Shown here in pieces: positions 1 through 60,696 of a stretch of 60,696 bases of DNA. Position 1 is the stretch's first letter. Each line of letters starts with the position of its first letter. The translations under genes and the position numbers were made by a program. Below the pieces are notes generated by a model. It saw only the letters and a list, made by a program, of their open reading frames with translations, did not search any database and was not told where the DNA came from. The DNA is from Lachnospiraceae bacterium. Its GTDB lineage: Bacteria > Bacillota > Clostridia > Lachnospirales > Lachnospiraceae. The stretch covers positions 118,413 through 179,108 of the forward strand of contig CAJTEM010000001.1 in the NCBI GenBank assembly GCA_910575255.1. The letters run 5' to 3'.

Positions 1-240
1 TGTCCACCTTAATCCCAAATAAGGTTTAATTCTCTGTAGCTCTGCTGCACAGCAAGCTAATACCGAGCAGAGCAAGGCTGGTTTTAATACCCCGTAGCTT
101 GTGTTTCTTGTAGTGGCGGCTCTGCTTTGTTTGAATAATGGATATTCAGGGGAACGCCTAATAAGGGAGGGAGAGGACAGCAGATCGACAGCTTTCACAA
201 TCATATTATAATAAACAAAAATCCAAAAGAGTGAAGTATT
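1..240. other. Non-coding left flank
   Basis: No gene is supported here. The stretch at about 30-115 has short GC-rich inverted motifs (AGCAAGCTAATACC and a CCCCGTAGCTTG-like piece) that resemble the CCCCGTTGCTTGCAGCGGGG hairpin near 59961. It is therefore probably dispersed repeat material. From about 180 the sequence is AT-rich and runs into the direct repeat at 241. Confidence 0.4.
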
Positions 241-261
241 CACTTGACAATGTGGCAAAGA
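241..261 (+). repeat. Left direct repeat (att-like)
   Basis: This 21-bp sequence (CTTGACA-A-TGTGGCAAAGA core) recurs at 5060-5080 with a single A/T difference, and both copies are preceded by ATTCAC. Homology to a TraG coupling protein begins exactly at its right edge, so it marks a recombination junction. Read on the minus strand it resembles the last codons of the HAD gene at the right repeat, as expected for integration into a gene's 3' end. Confidence 0.6.
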
Positions 262-523
262 GCTTATGACGCAGGACGAGATCGCGGTCATGGACGGGGG
301 CAAGTGCATTTTACAGGTGCGCGGTGTGCGCCCGTTCTTTTCGGACAAATTCGATATAACGAAGCACCCGAAATACAAGTACTTCTCCGACGCAGACCCG
401 AAGAACGCCTTTGACATGGAAAAGCACATCAAACGCCGCCCCGCCATTGTGAAGCCAGAGGAAGAATTTGACTACTACGAGATTGACGGGGAGGGCTTAC
501 AGGAGGACACAGACCATGAGTGA
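260..523 (+). pseudogene. C-terminal fragment of TraG/VirD4-type conjugative coupling protein
   Basis: The frame encodes only the tail of a type IV secretion coupling ATPase. It begins Glu-Leu-Met-Thr-Gln-Asp-Glu and contains the family motif VMDGGKCILQVRGVRPFFSD, followed by DITKHPKYKYF. Full-length proteins of this family are about 600 residues; only about 87 codons remain, and the homology starts abruptly at the 241-261 repeat. The Walker motifs and membrane segments are absent, so it cannot pump DNA. An ATG at 266 could allow translation of a peptide. It overlaps the next small ORF by 8 bp, which is normal packing in conjugative-element operons. It is best read as the leftover edge of a deleted integrative element. 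The family assignment is from recognised sequence; the deletion is inferred. Confidence 0.75.
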
Positions 524-683
524 ACACCCCGGAACTGACAGGCGGCGGTTTACGGTGTTTGTCAACCCGAAAATCCGGGAGGAACAGCGGCGGGAAGCTG
601 CCCTGCGGAAATTTATTAAGGATTGTGAATGGCTCTACGAGAAGAACCGGGCGCATTTACAGGAGGACGCAAGAAATGAATAA
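516..683 (+). CDS. Small hypothetical protein of a conjugative element
   Basis: A 55-residue, highly charged protein starting MSEHPGTDRRRFTVFVNPK. AGGAGG at 501-506 lies 9 bp before the ATG. It overlaps the traG remnant by 8 bp and the next ORF by 8 bp, so the three were translationally coupled. It has no membrane segment and no motif I recognise. Its position directly downstream of traG matches small accessory ORFs in Firmicutes conjugative transposons, but no function can be given. It is probably now a passenger, because the rest of the transfer operon is missing. Confidence 0.5.
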   Translation: MSEHPGTDRRRFTVFVNPKIREEQRREAALRKFIKDCEWLYEKNRAHLQEDARNE

Positions 684-897
684 GCGTATCAGAAAGAAAC
701 AGGAAAAGCAGCGGAAGCAGCTTGAAATGAAGTGGCTGCTGGATATGGCAGTCGCCATTGACAAAGCAATACAGGAGTATTGGCAGTGGCGGGAGGAAAT
801 GGAACGCCGTTATGTGGAGCTTTACGTGGAGGAAATAGCCCGCCGCATGGGGCTTATCCCGAAACTCCAGGGAAAGGGTTTTCTTTTGCCTGCATAG
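676..897 (+). CDS. Small basic helical protein of a conjugative element
   Basis: A 73-residue protein starting MNKRIRKKQEKQRKQLEMKW, strongly basic at the N-terminus and then helical with repeated charged and tryptophan residues (EYWQWREEMERRYVEL). AGGAGG at 661-666 is suitably placed. It overlaps the previous ORF by 8 bp and has the same organisation, so it is very likely part of the same conjugative-element operon remnant. There is no catalytic motif. A nucleic-acid-binding or mobilisation accessory role is only a guess from the basic N-terminus. Confidence 0.5.
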   Translation: MNKRIRKKQEKQRKQLEMKWLLDMAVAIDKAIQEYWQWREEMERRYVELYVEEIARRMGLIPKLQGKGFLLPA

Positions 898-1111
898 GAA
901 AAAGAAGCCGGGTTCCCTACTCTCCGACTTCCGGGATAAACTCCAATTTTTCTTTATGGGCAGCCTTAAGATGCGTTTAGAAGCATAAAACCTTATGCTG
1001 AGTTACATGAGCTACAGATTTTTAACCGTTCACTACAAAATCTATACCATCTGTCAGATTCAATAAAATTTTTTTACTATCCGCCGATATTAAAAGCAAA
1101 GAGGTGAGCAA

Positions 1112-1828
1112 ATGACCATAGCCATATGCGATGATGAAAAAATCATCTGTGAACAGATAGGAAAATTAGTAAAAAAACAAATACCCGATTGTAATATAGA
1201 ACTGTTCGCGTCTGGAGAAACACTGTTAAAAGAAACGAAAATATTTGATATCATATTTCTTGATATACAAATGGATGGTATAAACGGAATTCAGACAGCA
1301 AGAATGCTGCGGAATAAAAAAGAAGAAGCCTTGTTGATTTTTATTACGGGCTTAAAAGAGTATGTATTTGAATCCTTTGACGTATCCGCCTTTCATTATC
1401 TTTTGAAGCCGATTGAAGAGAAAAAATTTGCAGAGATATTTGCCAGGGCTGTGGCAGCGGCAGAGAAAAAAAGGGGATTAGCGGAAGAACCGTTTTTTAT
1501 TAAGTCAAATGGAAAAACGATTATTTTGAGCAGGAACCATATTCTGTACGTTGAAAGCCAAAATCGAATGGTAAATTTTCATACGGCAAATGAATGCTTG
1601 GAATTATATTCTGATATGAGAGATTTGGAACAACAGTTAGGCAGAAATTTCTATCGCTGTCACAGGGGATATATCGTGAATATGGGGCATATTGCCGAGT
1701 TCGAGAAGGATCGTATAGCCCTGACAAATGGAGAAACTATATGTCTTTCCAGAAGAAGATACAAGGAGTTTGTAAAAGTGTATATGGATTATCTGAGAAA
1801 AGGAGGGGCACTTCTTGAATCATTTTAA
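1112..1828 (+). CDS. LytTR-family response regulator (AgrA/VirR-like)
   Basis: Cytoplasmic response regulator of 238 residues. The receiver domain (about 1-118) has the acidic pair in ICDDEK, the phospho-acceptor Asp51 in IIFLDIQMDG, the Thr of FITG and the Lys of LLKPI. A LytTR DNA-binding domain occupies about 140-235, with the family pattern NFYRCHRGYIVN and ISLSRRR-like end. GAGGTGAGC precedes the ATG. It overlaps the kinase gene by 14 bp, making a coupled two-component pair. LytTR regulators usually bind paired 9-bp repeats upstream of their targets; no convincing pair was identified in 898-1111. The gene is AT-rich and lies inside the island bounded by the 21-bp repeats, so it is likely cargo of the lost element. 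Confidence 0.88.
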   Translation: MTIAICDDEKIICEQIGKLVKKQIPDCNIELFASGETLLKETKIFDIIFLDIQMDGINGIQTARMLRNKKEEALLIFITGLKEYVFESFDVSAFHYLLKPIEEKKFAEIFARAVAAAEKKRGLAEEPFFIKSNGKTIILSRNHILYVESQNRMVNFHTANECLELYSDMRDLEQQLGRNFYRCHRGYIVNMGHIAEFEKDRIALTNGETICLSRRRYKEFVKVYMDYLRKGGALLESF

Positions 1829-3245
1829 TCTGCTGATGGTTTTGCAGACTCTTGTGGATTTTTTTGAGGGATATTTTTTGCAGCAGTTTTATGGAGATTT
1901 TTTTGCTGAACGCTTCCGTAGAAAATCCTGGAATCAAATGGGTGTTGTTATTGCATATGTTATGTTTCAGTATATAAAGAAATTATTTTTGCCGACAGAT
2001 TACCGAATGTTTTACATAACAGAAAATTTGATTTTGACCTTTTTCTTTTTACTTTTCCTGGGCTTGTGCTTTTATAAAAATATCGGGTTGATTAGTATTT
2101 TTCTCGTTGTCAGTTTTATGTCCATACAGGAAACGAGCCGCATATCCGCACTCATATTTCCTTATATCGCTGACTTGCCAGCAAACATGGTTTGGCAGCA
2201 TATGGAAAGCCATGGTATTCTTTTTATAGCCCTAATCGTTAACGGAACATGGCTTCTGAATTACCTGATTCGTATATTGATTATGTATAAGTCCTTAAAA
2301 AGTATCCGGGAACATTTTCATGAAAAGCATTTTCCCATTCATTCCGTAGAGGTACAGTTTTTGCTGATACCCGGACTGACAAGTTTATGTATCAGTATTT
2401 TGTTAAATCTTATTATGTTTCGCACCAGTGAAAGAGGCGGACAGGAGTTTTTATTTGACATATACCCGGTTTTAAGGCTGTTTATGCCATTCATGTTGGC
2501 ACTGTCCCTGTTATCAATTCTGTATGGAGTAAAATTATTCCAGGATATGATTCTTTTGAACAGAGAGAGAAGCAGCCGGGTGGTTCTGGAAAACCAGATA
2601 AAAAGTATGCAGGAATATATAGAGGAAATAAGAAGAGTGCAATCGGGAATCCGCGGTATGAAACACGACCTGAAAAATACGCTTGCGGTAATCATGCAGC
2701 TTACCCCTAAGGAAAGGGGAACTGAGGAACTCTGTCATTATCTGGCCGGATTCAATGAGACCATGGGCAGCCTGGAATACAGGTTTCATTCGGGAAATAC
2801 CGTTGTGGACGCTTTACTGAATATGAAATATCATGAAGTCACACTCACCATACCAGATTTACGATTAGAAACCGATGGGCTGCTCTTTCCTGATACATTT
2901 GCAATTCAAAGCTATGACTTAAGTATTATTGTAGGAAACGCTTTAGACAACGCAGTCCGTGCCTGTAAGAAGCTTAAAGAAGAAAAGCCAGAAGCGAAAG
3001 TTTATATAAAACTTTCTTCTTTTCAGAAACGAAAGATGTTCTTTCTGGAAGTGGAAAACAGCTTTAACGGAAAATTAATTTTAGAAAAGTCGCAGGAATT
3101 TCCTGTTTCTGACAAAGAGATTGGGGAAAGCCACGGTATGGGATTGGCCAATATAAAATACACAGTTGAAAAATATTATGGTGCAGTAGAATGGGAGGTG
3201 AAGGGCATGGCTTTTATTTTATCTGTAATGATAAAAAATGAATAA
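1815..3245 (+). CDS. Sensor histidine kinase, GHKL type (AgrC-like)
   Basis: Membrane sensor kinase of 476 residues. About 230 N-terminal residues form several hydrophobic segments, then comes a coiled-coil linker with the phospho-acceptor region GIRGMKHDLKNTL. The C-terminal ATPase domain has the N box GNALDNAVRAC and the glycine box SHGMGLANIKY typical of the AgrC/ComD family. The start is TTG at 1815, supported by AGGAGGGG at 1801-1808 and by the 14-bp overlap with the regulator gene. Such kinases often sense peptides, but no peptide precursor or AgrB-like processing gene is seen nearby. The signal is unknown. Confidence 0.87.
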   Translation: MNHFNLLMVLQTLVDFFEGYFLQQFYGDFFAERFRRKSWNQMGVVIAYVMFQYIKKLFLPTDYRMFYITENLILTFFFLLFLGLCFYKNIGLISIFLVVSFMSIQETSRISALIFPYIADLPANMVWQHMESHGILFIALIVNGTWLLNYLIRILIMYKSLKSIREHFHEKHFPIHSVEVQFLLIPGLTSLCISILLNLIMFRTSERGGQEFLFDIYPVLRLFMPFMLALSLLSILYGVKLFQDMILLNRERSSRVVLENQIKSMQEYIEEIRRVQSGIRGMKHDLKNTLAVIMQLTPKERGTEELCHYLAGFNETMGSLEYRFHSGNTVVDALLNMKYHEVTLTIPDLRLETDGLLFPDTFAIQSYDLSIIVGNALDNAVRACKKLKEEKPEAKVYIKLSSFQKRKMFFLEVENSFNGKLILEKSQEFPVSDKEIGESHGMGLANIKYTVEKYYGAVEWEVKGMAFILSVMIKNE

Positions 3246-3278
3246 AATATATAAATTTAGAAAGGTGGATATAGAAGT

Positions 3279-4094
3279 ATGAAGATTACGGGATATCAAA
3301 CTATGAGTGCTTCCTTTTCCAGAAATCAAATGTTTTGGAATACAAGACAGATGAAGTCAGAAAATCGTGGAAACAGTAACCTGCGGGGGGGAGATAGAGA
3401 CACTGTGACGATTTCTTTTTTGGGGCAGAATAGCAACAGCCGGATTAGAAATTTAATGGAACAGAAACAATCTTTACTGGAACGGAAAAACCAGTGGGTC
3501 AATTCTGCTCTTGAGAATGGGCAGGATATAAAATCCATTCACGATATGTTAGAGTCTTATGAAGAACAGCTAAACGAACTGGAACAACAAATTTCGCAGG
3601 AAATGGCAAGGCAAAACAGCGGACAGCCTGAAAAGGTACAGTCCTCCAAAAACGACGAGCCGAAAACGAAGCAGGAGATTGAGCAGGAGAAAATATCTAA
3701 TTTGGTAGATTTATCATCCGGAATGTCCCAGATCAGGACAGTGCAATCCTCACAGACTCAGGTAGAAGGAGAAGCCAGGGTACTGGAAAGCGAAATAAAG
3801 ATGGATAAAGGGAGAACAGGAGATACAGAAATAACTGCTAAGAAAGAGGAGAAACTTGCGCAGCTACAGCAAAAGGCTGCCGAATTAACAGCAAATACGG
3901 TAAAAATATCAGGGGAAATAAACGAAATAATTAGCGAAACTGATGCTCCCAGAGTTCAAGAGAAATCAAAAGAAGAGCAGATAAAGGAAAACAATACTAC
4001 AATCCGTGGTTTGGCTGGGGAATACGAAAAGACAGAATCGGACTGCCGGCAGACAATTTATGAGCAAATGGAATCAGGAAGCAGTTTATTATGA
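3279..4094 (+). CDS. Coiled-coil hypothetical protein
   Basis: A 271-residue protein not recognised as any family. The first 45 residues are polar (MKITGYQTMSASFSRNQ). About 45-110 and 150-260 are rich in Glu, Gln and Lys with heptad-like spacing (RNLMEQKQSLLERKNQ; ESYEEQLNELEQQIS), predicting long coiled coils. There is no signal peptide, membrane span or catalytic motif. AGAAAGGTGG lies just before the ATG. It follows the kinase gene by 33 bp and ends in a hairpin terminator, so it is probably the last gene of the two-component operon and may be its output or partner. That is inference from position only. Confidence 0.6.
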   Translation: MKITGYQTMSASFSRNQMFWNTRQMKSENRGNSNLRGGDRDTVTISFLGQNSNSRIRNLMEQKQSLLERKNQWVNSALENGQDIKSIHDMLESYEEQLNELEQQISQEMARQNSGQPEKVQSSKNDEPKTKQEIEQEKISNLVDLSSGMSQIRTVQSSQTQVEGEARVLESEIKMDKGRTGDTEITAKKEEKLAQLQQKAAELTANTVKISGEINEIISETDAPRVQEKSKEEQIKENNTTIRGLAGEYEKTESDCRQTIYEQMESGSSLL

Positions 4095-4221
4095 GAATGG
4101 GTAATGATGATTGAATCATTAACAGAAACAAGTCCCTTATGCTGTATATAAAAGATGGCATAGATGTTGATTTGCTATTTATTGTAAGGAGACCAGATTT
4201 AGGACTCAGATGATCGTATAG

Positions 4222-4262
4222 AATGAGAGAATACCTTTATTTTGAAAGGCATTTTCTCATTT
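4222..4262 (+). terminator. Hairpin terminator after the two-component operon
   Basis: AATGAGA-GAAT-CCTTT pairs with AAAGG-ATTT-TCTCATT across a six-base loop. The stem is AT-rich and interrupted, with a short T-rich tail. It sits between the coiled-coil gene and the convergent toxin gene and could end transcription from either side. The rest of 4095-4308 shows no gene. Confidence 0.55.
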
Positions 4263-4308
4263 CCAATTTGGCAGATAGTATAGAAGAATGGTGGTAAAAA
4301 TAAAAATA

Positions 4309-4713
4309 TTATTCCGAAAAATATTTTTCGCAAAAATCTTTTGCTGTTACAATTTGAACATTTTCAAATTTCTCTATTATAAGAAGATCCTTATCTCCGC
4401 TGATAATATATAAAGCATGAGAATCTTTTGCACATTCCAGAAATTTGTTATCGTCGGGGTCACGGCATATTTCAACATGAGTAACAGGTTCGATAATTTC
4501 CATAGCTTTGATTAGCGGGCTTAAAATCGTTCTATTGATATGCCCCTGTTTTCTGTTAATCATTTCTTGTACAATGTCCTCATATTCGTTAATAATTTCT
4601 GCTGTAGCACAGGCTGTTATCTTCTGACCAACAACAGCACTAAGAATTTTTCTCGGAAACCCGCCAAAAAACACGCCGGAAATCAAGACATTTGTATCTA
4701 TCACAATTCTCAT
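4309..4713 (-). CDS. PIN-domain toxin, putative ribonuclease
   Basis: A 134-residue PIN-domain protein of the toxin-antitoxin class. Conserved acidic residues are visible: Asp6 in IVIDTNVLISG, Glu in EIINEYEDIV, Asp/Asp in CRDPDDNKFLECA and Asp in ISGDKDLL. These form the metal site for RNA cleavage in the family. It overlaps the upstream antitoxin gene by 4 bp (ATGA), the usual coupled antitoxin-first arrangement. Length is normal for the family. The likely RNA target (tRNA or mRNA) cannot be told from sequence. It lies inside the repeat-bounded island and could have helped stabilise the element. Confidence 0.87.
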   Translation of the reverse strand: MRIVIDTNVLISGVFFGGFPRKILSAVVGQKITACATAEIINEYEDIVQEMINRKQGHINRTILSPLIKAMEIIEPVTHVEICRDPDDNKFLECAKDSHALYIISGDKDLLIIEKFENVQIVTAKDFCEKYFSE

Positions 4714-4976
4714 ACTCGTTTCTTCTTTCTAACCGATTTGACTATATCATTAACATCGTCTTCATTATACCCAACAGACTTTGCCCATTTTTGCGCTTCG
4801 TCCAGTGAGGCTTCAAATTCTTCAGCAGAAGGAAGTTTTAAAGTCTTGAGCATGATAACATCTCCTGAAGTATATGCCACCAATTTATCACCTGTATCAA
4901 TCGACAGGAGTTTTCGGATGCTCACAGGCAAAGAAATCTGTCCTTTGGAGGAAACGGTTAATATTTGTGTGCTCAT
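4710..4976 (-). CDS. AbrB/MazE-type antitoxin
   Basis: An 88-residue protein with an N-terminal swapped-hairpin AbrB domain (TVSSKGQISLPVSIRKLL, then GDKLVAYTSGDVIMLK) and an acidic helical C-terminus (SAEEFEASLDEAQKWA) of the kind that wraps the toxin. GGAGC upstream serves as the ribosome site. In this family the antitoxin neutralises the PIN toxin and represses the shared promoter. The perfect palindrome GTAAGATTTTCTTAC 20 bp upstream of the start is the obvious operator candidate. The pair is complete and apparently intact. Confidence 0.87.
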   Translation of the reverse strand: MSTQILTVSSKGQISLPVSIRKLLSIDTGDKLVAYTSGDVIMLKTLKLPSAEEFEASLDEAQKWAKSVGYNEDDVNDIVKSVRKKKRV

Positions 4977-4995
4977 TTGCTTATGCTCCTTTCAA

Positions 4996-5010
4996 GTAAG
5001 ATTTTCTTAC
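4996..5010 (-). promoter_or_regulatory. Candidate autoregulatory operator of the toxin-antitoxin pair
   Basis: A 15-bp palindrome, GTAAGA-AAA-TCTTAC on the coding strand, lies just upstream of the antitoxin start and just downstream of an AT-rich CATAATATA that could be the -10. The location suits an AbrB-type autorepressor. No clear -35 was found. Confidence 0.5.
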
Positions 5011-5055
5011 CTATATTATGCCACAGTACAAAAATATATGCAAGAAAAATTGAAT

Positions 5056-5853
5056 TCACCACTTGACATTGTGGCAAAGATATTCCACTGCATGGAGAAG
5101 CCCGTCCCTCTCAATAGAATCGGTAACATAATCAGCCGCGGCTCTGACGGCTTCCTTTCCGTTCCCCATGGCGATCCCGATGCCGGCATAGCGGATCATG
5201 GGAATGTCATTGTAGCCGTCTCCGATGGCGGCGATTTCCTCCCGGGAATAACCGTAATGTGCGATGACCTTTTGGATTCCCAGCTGCTTGGAACCACCCT
5301 TTGTCGTAATGTCACAGGCGCCGGCTTCGTGCCAGCAGGTGATATCACACAGGGGCAGACGGGCGGCCAGTAAGTCCGGCGGCAGGTCGTCGCTGAAGGG
5401 AACCATCTGATAGACCGGGCGGATAAGCCCCCGCTCCATATGAGGCTCTACCGGAGGAACCGCCGTGCCGATCCCGGCCTGCAGCCGTTCCAGCTGAGGG
5501 GTAATATGGCTGACATAGATGGCATCCTTTTCCATAAAGAGCAAAGGAAAACCCAGTTCCTTATGCAGGGCAAGCATGGCCTGTATCTGGGAGACGGGAA
5601 TGGGGTTGGCGTAAAGGCAGGAGAGTTTGTCATCCAGGCACAGGCTTCCGTTTAAGAGGACATAGCCGTCGAATTCCAGCCGGCCCAGAAGTCCCTCCTC
5701 CTGAATCTCCACAAGGTGCCTTCCGGTGGCGACAAAGCAGCGGATGTGATTGGCTCTGGCCAAAGCGATGGCCTGATAAGTTCCCGGGCGTATGCCTATT
5801 TCGGTAAAGTCTCTTAAGGTTCCGTCAATATCAAAGAAAATGGCTTTTATCAT
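5056..5853 (-). CDS. HAD-superfamily Cof-type phosphatase
   Basis: A 265-residue haloacid-dehalogenase phosphatase of the Cof/YbiV type, which dephosphorylates small phosphorylated metabolites such as sugar phosphates. Motif I is FFDIDGTLRDF near the N-terminus, motif II is VATGRH, the motif III region carries Lys in TTKGGSKQLGIQKV, and motif IV is AIGDGYNDIPMIRYAGIGIAMGN. The start at 5853 was preferred because AGGAAAGG lies about 10 bp upstream; an earlier ATG at 5883 overlaps the previous stop codon but has no ribosome site. The final codons (Leu-Cys-His-Asn-Val-Lys-Trp) coincide with the right 21-bp repeat, so the gene's 3' end is the presumed integration target and may have been rebuilt by the incoming element. 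Confidence 0.85.
   Translation of the reverse strand: MIKAIFFDIDGTLRDFTEIGIRPGTYQAIALARANHIRCFVATGRHLVEIQEEGLLGRLEFDGYVLLNGSLCLDDKLSCLYANPIPVSQIQAMLALHKELGFPLLFMEKDAIYVSHITPQLERLQAGIGTAVPPVEPHMERGLIRPVYQMVPFSDDLPPDLLAARLPLCDITCWHEAGACDITTKGGSKQLGIQKVIAHYGYSREEIAAIGDGYNDIPMIRYAGIGIAMGNGKEAVRAAADYVTDSIERDGLLHAVEYLCHNVKW
5060..5080 (+). repeat. Right direct repeat (att-like)
   Basis: Partner of 241-261 with one mismatch in 21 bp (CTTGACA-T-TGTGGCAAAGA core). It overlaps the last codons of the HAD gene on the minus strand. Sequence is AT-rich to its left and GC-rich to its right, which fits a junction between acquired and resident DNA. Confidence 0.6.
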
Positions 5854-5876
5854 AATGGGGGTACCTTTCCTTTCTT

Positions 5877-6920
5877 TCACCATTCGTCAGATCCGGACAG
5901 GTGGGAGGGCAGATCCATCAGCAGCGCCTGCCTTGCCACCCTCTCTTGCACCTGTTTTAAAAAGGCCTCCGGCCCCAGTACCTTTACCACCGGCCCGAAA
6001 GAGAGCACCTGAATCAAAAGCTCTGTCTCCCAGCGTCTGTCATAATAGATGGTGCAGCGGTAGGTATTGGAATCCTTCAGCCGTTCCACCTGCTTCTGGT
6101 AGCAGGAGAAATGGAGCATGGCCCGCTCCAAGGCATTCCGCTCGGTGGAGATCTCCAGAACCAGAGGTTCCTCGCTGAGGTCATGATCCAGAAAGGAGTC
6201 CACATCCACAAAAGAGGGATAAAGGGAGCCGGTCTTTTTGACAGAGAGAATTCTTGCCACATTCAGCACATCCATGCGCTGTCTTCCGTCCTTGCGGACT
6301 GCCATGGCGTAGAGGCGGAATTTCCCGTCTCGCTGGCCGTATTCCAGGCGGCAGGGAAGCCAGGTATGGGCAAGGATATTTTCCTTTCGGGAAAGGTAGG
6401 AGACGGACAAAAAGCGCCGCTCGCAGATCGCGCTAAGGATGGTCTGCATGTGCTCCCGGTACATAACAGATGAGAAGGGATCGTGATCCTTGTACTGATC
6501 GAAAAAGCAGAAATCAGACGTGCGGTATAAGGGCGGGACGTCTGAGAAAAGCTTCTCGAAAGAAGACAGCTCCTCATCGGTGAAGAACAGCCGGATACGG
6601 GGGTCAGAAAGCAGGGCCTTCAGCCAGGATCTCTGCAGCCGGGTGAGTACTTGGGGGAACGGGGGATATTTCAGCCGGGAGGCGTAGGTGTCCGGAGAGA
6701 CTTTTTCTAAAAACGGCCAGTCTCCCCGGATGAGCCGGGGAACGAGCAGGAGGGCGCTTTCATCGTAGCCATGTTCCTTTGCCAGGTCTTCGATCTGCCG
6801 GCGGGAGAGGGGATGGCGGGCGGCTTTTGTAAGAATTCTGGCAACTACCTGATAATAGCAGGTATAGAGTTCGGAAAACAGGCAGGGCTCGTGATTCTCT
6901 GTAGCTTTTATGGCTGTCAT
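5877..6920 (-). CDS. WYL-domain transcriptional regulator (second of pair)
   Basis: A 347-residue WYL-family protein, read from the ATG at 6920 (MTAIKATENHEPCLFSELY). That ATG overlaps the stop of the upstream WYL gene in an ATGA junction; the longer frame upstream lies inside that gene and was rejected. The N-terminal half has helical character. The middle carries the WYL core region (ICERRFLSVSYLSRKENILAHTWLPCRLEYGQRDGKFRLYA, split over about 185-225), and the C-terminus is the usual WYL C-extension. WYL domains bind ligands, often nucleic acids, and switch transcription. No strong winged-helix motif is evident, so it may act as a partner of the first WYL protein. Both are divergent from the Y-like RNA/slipin unit. 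Confidence 0.78.
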   Translation of the reverse strand: MTAIKATENHEPCLFSELYTCYYQVVARILTKAARHPLSRRQIEDLAKEHGYDESALLLVPRLIRGDWPFLEKVSPDTYASRLKYPPFPQVLTRLQRSWLKALLSDPRIRLFFTDEELSSFEKLFSDVPPLYRTSDFCFFDQYKDHDPFSSVMYREHMQTILSAICERRFLSVSYLSRKENILAHTWLPCRLEYGQRDGKFRLYAMAVRKDGRQRMDVLNVARILSVKKTGSLYPSFVDVDSFLDHDLSEEPLVLEISTERNALERAMLHFSCYQKQVERLKDSNTYRCTIYYDRRWETELLIQVLSFGPVVKVLGPEAFLKQVQERVARQALLMDLPSHLSGSDEW

Positions 6921-8212
6921 GGCATATCTCCTCGTATAAGTGAAAAAGCTTGCAGCCGGGGGATAGCAGAAGAGATTGGCTGCAAATAGCAGGCTTTCAT
7001 CAGCTCCATATCCTCCCGGAATCTTTTTTCTACGGCAGGGTTGGTACAGGAAAAGCGGCGGATCCTTCCGGTGAAGCTCTTGATCCAGGGAAGGAGCTCC
7101 GCCGCGTCCACACAGACCCGGGTGTATTCGTACACGCCGGGTGCAACCGGTCTTATGGCGCCGCCCCGTCCTTCGCGTTCCAGACGGTTCAAGATAAAGC
7201 CTTCCTCCGGTTCGTTCAGGCAGATTTCCATGGTAACAGTTTCCGGCTGCTTTCTTTCGGGGCCTCCGAAGGACACGCCCCACACCTGGGGGAAATGATC
7301 CCGGAAATGTTTCTGCCAGGTATCGTAGTTACTGTCCGGATCCAGAAGCTTCACATCCCGGATGGAGTCCAGGCGGAAGGAGGACAGGCGGCGGGTGCTT
7401 TCCTGCCGGGCGCAGAGATATCTCCGGCCAGTCTGGGTGCCGGTGAGAATCTTTAAGGGGGTGACGGTCCGTGCGGCAGTGCGGTGGCTTTTGGAGCCGG
7501 TTATGGTAATAGTTATCTGGCGCTTTTGCTCCATGGCTTGTAAAAGGGAAAGCAGGATCTCATCCTCTAAGGTGTGAATCAGGTAATCGCTGCGGAAACG
7601 GAAATACTTGTTTTTTTTACCCCAGAAATCCAGGATGGTGCTGCCGATAAAGCCAAAGGGGGCAACGCCCTGAAAGAAACTGACGCACAGCCACAGCGGC
7701 AGGGACAGCTCCGGATGGGCGAGGGGGAGAGCAGGAATCGCGCGGTAAAGGTATTGCCGTCCCTCCTTTTTTCGTTCCATCAGGCCTTCTTTTTCAAAAA
7801 AGGCCAGCTTGCGGCGGATGGTCTGGGTGTCAAAAAGGCAGCAGTACTGTTCCTGGATTTCATCGGCAATCCTTTCTAAGCTTCGGGGCCGTCCGTCGGC
7901 AAGAAGGTCGGATAAGAGAAAGCGCAGGGAGATATCATTGTCTGTGAAGGTCTTGGATTTCCAGGCCTGGTACAGGGGATTGACTGGCATACGGCTGGAG
8001 TCCAGCGTGAGAAACACGGACTTTTTGTGGCCGTTCCGGTCGGTGCGGATGTAGTCGGAAAACCAGCTTTCCATGCGGCGGCGGTGATTGTCATAGGTAC
8101 GGCCGCTTTTTTCATGAAAATCCTCCCGGGTCTTGAAGCCGTAGACATAGAAATCCCGGACATAGGATCGGATCTTGTCAAATTGCCTGATGAGTTCTTT
8201 GTATTCGGACAT
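6917..8212 (-). CDS. WYL-domain transcriptional regulator (first of pair)
   Basis: A 431-residue protein. The N-terminal 70 residues (EYKELIRQFDKIRSYVRDFY) are helical, and residues 85-155 look like a winged helix (FLLSDLLADG, RSLERIADEI, TIRRKLAFFEKEGLMERK). A WYL domain lies at about 220-300, with ITITITGSKSHRTAARTVTPLKIL and RRYLCARQ, followed by a C-terminal extension. This layout is typical of WYL regulators controlling defence or RNA-repair genes. It is the promoter-proximal gene of a two-gene operon with 4-bp overlap, and it faces the structured RNA and slipin gene across an 830-bp non-protein-coding interval, so it is the natural candidate regulator of that unit. The ligand is unknown. 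Confidence 0.82.
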   Translation of the reverse strand: MSEYKELIRQFDKIRSYVRDFYVYGFKTREDFHEKSGRTYDNHRRRMESWFSDYIRTDRNGHKKSVFLTLDSSRMPVNPLYQAWKSKTFTDNDISLRFLLSDLLADGRPRSLERIADEIQEQYCCLFDTQTIRRKLAFFEKEGLMERKKEGRQYLYRAIPALPLAHPELSLPLWLCVSFFQGVAPFGFIGSTILDFWGKKNKYFRFRSDYLIHTLEDEILLSLLQAMEQKRQITITITGSKSHRTAARTVTPLKILTGTQTGRRYLCARQESTRRLSSFRLDSIRDVKLLDPDSNYDTWQKHFRDHFPQVWGVSFGGPERKQPETVTMEICLNEPEEGFILNRLEREGRGGAIRPVAPGVYEYTRVCVDAAELLPWIKSFTGRIRRFSCTNPAVEKRFREDMELMKACYLQPISSAIPRLQAFSLIRGDMP

Positions 8213-8430
8213 GTTCTTTTTTTGTTATCCTTTGAGGTGTTTGCTGTTTAGCGTTTGTTGTTTGGTGTTTATTGTTCAGAGTTTATTGTCTGGTATTTGT
8301 AGTCTGGCCTTGGTTTTCTGGAATTTCCTGTTTTCCGGAGTTTGCCAGAAAGGGTTGGGGCGGGAATGCTTCCCTGATTAAAAGTATACAGAAAAGCGTC
8401 GGCAAAAACAATAGAAACTTCGCAGTGTTT

Positions 8431-8459
8431 TTGAAATGATTCCTTCCGACTGGCATGAT
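8431..8459 (+). promoter_or_regulatory. Promoter of the structured RNA / slipin unit
   Basis: TTGAAA (8431-8436), a 17-bp spacer and CATGAT (8454-8459) preceded by TGG (an extended -10). Transcription would start near 8466-8468, exactly where the first 7-bp stem (GGCACCG) begins. The match to consensus is moderate, which suits a regulated promoter. Confidence 0.5.
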
Positions 8460-8467
8460 AAGATGGA

Positions 8468-8590
8468 GGCACCGAAAGGGTGATGGTTCCGGCTTACAGT
8501 CTTGGCATAGAGTCCAGACGGTGCCGCTGCGCTGCAGTACGGTATGCCGCCGGGAGCATCAGGAGGCTGTGGCAGCGAGGAAAACGGACT
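8468..8590 (+). ncRNA. Structured 5' segment ahead of the Y-like RNA
   Basis: Two strong stems are visible. GGCACCG (8468-8474) pairs with CGGTGCC (8519-8525), enclosing a smaller TCTTGG/TCCAGA hairpin. CGCTGC (8525-8530) pairs with GCAGCG (8572-8577), enclosing an ATGC/GCAT hairpin. No reading frame fits. It could be a second Y-type RNA, a leader that joins the Y-like fold into one RNA of about 235 nt, or a riboswitch-like control element. I do not recognise the class. Confidence 0.45.
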
Positions 8591-8696
8591 GCTGCAGACA
8601 CAACAAAGACTTGATTTACGTGGGTTCGAATCCCACCGGTGAAAACCGTTGCTTAGTGGCGAAAGCGATCAAATGACACCTGTCAAGTGTCTCAGG
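8591..8696 (+). ncRNA. Y RNA (YrlA-like) with permuted tRNA-mimic module
   Basis: A roughly 106-nt RNA. The outer stem has CTG (8592-8594) paired with CAG (8693-8695), one bulged C at 8595, and AGACAC (8596-8601) paired with GTGTCT (8687-8692). An internal loop and a second stem follow (8609-8615 with 8668-8674). Inside are, in order, a perfect T-arm (GTGGG-TTCGAAT-CCCAC, 8620-8636), a hairpin CGGT-GAAA-ACCG (8637-8648) that stands for a closed acceptor stem, and a D-arm (GCTT-AGTGGCGA-AAGC, 8651-8666) with the G-G pair. T-arm, acceptor, D-arm is a circular permutation of tRNA and matches what is known of YrlA Y RNAs. The bulged-C outer stem resembles the Ro60/Rsr-binding helix. No Rsr gene is present in the window. 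The base pairing is seen; the class is inferred. Confidence 0.62.
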
Positions 8697-8718
8697 AAGG
8701 AGGAAGACGTGGAATCTG

Positions 8719-8738
8719 CCGGCATGCGCCGGTCTTTT
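8719..8738 (+). terminator. Weak hairpin terminator after the Y-like RNA
   Basis: CCGGC-ATGC-GCCGG followed by TCTTTT. The short, imperfect T-tract suggests partial readthrough into the slipin gene, so the RNA could be both a separate transcript and the leader of the slipin message. Confidence 0.4.
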
Positions 8739-8739
8739 G

Positions 8740-9045
8740 GAGGAGAAGGAAGGCATGCGCCGACGGCGTGACCTGCCCTTTTCCGGACAAAAGGCAGGAG
8801 CAGGCAGCAGGAGGCTTGCCTGTACCGCCAAAACGGAAAGAAAAAGAGGTATCCCATGGCCCGCGGTAATTCTGATTTTACAGAACAATGCTTTGGGTAA
8901 AGTCAGATTCCCCTTCCGGGGAGGAAAAGCGGGAAGCCGGATATCTGCGGATTTTTTCCGGAGGGATGGTCCGCAGAGTCTTCTGCGGCAGCTTCCAGGT
9001 CGGAATCTCTTAACAGAAGGGACGTGTCAAAAAGGAGGGGAAAGT
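8740..9045 (+). other. Untranslated interval before the slipin gene
   Basis: An open frame runs through this stretch into the slipin gene, but it lacks a ribosome site and its sequence is repeat-like. Small hairpins are visible (CAGGCA/TGCCTG near 8800-8821; CCGCAGA/TCTGCGG near 8970-8989). It probably forms the 5' UTR. AAAAGGAGGGG at 9030-9040 is the ribosome site that decides the start at 9046. Confidence 0.4.
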
Positions 9046-10140
9046 ATGAAAATTCAGATCAATCAGAATCAATGTGGGTTTTTGTTAAAGGACGGATGTT
9101 TTGTCAAAACACTTTACAGCGGAATCCATCGTTACATAAAAGCTATGGGCTATGAGGTTGTGGTGGAGGATATGGAAGGAATGGTGGAGTTTGACAAGGC
9201 TCCCAGAGAGGTGTTGCTGAAAGAGGACGAGATATTTGCCGGGAAGGTGCTTTCGATACGGATTCCTGAGGGGCACATCGGAATTCTTAAGGAGAATGGC
9301 GTAGCAAGGAAGATCTTGCCAGAGGCTGAGTATCTGTACTGGAATGTGTGGGGCCGGTATACGGCGGAGCTTCTGGATATGCGGGAGCCTGAGACGGCCA
9401 ACCAGGCAGGAAAGGCCTGTCTGGCGCAGATTCCCCAGAAGTATTATAAAAAGATTGAGATTCAGCCGGGAGAGCTGGGGATTCTCTATTACAATAATCA
9501 GGTGGTGAGAGAGCTGGAAACAGGAACTTACTACTATTGGTTGTATTCCAAAGATGTACTCTGTAGAGTTGTAGATCTGAAGACAAAGCCGTTGGAGATT
9601 TCCGGACAGGAGATTCTGACAGCAGACCGGATCGGTATACGGATCAATCTCATGTGCACCTACAGGGTGGTGAATCCCAGAGCCATGATTGAGAACATCA
9701 AGAATCTGGAAAATCAGGTCTATGCGTGTGTTCAGCTGGTGATCCGGGAGTATGTAGGCAGGTATCGGCTGGATGAGCTTCTGCAGCAGAAAGAGGAGAT
9801 CTCCCAGTTTATTTTCAAGCGGCTGAAGGAGGCGGAGAAGGATTATTGTATTGAGTTTAAGAGCGCGGGAATCAAGGATATCATCCTGCCGGGAGAGATT
9901 CGGGATATTATGAATACGGTGTTGGTGGCAGAACGGAGAGCCCAGGCAAATGTGATTACCAGAAGGGAGGAAGTGGCCTCCACCCGGTCACTTTTGAATA
10001 CGGCGAAGCTGATGGATGAAAATAAGACTTTGTATAAGCTGAAGGAGATGGAGTGCCTGGAGAGAATCTGCGCCCAGGTGGGGAATATCCAGGTGGGCGG
10101 AGGAGCCTTGCTGGAGCAGTTGAAGGCGTTGGTGGGGTAA
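9046..10140 (+). CDS. SPFH/band-7 domain protein (slipin-like)
   Basis: A 364-residue slipin-type protein. The N-terminal 125 residues are an unusual non-membrane extension (MKIQINQNQCGFLLKDG, with a duplicated ILKENGVARKILPEAEYLYWNVWGRY). The SPFH domain follows (about 130-300: KKIEIQPGELGILYYNNQ, VDLKTKPLEISGQEILTADR, IRINLMCTYRVVNPRAMI), then an alpha-helical stretch with the slipin signature NTVLVAERRAQANVITRREE. There is no obvious hydrophobic anchor. SPFH proteins build oligomeric scaffolds. Band-7/slipin genes are known neighbours of RtcB/Rsr RNA-repair operons, consistent with the Y-like RNA just upstream. No RtcB or Rsr is encoded here, so the role remains inferred. Confidence 0.83.
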   Translation: MKIQINQNQCGFLLKDGCFVKTLYSGIHRYIKAMGYEVVVEDMEGMVEFDKAPREVLLKEDEIFAGKVLSIRIPEGHIGILKENGVARKILPEAEYLYWNVWGRYTAELLDMREPETANQAGKACLAQIPQKYYKKIEIQPGELGILYYNNQVVRELETGTYYYWLYSKDVLCRVVDLKTKPLEISGQEILTADRIGIRINLMCTYRVVNPRAMIENIKNLENQVYACVQLVIREYVGRYRLDELLQQKEEISQFIFKRLKEAEKDYCIEFKSAGIKDIILPGEIRDIMNTVLVAERRAQANVITRREEVASTRSLLNTAKLMDENKTLYKLKEMECLERICAQVGNIQVGGGALLEQLKALVG

Positions 10141-10330
10141 GGGAGGTGGTTCCGGGAGGTACGCCTTGGAACAAGGGGAGAGCAGCAGCGGGAAATGGTC
10201 TGTCGATTTTTCCGGTTTCGAGATTAAGAATTACAGGTTGGTTCTTTCGATGTCAGCAGAGTGTACCTCTCGGAATCCCACCCCGAGAAAGGCAATGGAA
10301 AAGCGGAAACAGGCGTTCGGCTTTATGAGA
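10141..10330 (+). repeat. Composite palindromic repeat, short copy
   Basis: Carries pieces shared with the large palindromes at 13066-13780 and 56890-57700: GGGAGGTACGCCTTGGAAC, AAATGGTCTG...CCGGTTTCGAGATTAAGAAT, and a closing GGAATCCCACCCCGAGAAA. The central hairpin of the larger copies is missing, so this looks like a deleted derivative. No gene lies between the slipin and xth genes. Confidence 0.6.
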
Positions 10331-10385
10331 AAGTAGTGGAAATATGAAAGGAAATATGATAAAAAGGTAGGAGGAGGGATGAAGG

Positions 10386-11141
10386 ATGAAGAAACTGTGT
10401 TCATGGAATGTGAATGGGCTGCGGGCTTGTATGAGTAAGGGATTTATGGATTTTCTGGCAAGGGAGGACCCGGATGTGCTGTGTCTGCAGGAGACAAAAA
10501 TGCAGCCGGAGCAGGCGGATTTTGAGTTTCCGGGATATGAGATTTACTGGAACAGTGCTCAGAAAAAAGGGTATTCCGGCACAGCGGTGCTGACCAGAGA
10601 GAAGCCTCTGAAGGTATCCTTTGACCTGGGGATGGACCGGCATAATACGGAGGGACGGGCCATTACACTGGAATATCCGGAGTATTATCTGGTGAATGTC
10701 TATGTGCCCAATGCTCAGAATGAGCTGGCGCGTATTGACTATCGGATGGAATGGGAGGATGATTTCCGAGCTTATCTGGGGGCGTTAAAGGAGAAAAAGC
10801 CGGTGATCGTGACCGGGGATTTTAATGTGGCAAAAGAGGAGATCGACCTGAAAAACCCAAAAGCGAACCGGGGGAATGCCGGATTTTCAGACGAAGAGCG
10901 GGGGAAGATGAGAGAGCTTTTAGCTTCTGGCTTTGTGGATTCCTTCCGGTATCTGTATCCGGATAAGGAGGAGGCCTACAGCTGGTGGTCTTACCGTTTT
11001 AAGGCCCGGGAGAGGAATGCCGGATGGCGGATTGACTATTTTTTAGTTTCTGCCGGGTATGAGGAGCATATTGCAGACAGCCTCATTTTTTCGGAGCAGA
11101 CAGGGAGCGATCACTGCCCGGTGGGGCTGATCCTGAAGTAA
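10386..11141 (+). CDS. xth: Exodeoxyribonuclease III / AP endonuclease
   Basis: A 251-residue metal-dependent endonuclease/phosphatase-fold enzyme that incises DNA at abasic sites and removes 3' blocking groups. Family motifs are clear: SWNVNGLRA at the start, CLQETKMQ with the metal-binding Glu, YVPNAQ, TGDFNVA, WRIDYFLVS and SDHCPVGL with the catalytic Asp-His at the end. Length is normal for the ExoA/Xth branch. GGAGGAGGGATGAAGG precedes the ATG. It is monocistronic here, facing the MATE gene tail to tail. Confidence 0.93.
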   Translation: MKKLCSWNVNGLRACMSKGFMDFLAREDPDVLCLQETKMQPEQADFEFPGYEIYWNSAQKKGYSGTAVLTREKPLKVSFDLGMDRHNTEGRAITLEYPEYYLVNVYVPNAQNELARIDYRMEWEDDFRAYLGALKEKKPVIVTGDFNVAKEEIDLKNPKANRGNAGFSDEERGKMRELLASGFVDSFRYLYPDKEEAYSWWSYRFKARERNAGWRIDYFLVSAGYEEHIADSLIFSEQTGSDHCPVGLILK

Positions 11142-11184
11142 GGACACGGGAAGAGGCAGTTGGCCTGGCGGCCGGGAATCCGCT

Positions 11185-12531
11185 TCAATAGTGGTATTTT
11201 GCCCGTTTCCCGGCAAGAAACAATCCGGCCACCACAACTGCCAGAAGTTCGGCGGCCACCATGGAAAACCAGATGCCGTCCAGCTGCCAGATCAGCGGGA
11301 GAAGGAGCACGGCTAAAACCTGGAATACCAGCGTCCGCGAGGAAGAGATCAGCGCGGAGGTCAGGCCGTCGTTGAGGGCGGTAAAAAAGCCGGAACCGAA
11401 AATGGCAAAGCCTGAGAAAAGAAAGGAAAAGGCATAGATGGAAAATGCGTGGAATGTCATTTCCAGAAGCTCTGGATCATAGCCGGTAAACATTACGGAG
11501 AGGGGCTTTGCCAGAAGCAGGGAGGATCCAAGCATGGCTACGGCAAAGACACTGGTAAGAAACAGGCTCTTTTTCAGCAGGCTTTTAAGTTCAGCGGGAT
11601 TCCCGGCGCCGTAGTGGTATCCGACCACTGGCGATACGCCTACGGAAAAGCCGATATATGTGGACAGAAAAATGAAGTTCACATACATCAGCACCCCATA
11701 TGCAGCCACACCGTCCTCGCCGGCATACCGCAGAAGCTGTATGTTATATAAGATGCTGACCAGGGAGGAGGAAATGTTGCTCAGCAATTCCGAGGAGCCG
11801 TTGGTACAGATCTTAAAAAGGGCTCTGCCGTCAAAGGATGCCCTGGTGAGCCGCAGCAGACTGCTGTTTTGGCGTGCGAAATAGAGCAGGGGAAGGAAGC
11901 CGCCCACACATTGACCGATGGCAGTGGCAGCAGCAGCTCCGGGAAGGCCCCAGGGGAATACTGCCACAAAAAGGGCGTCCAACAGGGCATTGGTGAGGCC
12001 GGCGGCAACCGTGAAGCCAAGTCCCAGCTTTGGCTTTCCGGCAGTGGCAAACAGGCACTGGAATTCGTACTGGAGGATGGCGGCAGGCGTGGCCAGCAGG
12101 ATGATTCTGCCGTAAAGGACGCAGTTTTCAAGAAGATCTCCCTCTGCCCCGAGAAGGGCGGCAATCGGCCTGAGAAACAGGATTCCCAGAACGGTCAGTA
12201 TGGCGCCGATTGCCATGGACAGGTAGACGATCATGGAGAAAAGGGAGCAGGCCTTTCTTTTGTCACCCTTTCCCAGAGTCAGGGCAATCAGGGCACCGCC
12301 TCCGGTGCCGAACAGAAAGCCGGCGCTGCTGACAATCATCAGGACAGGGAAAATAAAATTAAGGGCAGTGAATTCTGCCTTGCCGGCAAAATTAGAGACA
12401 AAAAAGCCGTCCACAACCACATAAACGGAGGTGAAGATCAGCATGATAATGGAAGGAAAGGTAAAACGCAGCAGGCGTTTGCAGGTGAAGTGGTCGGATA
12501 GCTGAATCAGGTTTTTATCTTGATTTTTCAT
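11185..12531 (-). CDS. MATE-family multidrug efflux transporter
   Basis: A 448-residue integral membrane protein with about 12 hydrophobic segments in the two-bundle MATE pattern. Recognisable features are LLRFTFPSIIMLIFTSVYVVVDGFF near the N-terminus (split here as one membrane helix) and repeated Gly-rich turns such as FLFGTGGGALIALTLGKGD. It would export cationic drugs or metabolites using a sodium or proton gradient. Its first 17 bp overlap the end of the upstream marR-type gene, so it is the second gene of an autoregulated operon. The paired operators upstream imply induction by a ligand of the regulator. Confidence 0.9.
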   Translation of the reverse strand: MKNQDKNLIQLSDHFTCKRLLRFTFPSIIMLIFTSVYVVVDGFFVSNFAGKAEFTALNFIFPVLMIVSSAGFLFGTGGGALIALTLGKGDKRKACSLFSMIVYLSMAIGAILTVLGILFLRPIAALLGAEGDLLENCVLYGRIILLATPAAILQYEFQCLFATAGKPKLGLGFTVAAGLTNALLDALFVAVFPWGLPGAAAATAIGQCVGGFLPLLYFARQNSSLLRLTRASFDGRALFKICTNGSSELLSNISSSLVSILYNIQLLRYAGEDGVAAYGVLMYVNFIFLSTYIGFSVGVSPVVGYHYGAGNPAELKSLLKKSLFLTSVFAVAMLGSSLLLAKPLSVMFTGYDPELLEMTFHAFSIYAFSFLFSGFAIFGSGFFTALNDGLTSALISSSRTLVFQVLAVLLLPLIWQLDGIWFSMVAAELLAVVVAGLFLAGKRAKYHY

Positions 12532-12991
12532 GATTTTCCATTCCTTTCATTTCTAACAGGTTCTTTGATTTCTCCTGGAGATCCAGGAGAAAGGCTTCGG
12601 TCAGCTCTAAGTATTTCTGCACATCGGTTTGCGTCCAGGAGGCAAATATCTCGTTCTCTATTTGAATAATCTGTACAGCAGTCTGTTCTGCCAGCTGCTT
12701 TCCGGCGTCGGTCAGGCAGACATTTTTCGCTTTGGGGCCGGCGGTCTCCAGATAGAGAATCCCCTCCCTCTCCAGCTTGCGGATGGCGGAATTGACGGTC
12801 TGCTTCGTGAGGCCGGAGCGGCGGCAGATATCCTGCAGGGGACAGCTGTTCCCTACATCACAGATGGTATAGAGAATGATCATCGCACTGTCCGAAAGCC
12901 CCAGCCTGAGGGACATCTCGTGATATACGGCGTTGATCTCACCCAGCAGATGATTGTAGCGTTTCATGATTCTGGAAAGATGGTATTCCAT
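12515..12991 (-). CDS. MarR-family repressor of the MATE operon
   Basis: A 158-residue winged-helix regulator of the MarR type. The central DNA-binding part reads LQDICRRSGLTKQTVNSAIRKLEREGILYLE, with flanking dimerisation helices (YHEMSLRLGLSDSAMIILYTI; AEQTAVQIIQIENEIFASW). It overlaps the transporter start by 17 bp. Two copies of the palindrome AGTATGAWWTCGTACT lie in the promoter, one in the -35/-10 spacer and one just after the -10, exactly where a repressor would block polymerase. The inducer is unknown but is probably a substrate of the pump. Confidence 0.9.
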   Translation of the reverse strand: MEYHLSRIMKRYNHLLGEINAVYHEMSLRLGLSDSAMIILYTICDVGNSCPLQDICRRSGLTKQTVNSAIRKLEREGILYLETAGPKAKNVCLTDAGKQLAEQTAVQIIQIENEIFASWTQTDVQKYLELTEAFLLDLQEKSKNLLEMKGMENHEKSR

Positions 12992-13006
12992 GCGGCGCCT
13001 CCTGTC

Positions 13007-13055
13007 AGTATGAAATCGTACTTTGTATTATAGTATGATTTCGTACTGATGTCAA
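13007..13055 (-). promoter_or_regulatory. MarR/MATE promoter with two operators
   Basis: On the minus strand, a perfect TTGACA (13050-13055), a 17-bp spacer and a perfect TATAAT (13027-13032). Operator 1, AGTATGATTTCGTACT (13032-13047), fills the spacer. Operator 2, AGTATGAAATCGTACT (13007-13022), covers the start region. Both are imperfect palindromes of one pattern, 25 bp apart centre to centre. Confidence 0.85.
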
Positions 13056-13065
13056 GAAAAAGGGT

Positions 13066-13780
13066 ATGCTTTACCATGGTAAACGCAAGCTTTTGTGATT
13101 CGGGAGGTACGCCCTGGAGGAAGGGAGAGCGCCTCTCCCGGCTCCCTCCCTTCTTCCAGGGCTAGTATAACCCGTTTTAAATAACCTTCCGTTTCGCCAG
13201 TCTGCTTTCCCGATAGCACAGAGGGAAAATGCTCAACGTAGCCCCACTACGCCTCCGCTTTTCCCTCTGCACTCTCGGAAAAGTATCCTTGCCGAAACAG
13301 AAAGGTATTTAAAACGGGTTATACTAGTATGACCCACACCAATTAGCCCAATCTGATAGTCAAAAGCTTGCGTTTACCGTATATGGTGTACGGTAACCTA
13401 AACGGGCATATGCTGTTACGTTCATAGGGTACCAGGAACAGGGAAACACAGCCAAGGAAACGGGGCGAGAAGTCACCGGAAATCGTCTGCGGATTTTGAC
13501 TTTGCAGAGATTTAGAAGTCCTTAAATCCCTGATTTTTGCGTTGAAGCGAAAATCCACACTGTCTGAGCGAAGCGAGTTTGTGGATTTTCGTTTCGTTTT
13601 TAGCAAAAATCAGGGATTTTAGGAATTCTTAATCTCGAAACCGGAAAAATCCGCAGACGATTTCCGGTGACTTCTCGCCCTGTTTCCTTGGCGTACCTAT
13701 TGGAACCCCACCCCATGAAAAGTAACCGCGCGATCAGGCTTGAATGGATCGGTGTTCCAATAGGTTTGAAATATTTAAAA
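13066..13780. repeat. Nested composite palindrome (no gene)
   Basis: This gene-free stretch is almost all inverted repeats. ACCATGGTAAACGCAAGC (about 13073) is mirrored by AAAGCTTGCGTTTACC (about 13363). CCCTGGAGGAAGGGAG is mirrored before the inserted element at 13162. A palindrome of about 240 bp spans 13455-13693, its arms meeting around a GTCTGAGCGAAGCGAGT loop, with CGTCTGCGGATTTT mirrored by AAAATCCGCAGACG. It closes with GGAACCCCACCCCATGAAAAG. The same parts recur at 10141 and 56890. Short frames inside are palindrome artefacts. Confidence 0.8.
13162..13327. mobile_element. MITE-like palindromic element, full copy
   Basis: A 166-bp element bounded by perfect terminal inverted repeats (CTAGTATAACCCGTTTTAA and its complement). 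The inner arms are also complementary (AGAGGGAAAA with TTTTCCCTCT). It interrupts the surrounding composite palindrome. A second copy lies in the opposite orientation at 60001-60139, missing its last 27 bp or so. With no coding capacity and long inverted ends it behaves like a miniature inverted-repeat element; mobility is inferred. Confidence 0.65.
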
Positions 13781-13793
13781 AGCATGGTATAAT
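13766..13793 (+). promoter_or_regulatory. Promoter of the EamA transporter gene
   Basis: TTGAAA (13766-13771), a 16-bp spacer and TATAAT (13788-13793) with an extended TGG just before it. It overlaps the outer edge of the composite palindrome, so the repeat may supply or influence the promoter. Confidence 0.6.
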
Positions 13794-13812
13794 CTCGATA
13801 GAGATGATACCT

Positions 13813-13861
13813 GTGCCGATTTGCATACGGCCGAAGGACAGATAATTACAGCGGCAAATCG
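13813..13861 (+). ncRNA. Structured 5' leader of the EamA gene (candidate)
   Basis: CGATTTGC (13817-13824) pairs perfectly with GCAAATCG (13854-13861) over a 29-nt purine-rich loop, in a 115-nt untranslated leader. A competing short hairpin GCCG/CGGC lies inside. It could be a small regulatory RNA element for the transporter; no known riboswitch consensus was recognised. Confidence 0.3.
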
Positions 13862-13914
13862 TGTGCATCCCCCGGAGGGCAGCATGTCTGGAAGACATAT
13901 GGGAGGAGTGGGAA

Positions 13915-14820
13915 ATGAGCGATCAAAAACAAGATAACTATATGCAGGGAGTCGTGATGATCATTCTTTCAGCCTTTTGCTTTGCCTGCATGAACGTGAT
14001 GGTGCGTCTGGCCGGAGATATCCCGTCGATACAGAAAAGCTTTTTCCGGAATCTGGTGGCAGCAGGGTTTGCCGGAGTGATCTTGTGGAGGGCGCATGTG
14101 CCTTTACAGGTGGAGAAAAAAGCCAGAATGTCTCTGGCAGTGCGATGTGTGTTCGGGACGATCGGTATTCTCTGTAACTTCTATGCCGTGGATCATTTGC
14201 TGGTGGCGGACGCATCGATTCTGAATAAGCTTTCTCCCTTTTTTGCGATTATCTTTTCTTATTTGCTGCTTAAGGAGAGCATTACCCTTTTTCAGGCAAT
14301 CTGTGTGGGGACGGCTTTTGCGGGATGTCTGTTTGTGGTAAAGCCAGGGTTTGAGAATACGGCGTTGTTTCCGGCCATAATCGGAGTGTGCGGCGGCCTC
14401 GGCGCGGGAGTTGCCTATACCATGGTGCGCAGGCTGGGTTCTATGGGCGTAAGGGGTCCGGTGATCGTATTTTATTTTTCACTGTCCTCTTGCCTGATTG
14501 TGACACCGTGGATTGCGTTTCATTTCAGCCCCATGTCTTTCGGACAGATTCTGACATTGCTGGGGGCCGGCCTGTGTGCGGCCGGCGGACAGTTCTCGAT
14601 TACCAAAGCATACACTTATGCACCGGCAAGGAAGATTTCTATCTATGACTATTCTCAGATTATCTTTGCCACAGTGCTGGGATATGTAATATTCGGGGAG
14701 GTACCGGATCGGTATAGCATTGTGGGATATATCCTGATTGTAGCCGCTTCTCTGGTAATGTTTCTTTATAATCGCAGAGCAGAGAAGGCTGAGAAGGACA
14801 GGCAGGGAGAAAATGCCTGA
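13915..14820 (+). CDS. EamA/DMT-family transporter
   Basis: A 301-residue membrane protein with ten hydrophobic segments arranged as two EamA repeats. The first repeat carries FCFACMNVMVRLAGDIP and the linking YAVDHLLVADASILNKLSPFF-like turn, typical of drug/metabolite exporters of the RhaT/S-adenosylmethionine-exporter group. The start at 13915 is preferred over the upstream in-frame ATG because GGGAGGAGTGGGA lies immediately before it. It is monocistronic, and the substrate is not predictable. Confidence 0.85.
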   Translation: MSDQKQDNYMQGVVMIILSAFCFACMNVMVRLAGDIPSIQKSFFRNLVAAGFAGVILWRAHVPLQVEKKARMSLAVRCVFGTIGILCNFYAVDHLLVADASILNKLSPFFAIIFSYLLLKESITLFQAICVGTAFAGCLFVVKPGFENTALFPAIIGVCGGLGAGVAYTMVRRLGSMGVRGPVIVFYFSLSSCLIVTPWIAFHFSPMSFGQILTLLGAGLCAAGGQFSITKAYTYAPARKISIYDYSQIIFATVLGYVIFGEVPDRYSIVGYILIVAASLVMFLYNRRAEKAEKDRQGENA

Positions 14821-14924
14821 GAAAGGGAGGATTTTGAACAGATAGAGCGGCTTACCCACGAAAAATAATTGGGTCGTGGCAGTGGGAAAGTGTGGGCTTG
14901 AAGAAAAAATGGACTATTATCGAC

Positions 14925-14970
14925 AGAGCAGTGTTTCTGGTGAAAAGGATTCGCCGGATGCTGCTCTTTT
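14925..14970 (+). terminator. Hairpin terminator after the EamA gene
   Basis: AGAGCAG (14925-14931) pairs with CTGCTCT (14961-14967) over a long loop, followed by TTTT. It lies in the 238-bp gap between this gene and the convergent LysR gene, which is otherwise featureless. Confidence 0.5.
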
Positions 14971-15058
14971 TATGTAAAAATACCCTCAGCAGGCAGGAGG
15001 ATATTCTCATATTCTTTTGATTGCTGAAGCTTGCCACTCTACACTTGCTTCCCGGCAA

Positions 15059-16015
15059 TTATGCCTGTGAGGGATGAGCTTCCACCCACTGCTTTTGAAA
15101 ATAATCATCCGTAATATCCAGAAAATGTTTCATTGTGGTGGAAATGTGATTGTCATTATAATAGGCAACTACCACCTTCCAGGCAAAATCCACGTCTGGC
15201 TCCAGATAATAGCAGTCCAGATAATCAAAGGAACCAAAAATTTCCAGATAATGCTCTGGAATAAAAGTATAGCCGATATCATTGGCCACCATGCGCTTGA
15301 TGGTTTCCTGATTGCGGCTGGTCATAACGATGCGGGGAGTAATCCGTGCTTTTTTGAAAATGGTTTCATTGATGGTACGGATGCGCTGTCCCTGATGGCC
15401 GATGATAAAGGGGGCGTTGCTAAGACGGGTGATATCGACATAGGAAAAGCGGTCATGAGGGTTTTTGCGATAACATTGTTTTTTAATTTCATTGTTCCGG
15501 GAAGCAAGTAGCACCATCCGGCTCTGGAGGAACATGTGGTGGGGAAAGGCATTGAATTTAAAGGGGAGAGGGATGACACAGACATCAATGGCTCCGTCCA
15601 TTAACAGTTGTTCCAGCTCTGTGGAGGAGGATTCCACCAGCTGCAGGTCAATTTGCGGGAAACGTTCGCGGTAAACAGGAATAATGCAGGCAGCCACCAG
15701 AGTTCCCAGAAGATAGGGAACGCCAACGGTCAATTTTCCGCTTTCGGCTTTGGAGAGATGGGAGAAGGTGTTTTCCAGATCTTCCAGTATTCGCTCGATT
15801 TCCTGAGCTGATTTTACGAATACTTCTCCTTCCGGAGTCAGCTTCAGACGACCTTTGATCCGGGTGAACAGGGAGACGGAAAATTCGGATTCCACTTTCT
15901 TTAAGGTCTGGCTCAGGGACGGCTGGGCCACATAAAGTTTCTGGGCAGCCTTGGTGATACTGCCCTCGCGGGCGATGGTAAGGATATATTCAATCTCTCG
16001 CAGGTTCAGGTTCAT
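15059..16015 (-). CDS. LysR-family transcriptional regulator
   Basis: A 318-residue LysR regulator. The N-terminal winged helix reads LREIEYILTIAREGSITKAAQKLYVAQPSLSQTLKKVE (split across the helix-turn-helix), and the effector-binding fold follows (KLTVGVPYLLG, FIPEHYLEIFG). It is divergent from the PrpD/aconitase/TctCBA gene set, which is the classic LysR arrangement, so it most likely activates that set in response to a carboxylic acid substrate. The control region is the 300-bp gap, where ATATTAGATAAT-like and T-N11-A-type motifs are present but no single site is decisive. Confidence 0.9.
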   Translation of the reverse strand: MNLNLREIEYILTIAREGSITKAAQKLYVAQPSLSQTLKKVESEFSVSLFTRIKGRLKLTPEGEVFVKSAQEIERILEDLENTFSHLSKAESGKLTVGVPYLLGTLVAACIIPVYRERFPQIDLQLVESSSTELEQLLMDGAIDVCVIPLPFKFNAFPHHMFLQSRMVLLASRNNEIKKQCYRKNPHDRFSYVDITRLSNAPFIIGHQGQRIRTINETIFKKARITPRIVMTSRNQETIKRMVANDIGYTFIPEHYLEIFGSFDYLDCYYLEPDVDFAWKVVVAYYNDNHISTTMKHFLDITDDYFQKQWVEAHPSQA

Positions 16016-16315
16016 AGAAAGTTCCTCCTGTGTAAATACAATAAATGAGTCAGCGTTCCGGCGGCCGCAAGGGGGCTTCCTGATGTTTTCCGCTTGTAGA
16101 GGGGATGGCTTTCTATAAGTTTATGGGAACAGGGTGAAAATGTCAAGGTGGGATTGGGAGAAAAGGATATAAGATTTGCTAAAAAACAGAGTAATATTAG
16201 ATAATTAGAAGAGGAAATAGGTATTATGAATAAATTATATATTGTTTAACTATTGGATCAAAAAAGACAGAGCATTTATAATGAAATCAGAAATAGACAG
16301 GATAAGGAGATGGGA
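16016..16315. other. Divergent control region of the tricarboxylate locus
   Basis: An AT-rich 300-bp interval between the LysR gene and the first PrpD-like gene. It contains dyad-like AT motifs (GTAATATTAGATAATTAG near 16190) compatible with LysR boxes. A TTG-initiated extension of the PrpD frame at 16253 was judged non-coding because AAGGAG at 16304-16309 points to the ATG at 16316. Confidence 0.4.
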
Positions 16316-17683
16316 ATGAAAACAGTTTCTGAAAAAATAGCAGAATTTGTGCTTCATCAAAATTTTGCCGAGATTCCTCACCAGACAGCAGGCTATGGCA
16401 AGCTACTGCTGATGGATACCTTCGGGGTAGCAATGGCAAACAGGGAGTTAGAGCATGCGCAGGCGATTCGCAGTGTGGTAATGAATCAGGAACCCAGGCA
16501 AAGCACGCTTTGGGGAAGCAGGGATAAGGTGCAGGTGTCAGATGCGGTTCTGTACAATGCGGGATTGATTCATGGCTCGGATTATGACGATACCCATGTG
16601 GCGGGAATTGTCCATCCCAGTGCCGCGGTGGTCAGCACGGCTGTAGCCCTAGGGGAATCATTGGGGGCAGGGGGAGAGGCGGTTTACGGGGCAATTGTGA
16701 TGGGATGGGAGATCAATGTCCGGCTGGCGCTGGCAGCCAGGGGAAGGTTTCATGATGTGGGATTTCATGGGACAGCTATTGCGGCTCCTTTTGCCGCAGC
16801 TTGCGTGGCAGGAAGGCTGATGGGCGTGTCAAAGGATGTGATGGTCAATGCACTGGGGATCTGCGGCAGCCAGGCGGCGGGAATTCAGGAATTCTTAAGA
16901 GATGGAAGCTGGGTGAAGAAGCTGCATCCGGGCTGGGGAGCTCATAGTGCTATCTATGCAGTGAATCTTGCCAGGGCAGGGATGACCGGACCGAAAAAGG
17001 TGCTGGAAGGGGATTTCGGGGTCTGGAAAACCCATTGCGGCACCAGGGAGGGCCTGGAAGAGTTTGAGGATCTGGGGAAGGTGTGGCATACCTCGGAGAT
17101 TACCTTTAAGCGGTATCCGGTCTGCCACATGACCCATTCCTTTATCGATTGCATATTAAAGGCCAGGATCCAGGAGCAGCTTTGGCCGGAGGAGGTTGAG
17201 CGGATTGAATGTCGGATTGAGAAACGTTGCTATGAGATCGTCTGTGAGCCGGAAGAGGCCAAGAAAAATCCGAAAACCGACTATATGATGCGGTTCAGTC
17301 TTCCCTATGTGGTGGCAGCGGCTATGGTACAGGGAAGAGTGAGTCCTTGGGAAATTGATATGAGACTGGTTGGAGATTCTCGCATCCGGGAGCTGATGAG
17401 CAGAGTAGTTTGCATTGCCGATGACAGCAAAAGAAATCCGGGATATTTTCCAGGATGGGTGAAAATCATCCGAAAAGATGGAAGGGAATTGGTATTTGAT
17501 CAGCGCTGGGAAATGGGAACGCCTCAGAATCCGGTGGACATGGACGCGGTAATGACAAAGTTTGGCAATAATCTGGAAAAATTCTATACAAAAGAGCAGG
17601 TGGAAAAGCTTTCCAATCTGCTGCAGAATATAGAAAAGCTGGAAAATATGAAGCCTCTGATGGAGAGCCTGGTAGTTTTATAA
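16316..17683 (+). CDS. MmgE/PrpD-family protein (first copy)
   Basis: A 455-residue cytoplasmic enzyme of the MmgE/PrpD fold. This family includes 2-methylcitrate dehydratase, cis-aconitate decarboxylase and iminodisuccinate epimerase. Family features include LLMDTFGVAMANRE, GSDYDDTHVAGIVHPSAAVV, GWEINVRLALAARG, FHGTAIAAPFAAA and KRYPVCHMTHSFID. Start choice rests on AAGGAG six bases before ATG 16316. It begins a run of same-strand genes (aconitase-like subunits, a second PrpD and TctCBA), pointing to metabolism of an imported tri- or dicarboxylate. No PrpC or PrpB accompanies it, so a standard methylcitrate cycle is not supported. Confidence 0.85.
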   Translation: MKTVSEKIAEFVLHQNFAEIPHQTAGYGKLLLMDTFGVAMANRELEHAQAIRSVVMNQEPRQSTLWGSRDKVQVSDAVLYNAGLIHGSDYDDTHVAGIVHPSAAVVSTAVALGESLGAGGEAVYGAIVMGWEINVRLALAARGRFHDVGFHGTAIAAPFAAACVAGRLMGVSKDVMVNALGICGSQAAGIQEFLRDGSWVKKLHPGWGAHSAIYAVNLARAGMTGPKKVLEGDFGVWKTHCGTREGLEEFEDLGKVWHTSEITFKRYPVCHMTHSFIDCILKARIQEQLWPEEVERIECRIEKRCYEIVCEPEEAKKNPKTDYMMRFSLPYVVAAAMVQGRVSPWEIDMRLVGDSRIRELMSRVVCIADDSKRNPGYFPGWVKIIRKDGRELVFDQRWEMGTPQNPVDMDAVMTKFGNNLEKFYTKEQVEKLSNLLQNIEKLENMKPLMESLVVL

Positions 17684-17733
17684 AGAGAAACATCCTACCT
17701 TTCAGAAAAAATTGATCAAGCAGGAGGAATTTT

Positions 17734-18990
17734 ATGGGACAGACACTGGTAGAAAAAATATTGAGTGAAAAAATGGGAAGGCTGGTTCATGCCGGAGAGA
17801 CGATTGTGGTGGATGTGGATTTTGCCGCACTGCATGACGGATCAGGTCCCCTTCTTGTTCGTCTGATGAAGGAGCGGGGATATCAGGAGGATCCGGTGTT
17901 TGATCCGGATCGGATTTTATTTGCCAATGAGTTCGGTCCGGTTCCCACTAGAGAGGTGGCAAACGAACATGCATTGACAAGAAATTATGCCTGCAGCCAT
18001 CGATGCCACTGGGAGGAGGGTGGTACAGGTCACGTTCATGCCCATGTGTATGAGGAGTACTTAAAATGTGGTTCCGTCTGCATTGTAGGAGATTCTCACA
18101 CCACGGTTCACGGCGCTTTTGGCTGCTTTGCCACTGGCTGTGGCTCCACGGACATGGTGGCAGTGACCCGCTACGGAAAGACCTGGATCAAGGTGCCGGA
18201 GACTTTTCGCATCAATGTGACGGGCAAGCTGCCCAGAGGTGTCTATGCCAAGGATATCATGCTGAGGCTGGCAGGCATGATCAAATCAGACCAGGCAATT
18301 TATAAATCTTTGGAATTTCGGGGAGACACGATAGAATCCTTATCCATGGCAGGACGTCTGACTATTACCAGTATGGGGGTGGATGTGGGAGCAAAGACGG
18401 CGATTATGGAGACAGACGAGCACACCAAGGAGTTTCTGGCCGGGTTTAACAGGGAGGAGGATTATCGGGAAATCAAGGGAGATGAAAACGCACAGTATGA
18501 GCGAATGATCGGAATTGATGCCACGGCATTGGAACCATTGGTATCCTGTCCCCATTATGTGGAAAATGTGGATTTGGCCAGAAATTGTGGGAATCAGAAG
18601 GTCAACATGGTGTTTATTGGCAGCTGCACTAACGGCCGGACGGAGGATCTCCATGTGGCGGCAGAGATTCTCAAAGGGAAAAAGGTGGCAAAGGGATTGC
18701 GCCTTTTGGTGATTCCCAACTCTGTCTCTGTATATAAAGAGTGCATGAGGGATGGTACTTTGCTTACACTGGCAGAGGCCGGGGCAATCATTGAAGCTCC
18801 TAATTGTGGCCCTTGTATGGGAGTGCATCAGGGGATACCCGGAGACAACGAGGTGGTGGTAGCTACTCAGAACCGGAATTTTAAAGGCAGAATGGGTAAT
18901 CCCACAGCCAGTATTTACTTATCCAGTCCGGCCACAGCAGCAGCCACTGCCCTGAGAGGAGTTATTACCGATCCAAGAGAGGTTATGTAA
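17734..18990 (+). CDS. Aconitase-family dehydratase, large subunit (LeuC-like)
   Basis: A 418-residue large subunit of a split 3-isopropylmalate dehydratase/homoaconitase-type enzyme. The iron-sulfur cluster cysteines are visible in VFIGSCTNGR and in NCGPCMGVHQG (Cys-x2-Cys). Substrate-site motifs GDSHTTVHGAFGCFATGCG and NEFGPVPTREVANEH are also present. In the archaeal-type LeuC lineage this size is normal. Such pairs isomerise or dehydrate hydroxyacids (isopropylmalate, citramalate, dimethylmalate, homocitrate). Because the neighbours are PrpD-like genes and a TTT transporter rather than leuAB, leucine synthesis is unlikely and a catabolic hydroxy-acid substrate is more probable. Confidence 0.86.
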   Translation: MGQTLVEKILSEKMGRLVHAGETIVVDVDFAALHDGSGPLLVRLMKERGYQEDPVFDPDRILFANEFGPVPTREVANEHALTRNYACSHRCHWEEGGTGHVHAHVYEEYLKCGSVCIVGDSHTTVHGAFGCFATGCGSTDMVAVTRYGKTWIKVPETFRINVTGKLPRGVYAKDIMLRLAGMIKSDQAIYKSLEFRGDTIESLSMAGRLTITSMGVDVGAKTAIMETDEHTKEFLAGFNREEDYREIKGDENAQYERMIGIDATALEPLVSCPHYVENVDLARNCGNQKVNMVFIGSCTNGRTEDLHVAAEILKGKKVAKGLRLLVIPNSVSVYKECMRDGTLLTLAEAGAIIEAPNCGPCMGVHQGIPGDNEVVVATQNRNFKGRMGNPTASIYLSSPATAAATALRGVITDPREVM

Positions 18991-19040
18991 GAGGAAGAAT
19001 AATTAGCGGACGTTGCTAAATTTAACAGGAGGAAAGAATC

Positions 19041-19547
19041 ATGATCAGAGACAGTATCAGAGGAAGGGCGTGGAAATTCGGCAGTAACGTCAGCACAGAT
19101 TCCATCGCTCCAGGGAGGCTGATTTCTCTCCGCTCCAATCCGAAGGAATACGCAAAGCACGTTTTGGAGGATACCAGACCGGAATTTGCAGGGAGTGTAC
19201 AAAAGGATGATTTTATTGTGGCGGATCGAAATTTTGGATGCGGATCCAGCCGGGAGATTGCCCCTTTAATCATCAAGGAGGCAGGGGTGGGAGCAGTGCT
19301 CTCTAAGACCTTTGGCCGCATTTTTTATCGTAACGCCATTAACAACGGAATGCTGCTGATTGAATGTGACACAGACAGGATTGAGGAGGGAGACGAGCTT
19401 TTGGTGGATGTATCCGACAGGGTGATACGCAAGGCAAATGATCCGGATTTTTCCATGAAATTCCAGCTTTCAGAAAAGGAGGTTAAGATCATCAGTGAGG
19501 GTGGGCTGCTGAACTATATTGAGAAGTACAATTCTCTGGATATTTGA
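19041..19547 (+). CDS. Aconitase-family dehydratase, small subunit (LeuD-like)
   Basis: A 168-residue swivelling-domain subunit that completes the active site of the large subunit. The signature is DRNFGCGSSREIAPLIIKEAG, followed by GRIFYRNAINNGMLLIEC. CAGGAGGAAAG lies before the ATG. The 50-bp gap after the large subunit and similar family branch indicate they form one enzyme. The residues in the short loop that set substrate choice in this family (around SRPEF-like NTRPEFAG) differ from textbook LeuD, so the substrate cannot be named. Confidence 0.86.
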   Translation: MIRDSIRGRAWKFGSNVSTDSIAPGRLISLRSNPKEYAKHVLEDTRPEFAGSVQKDDFIVADRNFGCGSSREIAPLIIKEAGVGAVLSKTFGRIFYRNAINNGMLLIECDTDRIEEGDELLVDVSDRVIRKANDPDFSMKFQLSEKEVKIISEGGLLNYIEKYNSLDI

Positions 19548-19593
19548 TGATATCGCTTATTGCATAGAAGAAAAGATGAGGAGGGGAGAAGGA

Positions 19594-20943
19594 ATGACAG
19601 AATTGCGGCATTTGGCGCGGTTTGCGTCCAAGCTGCGGTTGGAGGATGTTTCGAGAGAGGTGGTGAACGGAGCAAAATACTGTGTGCTGGACAGCATGGG
19701 GGCTGCTTTAGGAGCTGTTGATTATGAGGAGATTCCCATGGCTTGTGAGGAGATTAAGGAGTGGGTGTCTGGGGATGCTCCCCGCCAGGCGGCTGTGTGG
19801 GGGCAGGGCTTTCATCTGGATGTATTTCAGGCGCTGCTGTTAAATGGTATGATGGGGCATGCTCTGGAGCTGGATGATGTACACACCCGGTCAAAATCCC
19901 ATGTGGGAGCCGTGGTGGTGGAGACGGCATGGACCTTGGCGGATGCTCTGAGCAGTAATGGAAAAAATTTCCTGGAGGCAGTTATCGTTGGATATGAGAT
20001 AATGTCCAGAGTGGGAATAGCCATGGATGTGGTTAGCAGCCGTAAACGGGGGTGGCATGGGACCGGGGTGATCGGAACCTTTGGGGCAGCGGCAGCAGCC
20101 GGGCATCTTCTGGGATTGCCCGAGGAGCAGATGGTGTGGGCTTTTGGAATGGCTGGCACTCAATCTTCAGGATTGTGGGCATTTCTTGGGGAAGGTTCTA
20201 CCTGTAAGAAGCTTCATCCGGCCCGGGCGGCAGTAAATGGTCTGACAGCAGCGATTCTGGCCAAGGCGGGCATGACAGGACCAGAACATATTCTGGATGC
20301 GCCGGACGGTGGGCTGTACCAGGCAATATCAGATTTTTTTGATATGGAGGAGTTGGACAGAGACCTGGGACAGCGGTATGAGATTATGGAAATGGATAAA
20401 AAACCTTATCCTTGCTGCCGAACCACCCACCATGCTATTGATGCAGCGCTGGGGCTGAGAGACCAGGTTTTTCCGGAGGAAATTGAAGGGATTCGGGTGG
20501 AGACCTATGAGGTAGGAGTTCTGCAATGCGGTTCCCAGGCATATCCCAAAACTCCGGTGGAGGCGAAATTCAGCATCCCCTACACAGTGGCTGCCGGTCT
20601 GGTGAGAGGGAGAGTTTCTCTGGATGAATTCACGAAAGAGGTTTTGGAGGATGAGCGGATTCGGGTTCTGGCAGAAAAGGTGTCTGTGGTGGAAAGCCAG
20701 GTGTTCAGCAAACGCTATCCCAGGCGTTGGGGTTGTTGTATGAAGATTTTTAAAAAGGATGGCATGGTTTTAAGAATACAGATTGATGATATGTCGGGAA
20801 GCCGGGGATGTCCTATGACCAGGGCCCAGGAACTGGAAAAGTTCCGGGGATTGGCTGAGCCGGTGCTTGGCGCTGTGAGAAGCAGGGAATTGGCAGAAGA
20901 GATTTTAAGGATTGAGAGGCAGGAGAGAGTGCCAGAGGTGTAG
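19594..20943 (+). CDS. MmgE/PrpD-family protein (second copy)
   Basis: A 449-residue paralogue of the first PrpD-like protein. It carries CVLDSMGAALGAVDYE, GHALELDDVHTRSKSHVGAVV, GYEIMSRVGIAMD, WHGTGVIGTFGAAAAAGH and KPYPCCRTTHHAIDAAL. The start at 19594 is preferred because GAGGGGAGAAGGA precedes it. Sequence identity to the first copy appears low, so the two probably act on different intermediates (for example one epimerase or dehydratase and one decarboxylase) rather than being a recent duplication. Together with the aconitase-like pair they suggest a three-step conversion of an imported acid. Confidence 0.84.
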   Translation: MTELRHLARFASKLRLEDVSREVVNGAKYCVLDSMGAALGAVDYEEIPMACEEIKEWVSGDAPRQAAVWGQGFHLDVFQALLLNGMMGHALELDDVHTRSKSHVGAVVVETAWTLADALSSNGKNFLEAVIVGYEIMSRVGIAMDVVSSRKRGWHGTGVIGTFGAAAAAGHLLGLPEEQMVWAFGMAGTQSSGLWAFLGEGSTCKKLHPARAAVNGLTAAILAKAGMTGPEHILDAPDGGLYQAISDFFDMEELDRDLGQRYEIMEMDKKPYPCCRTTHHAIDAALGLRDQVFPEEIEGIRVETYEVGVLQCGSQAYPKTPVEAKFSIPYTVAAGLVRGRVSLDEFTKEVLEDERIRVLAEKVSVVESQVFSKRYPRRWGCCMKIFKKDGMVLRIQIDDMSGSRGCPMTRAQELEKFRGLAEPVLGAVRSRELAEEILRIERQERVPEV

Positions 20944-20981
20944 AGAAGGAAGATTTCCCGAATAAAAAACAGGAGGATTTG

Positions 20982-22046
20982 ATGATGAAAAAGAGAACAT
21001 TATTGGTAAGTGCATTGGTATTGACAATTGCAGCAGGAACAGGATGCAATTCTAACAGTGAGCCGACAATATCGGCACCGGCAGCGTCAGAGGGGGCGTC
21101 TCGGGAAAGTCAGGGATCGGAGGCAAAAGAGAGCAGCGCCAGTGAGCTGAACTATCCGGAAAAGGACATTACAGTTATTGTTCCCTTTACGGCAGGTGGA
21201 AATGCTGATCTGTCTATGCGCGCACTATGTACGGCTGCAAATGAAGGGGGATTTTTTAACGGCCATACTTTAGTTGTGGAAAATGTGGGAGGAGGCGGAG
21301 CAGTGATTGGCCAGACCCAGGCATTTGAGGCAAAGAAGGATGGATATACGCTGATGCTTTACACCAGCTCTGTTATCAACAATGATATTTTTAACGAAAC
21401 CGAGTATCGTTATAATGATTTCCTTCCGATAGCAGGCTATAATCCAGATCCAGAAGTGATATTTTGTCCGGCCAATGCACCTTATGACACCCTGGAAGAA
21501 TTTTACGAATGGGCGGCAGATCAGGATACTGTGCTGGCGGCGACTCCCGGCCATACCACAGGACATCATATTCGGTTGATGAATATGGCAGAGGATCATC
21601 AGTTTAATTTTGATTATATTCATACAGACGGGGCGGCAGATCAACTTCTTCAGGTTATGGGCGGACATGTAGATATTTCTATGAATACGGTGGGCGCTAC
21701 AAAATCGGCTTATGAAGATGGAACCATTAAAATTCTGGCTGCGATGTCAGAGGAACGGGTAGTGGGGATGGAAGATGTTCCTACTTTTCGGGAGTTAGGA
21801 GAAGATCTTATTGACGGAGCGGATCGGGGAATCTGTGTGGTAAAAGGGGTGGATGATGCGATCTATCAGTATCTGGTGGAAGAATTTAAAAAGGTAATTG
21901 AGACAGATACGTTTGTGAAGAATATGGAAACCATCAATGGAATTGGCATGTATAAGACACCTGAGCAGTATCAGAGTTATATGGATAACACGTATCATTC
22001 CATTAAGGACATTCTGCCGAAGCTGGAAGCAGAAGCATCTAATTAA
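20982..22046 (+). CDS. tctC: TctC-type substrate-binding lipoprotein (first TTT system)
   Basis: Extracytoplasmic solute receptor of the tripartite tricarboxylate transporter family. A lipoprotein signal (KKRTLLVSALVLTIAAGTGC) places the lipidated Cys near residue 23, and a Ser/Glu-rich linker follows. The Bug-family fold then starts YPEKDITVIVPFTAGGNADL and continues with the conserved GG-AVIGQTQAF loop. AGGAGG at 20971-20976 serves ATG 20982 or 20985. It heads tctC-tctB-tctA and follows the acid-metabolising enzymes, so the receptor probably captures the carboxylate those enzymes use. Confidence 0.88.
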   Translation: MMKKRTLLVSALVLTIAAGTGCNSNSEPTISAPAASEGASRESQGSEAKESSASELNYPEKDITVIVPFTAGGNADLSMRALCTAANEGGFFNGHTLVVENVGGGGAVIGQTQAFEAKKDGYTLMLYTSSVINNDIFNETEYRYNDFLPIAGYNPDPEVIFCPANAPYDTLEEFYEWAADQDTVLAATPGHTTGHHIRLMNMAEDHQFNFDYIHTDGAADQLLQVMGGHVDISMNTVGATKSAYEDGTIKILAAMSEERVVGMEDVPTFRELGEDLIDGADRGICVVKGVDDAIYQYLVEEFKKVIETDTFVKNMETINGIGMYKTPEQYQSYMDNTYHSIKDILPKLEAEASN

Positions 22047-22067
22047 AAGTAGTGAGAAGAACGAATT

Positions 22068-22100
22068 GGCAGGCGCCGTAAAGCGGCGCATGCCGTTACC
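22068..22100 (+). repeat. Solitary copy of the GGCAGGCGCCG hairpin repeat
   Basis: GGCAGGCGCCGTA-AAGCGGCGCATGCCGTTACC is the second half of the 97-bp unit repeated five times at 54611-55095, with compensating changes that keep the hairpin. It sits between tctC and tctB and could stabilise the tctC message or attenuate downstream expression. Confidence 0.6.
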
Positions 22101-22129
22101 ATTAATTTAAAAAGAAAGGACAGTGATTC

Positions 22130-22561
22130 ATGAAAAAAAATAAATATGCGGAATATATATTTTCTCTGATATTACTTCTTATTGGCGCTGCTGTTCTGAT
22201 CATTGGCAGTGACTTTCGTGGTAATGACAAATATTTTCCGGTCATCATTGGCACTGGAATGATGATAACAGCGATATGGATGGCATGGGAGGACAGAAAA
22301 CAGGAGACGGCTTGTATAGATCTGGCTAAAATTAATTTTGTAGCGGTAGGGATTACGATTGTGGCTCTGGTGGTTTATATGGTGCTATTCCGATTGATAG
22401 GATATGTGTTTTCAACCATTTTGTTGGGAACCAGCATTATTTTGGGCCTTCGCTATAACAGTGTGAGAGGAGCAGTTCTCTGGCCGGCACTGATGGTGCT
22501 GGTAGTGTTTGTGATTTTCAGGATTCTCTTAAAAGTACCATTGCCGGTTCTGTTGCTATGA
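22130..22561 (+). CDS. tctB: TctB-type small membrane subunit (first TTT system)
   Basis: A 143-residue protein with four hydrophobic helices, the small and poorly conserved membrane component of TTT transporters. It begins MKKNKYAEYIFSLILLLIG and contains GNDKYFPVIIGTGMMITAI, the typical loop after the first helix. It lies 15 bp ahead of the tctA-like gene and is co-transcribed with it. A normal length and uninterrupted frame indicate a functional subunit. Confidence 0.82.
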   Translation: MKKNKYAEYIFSLILLLIGAAVLIIGSDFRGNDKYFPVIIGTGMMITAIWMAWEDRKQETACIDLAKINFVAVGITIVALVVYMVLFRLIGYVFSTILLGTSIILGLRYNSVRGAVLWPALMVLVVFVIFRILLKVPLPVLLL

Positions 22562-22575
22562 GGAGGTGAGAGTAT

Positions 22576-24555
22576 ATGCAAATGCTGTTAAATTGGGGAA
22601 TCGGGCTGTCAAATGTATTTCTGACGCCTGTGAATTTGTTGTTGCTTTTGTTGGGGACGCTTCTGGGGATGATTGTGGGTGCGTTGCCTGGATTGAACAG
22701 TCCGATTGCTATGTCTATTATGATTCCTCTCACTTACGGGATGGATCCGGGGGCTGCGCTCTGTATTCTGGCAGGTATCTATACCGGATCGACCTGTGGC
22801 GGCAGTGTTTCTTCGATTTTGCTGGAGGTGCCAGGGACAGGGGCGGCTGTGGTAACTGCATTTGACGGACATGAGATGTATCGGAAGGGACAGGGCGGCC
22901 TGGCATTGGGGATTTCTTCTGTCAGTTCGGTGGTGGGAGGAATTATCGCAGCCATTGTCCTGGGAGCATGTGCACCGTTTGTGGCGGCTCAGGCGCTGAA
23001 ATTTGGGGCGCCAGAATATCTTATGTTATCCGTGATGGGCTTTGCTTCCGTGATCGGAATGAGCAATGGCAGAATGTCAAAAAATATTATGGCTATGCTG
23101 ATTGGCTTGCTGATCAGTGTGATCGGAATCAGTCCACAGGGTGGAATCAAGCGGTTTACTTTTGGAACCCATGCGCTACTGGAGGGGATTCCGTTGGTGC
23201 CAATGTTGATCGGAATGTTTGGAATTGGCGCGATTATCAGCACCATCAGCGATATGAAACTGGGAAAGACGGCTTCTGAGACAGTGAAGCAGACAATGCA
23301 GCGAGTGAAAGTGGAGTATCCGGATAGGAAAATGATTAAGAGTTTTCTTCCCATTTGGGCACAATCCAGTGTGATTGGTAATATTGTTGGGGCGATTCCG
23401 GGGGCAGGTATGACTGTAGCCATTTTCATGGCGTATGATCAGGTAAAGCGGTATCGGAGGGATCTGGAATTTGGAACAGGAATTCCAGAGGGTGTGGCAG
23501 CGCCGGAATGCGCGAATAAGGCGGTAGTAGGTTCGTCCATGATTCCGTTGCTGGCGCTGGGGGTTCCTGGCAATCCGGCATCCTCCCTGTTTTTGGGAGC
23601 CTTGTTGATTCATGGGCTGCGGACCGGCCCGAAGTTTTTTGTAGAAAGCTCTGATGTTGCCTATACTTTGATTGCGGCTTTTTTCACGGCCAGCATTGCC
23701 CTTTTGCCGGTCATGCATATTTTCGTAAATTACATGGCTACCTATGTATTGCGGTTGCGGTATGAGGTGCTGAACGGATTGATTTTGATTCTCTGTGTCA
23801 CGGGAGCATTTGCCACCGGCAACAATGATACTTATATTGTATTTGCAATTGTTTTTGGAGTGATTGGTTTTGTTTTAAAGAAGTTCCATATTCCTTTTGG
23901 CCCGTTGGTGTTGGCTACCGTGTTGGGCAGTATGCTGGAGAGCTATTATATTCAGAGTATGGTGACGCTCAGGGGGAATTTTTCCGGTATGCTGCAGCGC
24001 CCGATTTGTGTCGGCCTTCTGTTGCTGTCTGTATTTTTCCTGTTGATGCCGCTGAAACGCTTTTTAAAAAAGAAAAAGGAGGAGATCAAAGTGATCAAGG
24101 CGTGGGTGGAGATCAAAAACTGGGCCCTGAAAAACCGGATTCAGATTCATGAGGAGATTCCGCAGGAGCTTTTGGAGTTTAAGGTCATCAAGTTTTGCCT
24201 ACAGCCTTTGGTGGAGAATTCTGTGCTTCACGGGATGGAGCATGTGGAGAACGGGGAGATCTGGATTCGGGCCTTTTGCCAGGGAAACCGGGTCTGCATT
24301 GTGATTCAGGATAATGGCATCGGAATGGATGAGGAGCGGCTGAGGGAGATCATGGCGGACCTGGATATCAACCGGAAGCGGCGCCATGTGACAGGGATAG
24401 GCCTGACAAGCATCCATGAGCTGATGCAGGTCAAATACGGGCCGGAATTCGGTTTGGCCATAGAGTCAGAGATTGGAGCCGGAACTAAGGTGTATGTACA
24501 TTTGCCTTATGAAAGGAAAGATAAGAACCATGCTGAAGGTAGTGATTGTGGATGA
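22576..24555 (+). CDS. TctA permease fused to C-terminal ATPase of a YesM-type histidine kinase
   Basis: A 659-residue chimera. Residues 1-500 are a complete TctA permease with about ten to twelve helices (GTLLGMIVGALPGLNSPIA; GAIPGAGMTVAIFMAYDQ; ALGVPGNPASSLFLGALLIHG). Residues 506-659 are the catalytic end of a YesM/LytS-type kinase: LQPLVENSVLHGMEH (N box), IQDNGIGMDEERL (G1) and GIGLTSIHEL (G2). The sensor, HAMP and phospho-acceptor His segment (normally near LQAQINPHFLYN) are missing. An AAGGAGG followed by an in-frame GTG at 24091, right at the junction, could also start the kinase fragment alone. The gene overlaps the YesN regulator by 26 bp. It looks like a deletion fusion, unless it is an assembly error. 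Confidence 0.85.
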   Translation: MQMLLNWGIGLSNVFLTPVNLLLLLLGTLLGMIVGALPGLNSPIAMSIMIPLTYGMDPGAALCILAGIYTGSTCGGSVSSILLEVPGTGAAVVTAFDGHEMYRKGQGGLALGISSVSSVVGGIIAAIVLGACAPFVAAQALKFGAPEYLMLSVMGFASVIGMSNGRMSKNIMAMLIGLLISVIGISPQGGIKRFTFGTHALLEGIPLVPMLIGMFGIGAIISTISDMKLGKTASETVKQTMQRVKVEYPDRKMIKSFLPIWAQSSVIGNIVGAIPGAGMTVAIFMAYDQVKRYRRDLEFGTGIPEGVAAPECANKAVVGSSMIPLLALGVPGNPASSLFLGALLIHGLRTGPKFFVESSDVAYTLIAAFFTASIALLPVMHIFVNYMATYVLRLRYEVLNGLILILCVTGAFATGNNDTYIVFAIVFGVIGFVLKKFHIPFGPLVLATVLGSMLESYYIQSMVTLRGNFSGMLQRPICVGLLLLSVFFLLMPLKRFLKKKKEEIKVIKAWVEIKNWALKNRIQIHEEIPQELLEFKVIKFCLQPLVENSVLHGMEHVENGEIWIRAFCQGNRVCIVIQDNGIGMDEERLREIMADLDINRKRRHVTGIGLTSIHELMQVKYGPEFGLAIESEIGAGTKVYVHLPYERKDKNHAEGSDCG

Positions 24556-26095
24556 TGAACTGATTGTCCGGGTAGGCTTTCGATCCTGTATCCGATGGGA
24601 GGATTATGGCTGTGAGATTGCAGCGACCTGTGAATCGGCGGAGGATGCCATTGCCTTTTTTAAGAAAGAGATCCCGGATATTGTGTTTACGGATATTATG
24701 ATGCCGGGAATGGACGGCATAGCTTTGACAGAGTACATCCGGAATCATTATCCCAGAGTAAAGATCGTGGTTTTGAGCTGTGTCAATGAGATCGATTATG
24801 TGAAAAAGGCCATCAAGCTGGGAGCGGAGGACTATATTCTGAAGCTTTCCTTTACCCAGGATACCATGGCGGAGGTGATCGGGAAGCTGCGGGAGGTGAT
24901 CGAAAAGGAGAGAAAGGAATCCTTTTACTCCGGGTTTGGGGCTGTCAACCGGGATGAGCTCTTTCGGGCGCTTTTGTCGGGGAATCTTCCCCTTGCCGAA
25001 AGTGAGAAGCTGCTCGAAAAGCTGGGATATCCCGGGGATTGTCAGAGGGTTTGGTATGTGGGATGTTTTTTGATTGATCATTTTAAGACAGTGAAAAGTT
25101 TTCGGGGAGCCAATCTGCAAATGATGCGGCATGGACTATTAAACATTGTCCGGGAATATCTGACAAATCTTGAGCCTTTTGAACTGGTGTTTGCCGGGGA
25201 GAATGCGTTTGCTCTGCTGCTGGACAGGCAAATGAACGAGCCTTTTTCCGGGAATTTTCAGGAAATGCTGAACGGACTTAACGGGGCTTTGAGGACCCAT
25301 TTTAATCTGACTCTGTCTATGGGGATGGACGTGAGGGGCTGCAGTGGAGCGGCGGTTCCTGCCCATTACCAATATGCCAGAGAGCTGGCGGAGCTGCGTT
25401 TTTTTGACGGAAGCGGTTCTTACCATCAGGAGGAGGCCAGGATAGGGGAGAGCCTTCTGGCAAAACGGAAGATCCAGAAAAAGATTCAGGAAGCTATCTT
25501 TAAGCAGGATGAAAAGGAGGCAAAGGAGCTGTCGGATCTGTGGTTTGAGGATATGAAAGAGCCGGCCAGCTTTGGTCAGATTCAAAATATCCGCCGCTTT
25601 GTGGTGGAGACATGGGTCTTTATATCCGGCTACAGCCTGCCGGAGGCAGTGGAGGAGTCCGGGTATGACGGCATGTATTCCACGGCCGTATTCTGGGAGG
25701 CGGAGACCTTAGCGGAGCTGAAACAGGCTTTTCAGGAGGGGGTGGGGATGATTCTTAAGTATCTGCAGGCCAACCGGGCGGCCAATCCGGAGATTATTCA
25801 GCTGATTCGGTATCTGGAAAACCATATTGGGGAGAACATCAGCTTAGAGCATGCCGCAGGCCGGTGTGCTTTGGGGAAAAGCCAGTTCTGTATTCTTTTT
25901 AAGAAACATACCGGGGAGACCTTTGTCAATTATTTTAATCATTTGAAGATGAAGCGGGCTTATGAGCTTTTAAGCTGTACCAATCTGCAGGTTCAGGAGG
26001 TGGCAAACCAGATTGGAATCCGAGACATTTCCTATTTCAGCCGAATGTTTAAAAAATATTATCAAATCAGTCCCAGTGATGTGAAAAAGAGATAA
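24530..26095 (+). CDS. YesN-type response regulator (receiver + AraC HTH)
   Basis: A 521-residue regulator. The receiver domain (1-120) has the acidic pair in IVDDELIVRVGF, phospho-acceptor Asp in IVFTDIMMPGMDG and Lys in YILKLSF. A long middle domain follows, and the AraC-type double helix-turn-helix is at the C-terminus (NISLEHAAGRCALGKSQFCILFKK; VQEVANQIGIRDISYFSRMFKKYY). It normally pairs with a YesM kinase and activates an adjacent sugar-type ABC operon, which is indeed next. Here the partner kinase lacks its phosphorylation site, so signalling may be lost, rerouted or phospho-donor dependent. Confidence 0.9.
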   Translation: MLKVVIVDDELIVRVGFRSCIRWEDYGCEIAATCESAEDAIAFFKKEIPDIVFTDIMMPGMDGIALTEYIRNHYPRVKIVVLSCVNEIDYVKKAIKLGAEDYILKLSFTQDTMAEVIGKLREVIEKERKESFYSGFGAVNRDELFRALLSGNLPLAESEKLLEKLGYPGDCQRVWYVGCFLIDHFKTVKSFRGANLQMMRHGLLNIVREYLTNLEPFELVFAGENAFALLLDRQMNEPFSGNFQEMLNGLNGALRTHFNLTLSMGMDVRGCSGAAVPAHYQYARELAELRFFDGSGSYHQEEARIGESLLAKRKIQKKIQEAIFKQDEKEAKELSDLWFEDMKEPASFGQIQNIRRFVVETWVFISGYSLPEAVEESGYDGMYSTAVFWEAETLAELKQAFQEGVGMILKYLQANRAANPEIIQLIRYLENHIGENISLEHAAGRCALGKSQFCILFKKHTGETFVNYFNHLKMKRAYELLSCTNLQVQEVANQIGIRDISYFSRMFKKYYQISPSDVKKR

Positions 26096-26157
26096 CAGCT
26101 CTGGAGGCTGCCGCACGATTATTCAAAAAAAGTGCACAATAATCCAAGTGGATTGAC

Positions 26158-26203
26158 AGGGAGTTTTTGGGTGGAAGATAATCCCAAAACTCCCTATTTT
26201 TAT
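26158..26203 (+). terminator. Terminator between the regulator and the ABC operon
   Basis: AGGGAGTTTTTGGG pairs with CCCAAAACTCCCT over an 11-nt loop, followed by ATTTTTATTT. A TATAAT at 26230-26235 downstream would start the ABC operon separately. Confidence 0.8.
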
Positions 26204-26279
26204 TTCTACAAAATGCACGAAAGTTCAGGTATAATGTGGATACTATTCGTAAAAATGCAAAAATTGAAGGAGGAAACAC

Positions 26280-27689
26280 ATGAAAAGAAGAATTTGTTTG
26301 GCATTGGCTGCGGCGCTTTTGGGAACTTCTCTTGCCGGCTGCTCCGGCGGAACCAGTGGACTTCCCGGGGATACAACGACAGCGCAGGAGGCGAAAAGCA
26401 CAGAAGCCGGGAATTCCTCTCAGGCAGAGGATTCCTCGGAATCCTCTCTGGCAGGAACTACCATCCGTGTCTTAAGCATGACTGGTCAGATTTCGGACGC
26501 CATTGAAGCGCATCTGGATGAATTTGAGGAGGAAACGGGGATCACGGTCAATCTGGAGCTTTACGGAGAAGCTCAGCTTCGGGAAAAACTGACCACAGAA
26601 TTTCTGGCTGGTTCTTCCACCATTGACGCATTTTTGATGAGCCCTCTGCAGGACATGGCAGCCTATTCCAACAATGGTTGGATTGAGCCTTTGGGAACAT
26701 ATCTGGAGGATCCGGATTTTGACTGGGAGGATTTTTCTTCAGCGCCCATGGATCAGATTATCATTCAGTCCACCGGGGAGGTGGGAGCGCTGCCGCTGTA
26801 CTCCTCTGTGCAGCTGATGTTCTACCGCAAGGACGTATTTGAGGAAAAAGGGGTGGCAGTGCCTGCCGATTATGAAGAGCTGCTGGAAGTATGTGAGAAA
26901 ACGAATGATCCGGCAAACAATTTCTACAGCATTGCCTGCCGGGGAGAAAAGATCGCTCTGACTTCTCAGTTTTCTCCATTTTTGTACGGCTGCGGGGGCG
27001 CTTATTTTAAGGATGGCGTCTGTGCCTTTCACACAGAAGAAAACATTGAGGCAGCCAGGTTTTATGGAAAATTGCTGGGAGCCTATGCGCCGGAAGGAAT
27101 TCTGACTGCGGGCTATTCTCAGATGACTCAGCTGTTTAATGCGGGACAGGTGGCCATGTGTATTGATGCCATTGCCCTGTACCAGACTTTGATTGATCCC
27201 AATGAGTCAGCCTTTTACGATAAGGTGGGGGTAGCTCCCATTCCTGAGGGGCCGGCCGGCAGACAGTCCTACAAGCAGGTAGTATGGGGATCCTCCATCT
27301 ATTCCGGCTCCAAGAACAAGGAGGCAGCCTGGGAGTTCATGAAGTTTGTGGCAGGAAAGGATATTGCAGCAGATATCACCCCCAAGGGAATGCCCACCTT
27401 CCGGGCTTCTGTATGGGAGGATGAGCGTGTTACCTCTGCCATGCCGGAGGATTATATTGCGGCTTACAATGAGGAAATTTCCGCAGACACCACCAATCAG
27501 TACGGACTTCCCAGGATGACAGCAGTGTCAGAGGCCCGGGACGCCATGGGAGAGGCGATTGTCTACTCTATCGAGACCAAGGGAGAAGGCGCAGAGCTGG
27601 AGAGCAAGATGCAGGAGGCGGCGCAGAAGGTGGATCAGCTTTTGAAAGACGCCGGAGAGTATGGAAGCGATTACCCATATAGTGAGTGA
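26280..27689 (+). CDS. ABC transporter substrate-binding lipoprotein (family 1)
   Basis: A 469-residue extracellular binding protein. Lipoprotein signal RRICLALAAALLGTSLAGC puts Cys at about 21, followed by a low-complexity Ser/Thr/Glu linker. The core has the sugar-type fold (IRVLSMTGQISDAIEAHLDEF; TGITVNLELYGEAQLREKL-like), ending DAGEYGSDYPYSE. GGAGGAAACAC precedes the ATG. Although the fold is the maltose/oligosaccharide type, the downstream enzymes act on amide, amino-acid and peptide-like bonds, so the ligand may be a glycosylated or modified amino acid. No ATPase gene lies in the cluster; a shared MsmK-type ATPase would be needed. Confidence 0.87.
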   Translation: MKRRICLALAAALLGTSLAGCSGGTSGLPGDTTTAQEAKSTEAGNSSQAEDSSESSLAGTTIRVLSMTGQISDAIEAHLDEFEEETGITVNLELYGEAQLREKLTTEFLAGSSTIDAFLMSPLQDMAAYSNNGWIEPLGTYLEDPDFDWEDFSSAPMDQIIIQSTGEVGALPLYSSVQLMFYRKDVFEEKGVAVPADYEELLEVCEKTNDPANNFYSIACRGEKIALTSQFSPFLYGCGGAYFKDGVCAFHTEENIEAARFYGKLLGAYAPEGILTAGYSQMTQLFNAGQVAMCIDAIALYQTLIDPNESAFYDKVGVAPIPEGPAGRQSYKQVVWGSSIYSGSKNKEAAWEFMKFVAGKDIAADITPKGMPTFRASVWEDERVTSAMPEDYIAAYNEEISADTTNQYGLPRMTAVSEARDAMGEAIVYSIETKGEGAELESKMQEAAQKVDQLLKDAGEYGSDYPYSE

Positions 27690-27714
27690 TTTCGGAAAAC
27701 AATGGAGAAAATGA

Positions 27715-28608
27715 ATGAAAAAGATTGATACTTTTATCAATAAACACATCAAATGGGTATTTTCACTGCCGGCCCTGATCTTCATGCTTGCCATGATTGC
27801 GGTTCCTATCACCATGACTCTGGTGTTCAGCTTAAATGAATGGAATCTTTTGATGGGAACCGGAATGAAGTTCAACTGGGGAAAGAACTATATGGATGTT
27901 CTTTCGGGAAGTGAGTTCTGGCAATCCCTGGCGATTACGGTCTACTATACGACCCTGGCTACTGTGGCGGAAATGCTGCTGGGCATTGCCATTGCCCTGG
28001 TGCTGAACCAGAATTTCCGCGGGAAAAATGTGGTGAAGACCATTGTTTTGCTTCCCTATATGATGGCTCCCATTGCGGTGGGTCTGATGTGGATGCTGTT
28101 TTATGAGCCGTCCTCTGGTCTGCTGAATTATATTTTTACCTCTGTGGGGCTTCCCCGGTCCGCCTTTGTGTCAGCAAAGCAGACGGTGATTCCCTCCATT
28201 GCAGCGGCTGAGACGTGGCAGATGACCCCGATGGTGGTGATTGTGTGTCTGGCAGGGCTTTCCTCCCTGCCCTTAGACCCAATCGAGGCGGCGAAGGTGG
28301 ATGGGGCAACCCCCATTCAGACCTTCTTCCAGGTAACCCTTCCGCTGATGACTCAGACCCTTTTTTCCATCGGGCTTTTGCGGTTTATTGATGTGTTTAA
28401 GTCCTTTGATCTGATCTATGCCATGACCAAGGGAGGGCCGGCCAATGCATCCAGGACACTGAACCTGTTTGCCTATGAGACTGCTTTTTCTTATTATAAG
28501 TTTGGAACCTCTTCCACCATGCTGATGATATTGTTCGTGATTGTGCTGCTGCTTAGTGTGGGAGTAATGAAAATCCAGAGAAAGTTGGTGGAATATTATG
28601 GCGGTTAA
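27715..28608 (+). CDS. ABC transporter permease (MalF/UgpA type)
   Basis: A 297-residue inner-membrane permease with six hydrophobic segments. The conserved EAA loop reads EAAKVDGATPIQTFFQVTLPLM and contacts the ATPase. It starts 25 bp after the binding protein and overlaps the second permease by 11 bp. Length and topology are normal for this family. Confidence 0.9.
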   Translation: MKKIDTFINKHIKWVFSLPALIFMLAMIAVPITMTLVFSLNEWNLLMGTGMKFNWGKNYMDVLSGSEFWQSLAITVYYTTLATVAEMLLGIAIALVLNQNFRGKNVVKTIVLLPYMMAPIAVGLMWMLFYEPSSGLLNYIFTSVGLPRSAFVSAKQTVIPSIAAAETWQMTPMVVIVCLAGLSSLPLDPIEAAKVDGATPIQTFFQVTLPLMTQTLFSIGLLRFIDVFKSFDLIYAMTKGGPANASRTLNLFAYETAFSYYKFGTSSTMLMILFVIVLLLSVGVMKIQRKLVEYYGG

Positions 28609-29434
28609 CCAATATAAGATCCGGAAGCTTTTGAAACAGGTTTTGTTTGCAGGGCTGGTATTGATTATTGTGATTCCGGTTTTGTTTCCCCTGTATTTTG
28701 TCCTGATTTCTTCTTTTAAGAATATGGCCCAGGTGTATCTGATGCCGCCGAAGCTGATTCGGTTTCAACCGATTCTGGACAACTATATTTACATATTTAA
28801 GACTCAGCATTATGGAACCTATATAACGAATTCTGCCATTGTGGCTGTGGCATCCACGGCTCTTTCCCTGCTTTTGGGGGTGCCGGCGGCCTATGTGATT
28901 GCCAGATATAAAATGGGGAAGGCCAACACAGCGATCCTGACAGCCAGGCTTTTGCCCAATATCTCGATTTTGCTGCCCTATTATTTTATTTTTTCCAAGC
29001 TGCGGATGATTGACACCTTTGCGGTGCTGATCATCAGCCATATGGTATTGTCCATGCCTCTGATTGTGTGGATTATGACGGGATTTTTCCAGGATATCCC
29101 CATCGAGTTAGAGGAGGCGGCGATTGTGGACGGCTGCAGCAGGCAGAGATGTTTTAAGGATATTATTCTGCCCATCAGCACGCCGGGACTGGTGACCTGT
29201 TCCACCTTATCCTTTTTAGGATCCTGGAATAATTTTCAGTTTGCCCTGATCTTAAGCGGGGAGAAGACAAGAACTCTTCCGGTATCGCTGCAGTACTTTG
29301 TATCCGGGGCAGATATCCGTTGGGGAAGAATGCTGGCCGCAACCATTGTAGTGATTGTGCCTACGATTGTTTTAACTATGATTCTTCAGAAATATATTGT
29401 CCAGGGTATGACTGTGGGAGCGGTGAAGGGATGA
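28598..29434 (+). CDS. ABC transporter permease (MalG/UgpE type)
   Basis: A 278-residue permease with six hydrophobic segments and the EAA loop EEAAIVDGCSRQRCFKDIILP. It overlaps the first permease and the following amidohydrolase (ATGA), so transport and metabolism are translationally coupled. Together the two permeases form the membrane channel for the preceding binding protein. Confidence 0.9.
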   Translation: MAVNQYKIRKLLKQVLFAGLVLIIVIPVLFPLYFVLISSFKNMAQVYLMPPKLIRFQPILDNYIYIFKTQHYGTYITNSAIVAVASTALSLLLGVPAAYVIARYKMGKANTAILTARLLPNISILLPYYFIFSKLRMIDTFAVLIISHMVLSMPLIVWIMTGFFQDIPIELEEAAIVDGCSRQRCFKDIILPISTPGLVTCSTLSFLGSWNNFQFALILSGEKTRTLPVSLQYFVSGADIRWGRMLAATIVVIVPTIVLTMILQKYIVQGMTVGAVKG

Positions 29435-30669
29435 CGCCAGGAGTGACTGTGATCCGCGCAAAAGGCATCTGCGATCCGGATACAGGAGCAATGGCAGGAA
29501 ACGGACTGGCAGTTGAGGAGGGGAAAATCCGGGAACGGGGATGGTTTGAGGAGATGATTTCCCGGTATCCGGGGGCAGAGCTTCTGGATTATCCGGATGA
29601 GTATGTTTTACCGGGGCTTATCAATACCCATGTCCATCTGGAGTTTACTCCGGACACAGAGATCTGCCGGATGTTTTGCAGGGAGACAAAAGAAGAACGC
29701 CTGGAAAAAGCATTCCGGCATGCAAGAGAAATGCTGTTTTCCGGAGTGACTACGGTCCGGGATCTGGGAAGCTCGATGGAGACAGCAGAAGGCCTTCGTA
29801 AAATGGGGCAAAGGTCGGATTCCGGGCTGCCCGGACTGCATCTGTCCGGTATGCCTCTGACAGAAAAAGAGGGACATCTGGCATTTCTGGGAGAAGCTGC
29901 GGACAGCAGAGAGGAATTGTTGCTGGCGGTAAAGCAGAGGAAAGAGGCGGGCTGCGACTGTATCAAGATCATAGTAAGCGGGGGCCAGAACACACCGGGC
30001 TCTCTTCCGGAGCGGGATGCCTACGACCGGGAGCGAATTCGTCTGGTGACAGAGGCCGCTCACCGGGAAAAGCTGCCGGTGGCAGCCCACTGTCTGACTG
30101 CCACGGCCTTTATGAATTGCATGGAGGCAGGGGTGGACAATATCGAGCATTGCAGCTGCTTTGTGCGGAAACAGCCGGAAAATCTTCTGGCAAGAGTCTG
30201 GGACCAGGAAAAAATGGAGAAATACCAGGGAGATGAGCGTCTGTTCATGATCGGATTCTCCAACAATTACCACCGGCTGGATGAGGTGAGGGAGGGCAGG
30301 AGAAGTCCTGCCTGGCAGGAACGGTTCTGGCTGGAGCAGGAAAAGCGGGAGGCTGAGATTTTCAACCGTCTGCGCAGGCTGGGATTAAGGCCGGTGATCG
30401 GCACAGACGGGGGCTGCGGCCAGACCTATTTTCATGAAACCTGGCTGGAACTGGCTCTTTTGGTGGAGCGATGCGGGCTTTCGGAGCAGGAGGCCATTTG
30501 GGCGGCGACCGTGGCAGGGGCGGAGGCTCTGGGGCTGAGTGGGAAGGCTGGCAGGTTAACGGAAGGATATGACGCGGATTTGATTACCGTGAGAGAGAAT
30601 CCTTTCAGGCAGATCCGCGCTCTGGCAAAGGTGGAGCATGTTATGCGGGCAGGAGAGGTGATCCGCTGA
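29431..30669 (+). CDS. Amidohydrolase (imidazolonepropionase/prolidase-like)
   Basis: A 412-residue metal-dependent hydrolase of the amidohydrolase superfamily. The active-site pattern is complete: HxH in LINTHVHLEF, a Lys candidate in DCIKIIVSGG, His in PVAAHCLTAT, His in NIEHCSCF and Asp in VIGTDGGCG. The C-terminus has the usual beta-sandwich return (GYDADLITVRENPF). The ATG at 29431 overlaps the permease stop. Relatives hydrolyse cyclic amides or Xaa-Pro and other dipeptides. With M20, RidA and a D-amino-acid-type PLP enzyme downstream, an imported amide-linked amino-acid derivative is the likely substrate. Confidence 0.84.
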   Translation: MTPGVTVIRAKGICDPDTGAMAGNGLAVEEGKIRERGWFEEMISRYPGAELLDYPDEYVLPGLINTHVHLEFTPDTEICRMFCRETKEERLEKAFRHAREMLFSGVTTVRDLGSSMETAEGLRKMGQRSDSGLPGLHLSGMPLTEKEGHLAFLGEAADSREELLLAVKQRKEAGCDCIKIIVSGGQNTPGSLPERDAYDRERIRLVTEAAHREKLPVAAHCLTATAFMNCMEAGVDNIEHCSCFVRKQPENLLARVWDQEKMEKYQGDERLFMIGFSNNYHRLDEVREGRRSPAWQERFWLEQEKREAEIFNRLRRLGLRPVIGTDGGCGQTYFHETWLELALLVERCGLSEQEAIWAATVAGAEALGLSGKAGRLTEGYDADLITVRENPFRQIRALAKVEHVMRAGEVIR

Positions 30670-30786
30670 TACGGCTGCAGTGCTGTAAAACGGAAGGAGA
30701 CAAGATTTTTCCGGGAGGTTTACAGATTGGGGCAATCGCATTTTTTGAGCATACTCGGAAACTTTTTGTGAGAAAGGAAGGGTGGT

Positions 30787-31893
30787 ATGAGAAATCCTTA
30801 TGAACTAAAGGAGACGGAGAGTCTGATTTCTCCCTGTCTGATTTACTATGAGGACATGATTCGGGAGAATACCGAAAAGATTCTTAAGACAGCAGGTTCG
30901 CCGGACAGGCTGTGGCCTCATGTGAAGAGCCATAAATCTCTGGATATGGTGAAGCTGCTGATGGAATATGGGATTGACAAGTTTAAGACTGCCACTGTGG
31001 CGGAGGCGGAGATGGCGGCACAGGCGGGTGCGAAGAAGGTGATTCTGGCCTATCCTCTCATCGGCCCCAATATGGTGCGGCTGGTGAAGCTGGCAAAGGC
31101 ATTTCCCCAAACAACCTTTTATGGTGTGGAGGATGATTTCTGTCAGTTTCAGCTGCTCTCGCAGGTCTGTGAGAAAGAAGGCTTTCGGCTTCCGGTGCTG
31201 GCGGATGTGAATATGGGGATGAACCGGACCGGGGCGGATATAGGAGAGCTGGAGGAACTGTACCGGAAGGCCGGTCAGCTTCCGGGAATCTGTCTGGCAG
31301 GGCTTCATTGCTATGACGGGAATCATAATAACCGGGATTTTGCCGTCAGAAATCAGCAGGTGGCGGACAAGGATCGTCAGGTGGCTGCCGTGGCAGATAG
31401 GCTGAGGGGGGACGGAATCTTTTGTGAGCTGATTGTAGCCGGAGGAACTCCTTCTTTCCCGTGTCATGCGCAGAATACGGACTGGTATCTTTCGCCGGGA
31501 ACGGCCTTTATCCATGATGCAGGGTACTTTCAGAATCTTCCGGATATTCCCTGCATACCGGCTGCCGCGATTCTGACCAGGGTCATCAGCCATCCGGCAG
31601 GAAATATTTTCACAACAGATCTTGGCTACAAGGGAATCGCCGCGGATCCGGTGGTGCAGCGGGGATATATTGTGGGCCTTGAGGATGCCGAGCCGGTCAT
31701 TCACAGCGAAGAACACTGGGCCTTCCGGCTCGAGGATGAGAGCAGGATCCCGCCGGTGGGGGAATGTCTGTATGTAATTCCCACCCATATCTGCCCCACC
31801 AGTGCTTTATACCCGGAGATTCTGGTGGCAGAGGGCGGGAAGGTGACGAAACGCTGGAAGGTGACGGCGCGGAATCGGAAGATTACTTATTAA
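30787..31893 (+). CDS. D-threonine aldolase/D-serine dehydratase-like PLP enzyme
   Basis: A 368-residue fold-type III PLP enzyme (alanine racemase N-terminal barrel). The PLP lysine is in LWPHVKSHKSLDMVK, and GLHCYDGNHNN and VAGGTPSFP are family-typical. The C-terminal metal site His-x-Cys is in IPTHICPTSALYP. Members cleave or dehydrate D-3-hydroxyamino acids (D-threonine, D-serine, hydroxyaspartate). AGAAAGGAAGG precedes the ATG. Dehydratase chemistry would yield enamine/imine products, which fits the RidA protein at the end of the cluster. Confidence 0.87.
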   Translation: MRNPYELKETESLISPCLIYYEDMIRENTEKILKTAGSPDRLWPHVKSHKSLDMVKLLMEYGIDKFKTATVAEAEMAAQAGAKKVILAYPLIGPNMVRLVKLAKAFPQTTFYGVEDDFCQFQLLSQVCEKEGFRLPVLADVNMGMNRTGADIGELEELYRKAGQLPGICLAGLHCYDGNHNNRDFAVRNQQVADKDRQVAAVADRLRGDGIFCELIVAGGTPSFPCHAQNTDWYLSPGTAFIHDAGYFQNLPDIPCIPAAAILTRVISHPAGNIFTTDLGYKGIAADPVVQRGYIVGLEDAEPVIHSEEHWAFRLEDESRIPPVGECLYVIPTHICPTSALYPEILVAEGGKVTKRWKVTARNRKITY

Positions 31894-32027
31894 AATTTAG
31901 TTTTTCCAAGGCTGGATCTTCTCTTTTTAAAGTAGATGATATGATGATATTGCATTAAAATCAGGAATAACAATAAAGAATGAGGCAGGATTAAAAAGGG
32001 TACTCATAAGACAAGAGGGGGCGTTTC

Positions 32028-33191
32028 ATGGAATCAGACGGATGTAAAGCGGAGAGAGCGGACAGTATTGGGATATTAAGGCGATTGATTGCCATCAATA
32101 CGGTGAATCCGCCGGGAAGGGAAGAGGCGGCGGCAGAGTATCTGGCAGGGCTGCTTAGGTCCTGTGGATTCTGTTGCGAGGTTCAGGAATTGGGGGATGG
32201 CAGGGCCAATCTGATTGCCTGGATAGGGGAGGATGAGGGGCCGGAGCTGATTTTGAACGGGCATCTGGATGTGGTGCCGGCTATTGGCCGGTGGGAGACG
32301 GATCCTTTTGAGGCTGTGTTTCAGGATGGGAAGATATACGGAAGAGGGACCGCGGACATGAAGGGCGGCATTGCGGCCATGTGTGAAGCGGCTATCCGGG
32401 TGGCGGAAAAAGGAGGGCCGGGGAAAGGGCGGCTGAAGCTGGTATTTGTGGCGGATGAAGAGTGTTCCAATCTGGGAACCTTAAGCTGTATGAAGACTCT
32501 GAGACCGGGGAGCTGTGCCATCATCGGGGAACCTACAGAGCTTCGGGTTGCCATTGCCCACCGGGGAGTTTCCCGGGACTATGTGGATCTTTCGGGAAAA
32601 GCCCGGCATGCGGCGCTGCCCCGGCGAGGGGAGGATGCCGTGACCATGGGGGCAAAGGCTGTTCTGGCAATCCAGGGAATCAACAAAGAGCTGGAAGCCA
32701 GGACCCATGAGGTGCTTCCTTCTCCGGGTATCGCGGTCACCATGGTTCAGGGCTATGAGAAGGATAACATTGTTCCGGGAAGAGTACGGCTTTTGCTGGA
32801 TTTTCGGATTCTTCCGGGGATGAGCCATGAAGAGGTATGTGAGATCTTAAAGGCCGGGCTGAATCGGGCGGGGATAGAGGGATATGAGCTGGTTCCCCAT
32901 TTTTACATGCCAGGCGGGGAAATCTCCTCCGGAGATGATTTTGTCCGTCAATGTATGGAGGTAAGGGAGCAGGTTCTGGGAGAAGGGCAGGAAAAGCCCT
33001 GTGCCTTTGATGCCTCCTGTGAACAGTGTTTTCTTGCCGGGCAGGGAGTGCGGACCGTGATCTGCGGGCCAGGCAGTCTGAATGAGGCCCACACCGTTGG
33101 GGAGTTTGTCCTGGAAGAGCAGATTCGTCAGGCGGCAGACTTTTATGAGGCTGTAGCAGAGAGGCTTTTGAGTCCTGCCGGGAGAAATTGA
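32028..33191 (+). CDS. M20-family metallopeptidase/deacylase (ArgE/DapE-like)
   Basis: A 387-residue dizinc hydrolase. Metal ligands are visible in order: His in LNGHLDVVPA, Asp in GRGTADMKGGIA, Glu-Glu in VADEECSNLGT and Glu in IIGEPTELRVAIAHRG; the final His lies near NEAHTVGEFV. The dimerisation insert lies in the middle. It removes acyl groups from amino acids or cleaves dipeptides. It shares strand and context with the amidohydrolase, PLP enzyme and RidA genes, and would release the free amino acid for the PLP enzyme. Confidence 0.88.
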   Translation: MESDGCKAERADSIGILRRLIAINTVNPPGREEAAAEYLAGLLRSCGFCCEVQELGDGRANLIAWIGEDEGPELILNGHLDVVPAIGRWETDPFEAVFQDGKIYGRGTADMKGGIAAMCEAAIRVAEKGGPGKGRLKLVFVADEECSNLGTLSCMKTLRPGSCAIIGEPTELRVAIAHRGVSRDYVDLSGKARHAALPRRGEDAVTMGAKAVLAIQGINKELEARTHEVLPSPGIAVTMVQGYEKDNIVPGRVRLLLDFRILPGMSHEEVCEILKAGLNRAGIEGYELVPHFYMPGGEISSGDDFVRQCMEVREQVLGEGQEKPCAFDASCEQCFLAGQGVRTVICGPGSLNEAHTVGEFVLEEQIRQAADFYEAVAERLLSPAGRN

Positions 33192-33280
33192 TTTCCGCGA
33201 GGGTCACAGATCCCGCTGCTATGCGGCGGAGGATGCTGATGATTGAATTTGTTGAAAAGCGAGAAAGGAGAGATAATAAA

Positions 33281-33748
33281 ATGAGAGATGTCTATGAGGT
33301 ATTAAAGGAAAAAGGAATCACCCTTCCGGCGCCGCCGCCCAAGGGAGGGGTCTACACCCCGGTGCAGGAGTTTGGAGATAAACTTCTTTATTGCTCCGGA
33401 TGCGGCCCGGATTTGGGAGACGGGAAGAATATAACCGGCAAGCTGGGCCGGGATTTGACTGTGGAGGAGGGGCAGAAGGCGGCTTACAACTGTGTGCTGA
33501 ATCTGCTGGCCAATCTGGATGCAAAGACCGGGGATCTGAACCGGATCCGGCGTTTTGTAAAGGTTCTGGCATTTGTCAACAGTACTGATGATTTTGCACA
33601 GCAGCCGCAGGTAGTAAACGGGGGTTCCAACCTGTTGGCAGAGATTTTCGGGGAGGAAGCGGGGGTTCCGGCCCGCTCGGCCATCGGAACCAATGCGCTG
33701 CCGGGAGGCATTGCCTGTGAGATTGAGGTTCTGGTGGAGCTGAAATGA
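33281..33748 (+). CDS. RidA/YjgF-family enamine/imine deaminase
   Basis: A 155-residue protein of the RidA family, which hydrolyses reactive enamine/imine intermediates made by PLP enzymes. The family core reads YCSGCGPDL, VEEGQKAAYNCVLNLLANL, RRFVKVLAFVNSTDDF and the end ARSAIGTNALPGGIACEIEVLVEL, which includes the Gly-rich/Glu site; the usual catalytic Arg is replaced locally by the ARSAIG context. AAAGGAGAG supports the ATG at 33281. Its placement after a D-threonine-aldolase-like enzyme is a sensible detoxification pairing. Confidence 0.85.
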   Translation: MRDVYEVLKEKGITLPAPPPKGGVYTPVQEFGDKLLYCSGCGPDLGDGKNITGKLGRDLTVEEGQKAAYNCVLNLLANLDAKTGDLNRIRRFVKVLAFVNSTDDFAQQPQVVNGGSNLLAEIFGEEAGVPARSAIGTNALPGGIACEIEVLVELK

Positions 33749-33817
33749 AAGAACGGATTCCGGCGGAATTGTTATTTCTAAATTAGCTAAGGAATACACT
33801 TTAAGGTAAAGAATACA

Positions 33818-33866
33818 CCCGGGAGTCAGAAGAAGGATTTTTACGCTTATTCTCCTGGCTTCCGGG
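33818..33866. terminator. Bidirectional terminator
   Basis: CCCGGGAGTCAG (33818-33829) pairs over 12 positions, wobbles included, with CTGGCTTCCGGG (33855-33866). It lies between the convergent RidA and LacI-type genes and can serve both. T-runs are short. Confidence 0.65.
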
Positions 33867-33876
33867 TTTCGGTTTA

Positions 33877-34950
33877 TCAAAAATCCAGATTTCCCTCCGT
33901 TTCCGGAAGATTATTCCTCAGATACAGTGCCTGAGTGAGAATATACCGGGAACGGACTTCTTTTTTTAAGATCATGTGTTCAAAAATCACGGAAATTCCT
34001 TTATATCCAAGTTGATACCCGTTTTGATCGATTATGGCATGGAGAATGCCTTTTTTTAAATAGGCAATGGATTCCTCGAACAGCTCGCTGCCCACAATAA
34101 TCGGCTTGTGTTCCCAGGTGCGCATGTCCAGCATGCTGCACATGCCGGCTGTGGTGCGGGCATTGTTGGCGTAGATTCCCCGGATGCCGGGGAAGCGGGT
34201 GAGAAATTCTTCCAGGGTCTGATAGAGCTTTTCCGGATAATTCACAGATTCATACAATTCAATGATTTCCAACAGGGGATTATCCTCTAACATCTGTTCA
34301 AAGAAGCCACGGACAATCTGGGCATGGTTGGTGGTGTCCCGTTTGGTTCCCACAATGATGACACGGCCCGGTCCCGGGAGGAGGGCGCTCATGTATTCGG
34401 CTGCCAGACGGCCGGACTGGTAGGCATTGGTCATAATGGTGGAGGTGCGCTTGCTGGAGGGGGCGTCCGCGCACAGGGTAAATACCTTGACACCGGCATC
34501 GGTAAACTGATTCAGCAGGCCAAGGCAGGTGTCCTCGTTCCAGATAACCGTGATCAATGCCTGGATTTCTGAGAGGTGGTGATCCAGAATCTCCTGCAGG
34601 ATCTTAAGCTGCTGAGCCAGGCCGCCCTCAAAGGCATAGTCCTGTACCTGAAAGCGGAAGGCTGACAGTTCCTGAAGCTTTCCGTGGATGCCGTTCCAGA
34701 GATGCTGATAGAAATAACGGTTGCTGTCAATCGGTTTCGGGAATACGGCAGCTACGACACATTCTTTGGAGGGAGCCAGGGAGGGCGGCGATGCGTAATA
34801 ATTCAGGGAGCTTGCCAGGGCAATGATTTCTTCCTGCTTGGCGGGGCTGACTCCCTTTTGATTGTGAAGCGCTTTGTGTACAGTACCCACACTGACATTG
34901 GCAATCCGGGCGATTTGCTGAAGCGTGATTTTTTTTCCCATATATTTCAT
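33877..34950 (-). CDS. LacI-family transcriptional regulator
   Basis: A 357-residue repressor. The N-terminal helix-turn-helix is KITLQQIARIANVSVGTVHKAL with the hinge KQEEIIALASSLNY. The periplasmic-binding-protein-like effector domain follows (VVAAVFPKPIDSNRYFYQ; GRVIIVGTKRDT; GIRGIYANNARTTAGM). The family and the DUF-like C-terminus suggest a sugar- or acid-type inducer. It is divergent from the second TctB-TctC-TctA operon and probably controls it. An ATG at 34941 is an alternative start nine bases downstream with better spacing to AGGACT. Confidence 0.87.
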   Translation of the reverse strand: MKYMGKKITLQQIARIANVSVGTVHKALHNQKGVSPAKQEEIIALASSLNYYASPPSLAPSKECVVAAVFPKPIDSNRYFYQHLWNGIHGKLQELSAFRFQVQDYAFEGGLAQQLKILQEILDHHLSEIQALITVIWNEDTCLGLLNQFTDAGVKVFTLCADAPSSKRTSTIMTNAYQSGRLAAEYMSALLPGPGRVIIVGTKRDTTNHAQIVRGFFEQMLEDNPLLEIIELYESVNYPEKLYQTLEEFLTRFPGIRGIYANNARTTAGMCSMLDMRTWEHKPIIVGSELFEESIAYLKKGILHAIIDQNGYQLGYKGISVIFEHMILKKEVRSRYILTQALYLRNNLPETEGNLDF

Positions 34951-35038
34951 AGTCCTGTTTTAGATTTGCCTTCCACATTCGCAGGCATACTGAAAGTATA
35001 GCATGGATTGTATGGCAGGGCAAGGAAAAAGAGAAAAA

Positions 35039-35129
35039 AGAGAAAAATATAAAAGCGGTCAAAGAGAAAAAAACAAAGAAATATCTTTACAAAAGAGAAA
35101 AATAATGGTAATATAGAGAAAAATATAAA
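35039..35129 (+). promoter_or_regulatory. Promoter and repeated box of the second TTT operon
   Basis: TTTACA (35086-35091), a 17-bp spacer and TAATAT (35109-35114) form a sigma-A-type promoter ahead of tctB. The 15-mer AGAGAAAAATATAAA occurs twice, at 35039-35053 and 35115-35129, bracketing that promoter 76 bp apart. It is a candidate binding site for the divergent LacI-type regulator or a looped pair, though it is not palindromic. Confidence 0.5.
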
Positions 35130-35147
35130 GAAAAAAGGAGGAGTATA

Positions 35148-35588
35148 GTGAAAAAGAGAAAAATTTTTCTCTGCAAAAATCTGATTGCCGGTGTGGCGGG
35201 GGCAGCTTTTGGGGCAGTTATGTTTCTCACTTCCGGGGCAAAGTCGGGGATTTATCCGAAAATTTTATTTGCCTGTATGGTTTTTCTTGGACTTTATATT
35301 CTGGCGGAGATGCGGGTAAAGGGACAGGGGGCGAGGCTGGGAGGTGTGAGCGGAAAGGAGGCGCTGTTGATTCTTTTGCTGTTTGTGAATCCTCTGTTGG
35401 GGAAAGTGCTGGGCTTTTATAGCAGCGGGTTTCTGACTCTGCTTGGAATTTCAGCGGTTGTTCGCCGGCCCCATCGTTTGTCTGATTGGGGGAAAATGGT
35501 CTTGTATCTGCTTTTGGTTACTGTGGGGACGTATCTGGTGTTTTCGGTTTTGCTTCGGATTCATACGCCGGAGGGGATCTTTTTGTAG
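35148..35588 (+). CDS. TctB-type small membrane subunit (second TTT system)
   Basis: A 146-residue, four-helix membrane protein of the TctB type, starting with GTG at 35148 after AAGGAGGAG. Its first helix is GVAGAAFGAVMFLTSG and it contains the typical YPKILFACMVFLGLYILAEM loop-helix. It lies first in a tctB-tctC-tctA order, unlike the first system (C-B-A), so the two systems are not simple duplicates. Confidence 0.8.
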   Translation: MKKRKIFLCKNLIAGVAGAAFGAVMFLTSGAKSGIYPKILFACMVFLGLYILAEMRVKGQGARLGGVSGKEALLILLLFVNPLLGKVLGFYSSGFLTLLGISAVVRRPHRLSDWGKMVLYLLLVTVGTYLVFSVLLRIHTPEGIFL

Positions 35589-35775
35589 GAACGTACTCCC
35601 GGAATCTTGCTTGCACCTGCCTTTGTGGCTGATTTTCCGTCATATGCACATGAATTTACTCAATGTACGTTCCACGTACGCCTCATAAATTTATGCACAT
35701 CTGACAAAAAATCATCTTACAAAATCAGGTACAAAGAGACTCCGGGAATACATTAGGAAGAAAAAGGAGGATAAT

Positions 35776-36885
35776 ATGAATACATGGAAGAGACAGATGG
35801 CAGTGGTTTTTGGCGTGGCGCTTTCCGCATCTTTATTGTGGGGGTGCTCCGGCGGGGGCGGCAGTGACAAGGGAGCCGGCAGTGCAGGAGGAAAGGAATC
35901 CCAGAAGGCGGAAGCATCGGCTGAGGGCAGCCAGGGGCAGGGAAGCGGACAGGGAGAGAACAGTCAGACGGCAGGAAGTGTACAGAAGGAGAGCAGCCAG
36001 GCAGCAGGCGGTACAGGGGAGATCTCCTGGCCGGAAGGGGATATTCAGTGCATTGTCACCGCAGGAGCAGGGGGCGGCACGGATGCAGTGGCAAGGGCAG
36101 TGACCACTCCTCTGGAAAAGGAACTGGGCAAGCCGGTTGTGGTGATCAATAACGGCAGCGCCGGCGGTATGGTGGGTATGGAGGAGATTGCGGCAGCTGC
36201 TCCGGACGGCTACACCCTGGGGGTGTTTTCCAACACAGATGTAGCCAATTTTGTCTATGGCTCGGACGGATGTGAGTTTGTGCTGGAGGATTTCACTTAT
36301 ATTGCAGGTCTCAATTCCACTGGAGATGTGCTGGTGATGAAAAAGGGTTCGCCGTATCAGACCATTGACGGGTTTATTGCCTATGCCAGGGAGAATCCGG
36401 GAGCAGTGACCGTGGCCCTTCCTTCCACGATTCAGAATCTGTCCCTGTCGCTGATGAATCAGGCCATGGGGATTGAGACGACAGGGGTGGTCTATGAGGG
36501 AGGCAACAAGGTGTTTGCCGACCTGGTAGGCGGTCATATTGATGCAGGAATTCTCAGTGCAAAGTTTATTGCCCAGGCAGATGAGCAGGGGATGACCATT
36601 TTAGGCCTGATGCTTGACGAGCGTCTGGAGACCTTCCCGGACATTCCCACCTTTCAGGAACAGGGATATGATATCTCCAATCCGGCTGTCCGGATGCTGG
36701 TGGGACCTAAGGATATTCCGCAGGAGCTGGTGAGTAAGATCGAGGATGCTTTGAAGGTTTGCTATGAGGGGGATGCCAGAGAGGGACTTCTTACCATCGG
36801 AGAATCTCCGGTACTCAGGACAGGGGAAGAGCTGGATACATTTTTGCAGGATGATTTTGCCATGAGAGAGGAACTTTTAAAATAA
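35776..36885 (+). CDS. TctC-type substrate-binding lipoprotein (second TTT system)
   Basis: A 369-residue solute receptor. Signal VVFGVALSASLLWGC places the lipid Cys near 24, followed by an unusually long Gly/Ser/Gln/Glu-rich linker of about 65 residues. The Bug-type core then begins WPEGDIQCIVTAGAGGGTDA and continues with VVINNGSAGGMVGMEEI. AAAAAGGAGG precedes the ATG. The receptor delivers substrate to the downstream TctA permease. Neighbouring sulfatase and dehydrogenase genes suggest an organic acid or alcohol freed from a sulfate ester, which is speculative. Confidence 0.87.
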   Translation: MNTWKRQMAVVFGVALSASLLWGCSGGGGSDKGAGSAGGKESQKAEASAEGSQGQGSGQGENSQTAGSVQKESSQAAGGTGEISWPEGDIQCIVTAGAGGGTDAVARAVTTPLEKELGKPVVVINNGSAGGMVGMEEIAAAAPDGYTLGVFSNTDVANFVYGSDGCEFVLEDFTYIAGLNSTGDVLVMKKGSPYQTIDGFIAYARENPGAVTVALPSTIQNLSLSLMNQAMGIETTGVVYEGGNKVFADLVGGHIDAGILSAKFIAQADEQGMTILGLMLDERLETFPDIPTFQEQGYDISNPAVRMLVGPKDIPQELVSKIEDALKVCYEGDAREGLLTIGESPVLRTGEELDTFLQDDFAMREELLK

Positions 36886-36912
36886 GGGCTTTTAAAAGAA
36901 ACGGGGTTTGGT

Positions 36913-38448
36913 ATGAGTTTAATCGTAGAAGTATTGACACAGTTGTTTCATTGGCAGACCTTACTGGTATGCTTTGCAGGCACTGCGGTGGGAACGGTGC
37001 TGGGGGCGATTCCGGGAATGAACGGGGGGATTGGGATTGCGATTATGCTGCCTTTTACCTATTCCATGGAGCCGGCCCGGGGGCTTTTGTTCCTGGGAGG
37101 AATGTATCTGGGTTCCTCTTATGGGGGCTCCATTTCCGGGATTCTGATCAACTGTCCGGGGACAGCGGAGTCTGCCTGCACCACCATTGAGGGGTATCCC
37201 ATGACCCGGCGGGGGGAAGGGAAGCGGGCTTTGTATTATTCTGTGACTGCCAGTGCAGTGGGCAGTGTGATCGGCTTGCTTGTGCTGTTGCTTTTTACAC
37301 CGGTTCTCTCTAATATCTCTGTCCGGTTCGGCCCGCCGGAGATGATGCTGTTAGCCATATGCGGTCTGACGATTGTGGGAAGTCTGACCGGGAAACATGT
37401 GGCCAAGGGGCTTTTGGCTGGTTTGATCGGACTTTTTATGGCAATGATCGGTATTGACGATGCTACGGGAGCGGTTCGTTTTACTTTTGGATACAAGGGA
37501 CTGCGGGGAGGCGTGGAGCTGATTCCTGCGGTGATCGGCCTCTTTGCCATCGCGGAGATGGTGAAGCAGGGAATGGGAATCGGGCAGGAGGAGAATGGAG
37601 AAATCCTGACCTTGAAAGACTGCCGGTGCGTGGATGTGCTGAAGGAGACATTGATCAGGTACCGGAAAGTGGTGATGAAATCTTCCCTGATCGGTACCTT
37701 TATCGGAATCTTGCCGGGAACAGGAGGGGCCATCGCTTCCTTCCTGGCTTATGGCGAGGCCAAGGGAAAGGATGAGGAGGGTACCTTTGGCAAAGGGAAT
37801 CCGGCGGGAATCATTGCCTCGGAGGCAGCTAACAATGCGGCAGTGGGAGGCTCCCTGGTTCCCATGTTATCTCTTGGCATCCCCGGCTCTGCCACTTCTG
37901 CCATTATGTTTGGGGCCCTTACCATTCACGGGCTGGTTCCCGGACAGAGGCTTTTTGTGGACCATGCGGATATTGCCTATACCTTTATGCTGGGCATGTT
38001 CGTCACAGCAATATTTATGCTGCTGATCGGTATTGCAGGGATTCCGGTGTTTGCCACAGTGCTGAAGCTGAATGTCAGCCAGATCATGCCAATCGTGATT
38101 CTCTGTTCCCTGGTAGGAGCCTACAGTGTGAACAATTCCATGAATGATGTGGTGGTGGCTGTGGGATGCGGTGTGCTGGGGGTGGCGCTTGCAAAGCTGG
38201 AAATGCCTTCCACCCCGGTGGTGCTGGGACTGATTCTGGGGGGCCTGATTGAAAGCAACTTTATCCGCACCTGGACCATAGTCTCCTCCAGAGGGGAGAA
38301 TCTGCTGTGGTATATGGTGAAAAGGCCTTTGTGTATCGGGATTTTTCTGCTGACCGTATATCTGATCTATGCCAATATCCGGGCGATGAAGCGGGGGCGG
38401 GAAATCCAGAACAGCACCAACATAAGGGTGGAAGAACAGGAGGGATAA
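36913..38448 (+). CDS. TctA permease (second TTT system)
   Basis: A 511-residue permease of normal length with the duplicated TctA motif: TVLGAIPGMNGGIGIAIMLPFTY and GILPGTGGAIASFLAYG, plus LGIPGSATSAIMFGALTIHG. It ends in a short cytoplasmic tail (REIQNSTNIRVEEQEG) and gives the natural stopping point with which to compare the fused TctA at 22576. Its stop codon abuts the sulfatase start with no gap. Confidence 0.9.
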   Translation: MSLIVEVLTQLFHWQTLLVCFAGTAVGTVLGAIPGMNGGIGIAIMLPFTYSMEPARGLLFLGGMYLGSSYGGSISGILINCPGTAESACTTIEGYPMTRRGEGKRALYYSVTASAVGSVIGLLVLLLFTPVLSNISVRFGPPEMMLLAICGLTIVGSLTGKHVAKGLLAGLIGLFMAMIGIDDATGAVRFTFGYKGLRGGVELIPAVIGLFAIAEMVKQGMGIGQEENGEILTLKDCRCVDVLKETLIRYRKVVMKSSLIGTFIGILPGTGGAIASFLAYGEAKGKDEEGTFGKGNPAGIIASEAANNAAVGGSLVPMLSLGIPGSATSAIMFGALTIHGLVPGQRLFVDHADIAYTFMLGMFVTAIFMLLIGIAGIPVFATVLKLNVSQIMPIVILCSLVGAYSVNNSMNDVVVAVGCGVLGVALAKLEMPSTPVVLGLILGGLIESNFIRTWTIVSSRGENLLWYMVKRPLCIGIFLLTVYLIYANIRAMKRGREIQNSTNIRVEEQEG

Positions 38449-39900
38449 ATGAAACCGAACATGATTTATATTTTATCAGACCAGCACCATGCGGGGGTGA
38501 TGGGCTGCGGGGGGGATGCTTATGTGCGGACCCCCTGCCTGGATAATTTGCGGGAAAGGAGCACTATGCTGGAGCAATGCTATTGTGCCGCGCCTTTATG
38601 CGTGCCCAGCCGTTCTTCAATTCTCACGGGACTTTTGCCGACTCATACCGGGGTGTACAACAATATGCAGTGTCTGTCCTCGGACAAGGCCACTTTTGTC
38701 AATCTGCTGACCATTGCCGGCTATGAGACTGTGCTGAGCGGAAGAATGCATTTTGTGGGCCTGGACCAGCGGCACGGCTATGAGAAGCGCCTGGTGGGGG
38801 ATATCACTCCCTGCTTCATCGGCGGGGACAATGAGGAGGAGATATACGGCAGCTTTAAGCGTTCCTCAGGACAGAATCTGACCTCCATCAAAAAGTCCGG
38901 GGCCGGTCATTCGGCTGTGCTGGATTTTGACAGGGATGTGACAGACGCGGCCTGTGACTATTTGAGGAACCGGAGAGATGAGCGTCCCTTGTTTATGACC
39001 ATAGGCCTCTATGGCCCCCACTGTCCCTACATAGCGCCAAAGGAGCTTTATGATTATTATTATGAAATTTTGCCTGAACTTCCGGATATGCCAGAGGAGG
39101 AAAGAAAAAACCTTCACCCGGCTATCCTTAGATGGTATGAGAACCGGAGAATGGAGGAGGTGAAAAAGGAGGATGTAAGGCGAATCCGGGCAGCCTATTA
39201 TGCCATGGTGGAATATATGGACTCTCTTGTGGGGGAGGTTTTAAAGGCAGCGGAAGAAACCCTGGGACTGGACAATACCTTGATTGTCTATACCTCGGAC
39301 CATGGGGACAATATCGGGGAGCACGGCCTTTTCTGGAAAACCAATTTCTATGACGGGGCAGCCAGGGTTCCGGCCATGTTTTCCTGGAAGGGGCATGTGA
39401 AGGAGAATGAGAGCATTGGGGGAATCACAAGTCTGATGGATTTGGCTCCGACCCTGTTGGAGGTGGGAGAGGCGCCCTGTCTTCCTCTTTGTGACGGCAG
39501 ATCCCTCTGGGAATCCCTGACCACGGGAAAAGAGGTGGATCTTCAAAGAAGCGTTCTCTCCATGTGCAGCGACATTAAGGGAGACAATCCCAGCGCCATG
39601 GTGAGAAAGGGGCGTTACAAGCTGGTAGTGCATGCCGGGTATCCGGAATATCAGCTTTTTGATATGGAAACTGACCCGGGAGAGTTTTGCGACCTGGGGA
39701 AGAAAGAGGAATACAAGACCATAGCAGAAGAATTGCGCCGGGAGCTTCATGGAGGCTGGGAGGAAAAGGAGATGCTTCAGAGGCTGGAGGCGGACAAACA
39801 GCATTTCCGGTATATGAAACAGTGGTATGATCAGGTCAAACCGCCGCTGGTGGAGGAATGGCGGGGGGACAGCAGGAGAAATTATCTTTTATCGTGTTGA
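38449..39900 (+). CDS. Type I sulfatase (formylglycine-dependent)
   Basis: A 483-residue sulfatase without a signal peptide, so cytoplasmic. The formylglycine site is Cys-Val-Pro-Ser-Arg in LCVPSRSSILTGLLP. Metal and catalytic residues appear in ILSDQHHAGVMG, YGPHCPYIAP and YTSDHGDNIGEHGLFWK. A Cys-type site under anaerobic life requires an anSME maturase, which is not in this window. It directly abuts tctA, so it may remove sulfate from the imported compound. The family also includes phosphonate monoester hydrolases, so phosphoesters are possible. Confidence 0.87.
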   Translation: MKPNMIYILSDQHHAGVMGCGGDAYVRTPCLDNLRERSTMLEQCYCAAPLCVPSRSSILTGLLPTHTGVYNNMQCLSSDKATFVNLLTIAGYETVLSGRMHFVGLDQRHGYEKRLVGDITPCFIGGDNEEEIYGSFKRSSGQNLTSIKKSGAGHSAVLDFDRDVTDAACDYLRNRRDERPLFMTIGLYGPHCPYIAPKELYDYYYEILPELPDMPEEERKNLHPAILRWYENRRMEEVKKEDVRRIRAAYYAMVEYMDSLVGEVLKAAEETLGLDNTLIVYTSDHGDNIGEHGLFWKTNFYDGAARVPAMFSWKGHVKENESIGGITSLMDLAPTLLEVGEAPCLPLCDGRSLWESLTTGKEVDLQRSVLSMCSDIKGDNPSAMVRKGRYKLVVHAGYPEYQLFDMETDPGEFCDLGKKEEYKTIAEELRRELHGGWEEKEMLQRLEADKQHFRYMKQWYDQVKPPLVEEWRGDSRRNYLLSC

Positions 39901-39927
39901 AAATGCGAACAAGAAAAGAGGAGAAGT

Positions 39928-40947
39928 ATGAAAGCGATTACGATTTTGAAACCGAATCAGATGAAGCTTTTGGAGGTGGAGAAGCCGGTGATCACAGAGC
40001 CGGATCAGGTGTTGGTGAAAATCCGTGCAACCGGTATCTGCGGTTCGGATGTCCATGTGTACCACGGAACGAATCCTTATGCCTCCTATCCCCGGGTGAT
40101 CGGGCATGAAGCAGCCGGTGAGATTGAGGCTGTGGGAGAAAATGTTACGGATCTGAAGCCGGGAGACGGGGTGGTGTTGGAGCCCATTACTTATTGTGGG
40201 GAGTGCTACGCATGCAGAAACGGTCATCACAATGTATGTCGGGAACTGAAGGTTTTGGGATGCATTGCTGACGGAACCTTTCGGGAATATATGGTGGTTC
40301 CCCGCTCCCAGGTCTATCCCTTTGACCCCTCAAGAATGAGCTATGTCCAGGCAGCGGTCTGCGAGCCCTATACGATTGCGGCTCAGGCCAACTGGCGGGG
40401 AGATGTGAGACCGGGGGATAAGGTGCTGGTTCACGGGGCCGGGCCGATTGGCCTTCTGACGGCGGATATTGCCAAAAGCCGGGGCGCCACAGTGATAGTA
40501 TCAGAGCCCAATGAGAGCAGACTGGCCATGGCTAAGAATTTCGGGGCAGATTATGGGGTGAATCCACGGAAAGAGGATTTGGATGAGTTTATCGGAAAAC
40601 TGACGCAGGGGGAGGGAGTCAATGTGGTCTTTGAGGCGGCAGGCATTCCGGCTCTGATCTCCCATGCAGTACATATTCTTTCCCCGGCAGGCCGGTTTGT
40701 GGCCATGACCTACGGAAAGGAGCCGGTTCCTATTAATTTTAAGGAAATCAATGCCAAGGAGCTGACGATTTTAGGAACCAGGCATCAATACCAGAAGTTC
40801 CCGGAGATCATTGAACAATTGCCGGGGCGGCTGGACCGGGTGGATCAGCTGATCACCCATGTATTCCCTGCGGAGAAGTATGAGGAGGCATTTGCGGTGC
40901 TGGAGGATAAGGAGAGCGGGGCAGGGAAGGTGGTGCTGACTTTTTAG
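39928..40947 (+). CDS. Zinc-dependent medium-chain alcohol dehydrogenase
   Basis: A 339-residue MDR dehydrogenase. Catalytic zinc ligands lie in GICGSDVHVYHG and VIGHEAAGEI; the structural zinc lobe is YCGECYACRNGHHNVC; the Rossmann motif is VHGAGPIGLLTADIAKSRG. It resembles sorbitol/threonine/galactitol-phosphate-type enzymes that oxidise a secondary alcohol with NAD(P). AAGAGGAGAAG precedes the ATG. It completes the tctBCA-sulfatase set, after which a strong terminator occurs, so it belongs to that operon. Confidence 0.9.
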   Translation: MKAITILKPNQMKLLEVEKPVITEPDQVLVKIRATGICGSDVHVYHGTNPYASYPRVIGHEAAGEIEAVGENVTDLKPGDGVVLEPITYCGECYACRNGHHNVCRELKVLGCIADGTFREYMVVPRSQVYPFDPSRMSYVQAAVCEPYTIAAQANWRGDVRPGDKVLVHGAGPIGLLTADIAKSRGATVIVSEPNESRLAMAKNFGADYGVNPRKEDLDEFIGKLTQGEGVNVVFEAAGIPALISHAVHILSPAGRFVAMTYGKEPVPINFKEINAKELTILGTRHQYQKFPEIIEQLPGRLDRVDQLITHVFPAEKYEEAFAVLEDKESGAGKVVLTF

Positions 40948-40967
40948 GGGGATAACTTGTGCATCTG

Positions 40968-41004
40968 TGCCGTTGTCTGGCTTTTATCCAGGCAGCGGCA
41001 TTTT
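40968..41004 (+). terminator. Strong terminator of the second TTT operon
   Basis: TGCCGTTGTCTGG pairs over 13 positions, wobbles included, with CCAGGCAGCGGCA across CTTTTAT, followed by TTTT. A TATAAT at 41094-41099 in the rest of the 368-bp gap is a plausible start for the following small genes. Confidence 0.85.
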
Positions 41005-41315
41005 GTGGTTGTACTGAGTCAATGCCTGCGGCAGAGAGAAACGGGTTTAGGAATTGAGTGAAAATATTAGTAGGAAATGTCTGTAATATCGTGTATAATT
41101 GAGTAAGGCCAGCACTGATTAGCCATATGTTTTGCACGGGACAAATTTTCAGTCTGCAAGGAGGAGGGAGACGATACCCTTGCTTCGCTGAGGCAGACTC
41201 TGCGGCGGCATCGCTGACCGATGATAACGAAGCATTTTGAGCCTGGTGTGGTATCATGGAATCATGGGAAGAACCCGTTATAGAAATTGCAGAATAAGCT
41301 GTGGAGGAGAGCATT

Positions 41316-41915
41316 ATGAATATCAGCCAATTCCAATGGACAAGGGAGCCAAAGAACTATATCCTAAAGGAAGGATATATGGAGATCACCACCGAACCTC
41401 ATACGGACTTATGGCAGAGGACGTATTATCATTTCCGCAATGACAATGCGCCGGTGTTTCAGACGGAGACAGAGGAAAAGTTTTTTTCCTTTATTGTGAA
41501 AACGGATTTCAGCCAAAGCAGCCATCGTTTTGACCAGTGCGGGGTGGTGATGTATCTGGATTCGGAAAACTGGATCAAAGCATCGGTGGAGTATGAAAAT
41601 GAGGAATTTCAGCATCTGGGTTCTGTGGTAACCAATCACGGGTATTCGGATTGGGCAACCACAGCCATTCCGGCGGATGTGAGAGTTATGTGGTACCGGT
41701 TTAGCCGGAGGGAGGATGATTATTGTATTGAGTGTTCCCGGGATGGGGTGAGGTTTTCCCAGATGCGGATTTGCCATATGTGGGAGGGCGGGAAAAGGAT
41801 CCGCTTCGGAATCTATGCCTGCAGCCCGGAGGCTTCCAGCTTTCCGGCGGTTTTCACGGATATGAGGATAACGGAATGTGCATGGAAGGCCCATGAGGGA
41901 CAGCAGCCGGACTGA
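41316..41915 (+). CDS. DUF1349 (concanavalin-like) domain protein
   Basis: A 199-residue protein of the DUF1349 family, a beta-sandwich fold related to YSC-type regulators and glycan-binding lectins. Typical phrases are DLWQRTYYHFRNDNAPVF, FSFIVKTDFSQSSHRFDQCG and VMYLDSENWIKASVEYE. It lacks a signal peptide. The start at 41316 is supported by GGAGGAGAGC. It precedes the LURP-one gene on the same strand by 68 bp. Function is unknown; ligand binding is likely from the fold. Confidence 0.8.
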   Translation: MNISQFQWTREPKNYILKEGYMEITTEPHTDLWQRTYYHFRNDNAPVFQTETEEKFFSFIVKTDFSQSSHRFDQCGVVMYLDSENWIKASVEYENEEFQHLGSVVTNHGYSDWATTAIPADVRVMWYRFSRREDDYCIECSRDGVRFSQMRICHMWEGGKRIRFGIYACSPEASSFPAVFTDMRITECAWKAHEGQQPD

Positions 41916-41983
41916 GCCTGCGGGAGTTTCCTGCATGAAGGTAAAAAGGGACGATATTTTCGAGGTCAGAAAGGGAGGACAGA

Positions 41984-42454
41984 TTGAAATTACTTTTTAA
42001 ACAACGGTTTTTTTCCTGGTTTGACAGCTATGATATTTATGATGAGGCGGGGAATACGGTCTATGAGGTGAAGGGACAGCTTTCCTGGGGCCATTGCCTG
42101 AAGATCTTTGACAGGGCCGGAAGGGAGATCGGCACGGTGCAGGAGAAGGTGTTTACCTTGCTGCCGGAATTTCGCCTGTATCTGGGAGATACCTGTGTGG
42201 GAAGCATCCGGAAAGAGTTCTCACTGTTCAAGCCGAGATATGTCATTGACTGCAAGGACTGGCGGGCGGAAGGGAACTTTCTGGAATGGGATTATCAGGT
42301 TGTGAACCTGGCAGGCAGGTGCGTGGCCCGGATATCCAAGCAGCTGTTCAACTGGACGGATACCTATGTGATCGAGGTCAGCGATCCGGCAGACGGGCTT
42401 TGCGCCCTGATGCGGGTGCTGGCCATTGATGCGGAGAAATGTTCCAGGGACTAA
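41984..42454 (+). CDS. LURP-one/tubby-like domain protein
   Basis: A 156-residue protein of the LURP-one-related (YxjI/scramblase-like) fold, a 12-strand barrel around a helix. The pattern is KLLFKQRFFSWFDSYDIYDE, YEVKGQLSWGHCLKIFD, then RYVIDCKDWRAEGNFLEWDY. The TTG start at 41984 follows GGGAGG. Such proteins bind phospholipid or unknown ligands and are common in Firmicutes. It is upstream of the nucleotidyltransferase genes by 42 bp and may be co-transcribed with them. Confidence 0.82.
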   Translation: MKLLFKQRFFSWFDSYDIYDEAGNTVYEVKGQLSWGHCLKIFDRAGREIGTVQEKVFTLLPEFRLYLGDTCVGSIRKEFSLFKPRYVIDCKDWRAEGNFLEWDYQVVNLAGRCVARISKQLFNWTDTYVIEVSDPADGLCALMRVLAIDAEKCSRD

Positions 42455-42496
42455 AGGGTACGGGGAGGAAACCGGAAAAGGAGGGGAATCAGGTTT

Positions 42497-43531
42497 ATGG
42501 TGGATTTTCGGAAGCTGATACAGACTGAGGCATATGATTTTCTCCGGGATAATCCCCGGCTGGGGGATCGGATTATGCTTTTGGGGCTGGGGGGAAGCCA
42601 TGCCTACGGGACGAGCCAGGAAGGAAGCGATATTGACCTGCGGGGAGTCACCCTGCAGCTTCCCTCTGACCTGATTGGCATGACCGGGTTTGAGCAGTAT
42701 GAGGACAGGGGTACGGATACGGTGATCTATGGATTTAACAAAATTATCCGGCTTTTGCTGGAATGTAATCCCAACACCTGTGAGATTCTGGGGCTGGATG
42801 AGGAGCAGTATCTGATTCAGTCAAAGTGGGGGAAGGAACTGATTGACAACCGGGGGCTTTTTTTGTCAAAGCGGGCCATCAAATCCTTTGGGGGCTATGC
42901 GGATGCCCAGCTTCGCCGCCTGCAGAATGCCCTGGCCAGAGATTCCATGGCTCAGAGTGAGCGGGAAAACCATATTTTAAAATCTGTTAAAAATGCTTTG
43001 GAGGATTTTAACCGCCGGTTTCACACCGATGAGCAGGGAAGCATCCGGCTGTATATCGATGAGGCGGAAAACCCGGAACTGGACAGGGAGATTTTCGTGG
43101 ATGCGGATTACCGGCATATGCCGCTGCGGGATTACAATGGGATGATGGGGGTCATGCGGTCGGTGGTCAGTGATTATGACAGGATTGGCAAGAGGAACAA
43201 AAAGAAGGATGATGCCCATTTGAATAAGCATGCCATGCATCTGATCCGGCTGTTTATGATGGCGGTTGATATCTTGGAGAAGGGGGAAATCCGCACCCAC
43301 CGCAGAGAGGATCGGGCGCTGTTGATGAAAATCCGTCAGGGGGCCTTCCGCCAGGGGGACGGCGCCTTTTCCCCGGAATTTTATGAAATACTGGAGGAGT
43401 ATGAGAGAAGGCTGGAAGAGGCGGCTGCCGCCACCCGTCTGCCGGATAATCCGGATATGGAGAAGGTGGGGGCGTATGTGGAACGGGTGAACCGGTATGT
43501 GGTGATGGGAGGACAGGATGAGGCGGGGTAA
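42497..43531 (+). CDS. RlaP-type nucleotidyltransferase (first copy)
   Basis: A 344-residue protein with a polymerase-beta-type nucleotidyltransferase core (about 25-130): GLGGSHAYGTSQEGSDIDLRG gives the Gly-Ser and Asp-x-Asp metal ligands. A helical C-terminal domain with basic patches follows (KRNKKKDDAHLNKHAMHLIRL). It fits the large PF10127-like/DNA-polymerase-beta-superfamily group, some members of which occur in RNA repair operons. The KptA gene two places downstream supports RNA processing rather than antibiotic modification. The exact reaction (nucleotide addition to RNA ends, or AMPylation) is unknown. Confidence 0.8.
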   Translation: MVDFRKLIQTEAYDFLRDNPRLGDRIMLLGLGGSHAYGTSQEGSDIDLRGVTLQLPSDLIGMTGFEQYEDRGTDTVIYGFNKIIRLLLECNPNTCEILGLDEEQYLIQSKWGKELIDNRGLFLSKRAIKSFGGYADAQLRRLQNALARDSMAQSERENHILKSVKNALEDFNRRFHTDEQGSIRLYIDEAENPELDREIFVDADYRHMPLRDYNGMMGVMRSVVSDYDRIGKRNKKKDDAHLNKHAMHLIRLFMMAVDILEKGEIRTHRREDRALLMKIRQGAFRQGDGAFSPEFYEILEEYERRLEEAAAATRLPDNPDMEKVGAYVERVNRYVVMGGQDEAG

Positions 43532-43712
43532 GGTGAGATGGGGTAACCGTTCAAGGGTTATCTGAACTGTTGCGAGAGGGGAGATGAGAGGGAAACACCA
43601 GATAGTGAATGAACAGGAAAAGAAGAAGAGAAAATGAGAGAGAAAAGCCGGTCAGGAAACAGGCGGGAAAAACCAGGCAGGAGATAAACGGGAGGAGTCA
43701 GGCGAAAGACTA

Positions 43713-44528
43713 ATGAGAAATATCATACAGGAAATCCAGGAACAGTTAAGGGAAATCGAGAAAAGGGAGAATGTATGTATTCTCCATGCGGTGGAATCCG
43801 GCAGCCGGGCGTGGGGATTTGCCTCGCCGGACAGTGACTATGACGTGCGGTTTATTTATGTCAGGCCGGTGGAGGAGTACCTGCGGTTTGACGAGCCCCG
43901 GGATGTGATTGAGTGGCAACTGGACGAAGTGCTGGATATCAATGGATGGGATTTGAAAAAGGCCATGAAGCAGTTTGCCAGAGGAAATGCCACTCTTTTT
44001 GAGTGGAGCAATTCTCCGGAGATTTATCACACAACCGATCAATGGGCACAGGTACAGAGAGTATCCATGAATTATTTTTCAGAGAAATCGGCAGTAGGGC
44101 ATTATTATGGCCTGGCTGAAAACACCTATCGGGATTATCTCTGCCAAGAACTGGTCAGCTATAAAAAGTATTTTTACGCTTTGCGCCCCTTGCTTGCGGC
44201 CAGGTATATTGAGAGATTCCATCAGGTTCCGCCGGTGCGGTTTGCGGATCTGCTCGGCGTGGAGCCGGGGGAGGAGCTGCAGGAAGGGATTGCCCGGCTG
44301 CTGGAAAGGAAGAGATTGACAGGGGAAAAGGAACGGATGCCTCACATGCCGGTAATCCTTCGGTACATTGAGGAGGAACTGCAGAGACAACGGGAGACCG
44401 TAAAGCGTTTGCCGGATGACCATAACCGGGATTGGGAGGAGCTAAACCGATGCTTTCGGGCGGTGATGGGATATGAGGTGGGGGATGCTTCTTCTGCGTC
44501 ATGGGGAAGGAAGAACCATGACAGATAA
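43713..44528 (+). CDS. RlaP-type nucleotidyltransferase (second copy)
   Basis: A 271-residue nucleotidyltransferase of the RNA-repair-associated RlaP/YcgL type. The core ESGSRAWGFASPDSDYDVRFIYV carries the Gly-Ser and Asp-x-Asp residues, and DEVLDINGWDLKKAMKQFARGN is a family hallmark. It is a divergent paralogue of the previous gene. It overlaps the KptA gene by 11 bp, so the two are translationally coupled and probably act in one pathway. The 181-bp gap before it is purine-rich, with no obvious promoter and a poorly spaced GGGAGGAG. Confidence 0.86.
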   Translation: MRNIIQEIQEQLREIEKRENVCILHAVESGSRAWGFASPDSDYDVRFIYVRPVEEYLRFDEPRDVIEWQLDEVLDINGWDLKKAMKQFARGNATLFEWSNSPEIYHTTDQWAQVQRVSMNYFSEKSAVGHYYGLAENTYRDYLCQELVSYKKYFYALRPLLAARYIERFHQVPPVRFADLLGVEPGEELQEGIARLLERKRLTGEKERMPHMPVILRYIEEELQRQRETVKRLPDDHNRDWEELNRCFRAVMGYEVGDASSASWGRKNHDR

Positions 44529-45288
44529 AGTTGGGTGCCATTTACCGGGCATATACAGGTTTCCTTACAAAAAGAATGGGGAAGGGAATGGACAGGAAGC
44601 GATGAATCACGGAAATCAAGGGAATCACGGGAATCATGAGAATCAAGGGAACCACGGGAATCATAGAAATCATGAGAACCATGGAAACCACAGGAATCAA
44701 AGGAATTCAGATTCCGTAAGCAAATTTATCAGTCTGATTCTGCGGCATCATCCGGAGACAGTGGGAATTACTCTGGATGAACACGGATGGGCCAATGTGG
44801 AAGCGTTGATAGAGGGAGTGCAGAGAACAAGATCCTTTGACCGGAAAATGCTGGAGGAGATTGTGGATACGGATGAGAAGCAGCGCTATTCGTTTAACGA
44901 GGATAAGACCTTGATACGGGCGAATCAGGGACATTCTATCCCGGTGGATGTGGAATTGCAGGTTTTGGAACCGCCGGAATATCTGTATCACGGGACCGGG
45001 CAAAAGTATGTGGAGTCAATTGGACGGTCGGGACTGCTGCCGAAAGGGAGGCTGTATGTCCACCTCTCCGGGGATGTGGATATGGCAATCAAGGTGGGCA
45101 GCCGCCATGGAAAGCCGGTGGTTTACCGGGTAAACAGCAAAAGAATGAGAAGGGACGGGCATGTGTTTTACCGGTCTGTGAACGGGGTGTGGCTGGTAAA
45201 GGCTGTGCCGGTGGAGTATCTGGAGACGATACCGGATTGCTCCGCACTTTGTGCTCCCGCTTCTTCACTCCGTTGCGGTCGGCGCTGA
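44518..45288 (+). CDS. kptA: RNA 2'-phosphotransferase (KptA/Tpt1) with Asn/Gly/His insert
   Basis: A 256-residue enzyme that transfers an RNA 2'-phosphate to NAD+. Its catalytic core is normal: SVSKFISLILRHHPETVGI with the His of LRHHP, LDEHGWANVEALIEG, the NAD-site segment YHGTGQKYVESIGRSGLLP, and HVFYRSVNGVWLVKAV. Ahead of the core, residues 29-62 form an unusual repeat of Asn, Gly, His, Arg and Gln (NHGNQGNHGNHENQ and so on) encoded by a 9-bp DNA periodicity. A start at 44602 (at the repeat) is possible. The last 15 or so residues run into a hairpin repeat. A tRNA-splicing source of 2'-phosphate is unknown in bacteria, so RNA repair is inferred. Confidence 0.88.
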   Translation: MTDKVGCHLPGIYRFPYKKNGEGNGQEAMNHGNQGNHGNHENQGNHGNHRNHENHGNHRNQRNSDSVSKFISLILRHHPETVGITLDEHGWANVEALIEGVQRTRSFDRKMLEEIVDTDEKQRYSFNEDKTLIRANQGHSIPVDVELQVLEPPEYLYHGTGQKYVESIGRSGLLPKGRLYVHLSGDVDMAIKVGSRHGKPVVYRVNSKRMRRDGHVFYRSVNGVWLVKAVPVEYLETIPDCSALCAPASSLRCGRR

Positions 45289-45315
45289 ACAAACGTCCAC
45301 CGGACGTTTAGCGCC
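45281..45315. repeat. Hairpin at the end of kptA
   Basis: GGCGCT pairs with AGCGCC and AAACGTCC with GGACGTTT around an ACC loop; a GAAC bulge interrupts one arm. The kptA stop codon falls inside it. No T-run follows, so it looks more like an inserted repeat or a message-end stabiliser than a classical terminator. Confidence 0.6.
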
Positions 45316-45423
45316 TTCAAAAACATTCAAAATCCGCCCTGATCGGGCTGCTTTTTCCTGTTTTTGGCGGGTCCTAAGTTCAAAAATCCTCTTGCAAGGC
45401 TCGACTTGTTCTGACTGGGCTGG

Positions 45424-45853
45424 AATATTTAAAGGAATACGAAGGGAAAAAATTTGAGGTTCTTCTGTCTGGATGGATCACTAGAAGAAAAAGAAAGCAT
45501 AGACGGAGGAACAGTATTAGCATTTGCTCAGGCTTATCAAGCATTGCGGGAATATGACATAACAACATGCTGATATACATATCCCACAGATACAGTCAGA
45601 TCAGGAACCTGAATTGATAGAATGCAATTTGCGAGCTGAAGATAAAGAGATTACTTTAAGAGCTGAACATGGAATAGATGAATCAAAAAATTTTTCAAAA
45701 CGTTTAATCAGATGCCCTTATGTGATAAAGGTGGTTAATTCTTTACCGTTTCATTCGCATGAGCGTAAATTCATTAGAAGGATATGTGAAAGGACACTCA
45801 GAGAAACGAAAAGGATAGGAGAGATTATAGAAGAGGGGTATGGGGGAATATAA
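45424..45853 (+). pseudogene. Frameshifted hypothetical gene
   Basis: Three reading frames join into one plausible protein: EYEGKKFEVLL in the first, then DGSLEEKESIDGGTVLAFAQ...ALREYDITT after a shift near 45465, then QHADIHIPQIQSD...ERTLRETKRIGEIIEEGYGG after a second shift near 45562. The last part alone appears as a 79-residue open frame from a TTG at 45614 with no ribosome site. I do not recognise the family. At least two frameshifts and no start make decay likely. Confidence 0.5.
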
Positions 45854-45941
45854 GGTCATCTAATCCTGTATAAATATAGAGTTTTACAAAAGGATCTAAG
45901 AACATTCCCAGAGGGGATTTTTGAGTCAGGAGGATGCCAAA

Positions 45942-46847
45942 ATGATAAAAATAACAAGAGACCATGTAATCTATGCGTTTAGCAGATGGGACAAACCGGC
46001 GGCATTTGCAGAGCCGGGGCAGTGTGTGGAATTTGAGACTTATGACTGTTATCAGGGGATGGTGTTGAAGGAGGGCAGCACCTTCCGGGATTTTGACCGC
46101 CGCTTCGGCAATCCGGCTACAGGGCCATTGTATATCAAGGGTGCCATGCCGGGGGATACCTTAAAGATTGAGATTCAAAAGCTTGAGGTGGGGCCGGTGG
46201 GAATCCTGGACATCGGGGGGTCAAGCGGCGCCTTAAAGGAGGCCTTTGCCGGGAGGGAGCCGGTGATCAGGCGGCTTTCTGTGAAAAGCGGCAGGATAGA
46301 CTATGACGGAATCGATGTGCCGGCAAAGCCTATGATCGGGGTGATTGGGGTGGCGCCTTCTGGGGAACCGGTGGGAACCCTGATTCCCATGAACCACGGG
46401 GGCAATATGGACTGCACGAGGATAGAGGAGGGAGCCACCTTATATCTGCCGGTCAGTGTGGAGGGCGCCCTGCTTTCCGTAGGGGATTTCCATGCCATTA
46501 TGGGGGAGGGGGAGGTGGCCAACTGCGGGGTGGAGATTGAGGGGCGCGCAGTGCTTAAGGTGGATGTGCTCCCCCAGACCGGCATTTCCTGGCCTGTGCT
46601 GGAAAATGAGAGGCAGTGGATTACCATTGCCTATGGCTCTTCTCTGGATGAGGCAGCCCAAAGGGCAGTGGAGCAGATGTTTTACTTCCTTTGCCGGAAA
46701 ATGGGTCTTAGTGAGACGGATGCCGGGATGCTGCTTGACATGGCAGGGGATCTGATGATCTGCCAGATTGTCAATCCCCAGAAAACGGTGCGGATGGAGG
46801 TGCCCAAGTGGCTGGTGTATGCCATGCAGGAGAGAAACGCTTCATGA
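45942..46847 (+). CDS. Acetamidase/formamidase family protein
   Basis: A 301-residue enzyme of the FmdA/AmdA family that hydrolyses formamide or short amides to ammonia and acid. Typical segments are FGNPATGPLYIKGAMPGDTLKIEI, NHGGNMDCTRIEEGATLYLPV and GDFHAIMGEGEVANCGVEI. AGGAGG at 45929-45934 supports the ATG at 45942 over an earlier TTG. Length is normal. It converges on the ferritin-like gene with a 77-bp overlap of coding ends. Its ammonia product could feed the glutamate synthase route farther on, but the genes are not linked. Confidence 0.87.
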   Translation: MIKITRDHVIYAFSRWDKPAAFAEPGQCVEFETYDCYQGMVLKEGSTFRDFDRRFGNPATGPLYIKGAMPGDTLKIEIQKLEVGPVGILDIGGSSGALKEAFAGREPVIRRLSVKSGRIDYDGIDVPAKPMIGVIGVAPSGEPVGTLIPMNHGGNMDCTRIEEGATLYLPVSVEGALLSVGDFHAIMGEGEVANCGVEIEGRAVLKVDVLPQTGISWPVLENERQWITIAYGSSLDEAAQRAVEQMFYFLCRKMGLSETDAGMLLDMAGDLMICQIVNPQKTVRMEVPKWLVYAMQERNAS

Positions 46848-47595
46848 GATGGCCGTTTGCCTCAATTAAGTTCCCTTTTTCTTCTATTCGGATGGATTGC
46901 CTCAGATAGCCGAAGCAGTCAGCGGCCAGGCGGCGGTAGGAGTAGCCGCCTGTCTGGAAGACATTTTTATAGCAAAACCAGACAACCGTCATGGCGGCTT
47001 CCATCAAAAGGATGCGCAGCAGCTTTTCTATGGGGTGGGGCTTCAGCTTATATAAGGTGTGGGACTGGAACACAATATGGGGAAGTTCATCCTTAAGCAT
47101 CTGCCGGCAGATGCTTTTTAAGGCAGGGGAATCCACACACTCCGCCAGTGCCCGGTAGTAGGACAGGGCGATCATCTCAGCAGTTATGAGGACAATGACC
47201 TCGCTTCTCAGCCCTCCGGTTTTCCGCAGGAGGCGGAAAATATCATCCAGAAGGGAATGTCTGCTCACAGGAATCCGGTGGTAATCCATATATTTTCTCA
47301 GATAGGCAGAGTGCCAGTTTTCCTCCCGGACAAACCATTCCATGGCTCCCGGATATTCCGGGTCATGATTGCGGTCAGCATAGCGTTTGGCACAGCGAAG
47401 AAGGAAATGCCCCCCGGAAGCCTCGCCTTTCTGGAAACTTTGGATGGAGGGGGAGATCAGGCTCTTTTCTTCCGGGGTTAATTCTGGCTCGGCGGAGAAA
47501 TCTATTTGCAGGCGGTGGTTATGGTTGGCTTTAAAATGGGCAATCCAGTCAAATTGGGACAAGTCCCCGATGGGGAGGGTGGACAGGGATATCAT
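46771..47595 (-). CDS. Ferritin-like di-iron domain protein
   Basis: A 274-residue, mostly helical protein. Ligand-type motifs for a di-iron four-helix bundle are visible: Glu and Glu-x2-His in AMEWFVREENWHSAYLRKYMDYHRI, further Glu residues in VIVLITAEMIALSYYRALAE, and Glu-x2-His in MLKDELPHIVFQSH. The family is of the uncharacterised ferritin-like oxygenase type often annotated as ferritin-like domain-containing protein. Its 3' end overlaps the formamidase gene on the other strand by 77 bp, so its last 25 residues may be a recent extension. Confidence 0.7.
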   Translation of the reverse strand: MISLSTLPIGDLSQFDWIAHFKANHNHRLQIDFSAEPELTPEEKSLISPSIQSFQKGEASGGHFLLRCAKRYADRNHDPEYPGAMEWFVREENWHSAYLRKYMDYHRIPVSRHSLLDDIFRLLRKTGGLRSEVIVLITAEMIALSYYRALAECVDSPALKSICRQMLKDELPHIVFQSHTLYKLKPHPIEKLLRILLMEAAMTVVWFCYKNVFQTGGYSYRRLAADCFGYLRQSIRIEEKGNLIEANGHLMKRFSPAWHTPATWAPPSAPFSGD

Positions 47596-47861
47596 GGCAA
47601 TTATCTTCTTTCTTGATAGATTATAGTAGAACAGGGGCCTGTTCAGGCACGGGATCCCCGCATTCTGATAAGGCCTGTAACAAATTATAACACGAAATAA
47701 ATATGGCGGGAAGAAGGAATGAAAATATTATTCTAAAGTATTTTTCTAAGTTCCGAAAAGTTCAGAATAAGCTGCATGATGCGCGGCACATGGACATACT
47801 GCCGCAGAGGTCATTTATGAGCGGGCAGATGCGGGAGGGCAAATAAAACATATCAGGAGTA

Positions 47862-48269
47862 TTGTGGCCTATCTGTTTTCCTCATGCCTCTGCCAATGTG
47901 GAGACCCGGGGAGAGTCGGTGTTTGCGGCCCGGAATGCCATTGACGGGATGGTGTGCAACCGCTCCCACGGCTCCTGGCCCTATGGTTCCTGGGGGATTA
48001 ACCGGAGGCAGGATGCGGAATTTTTGCTGGATTTCGGCCGGCCGGTGGATATTGACTGCCTGGTGCTGTGGACAAGGGCGGATTTCCCCCATGATAACTG
48101 GTGGGTACAGGCCGGCCTGATTTTTTCGGATGGTTCTGAGGCTGTAATCCGGATGGAAAAGAGCCGGAAGCCTCACGAATTTTCCATAGAAAAGAAGAGG
48201 ATTACCTGGCTAAAGCTGGTGAATCTGATTCAGGCAGAGGATCCCTCCCCCTTTCCCGCATTGACCTAG
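47862..48269 (+). pseudogene. Fragment with discoidin/carbohydrate-binding-like fold
   Basis: A 135-residue frame starting at TTG without a ribosome site. The sequence (ASANVETRGESVFAARNAIDGM, then GSWPYGSWGINRRQDAEFLLDFGRPVDIDCLVLWTRADFP) matches the general pattern of F5/8-type C or discoidin-like carbohydrate-binding modules: asparagine-aspartate turn, Ala-Ile-Asp-Gly, and edge strands. Full proteins carry such modules at a terminus, and no partner domain is in frame upstream (TAA at 47844). It is best treated as a leftover gene end. The 47596-47861 gap holds no other gene. Confidence 0.5.
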
Positions 48270-48374
48270 ATAGAGGTGTACGGGACGGAGCATGGACAGG
48301 CGCTGCAAATATGGGAAAACACAGGCTTGTATTTTTGTTGGTTCTGTGCTATCCTGATATAAAATTCCATAAGC

Positions 48375-48467
48375 AATGACTCGCCGCCGGGTGAGAAAAG
48401 CGACAGCGTTGAGGTTCGTATCGTTAGGCCATAGAAGATACGAGGTTCGGCGCTTTTATTGTTTTTT
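48375..48467 (+). ncRNA. Attenuator-like leader before the second MATE gene
   Basis: A first hairpin, CTCGCC-GCCG-GGTGAG, is followed by a stronger two-part hairpin: AGCGTTGA (48405-48412) with TCGGCGCT (48447-48454), and TTCGTATC (48415-48422) with GATACGAG (48437-48444). The loop is GTTAGGCCATAGAA and a run TTTTATTGTTTTTT follows. This is an intrinsic terminator inside a transporter leader, 75 bp before the start. A riboswitch is possible, as MATE genes often have them, but no known aptamer was recognised. Confidence 0.5.
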
Positions 48468-48541
48468 CGGCGCTCAGGAACAGATTCTTTAGGTTCTTTG
48501 GCTGCGGGGAGGAGATGCTTGTTTGTGAAGAGGGAGATTCT

Positions 48542-49912
48542 ATGCGGACAAAAGATGACAGCACAGATGTGCTCCGGGATTTTTTAAAGTATGTGTCTTT
48601 TAATATTCTGGGGCAGTGTGCCTATTCCTGCTATACCCTGGCGGACACATTCTTCGTGTCTTCCAGTCTGGGAACCAAGGGCCTTACAGCCTTAAATCTC
48701 GCGTTCCCGGTGTTTTGCTTTCTGAGCGGCACGGGGCTTATGATCGGAATGGGAGGCGGCATCCGGTATTCTGTTTTGAAAAGCTGCGGGCGCCATGACC
48801 GGGCCGACCGGGTTTTTACCAATGCGGTTTATGCTTTGGCGTGCTTTGCGGTAGCCTATACCCTGGCAGGGCTGTTTTGTTCCGGGCAGATCGTCAGGCG
48901 CTTAGGGGCGGATGATACCGTTTTTCAGATGACCAACACGTACCTGCGGGTCATGCTTTTGTTTTCCCCGGCGTTTTTGCTGAATAACCTGCTCCAGTGT
49001 TTTGTGCGGAATGACGGGAATCCCTCCCTGTCTATGGCTGCCATGATTATCGGGAGCTTTTCCAATGTGGTTCTGGATTATATTTTTATCTTTCCCATGA
49101 GGATGGGAATTCTGGGAGCAATCCTTGCCACAGGCATGGCGCCTCTGATCAGCATGGCGGTGCTGTCCTCCTGTTTTATAAAACGGAAGAACCGGTTTCA
49201 TCTGGTCCGGTGCGGTTTTGGCGGGAAGCGGACGGCGGAGATATTATTCAATGGGGTTCCGTCACTGATTACGGAGGCTTCTTCGGGAATTGTGATGGTG
49301 GTCTTTAATTTCATTATCCTGCGGCTTCGGGGAAATGTGGGAGTGGCGGCTTATGGGGTGATAGCGGCGATTTCTCTGGTGGCGGTGGCAATCTATACAG
49401 GCCTGTCCCAGGGGATTCAGCCGATTATCAGCAGATGCTACGGAAGGGGCAGAACGAGGGAGGTAAAGCTTGTTCTGAAATATGCCGTTGTCACCATGCT
49501 GTTTTTGTCAGGAATGATTTACGGGGTCCTTTTTTTCTGCGCATCCCCCATTGTTCTGGTATTTAACAGCGAGGGGAATAAGGTTTTGCAGCAGATTGCG
49601 GTGACCGGGCTTAAGCTGTATTTTATGGCATGTCCGCTGATGGGAGGCAATATTGTGCTGTCCACTTATTTTTTCGCCACCGAACATCCGGGGCCGGCCC
49701 AGGCCATTTCCCTGCTCAGAGGGTTCTTCCTTTTGATACCAACGGCATTTTTATTCTCTGTGCTTTTTGGGATGGCGGGCGTGTGGTGCGCATTTCCATT
49801 TACGGAACTTGCGACCGTGCTTTTGGGGATAATGCTTTACGCTGCCGAAAGGAAAAGGGAGGCCAAAAAGGAAACCGGGGAGCTAAAAACTGATAATTAT
49901 GGGATAAAATGA
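48542..49912 (+). CDS. MATE-family efflux transporter (second)
   Basis: A 456-residue membrane protein with about 12 hydrophobic segments and MATE features (FNILGQCAYSCYTLADTFFVSS; GTGLMIGMGGGIRYSVLKSCGR; GVAAYGVIAAISLVAVAIY). The start at 48542 is supported by GAAGAGGGAG. It belongs to the same family as the 11185 gene but is only distantly similar, and lacks an adjacent MarR gene. Control probably occurs through the leader hairpin. The substrate is unknown. Confidence 0.88.
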   Translation: MRTKDDSTDVLRDFLKYVSFNILGQCAYSCYTLADTFFVSSSLGTKGLTALNLAFPVFCFLSGTGLMIGMGGGIRYSVLKSCGRHDRADRVFTNAVYALACFAVAYTLAGLFCSGQIVRRLGADDTVFQMTNTYLRVMLLFSPAFLLNNLLQCFVRNDGNPSLSMAAMIIGSFSNVVLDYIFIFPMRMGILGAILATGMAPLISMAVLSSCFIKRKNRFHLVRCGFGGKRTAEILFNGVPSLITEASSGIVMVVFNFIILRLRGNVGVAAYGVIAAISLVAVAIYTGLSQGIQPIISRCYGRGRTREVKLVLKYAVVTMLFLSGMIYGVLFFCASPIVLVFNSEGNKVLQQIAVTGLKLYFMACPLMGGNIVLSTYFFATEHPGPAQAISLLRGFFLLIPTAFLFSVLFGMAGVWCAFPFTELATVLLGIMLYAAERKREAKKETGELKTDNYGIK

Positions 49913-49953
49913 ATTATTGTCTAATTATCTGAAAATTTTCATTAAAAAAAGAC

Positions 49954-49982
49954 TTTACAAATTCCCTCATCCGTAGTATCAT
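49954..49982 (+). promoter_or_regulatory. Promoter of glutamate synthase operon
   Basis: TTTACA (49954-49959), a 17-bp spacer and TATCAT (49977-49982). Transcription would begin about 60 bp before gltB. The upstream AT-rich run CATTAAAAAAAG could act as an UP element. Confidence 0.65.
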
Positions 49983-50046
49983 CGATAAAAAATTAAAATC
50001 ACCCGGCAGGGTATCCGGCCGGGGCGCGATCAGGAAGGACAGGATT

Positions 50047-54610
<4,564 letters not shown>

Positions 54611-54615
<5 letters not shown>

Positions 54616-55095
54616 ACCCTTTGGAAAACGAAGTTTTCCAAACTTAAATGGGTTCATCCGACTTGGCAGGCGCCGCCAAGCGGCGCGTGCCGTTACCGCT
54701 TATATAGGATGAACCCTTTGGAAAACGAAGTTTTCCAAACTTAAATGGGTTCATCCGACTTGGCAGGCGCCGCCAAGCGGCGCGTGCCGTTACCGCTTAT
54801 ATAGGATGAACCCTTTGGAAAACGAAGTTTTCCAAACTTAAATGGGTTCATCCGACCTGGCAGGCGCCGCCAAGCGGCGCGTGCCGTTACCGCTTATATA
54901 GGATGAACCCTTTGGAAAACGAAGTTTTCCAAACTCAAATGGGTTCATCCGACTTGGCAGGCGCCGCCAAGCGGCGCGTGCCGTTACCGCTTATATAGAA
55001 TGAACCCTTTGGAAAACGAAGTTTTCCAAACTTAAATGGGTTCATCCGACCTGGCAGGCGCCGCCAAGCGGCGCGTGCCGTTACCTTTAATATAA
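54611..55095 (+). repeat. Five 97-bp tandem hairpin repeats between gltB and gltD
   Basis: Units begin at 54611, 54708, 54805, 54902 and 54999 and are nearly identical (single-base differences such as ACTT/ACCT and the final GAATGAACCC). Each has a hairpin GGATGAACCC...GGGTTCATCC enclosing GGAAAACGAAGTTTTCC, and a second hairpin GGCAGGCGCCGCC/GGCGCGTGCC. The last unit runs into AAGGAGGAG for gltD. There are no unique spacers, so this is not CRISPR. The gltB stop codon lies in the first unit. The array would fold into ten hairpins in the mRNA and may set the gltB:gltD ratio. Confidence 0.95.
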
Positions 55096-55108
55096 GGAGG
55101 AGAGCAAA

Positions 55109-56596
55109 ATGGGAAAGCCAACCGGCTTTTTGGAATATGAGAGAAAGGACAGCAGGGCAGAGGCGCCGCTGCAGAGAATCCGTCATTTTCACGAGTTTCA
55201 CACGCCTCTTACGGAAGCCCGGCAGAGAGAGCAGGGAGCCCGGTGCATGGAGTGCGGGGTGCCCTTCTGCCAGTCCGGCATGATATTAAACGGCATGGTA
55301 TCCGGGTGCCCCTTAAACAACCTGGTGCCGGAGTGGAATGACTTGGTATACAATGGCAACTGGGCCCAGGCCTACAACCGTCTGAAAAAGACCAACAGCT
55401 TCCCGGAGTTCACCAGCCGGGTCTGCCCGGCTCCCTGCGAGGCAGCCTGCACCTGCGGCCTCAACGGAGATCCGGTAAGCATCAAGGAAAATGAACGTGC
55501 CATTATCGAGAAAGCCTACGAGACCGGCAAGGCGGTTGCCCGGCCCCCCAAGCTGCGGACAGACAAAAAGATAGCCGTGGTCGGCTCCGGCCCCGCAGGG
55601 CTGGCGGCTGCCGACCAGCTGAACAAGCGCGGCCATAATGTGACCGTGTTTGAGCGTGAGGACCGGATAGGCGGCCTTCTCATGTACGGGATCCCCAACA
55701 TGAAGCTGGAAAAAACCGTCATTGACCGGAAAATCCAGGTGATGAAGGAAGAGGGCGTTTCCTTTGTCACCGGAGCAGACATCGGCCGCAATTATAAGGT
55801 AAACCGCTTAAAACGGGATTTCGACTGCATCATCCTGGCCTGCGGCGCTTCCAATCCCCGGGACATCCAGGTGCCCGGCCGGGACGCAGAAGGGATTTAT
55901 TTTGCGGTGGATTTCCTCAAATCAACCACCAAAAGCCTGTTAAATTCCGGCCTGGAGGACGGCAGCTATATTTCGGCCAAAGATAAACACGTGCTGGTAA
56001 TCGGCGGCGGCGACACCGGCAACGACTGCGTGGGCACCGCCATGCGTCACGGATGTGCGTCCGTGACCCAGCTGGAGATGATGCCCAAACTGCCCGACAC
56101 CCGGGCCGAAAATAACACCTGGCCCGAGTGGCCCCGCATCTTAAAGACCGACTACGGCCAGGAAGAAGCCGCCGCCGCATTCGGCCACGACCCCAGGATG
56201 TACCAGACCACGGTAAAGGAATTTATCCGGGATGAAAGCGGAAAGGTGTGCAAGGCAATTCTTATAAGCCTGACACCTCAAAAAGATCCCGAAACCAACC
56301 GAACCATGATGATCCCGGCAGAAGGAAGCGAAAAAGAAGTCGCCGCCGACCTGGTCCTGATCGCCGCCGGATTTTTAGGCGCCGAGGGATATGTGGCTGA
56401 TGCCTTCGGGGTAGAGTTAGACGGAAGGACAAATGTAGCTACAGACGGAAAAAGCTACGGAACAAATGTTGAGAACATATTCGCCGCCGGAGACATGAGA
56501 AGAGGCCAATCCCTGGTAGTCTGGGCCATAAAAGAAGGAAGAGAAGCAGCAAAAGAAGTAGACGAATGGCTGATGGGGTATACAAACTTGGCATAG
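55109..56596 (+). CDS. gltD: Glutamate synthase small subunit
   Basis: A 495-residue NADPH-oxidising subunit that passes electrons to GltB. Cysteines for 4Fe-4S clusters appear in CMECGVPFCQSG, CPLNN and CPAPCEAACTCG. FAD is bound at VVGSGPAGLAAADQL and NADPH near VLVIGGGDTGNDCVG; the second FAD motif is VENIFAAGDMRRGQSLVVWA. AAGGAGGAG precedes the ATG. Its frame, length and motif order are normal. It follows the 97-bp repeat array, the only unusual feature of this operon. Confidence 0.96.
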   Translation: MGKPTGFLEYERKDSRAEAPLQRIRHFHEFHTPLTEARQREQGARCMECGVPFCQSGMILNGMVSGCPLNNLVPEWNDLVYNGNWAQAYNRLKKTNSFPEFTSRVCPAPCEAACTCGLNGDPVSIKENERAIIEKAYETGKAVARPPKLRTDKKIAVVGSGPAGLAAADQLNKRGHNVTVFEREDRIGGLLMYGIPNMKLEKTVIDRKIQVMKEEGVSFVTGADIGRNYKVNRLKRDFDCIILACGASNPRDIQVPGRDAEGIYFAVDFLKSTTKSLLNSGLEDGSYISAKDKHVLVIGGGDTGNDCVGTAMRHGCASVTQLEMMPKLPDTRAENNTWPEWPRILKTDYGQEEAAAAFGHDPRMYQTTVKEFIRDESGKVCKAILISLTPQKDPETNRTMMIPAEGSEKEVAADLVLIAAGFLGAEGYVADAFGVELDGRTNVATDGKSYGTNVENIFAAGDMRRGQSLVVWAIKEGREAAKEVDEWLMGYTNLA

Positions 56597-56609
56597 CACT
56601 GAGCAGTGC

Positions 56610-56675
56610 GGGAATCTGCATAAAAATATGCAGGGGGATGCTCGCATCCCCCTGCATATTTTTATGCAGATTCCC
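56610..56675. repeat. Perfect 66-bp palindrome after gltD
   Basis: Two 31-bp arms (starting GGGAATCTGCATAAAAATAT) flank a CTCG loop with no mismatch. Inside each arm TGCATAAAAATATGCA is itself an inverted repeat. It could terminate gltD transcription, but the lack of a T-run and the repeats next to it suggest a REP-type element. Confidence 0.9.
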
Positions 56676-56697
56676 ATACGGCGAACGCCGTCCATCG

Positions 56698-56871
56698 AAC
56701 CGGAGCGAAGCGGAGGTGAGATGGAAGCACTGCGGGCTGTCCCGGAGGAACAGCGAACCGGAGCGAAGCGGAGGTGAGATGGAAGCACTGCGGGCTGTCC
56801 CGGAGGAACAGCGAACCGGAGCAAAGCGGAGGTGAGATGGAAGCACTGCGAACTGTCCCGGAGGAACAGCG
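56698..56871 (+). repeat. Three 58-bp tandem repeats
   Basis: Units start at 56698, 56756 and 56814 (AACCGGAGCGAAGCGGAGGT...GAGGAACAGCG), with only a few changes. Short open frames that run through them differ in frame by unit and lack ribosome sites, so they were not called. It is the left border of the large composite palindrome. Confidence 0.85.
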
Positions 56872-56889
56872 GGCGACCGCCGCTCCTCG

Positions 56890-57700
56890 CCCCGAAGGTT
56901 ACTTTTCACGGGGTGGGGGTCCGGAAGGTACGCTCTGGAAAAAGGCTTCCCCGGCTTGCGGGTTTCGGATGCAGAAACTCTAAGCTTGCAGAAATCTGCT
57001 AAAAGCAGTGTCAAAAATACAGAACTCGCTTTGCTCAGACAGCTGTATTTTTGACACTAACGCAGATTCCTGCGAGCTAAGAGTTTCTATGCATCCTGCA
57101 AACGCAAGCCGGGGAAGCCTTTTTCCAGAGCTGGTATTTATTAGACCCGAAAGAACGGGGGACGGGATGTTCAGCCTTGGAACAAGGGGAGGGCGCAGCG
57201 GAAAATGGTCTGCGGATGTTTCCGGTTTCGAGATCAAGAATTCCTAAAATTTCCGATTTTTGCTAAAAACGAAACGAAAATTCACAAACTCGCTACGCTC
57301 AAACAGTGTGAATTTTCGTTTCAACGCAAAACTCAGAAATTTAAGGACTTCTAAATCTCTGCAAAGTCAACATCCGTAGACCATTTTCCGCTGCGCCCTC
57401 CCCTTATTCCAAGGCTGAACATCCCGTTCTCTATTCTTTCAAGGCTGGTAGATACCAGCTCTGGAAAAAGGCTTCCCAGGATTGCGTTTGCAGGATGCAT
57501 AGAAACTCTTAGCTCGCAGGAATCTGCGTCAGTGTCAAAAATACAGCTGTCTGAGCAAAGCGAGTTCTGTATTTTTGACACTGCTTTTAGCAGATTTCTG
57601 CAAGCTTAGAGTTTCTGCATCCGAAACCCGCAAGCCGGGGAAGCCTTTTTCCAGAGCGTACCTTCCGGAACCCCACCCCGTGAAAAGTAACTGACCGGAA
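56890..57700. repeat. Giant composite palindrome of about 800 bp
   Basis: The outer ends mirror each other: GGTTACTTTTCACGGGGTGG near 56896 and CACCCCGTGAAAAGTAACTG near 57675. Three sub-palindromes lie inside. The left (56935-57140) and right (57455-57650) share GTGTCAAAAATACAG/CTGTATTTTTGACAC and CTCTGGAAAAAGGCTTCCC. The centre (57195-57400) has CCGGTTTCGAGATCAAGAAT and AAAACGAAACGAAAATTCAC. The central part matches 13490-13690 and the ends match 10141-10330. Open frames at 57008 and 57351 on opposite strands encode the same peptide purely because of the mirror symmetry. No gene is present. Confidence 0.85.
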
Positions 57701-57730
57701 GAATAGGGGAAGCTTTATATTTTAATAGTA

Positions 57731-57759
57731 TTGACAAGAGTTTTCATTCATCCTACAAT
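57731..57759 (+). promoter_or_regulatory. Promoter of the rubredoxin gene
   Basis: TTGACA (57731-57736), a 17-bp spacer and TACAAT (57754-57759): a near-consensus sigma-A promoter 84 bp before the start codon, right after the edge of the composite palindrome. Confidence 0.85.
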
Positions 57760-57842
57760 AGAAACGAAACAAAAAGGGAAGATCTGCCAGAGGCGTAAAA
57801 GTGAACAGGATGGCAGATGATGAAGGAAAAGGAGAACAGCTG

Positions 57843-57998
57843 ATGAAGTACGTATGTGATGTATGTGGTTGGGAATATGACGAGGAGCAGGGCTATCCGG
57901 ACGGAGGGATTGCACCGGGAACCAAGTGGGAGGATATCCCGGAGGATTTTGAATGTCCTCTTTGCTTTGTGGGAAAGGATCAGTTCTCTGTGGCTTGA
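57843..57998 (+). CDS. Rubredoxin
   Basis: A 51-residue electron carrier with a mononuclear iron bound by two Cys-x2-Cys knuckles: [13 protein letters not shown] and [13 protein letters not shown]. The middle [19 protein letters not shown] is the usual rubredoxin loop. AAAGGAGAACAG supports the ATG at 57843. In anaerobes it donates electrons to rubrerythrin, oxygen or superoxide reductases; none is adjacent, but the hemerythrin-domain protein downstream points to the same oxygen-handling theme. Confidence 0.96.
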
Positions 57999-58027
57999 GA
58001 ATCGCAAGTTTGCCGTTTGTAAACCCC

Positions 58028-58056
58028 AAAAAGAGACCGTCAGTCGGTCTCTTTTT
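58028..58056. terminator. Bidirectional terminator after rubredoxin
   Basis: AAAAAGAGACC-GTCAGTC-GGTCTCTTTTT: perfect 11-bp arms with A and T runs on both sides, a strong intrinsic terminator on either strand. Confidence 0.93.
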
Positions 58057-58305
58057 CAATTCAATTCCAGGAGCTGATCCATCATGTGGATCAGGAGCCT
58101 TTCAGACACCGCATAGTCCTTTTGCCTGGGAGATAGTATAACATAAAGAACGTGTGCACGGAATAAGTTTTGCGGATGATACGAGATGATAATAGAAAAA
58201 CAAGGCATTTTATGGTATACTGTAAAAGAACGCCAGCCCCTCAATGGACCATGGGTTCCCTTGCCTGTTGAGGATATGGAAGAAGGAGAAAGAGGAGGGA
58301 AAGAT

Positions 58306-58719
58306 ATGTGGCTATTGTTTGCAGTTCTGTCTTCTGTGTTTGCGGCCCTCACATCGATTCTGGCAAAGGCAGGCATGGAGGGAATCAATTCCCACCTGGC
58401 CACGGCAATCCGCACCGTTGTGGTTTTGGCTATGGCCTGGCTGATGGTATTTCTCACCAATGCCCACAAAGGGATCCATGAGATAAACGGCAAAGGCTGG
58501 GTGTTTCTCATCTTGTCCGGACTGGCCACAGGGGCTTCATGGCTCTGCTATTACAGGGCACTGCAGCTGGGGGAGGTATCCAAGGTGGTGCCGATTGACA
58601 AAATGAGCGTGGTTCTGACATTAATCCTTGCCTTTGTGCTGCTCCATGAGGACTTCACAGCCAAGTCCGCAGCAGGATGTCTGCTGATCGGGGCAGGGAC
58701 ACTGATTATGGTTTTGTAA
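58306..58719 (+). CDS. Half-size EamA/DMT membrane protein
   Basis: A 137-residue protein with five hydrophobic helices, equal to one EamA repeat. It begins WLLFAVLSSVFAALTSILAKAGM and has the conserved end VVPIDKMSVVLTLILAFVLLHED. Such single-repeat proteins act as dimers. The start at 58306 follows AGAGGAGGGA; an upstream in-frame ATG was rejected. The upstream interval carries TATACT at 58216-58221 as a likely -10. Substrate unknown. Confidence 0.85.
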   Translation: MWLLFAVLSSVFAALTSILAKAGMEGINSHLATAIRTVVVLAMAWLMVFLTNAHKGIHEINGKGWVFLILSGLATGASWLCYYRALQLGEVSKVVPIDKMSVVLTLILAFVLLHEDFTAKSAAGCLLIGAGTLIMVL

Positions 58720-58791
58720 GGTAGACAAAATCAGAAATTATTATTATAATAATGGTCAACAGATATAGCAGCAGAAAGGGGAGCAAAAACA

Positions 58792-59688
58792 GTGGGAAAA
58801 ATCTTGTGGAATGAGAAGTTCAATATCGGGGTAGAGGTGGTGGATAAGGCCCATGCCAGACTGTTCCGGATGGTGGGAAAGCTGATGGATCTGGCAGAGT
58901 ATGAGTCAGACAGTCAAAATGCTTGTAAGGAAAGCATTAAATTTCTGGAAGATTACACCATGACACATTTTTCCGAAGAGGAAGCCTACATGCGTTCTGT
59001 CCGCTACAAGGGATATGAAAAGCACAAGAAGCTTCATGATGAATTCAGGGATAACACCCTGGTTTCTCTGAAAAGGTATTTAAAGACTTCCGACTATTCT
59101 CCAATGGCAGTACAGCGGTTTTTGAATGTATTGGTTGGCTGGCTGACAGGCCACATCATGGTGGAGGACCAGGCCATTACGGGAAATGTGGCTGCCAGCA
59201 GTGTGTATGAGGAGACCACGGACACGTCGGTGGTGGCCGATGCGGTCAACCAGGCAATGAAGGATGTATTCCGGCTGGAAGCGGAGTTAGTCAGTGCAGA
59301 GTATAACGGCAGAAGCATCAGGAACGGATACTATTACCGCCTGTGCTATGACAGGGATGACGGGGGAAAGGTACAGCTTCTGATGGTGCTGGAGGAGCAG
59401 CTGGCCCGCCGGGGAGTGGGGATGATGCTGGGGCTGGCCGCCATGCAGAAGCCGGAGATGGTGAGGGAAGCTTCCGTGCAGATTCTGGAACAGTTTATCC
59501 ATCATTTTGGTAAGCTGTTTAAGTCCGATACCGAATACCAGCTGAGCAAGGAGGAATTGCTGACCAAAGATGAATTCCGGGAGGATTTCATGACCCGTTA
59601 TCCCACCAGCCTGCTGTTTGAGACAAGGCTGGGGCATTTTATCTTCTGTGCGCGCCGGTGGGAGATTAAGAAGAAAAAGGGTTTTTAA
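58792..59688 (+). CDS. Bacteriohemerythrin with extra C-terminal domain
   Basis: A 298-residue two-domain protein. Residues 1-132 form a bacteriohemerythrin whose iron ligands are all visible: His in VVDKAHARLF, His and Glu in MTHFSEEEAYM, two His in YEKHKKLHDEF, and His/Asp in LTGHIMVEDQAITGN. It binds O2 or NO at a di-iron site. Residues 150-298 form an extra domain not usual in short hemerythrins, with DAVNQAMKDVFRLEAE and FIFCARRW; its general layout recalls CheX/CheC-like phosphatase folds, but I am not certain. The GTG start follows AAAGGGGAGC. It could couple oxygen sensing to signalling. Confidence 0.82.
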   Translation: MGKILWNEKFNIGVEVVDKAHARLFRMVGKLMDLAEYESDSQNACKESIKFLEDYTMTHFSEEEAYMRSVRYKGYEKHKKLHDEFRDNTLVSLKRYLKTSDYSPMAVQRFLNVLVGWLTGHIMVEDQAITGNVAASSVYEETTDTSVVADAVNQAMKDVFRLEAELVSAEYNGRSIRNGYYYRLCYDRDDGGKVQLLMVLEEQLARRGVGMMLGLAAMQKPEMVREASVQILEQFIHHFGKLFKSDTEYQLSKEELLTKDEFREDFMTRYPTSLLFETRLGHFIFCARRWEIKKKKGF

Positions 59689-60000
59689 TTTTTGGCAAGC
59701 CGGGTATTCCCTGACATATCAAAGTTATCCTTCTGTTTTTGCAGTAAGCCCCTTCCTTATTTCCATGTACAGAAAGAAAAATTCCACGTTTCCTTTTTCA
59801 TGGATTCCCGCGGACAATGAGCCAAGTGCCGTGCTTGCACGGCCATTCGGTGAATGCCGCGAGGGGGGCTATGCGCCAGTGGCGCATGACCAGCACCGAC
59901 CGAAACGGAGCGTAGTGTAGACCACATACCCCACTGCTTTGCAGCGCAGCAAGCTTGATGCCCCGTTGCTTGCAGCGGGGTTGCTGATTCCGTGAAAAGA
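59689..60000 (+). repeat. Gene-free repeat region after the hemerythrin gene
   Basis: Contains GCCGTGC-TT-GCACGGC (59828-59843, perfect palindrome) and CCCCGTTGCTTGCAGCGGGG (59961-59980), with GCAGCGCAGCAAGC between. The latter resembles motifs near 30-115. No reading frame has a ribosome site. Confidence 0.55.
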
Positions 60001-60139
60001 CTAGTATAACCCGTTTTAAATACCTTTCTGTTTCGGCAAGGATACTTTTCCGAGAGTGCAGAGGGAAAAGCGGAGGCGTAGTGGGGCTACGTTGAGCATT
60101 TTCCCTCTGTGCTATCGGGAAAGCAGACTGGCGAAACGG
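60001..60139. mobile_element. MITE-like palindromic element, truncated inverted copy
   Basis: Reverse-complement relative of 13162-13327. It begins with the terminal repeat CTAGTATAACCCGTTTTAA, carries the GAGTGCAGAGGGAAAAGCGG/CATTTTCCCTCTGTGC arms and stops at GGCGAAACGG, so about 27 bp of the far terminal repeat are missing. The sequence beyond, up to the transposase gene, is unrelated. Confidence 0.65.
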
Positions 60140-60436
60140 TTCCTTGCATCAGTCCGAAACGATAGTCACCTTCTGCCATTTGTCAAACATAAACCTCCGG
60201 TCCATTGAAGGTTCCAAGTTCAAAGTATTCTGGGTATTTTTCATGCATATTTTCTATCATATTATATTTTACTGCATATTTCAATGCAGGGCAAATAGTC
60301 GGGTGTTTGACAGTTTGAAAATTTAAAAACCCTCCACAGGCCCTATAAAGCCTGTACTTTTTTTGTCAAAATTTTAGTTTTATTATATAGCAATATTTGG
60401 CAATATATGATATAATGAATCCTGGGAGGGATTGTC
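60140..60436. other. AT-rich interval with terminator before the transposase
   Basis: An ACAGGC/GCCTGT hairpin with TTTTTTT (60336-60364) would stop upstream transcription. An extended -10, TGATATAAT (60408-60416), probably drives the transposase gene. This is presumably the left end of the IS; its terminal inverted repeat cannot be identified without the other end. Confidence 0.5.
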
Positions 60437-60696
60437 ATGAAAGTCACTACTACAAAATCTAAAAACTCGGAGTCTTTTTATATCACCAAGTCCTATGTCA
60501 ACAGCGAGGGAAAAAGTACTTCCAAAACCATCCGCAAACTTGGCACGCTCAAAGAATTGTCCCAACAGCTTGGTACCGACAGGGACGGCGTCATGGCCTG
60601 GGCAAAAGAACAGGCCAGGATCGAAACACAAAAGTATAAAAAACAAAACCAGGCCAAGACCGTTTTGATCCCCTTTCATGCGGACAGAACCCTGGA
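60437..60696 (+). CDS. IS1634-like transposase, N-terminal part
   Basis: The first 86 residues of a protein cut by the window edge: MKVTTTKSKNSESFYITKSY, then GKSTSKTIRKLGTLKELSQQLG. This N-terminal pattern (short basic start, a lysine-rich turn and I-R-K-L-G-T-L-x-E-L) is typical of IS1634/IS4-type transposases. GGGAGGG at 60424-60430 serves as the ribosome site. Catalytic residues lie outside the window, so activity is unknown. Confidence 0.75.
   Translation, partial: MKVTTTKSKNSESFYITKSYVNSEGKSTSKTIRKLGTLKELSQQLGTDRDGVMAWAKEQARIETQKYKKQNQAKTVLIPFHADRTL

Follow-up and report, generated by a model that had tools for sequence, protein, structure and literature searches.

What kind of RNA lies between a divergent pair of WYL regulator genes and a slipin gene, and which protein would accompany it in the place of Ro60? 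The window analyzed here, a stretch of 60,696 nt from a Lachnospiraceae bacterium of the gut, carries a tRNA-mimicking RNA 5' of a gene for a soluble SPFH protein, on the same strand and with no recognizable terminator between them, and two WYL genes adjoin. Our preferred explanation, to which we give a probability of roughly 55%, is that this locus is a WYL-controlled RNA-damage response, in which the soluble SPFH protein replaces Ro60 beside a Y-like RNA and RtcB is optional.

At 8608-8676 (+ strand), the RNA mimics a tRNA in circularly permuted form and is related to YrlA; it reads as a tRNA whose acceptor end is sealed and whose break lies in the anticodon loop instead. One strand of an anticodon-like stem (TTGAT, 8611-8615) is followed by a linker resembling a variable loop, a T-arm (GTGGG-TTCGAAT-CCCAC, 8620-8636), a GAAA-closed acceptor hairpin (CGGT-GAAA-ACCG, 8637-8648), the bases TT, a D-arm with its GG (GCTT-AGTGGCGA-AAGC, 8651-8666), a G and the second stem strand (ATCAA, 8668-8672), all on the + strand. 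The tRNA elbow features T8, A14, D-loop GG and T-loop are kept in most rows of the alignment of relatives, and a normal anticodon loop is absent. The original prediction had proposed this permuted order of T-arm, acceptor and D-arm, and both a full-length YrlA match and covariation over 28 loci bear it out. It had also enclosed them in a long outer stem (AGACAC...GTGTCT), which is not the part conserved among relatives. The outer helix of the YrlA model is poorly paired in the window, and relatives conserve instead the 5-bp stem and a separate, anticodon-arm-like 5+7+5 hairpin (GACAC-CTGTCAA-GTGTC, 8675-8691, + strand), for which the compensated variants AACAC/GTGTT and GGCGC/GCGTC were found in relatives.

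The Rfam model of YrlA (RF02553) matched 8595-8696 (+ strand) over its whole length (1-114) with 24.2 bits and an E-value of 0.011, the latter for a search of 835 bases against 4227 Rfam families. The predicted kinship to YrlA is thereby supported at a sub-threshold level, the gathering score of RF02553 being 69, and a gathering-level Rfam scan of the window returned GA-cis only. Because the RNA scores below this value and no Ro60 partner was found in 17 genomes, we call it YrlA-like and not YrlA. ARAGORN found no tRNA gene in the whole window. The stretch 8591-8696, first taken as the RNA, folded with a z-score of -2.23, and 3 of 200 shuffles were as good; the larger stretch 8440-8760 folded no better than shuffles (z -0.37, 35/100), so folding energy alone is no proof of the mimic.

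Relatives were fetched with the slipin, which gave 18 near loci and 11 distant loci (200 family genomes), the own genome excluded. The T-arm was present in all 17 near loci with upstream DNA, a count outside which L029 stands because its upstream part is just 98 nt long. Of the 11 distant loci, 10 have the RNA according to model R1, which was trained on the near loci. With the window included, the RNA occurs at 28 of 29 testable family slipin loci. At the exception, L036, the promoter and the 5' motif were kept, the T-arm, acceptor and D-arm were lost, and the slipin was retained. The slipin is patchy in the family (12 of 200 genomes, own included), and the RNA and the slipin are inherited together.

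For the covariation analysis, 28 cores were aligned with MAFFT and the structure was assigned by the analyst. Over these loci, 88.3% of 504 cells pair, and 13 of the 18 pairs changed on both sides. The covariation of the T-arm, acceptor and D-arm stems that the original prediction had expected in homologues was found, with a score of 0.402 versus 0.149 ± 0.016 after shuffling (0/500 as high) and at most 0.126 for slid partners; choosing the loci by the T-arm pattern or with model R1 has partly selected for the T-stem. The weakest helix is the anticodon-like stem, with 65.7% of cells paired, partly because its register slides with linker length. In a register-free swap test, this stem scored 4.96 versus 4.23 ± 0.13 (0/10000). 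The acceptor scored 4.00 with its own strands and 1.67 ± 0.30 with swapped strands (0/10000), counts that include L043 and L044, which the MAFFT columns misparsed (acceptor score 0). The acceptors of distant loci differ in sequence, yet in each locus the two strands match each other, forming as many as 7 pairs (L034, L035). An R1 match to one tRNA gene in L042 was removed as a row before later alignment. The YrlA model matched 9 of 13 relative sources at E ≤ 0.5; no match was found in L007 (the locus of L036), L012, L014 and L015, and the best relative reached 44.2 bits (E 1.3e-6), so that no match attained the gathering score of 69. Similar permuted RNAs also occur elsewhere, between rtcB and a gene that encodes a protein of 680-690 aa (L108, L109) and ahead of a DUF2828 gene (L110).

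The RNA is larger than the extent first given to it (8591-8696): a conserved hairpin on the 5' side belongs to it, as does a structured leader that reaches the start of the slipin. The 5' hairpin has the motif GGTGCC-stem-GGTATNCC (8520-8548, + strand), which was found in its strict form in 26 of 29 RNAs (28 family RNAs and L106), at most 200 nt before the T-arm, and once in the window versus 0.02 expected. The pattern also fits two of nine out-of-family leaders (L223, L224), and related letters were seen elsewhere by eye only. Downstream of the mimic, RNAalifold gave a third leader domain (8711-8996, + strand), in which GGAATCTGCC (8711-8720) pairs with GGCAGCTTCC (8987-8996), a closing helix with one mismatch in the window. 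In the swap test, this long-range helix scored 9.11 versus 7.49 ± 0.41 (0/3000), with 14 of 15 near loci scored and the arms located by patterns. The leader of the near loci is structured up to the ribosome-binding site of the slipin, no terminator was found in 8213-9060, and the slipin leader is roughly 570 nt long. The RNA stands ahead of a protein gene at the slipin loci, a position that a cis-acting leader would explain equally.

The neighbor of the RNA is an SPFH/slipin protein, as had been predicted. The gene (9046-10140, + strand) encodes 364 aa and matches Band_7 (PF01145, 1.5e-27, 97.2 bits), and its start at 9046 lies inside a longer ORF beginning at 8737. By hydrophobicity, the protein has no membrane segment. 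The structure model (pLDDT 84.4, pTM 0.58) contains three tandem beta repeats, the last of which leads into the SPFH domain. The profile matched stomatin with an E-value of 3e-23, and among the 50 matches listed, only the Major Vault Protein (MVP) aligns to the slipin from the N-terminus on. The N-terminal repeats alone did not single out MVP or a vault-like fold.

A sigma-70 type promoter (8431-8459, + strand) precedes the RNA, with TTGAAA, a 17-nt spacer and CATGAT with a preceding TG; this pattern was found once versus 0.3 expected, and the alignment of relatives shows TAGGAT a few bases beyond the CATGAT of the window. The -35 is overlapped by a 19-base element, TCGCANNNTTTTTKAAATG (8420-8438, + strand), a candidate WYL operator. 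The own genome of 5.14 Mb holds three exact copies, the reversed control gave 0, and a fourth place has the element with one mismatch. The three copies lie in the RNA/slipin promoter, before an rtcB gene on another contig (C26), and, on C49, in front of a truncated duplicate of the promoter and 5' domain. The region upstream of the C26 rtcB reads TCGCATACTTTTTGAAATG, and the RNA promoter at 8420-8438 reads TCGCAGTGTTTTTGAAATG. Among 31 other genomes, 30 exact copies were found, 16 at RNA/slipin, 13 at rtcB and 1 at a WYL gene at a contig end; two of them (G600:C51, G019:C14) were placed by coordinates. Copies with one mismatch numbered 14 in these genomes, of which two, both in G586, are at rtcB and slipin, and the reversed control gave 7 matches at ≤1 mismatch. 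No copy was found in G596, the genome of L029. That rtcB has this promoter element as well suggests a response to RNA damage in which the usual Ro protein is absent.

RtcB had been predicted to be missing from this arrangement, which is right for the locus in the window and does not apply to those relatives in which rtcB lies between the WYL pair and the RNA. For the own genome, too, the idea that RtcB stands outside the arrangement is not supported: there are two rtcB genes, both on other contigs, and the one on C26 has the same promoter element as the RNA and shares 81% identity with the rtcB linked in L030. The neighborhood of rtcB was examined in 17 loci, and rtcB stands directly before the RNA in eight (L030, L032, L034, L035, L038, L039, L040 and L042); a divergent WYL pair precedes it in seven of these, and none was seen for L040. 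Five genomes have rtcB with the element away from the slipin, namely G600, G592, G586 (one mismatch), G019 and G092. The WYL pair of G019 adjoins rtcB, and an RNA remnant and the slipin, with the same element, are on another contig.

The 18 near genomes comprise five with element-type rtcB (75-90% identity), twelve with a distant rtcB only (best match 30-34%), and one without a match at 1e-20. The absence of RtcB that the original prediction assumed agrees with 13 of the 18 near genomes, assemblies of unstated completeness in which element-type rtcB was not found, and it is not general, as rtcB is linked in eight relatives. RtcB was present in 13 of 17 genomes. G068 and G179, which are 96% and 98% complete, respectively, have the RNA and the slipin and no RtcB match; G107 is unsafe as an RtcB-less case, since its locus runs to the edge of the contig. 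Loci without RtcB do occur naturally, and this state looks derived. We also considered an obligatory RtcB and rejected it, because the RNA and the slipin occur in genomes without an RtcB match or without the linked type.

The divergent WYL pair was confirmed. Regulator 1 (6917-8212, - strand) matches PF13280 with 33.8 bits and is called WYL by PADLOC; regulator 2 (5877-6923, - strand) has no Pfam match and is called WYL by PADLOC (1.9e-14). We infer that the WYL proteins bind the shared element. WYL domains have been proposed as sensors of nucleotide ligands (PMC4012209). In Anabaena, rtcB and a slipin gene are under the same repressor, with a 77-fold and a 42-fold effect, respectively, in the repressor mutant, and translation antibiotics relieve the repression (PMC10272220). 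This co-control of rtcB and slipin is a published parallel for the regulon proposed here (PMC10272220). The element offers a directly testable regulon of RNA, slipin and rtcB, and a candidate site for the WYL regulators.

Outside the family, the slipin profile at 1e-40 matched 10 of 382 class genomes, own included, and the other nine loci belong to eight other families. Model R2, which scores the window mimic at 84 bits with the window among its own training sequences, found a match upstream on the same strand at 9/9 of these loci, with 44.3 to 11.9 bits; the E-values of L215 and L217 were 6e-4 and 0.011, respectively, and the matches of L217 and L226 span the T-arm alone. ARAGORN found no tRNA gene in any of the nine, and Rfam YrlA matched four of them at E ≤ 0.1. 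In the acceptor swap test, their own strands scored 5.33 versus 4.00 ± 0.29 (0/5000), and the partner score was 6/6 in seven loci and 3 in L218 and L226. A second T-arm and acceptor hairpin in tandem was seen by eye in L221, L222, L223 and L225. Another type of rtcB stands directly after the slipin in five of the nine loci, as it does in L044, and five of the nine lack the promoter element before the RNA. At 1e-4, R2 alone matched 195 of the 200 genomes from the family and 364 of the 391 from the class. ARAGORN scans of 26 of the 59 loci fetched with R2 showed tRNA genes at the match in 21 and none in five (L053, L057, L058, L059 and L061). Genome counts from R2 alone were left unused because tandem tRNA genes match this model.

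Slipin homologues with 30-33% identity were found in plasmid-collection records of Escherichia, Citrobacter, Burkholderia and Photobacterium (8 of the 9 matches listed), and no match was found in phages. By eye, a T-arm and a 7-bp hairpin lie ahead of the E. coli slipin gene, and two T-arms lie ahead of that of Burkholderia. In E. coli, Subdoligranulum and Burkholderia, Rfam found neither YrlA nor tRNA in the leader of the slipin, and R2 scored these leaders at 12.4 (T-arm only), 25.5 and 20.2/18.0 bits, respectively. In minimum-energy folds, the E. coli hairpin forms but not the T-arm, and no cloverleaf appeared in Burkholderia. The tRNA-like look of the E. coli and Burkholderia leaders is a lead. 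At least 80% of the E. coli slipin region is held by 1621 of 5426 E. coli genomes.

In the response that we favor, the WYL proteins would sense a product of RNA damage and, via the shared element, would switch on the RNA and slipin here and rtcB elsewhere. The RNA may be processed from the leader and then held by the slipin, assembled into an oligomeric ring or cage as the counterpart of the Ro60/Rsr that accompanies YrlA. The mimic could bring RtcB, tRNA-modifying enzymes and nucleases to this scaffold, or could compete with tRNA for them, and RtcB would be an optional client. Binding of RNA by the slipin and RNA damage as the signal are what the arrangement suggests, and the Ro-like role given to the slipin is argued from the linkage and from the absence of TROVE.

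A possible explanation, though one to which we give well under even odds, is that the mimic works in cis within the leader of the slipin mRNA, whose refolding sets slipin translation or transcript stability; the mimic would then be a substrate or a binding partner of RtcB, tRNA nucleases or tRNA-modifying enzymes. This fits the position of the RNA, which in 28 family loci and 9 others precedes the slipin and shares its strand, the lack of a terminator between the two in the window, and the leader of the near loci with its covarying long-range helix and its structure up to the ribosome-binding site. L036, a natural loss of the mimic with the slipin retained, agrees with it too. Y RNAs of the YrlA kind, in contrast, act in trans, and the similar permuted RNAs that adjoin other genes (L108, L109, L110) speak against an element of the slipin leader.

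We regard it as improbable that the mimic is a decoy for tRNA-cleaving toxins or nucleases and that the slipin is a separate stress protein sharing the operon by chance. A decoy would suit an RNA that keeps the elbow features and has no normal anticodon loop, but the pairing with this one slipin subfamily across families and a slipin without a membrane segment speak against it. A remnant or junction of ordinary tandem tRNA genes, or a chance fold, is hardly credible: tandem tRNA genes do match R2 with up to 49 bits, versus 44.3 for the best out-of-family RNA, and in 3 of 17 near loci (L016, L026, L027) ARAGORN placed a poor tRNA call on the RNA, either undetermined or Pro, but no tRNA gene was found in the window or in the nine out-of-family loci, the RNA is conserved over 28 loci, and its acceptor strands covary with each other, unlike those of neighboring tRNA genes, so that the covariation already contradicts this explanation.

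As had been predicted, Rsr was not found: TROVE (Ro60/Rsr) is present in 0 of 17 genomes, own included, a set outside which the 18 near genomes stand, and the search matched 1 of 14 control genomes, as it should. The original prediction had called for a search of related genomes for rsr or rtcB beside the same slipin, and the answer was yes for rtcB, directly before the RNA in eight loci, and no for TROVE in the 17 genomes. YrlA-like RNAs have so far been understood as partners of Ro60. A mimic tied to an SPFH protein in genomes in which no Ro60 was found would make the mimic, and not the Ro protein, the constant part of such RNA-damage systems. It is conceivable, if unlikely, that a second, Ro-free bacterial Y RNP exists, possibly a vault-like soluble SPFH cage with a one- or two-unit mimic from its own leader, controlled by a WYL pair via the element shared with rtcB, and with counterparts reaching to Proteobacteria. 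We lowered our estimate of it after the checks of the E. coli, Subdoligranulum and Burkholderia leaders. If it is true, tRNA-like counterparts would stand before related slipins as far as Proteobacteria.

In the literature, most of whose subscription papers lay outside reach, no permuted tRNA paired with an SPFH protein was found, and the term b7a-tRNA was unmatched. The bacterial Y RNAs called YrlA were reportedly described by Chen et al. in 2014. The RNA of the window shares with YrlA (RF02553) the order of T-arm, capped acceptor and D-arm within a closing stem. It differs in its sub-gathering scores, in the absence of a TROVE gene from 17 genomes, in having the slipin as partner gene, and in its additional 5' hairpin and structured leader. 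Burroughs and Aravind are said to have described, in 2016, RNA-repair systems in which SPFH/Band-7 modules come with a "novel tRNA-like molecule". These systems reportedly have in common with ours a Band-7 protein, a tRNA-like RNA and RtcB, and a nucleotidyltransferase gene lies beside the E. coli slipin (L227) as in those systems. The general coupling of SPFH proteins to tRNA-like RNAs was probably described there; what may be new is that the form found in Clostridia is permuted, together with the promoter element common to RNA and rtcB, the loci without RtcB and the larger leader. Stomatin-, prohibitin- and HflK-type SPFH proteins and the Major Vault Protein are further related systems. In Salmonella, the RNA-repair operon rsr-yrlBA-rtcBA includes Y RNAs that have a tRNA-like domain (PMC7790460). 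That operon has RtcR and Rsr, whereas the locus in the window has a WYL pair and a slipin (PMC7790460).

The genome to which the window belongs carries a truncated second copy of the RNA on another contig, C49 (locus L140, 6830-6945, - strand), in which the RNA promoter and the 5' domain are present and the copy breaks off after GGTGCCGCTGC. In a relative, the RNA was found together with the WYL pair and rtcB (L106, 5351-5420, - strand), with a second T-arm 3' of the RNA, and only a 65-residue remnant of slipin was detected at this locus. A distant type of rtcB was located on the same contig as the promoter element of slipin in two genomes, approximately 6 kb away in G587 (contig C117) and approximately 10 kb away in G591 (contig C174).

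The slipin leaders from other families of the class (L218-L226) were compared by eye. All nine carried GGATACCG close to the slipin start, and this sequence is complementary to the 5' motif GGTATNCC except for one base. This complementarity might allow a long-range pairing or a switch. In E. coli, a nucleotidyltransferase gene lies 3' of slipin (L227, 6116-6913, + strand), and a similar protein is encoded at locus L228 (6744-7493). By eye, the RNA preceding slipin in Burkholderia (L229, 4610-4730, + strand) might be a tRNA whose parts follow the canonical order, with a GAAA loop replacing the anticodon loop; this reading differs from the minimum-energy fold.

In the window, a small hairpin, CTCGG...CCGAG, whose letters look T-loop-like by eye, was seen 3' of slipin (10269-10287, + strand). 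A GA-cis RNA (RF02987; 54606-54701, + strand) scored 40.4 bits, which exceeds its gathering score. At 4309-4976 (- strand), domain matches identified a gene for a MazE-like antitoxin and, after it, one with a PIN domain; the two are likely a toxin–antitoxin pair.

Permuted tRNA-like RNAs were also found beside other genes. One is flanked by IS66 and rve-type transposase genes (L107, 2826-2900, + strand). Two others (L108, 6222-6293, and L109, 6425-6499, both - strand) lie between rtcB and the gene for a protein of 680-690 aa, which had no match in Pfam, partially matched RING_SCO0854 (checked on L109), and appeared TerD-like by eye. Another lies immediately 5' of a DUF2828/DUF7788 gene (L110, 5871-5938, + strand), and the encoded protein is possibly another Ro-like partner.
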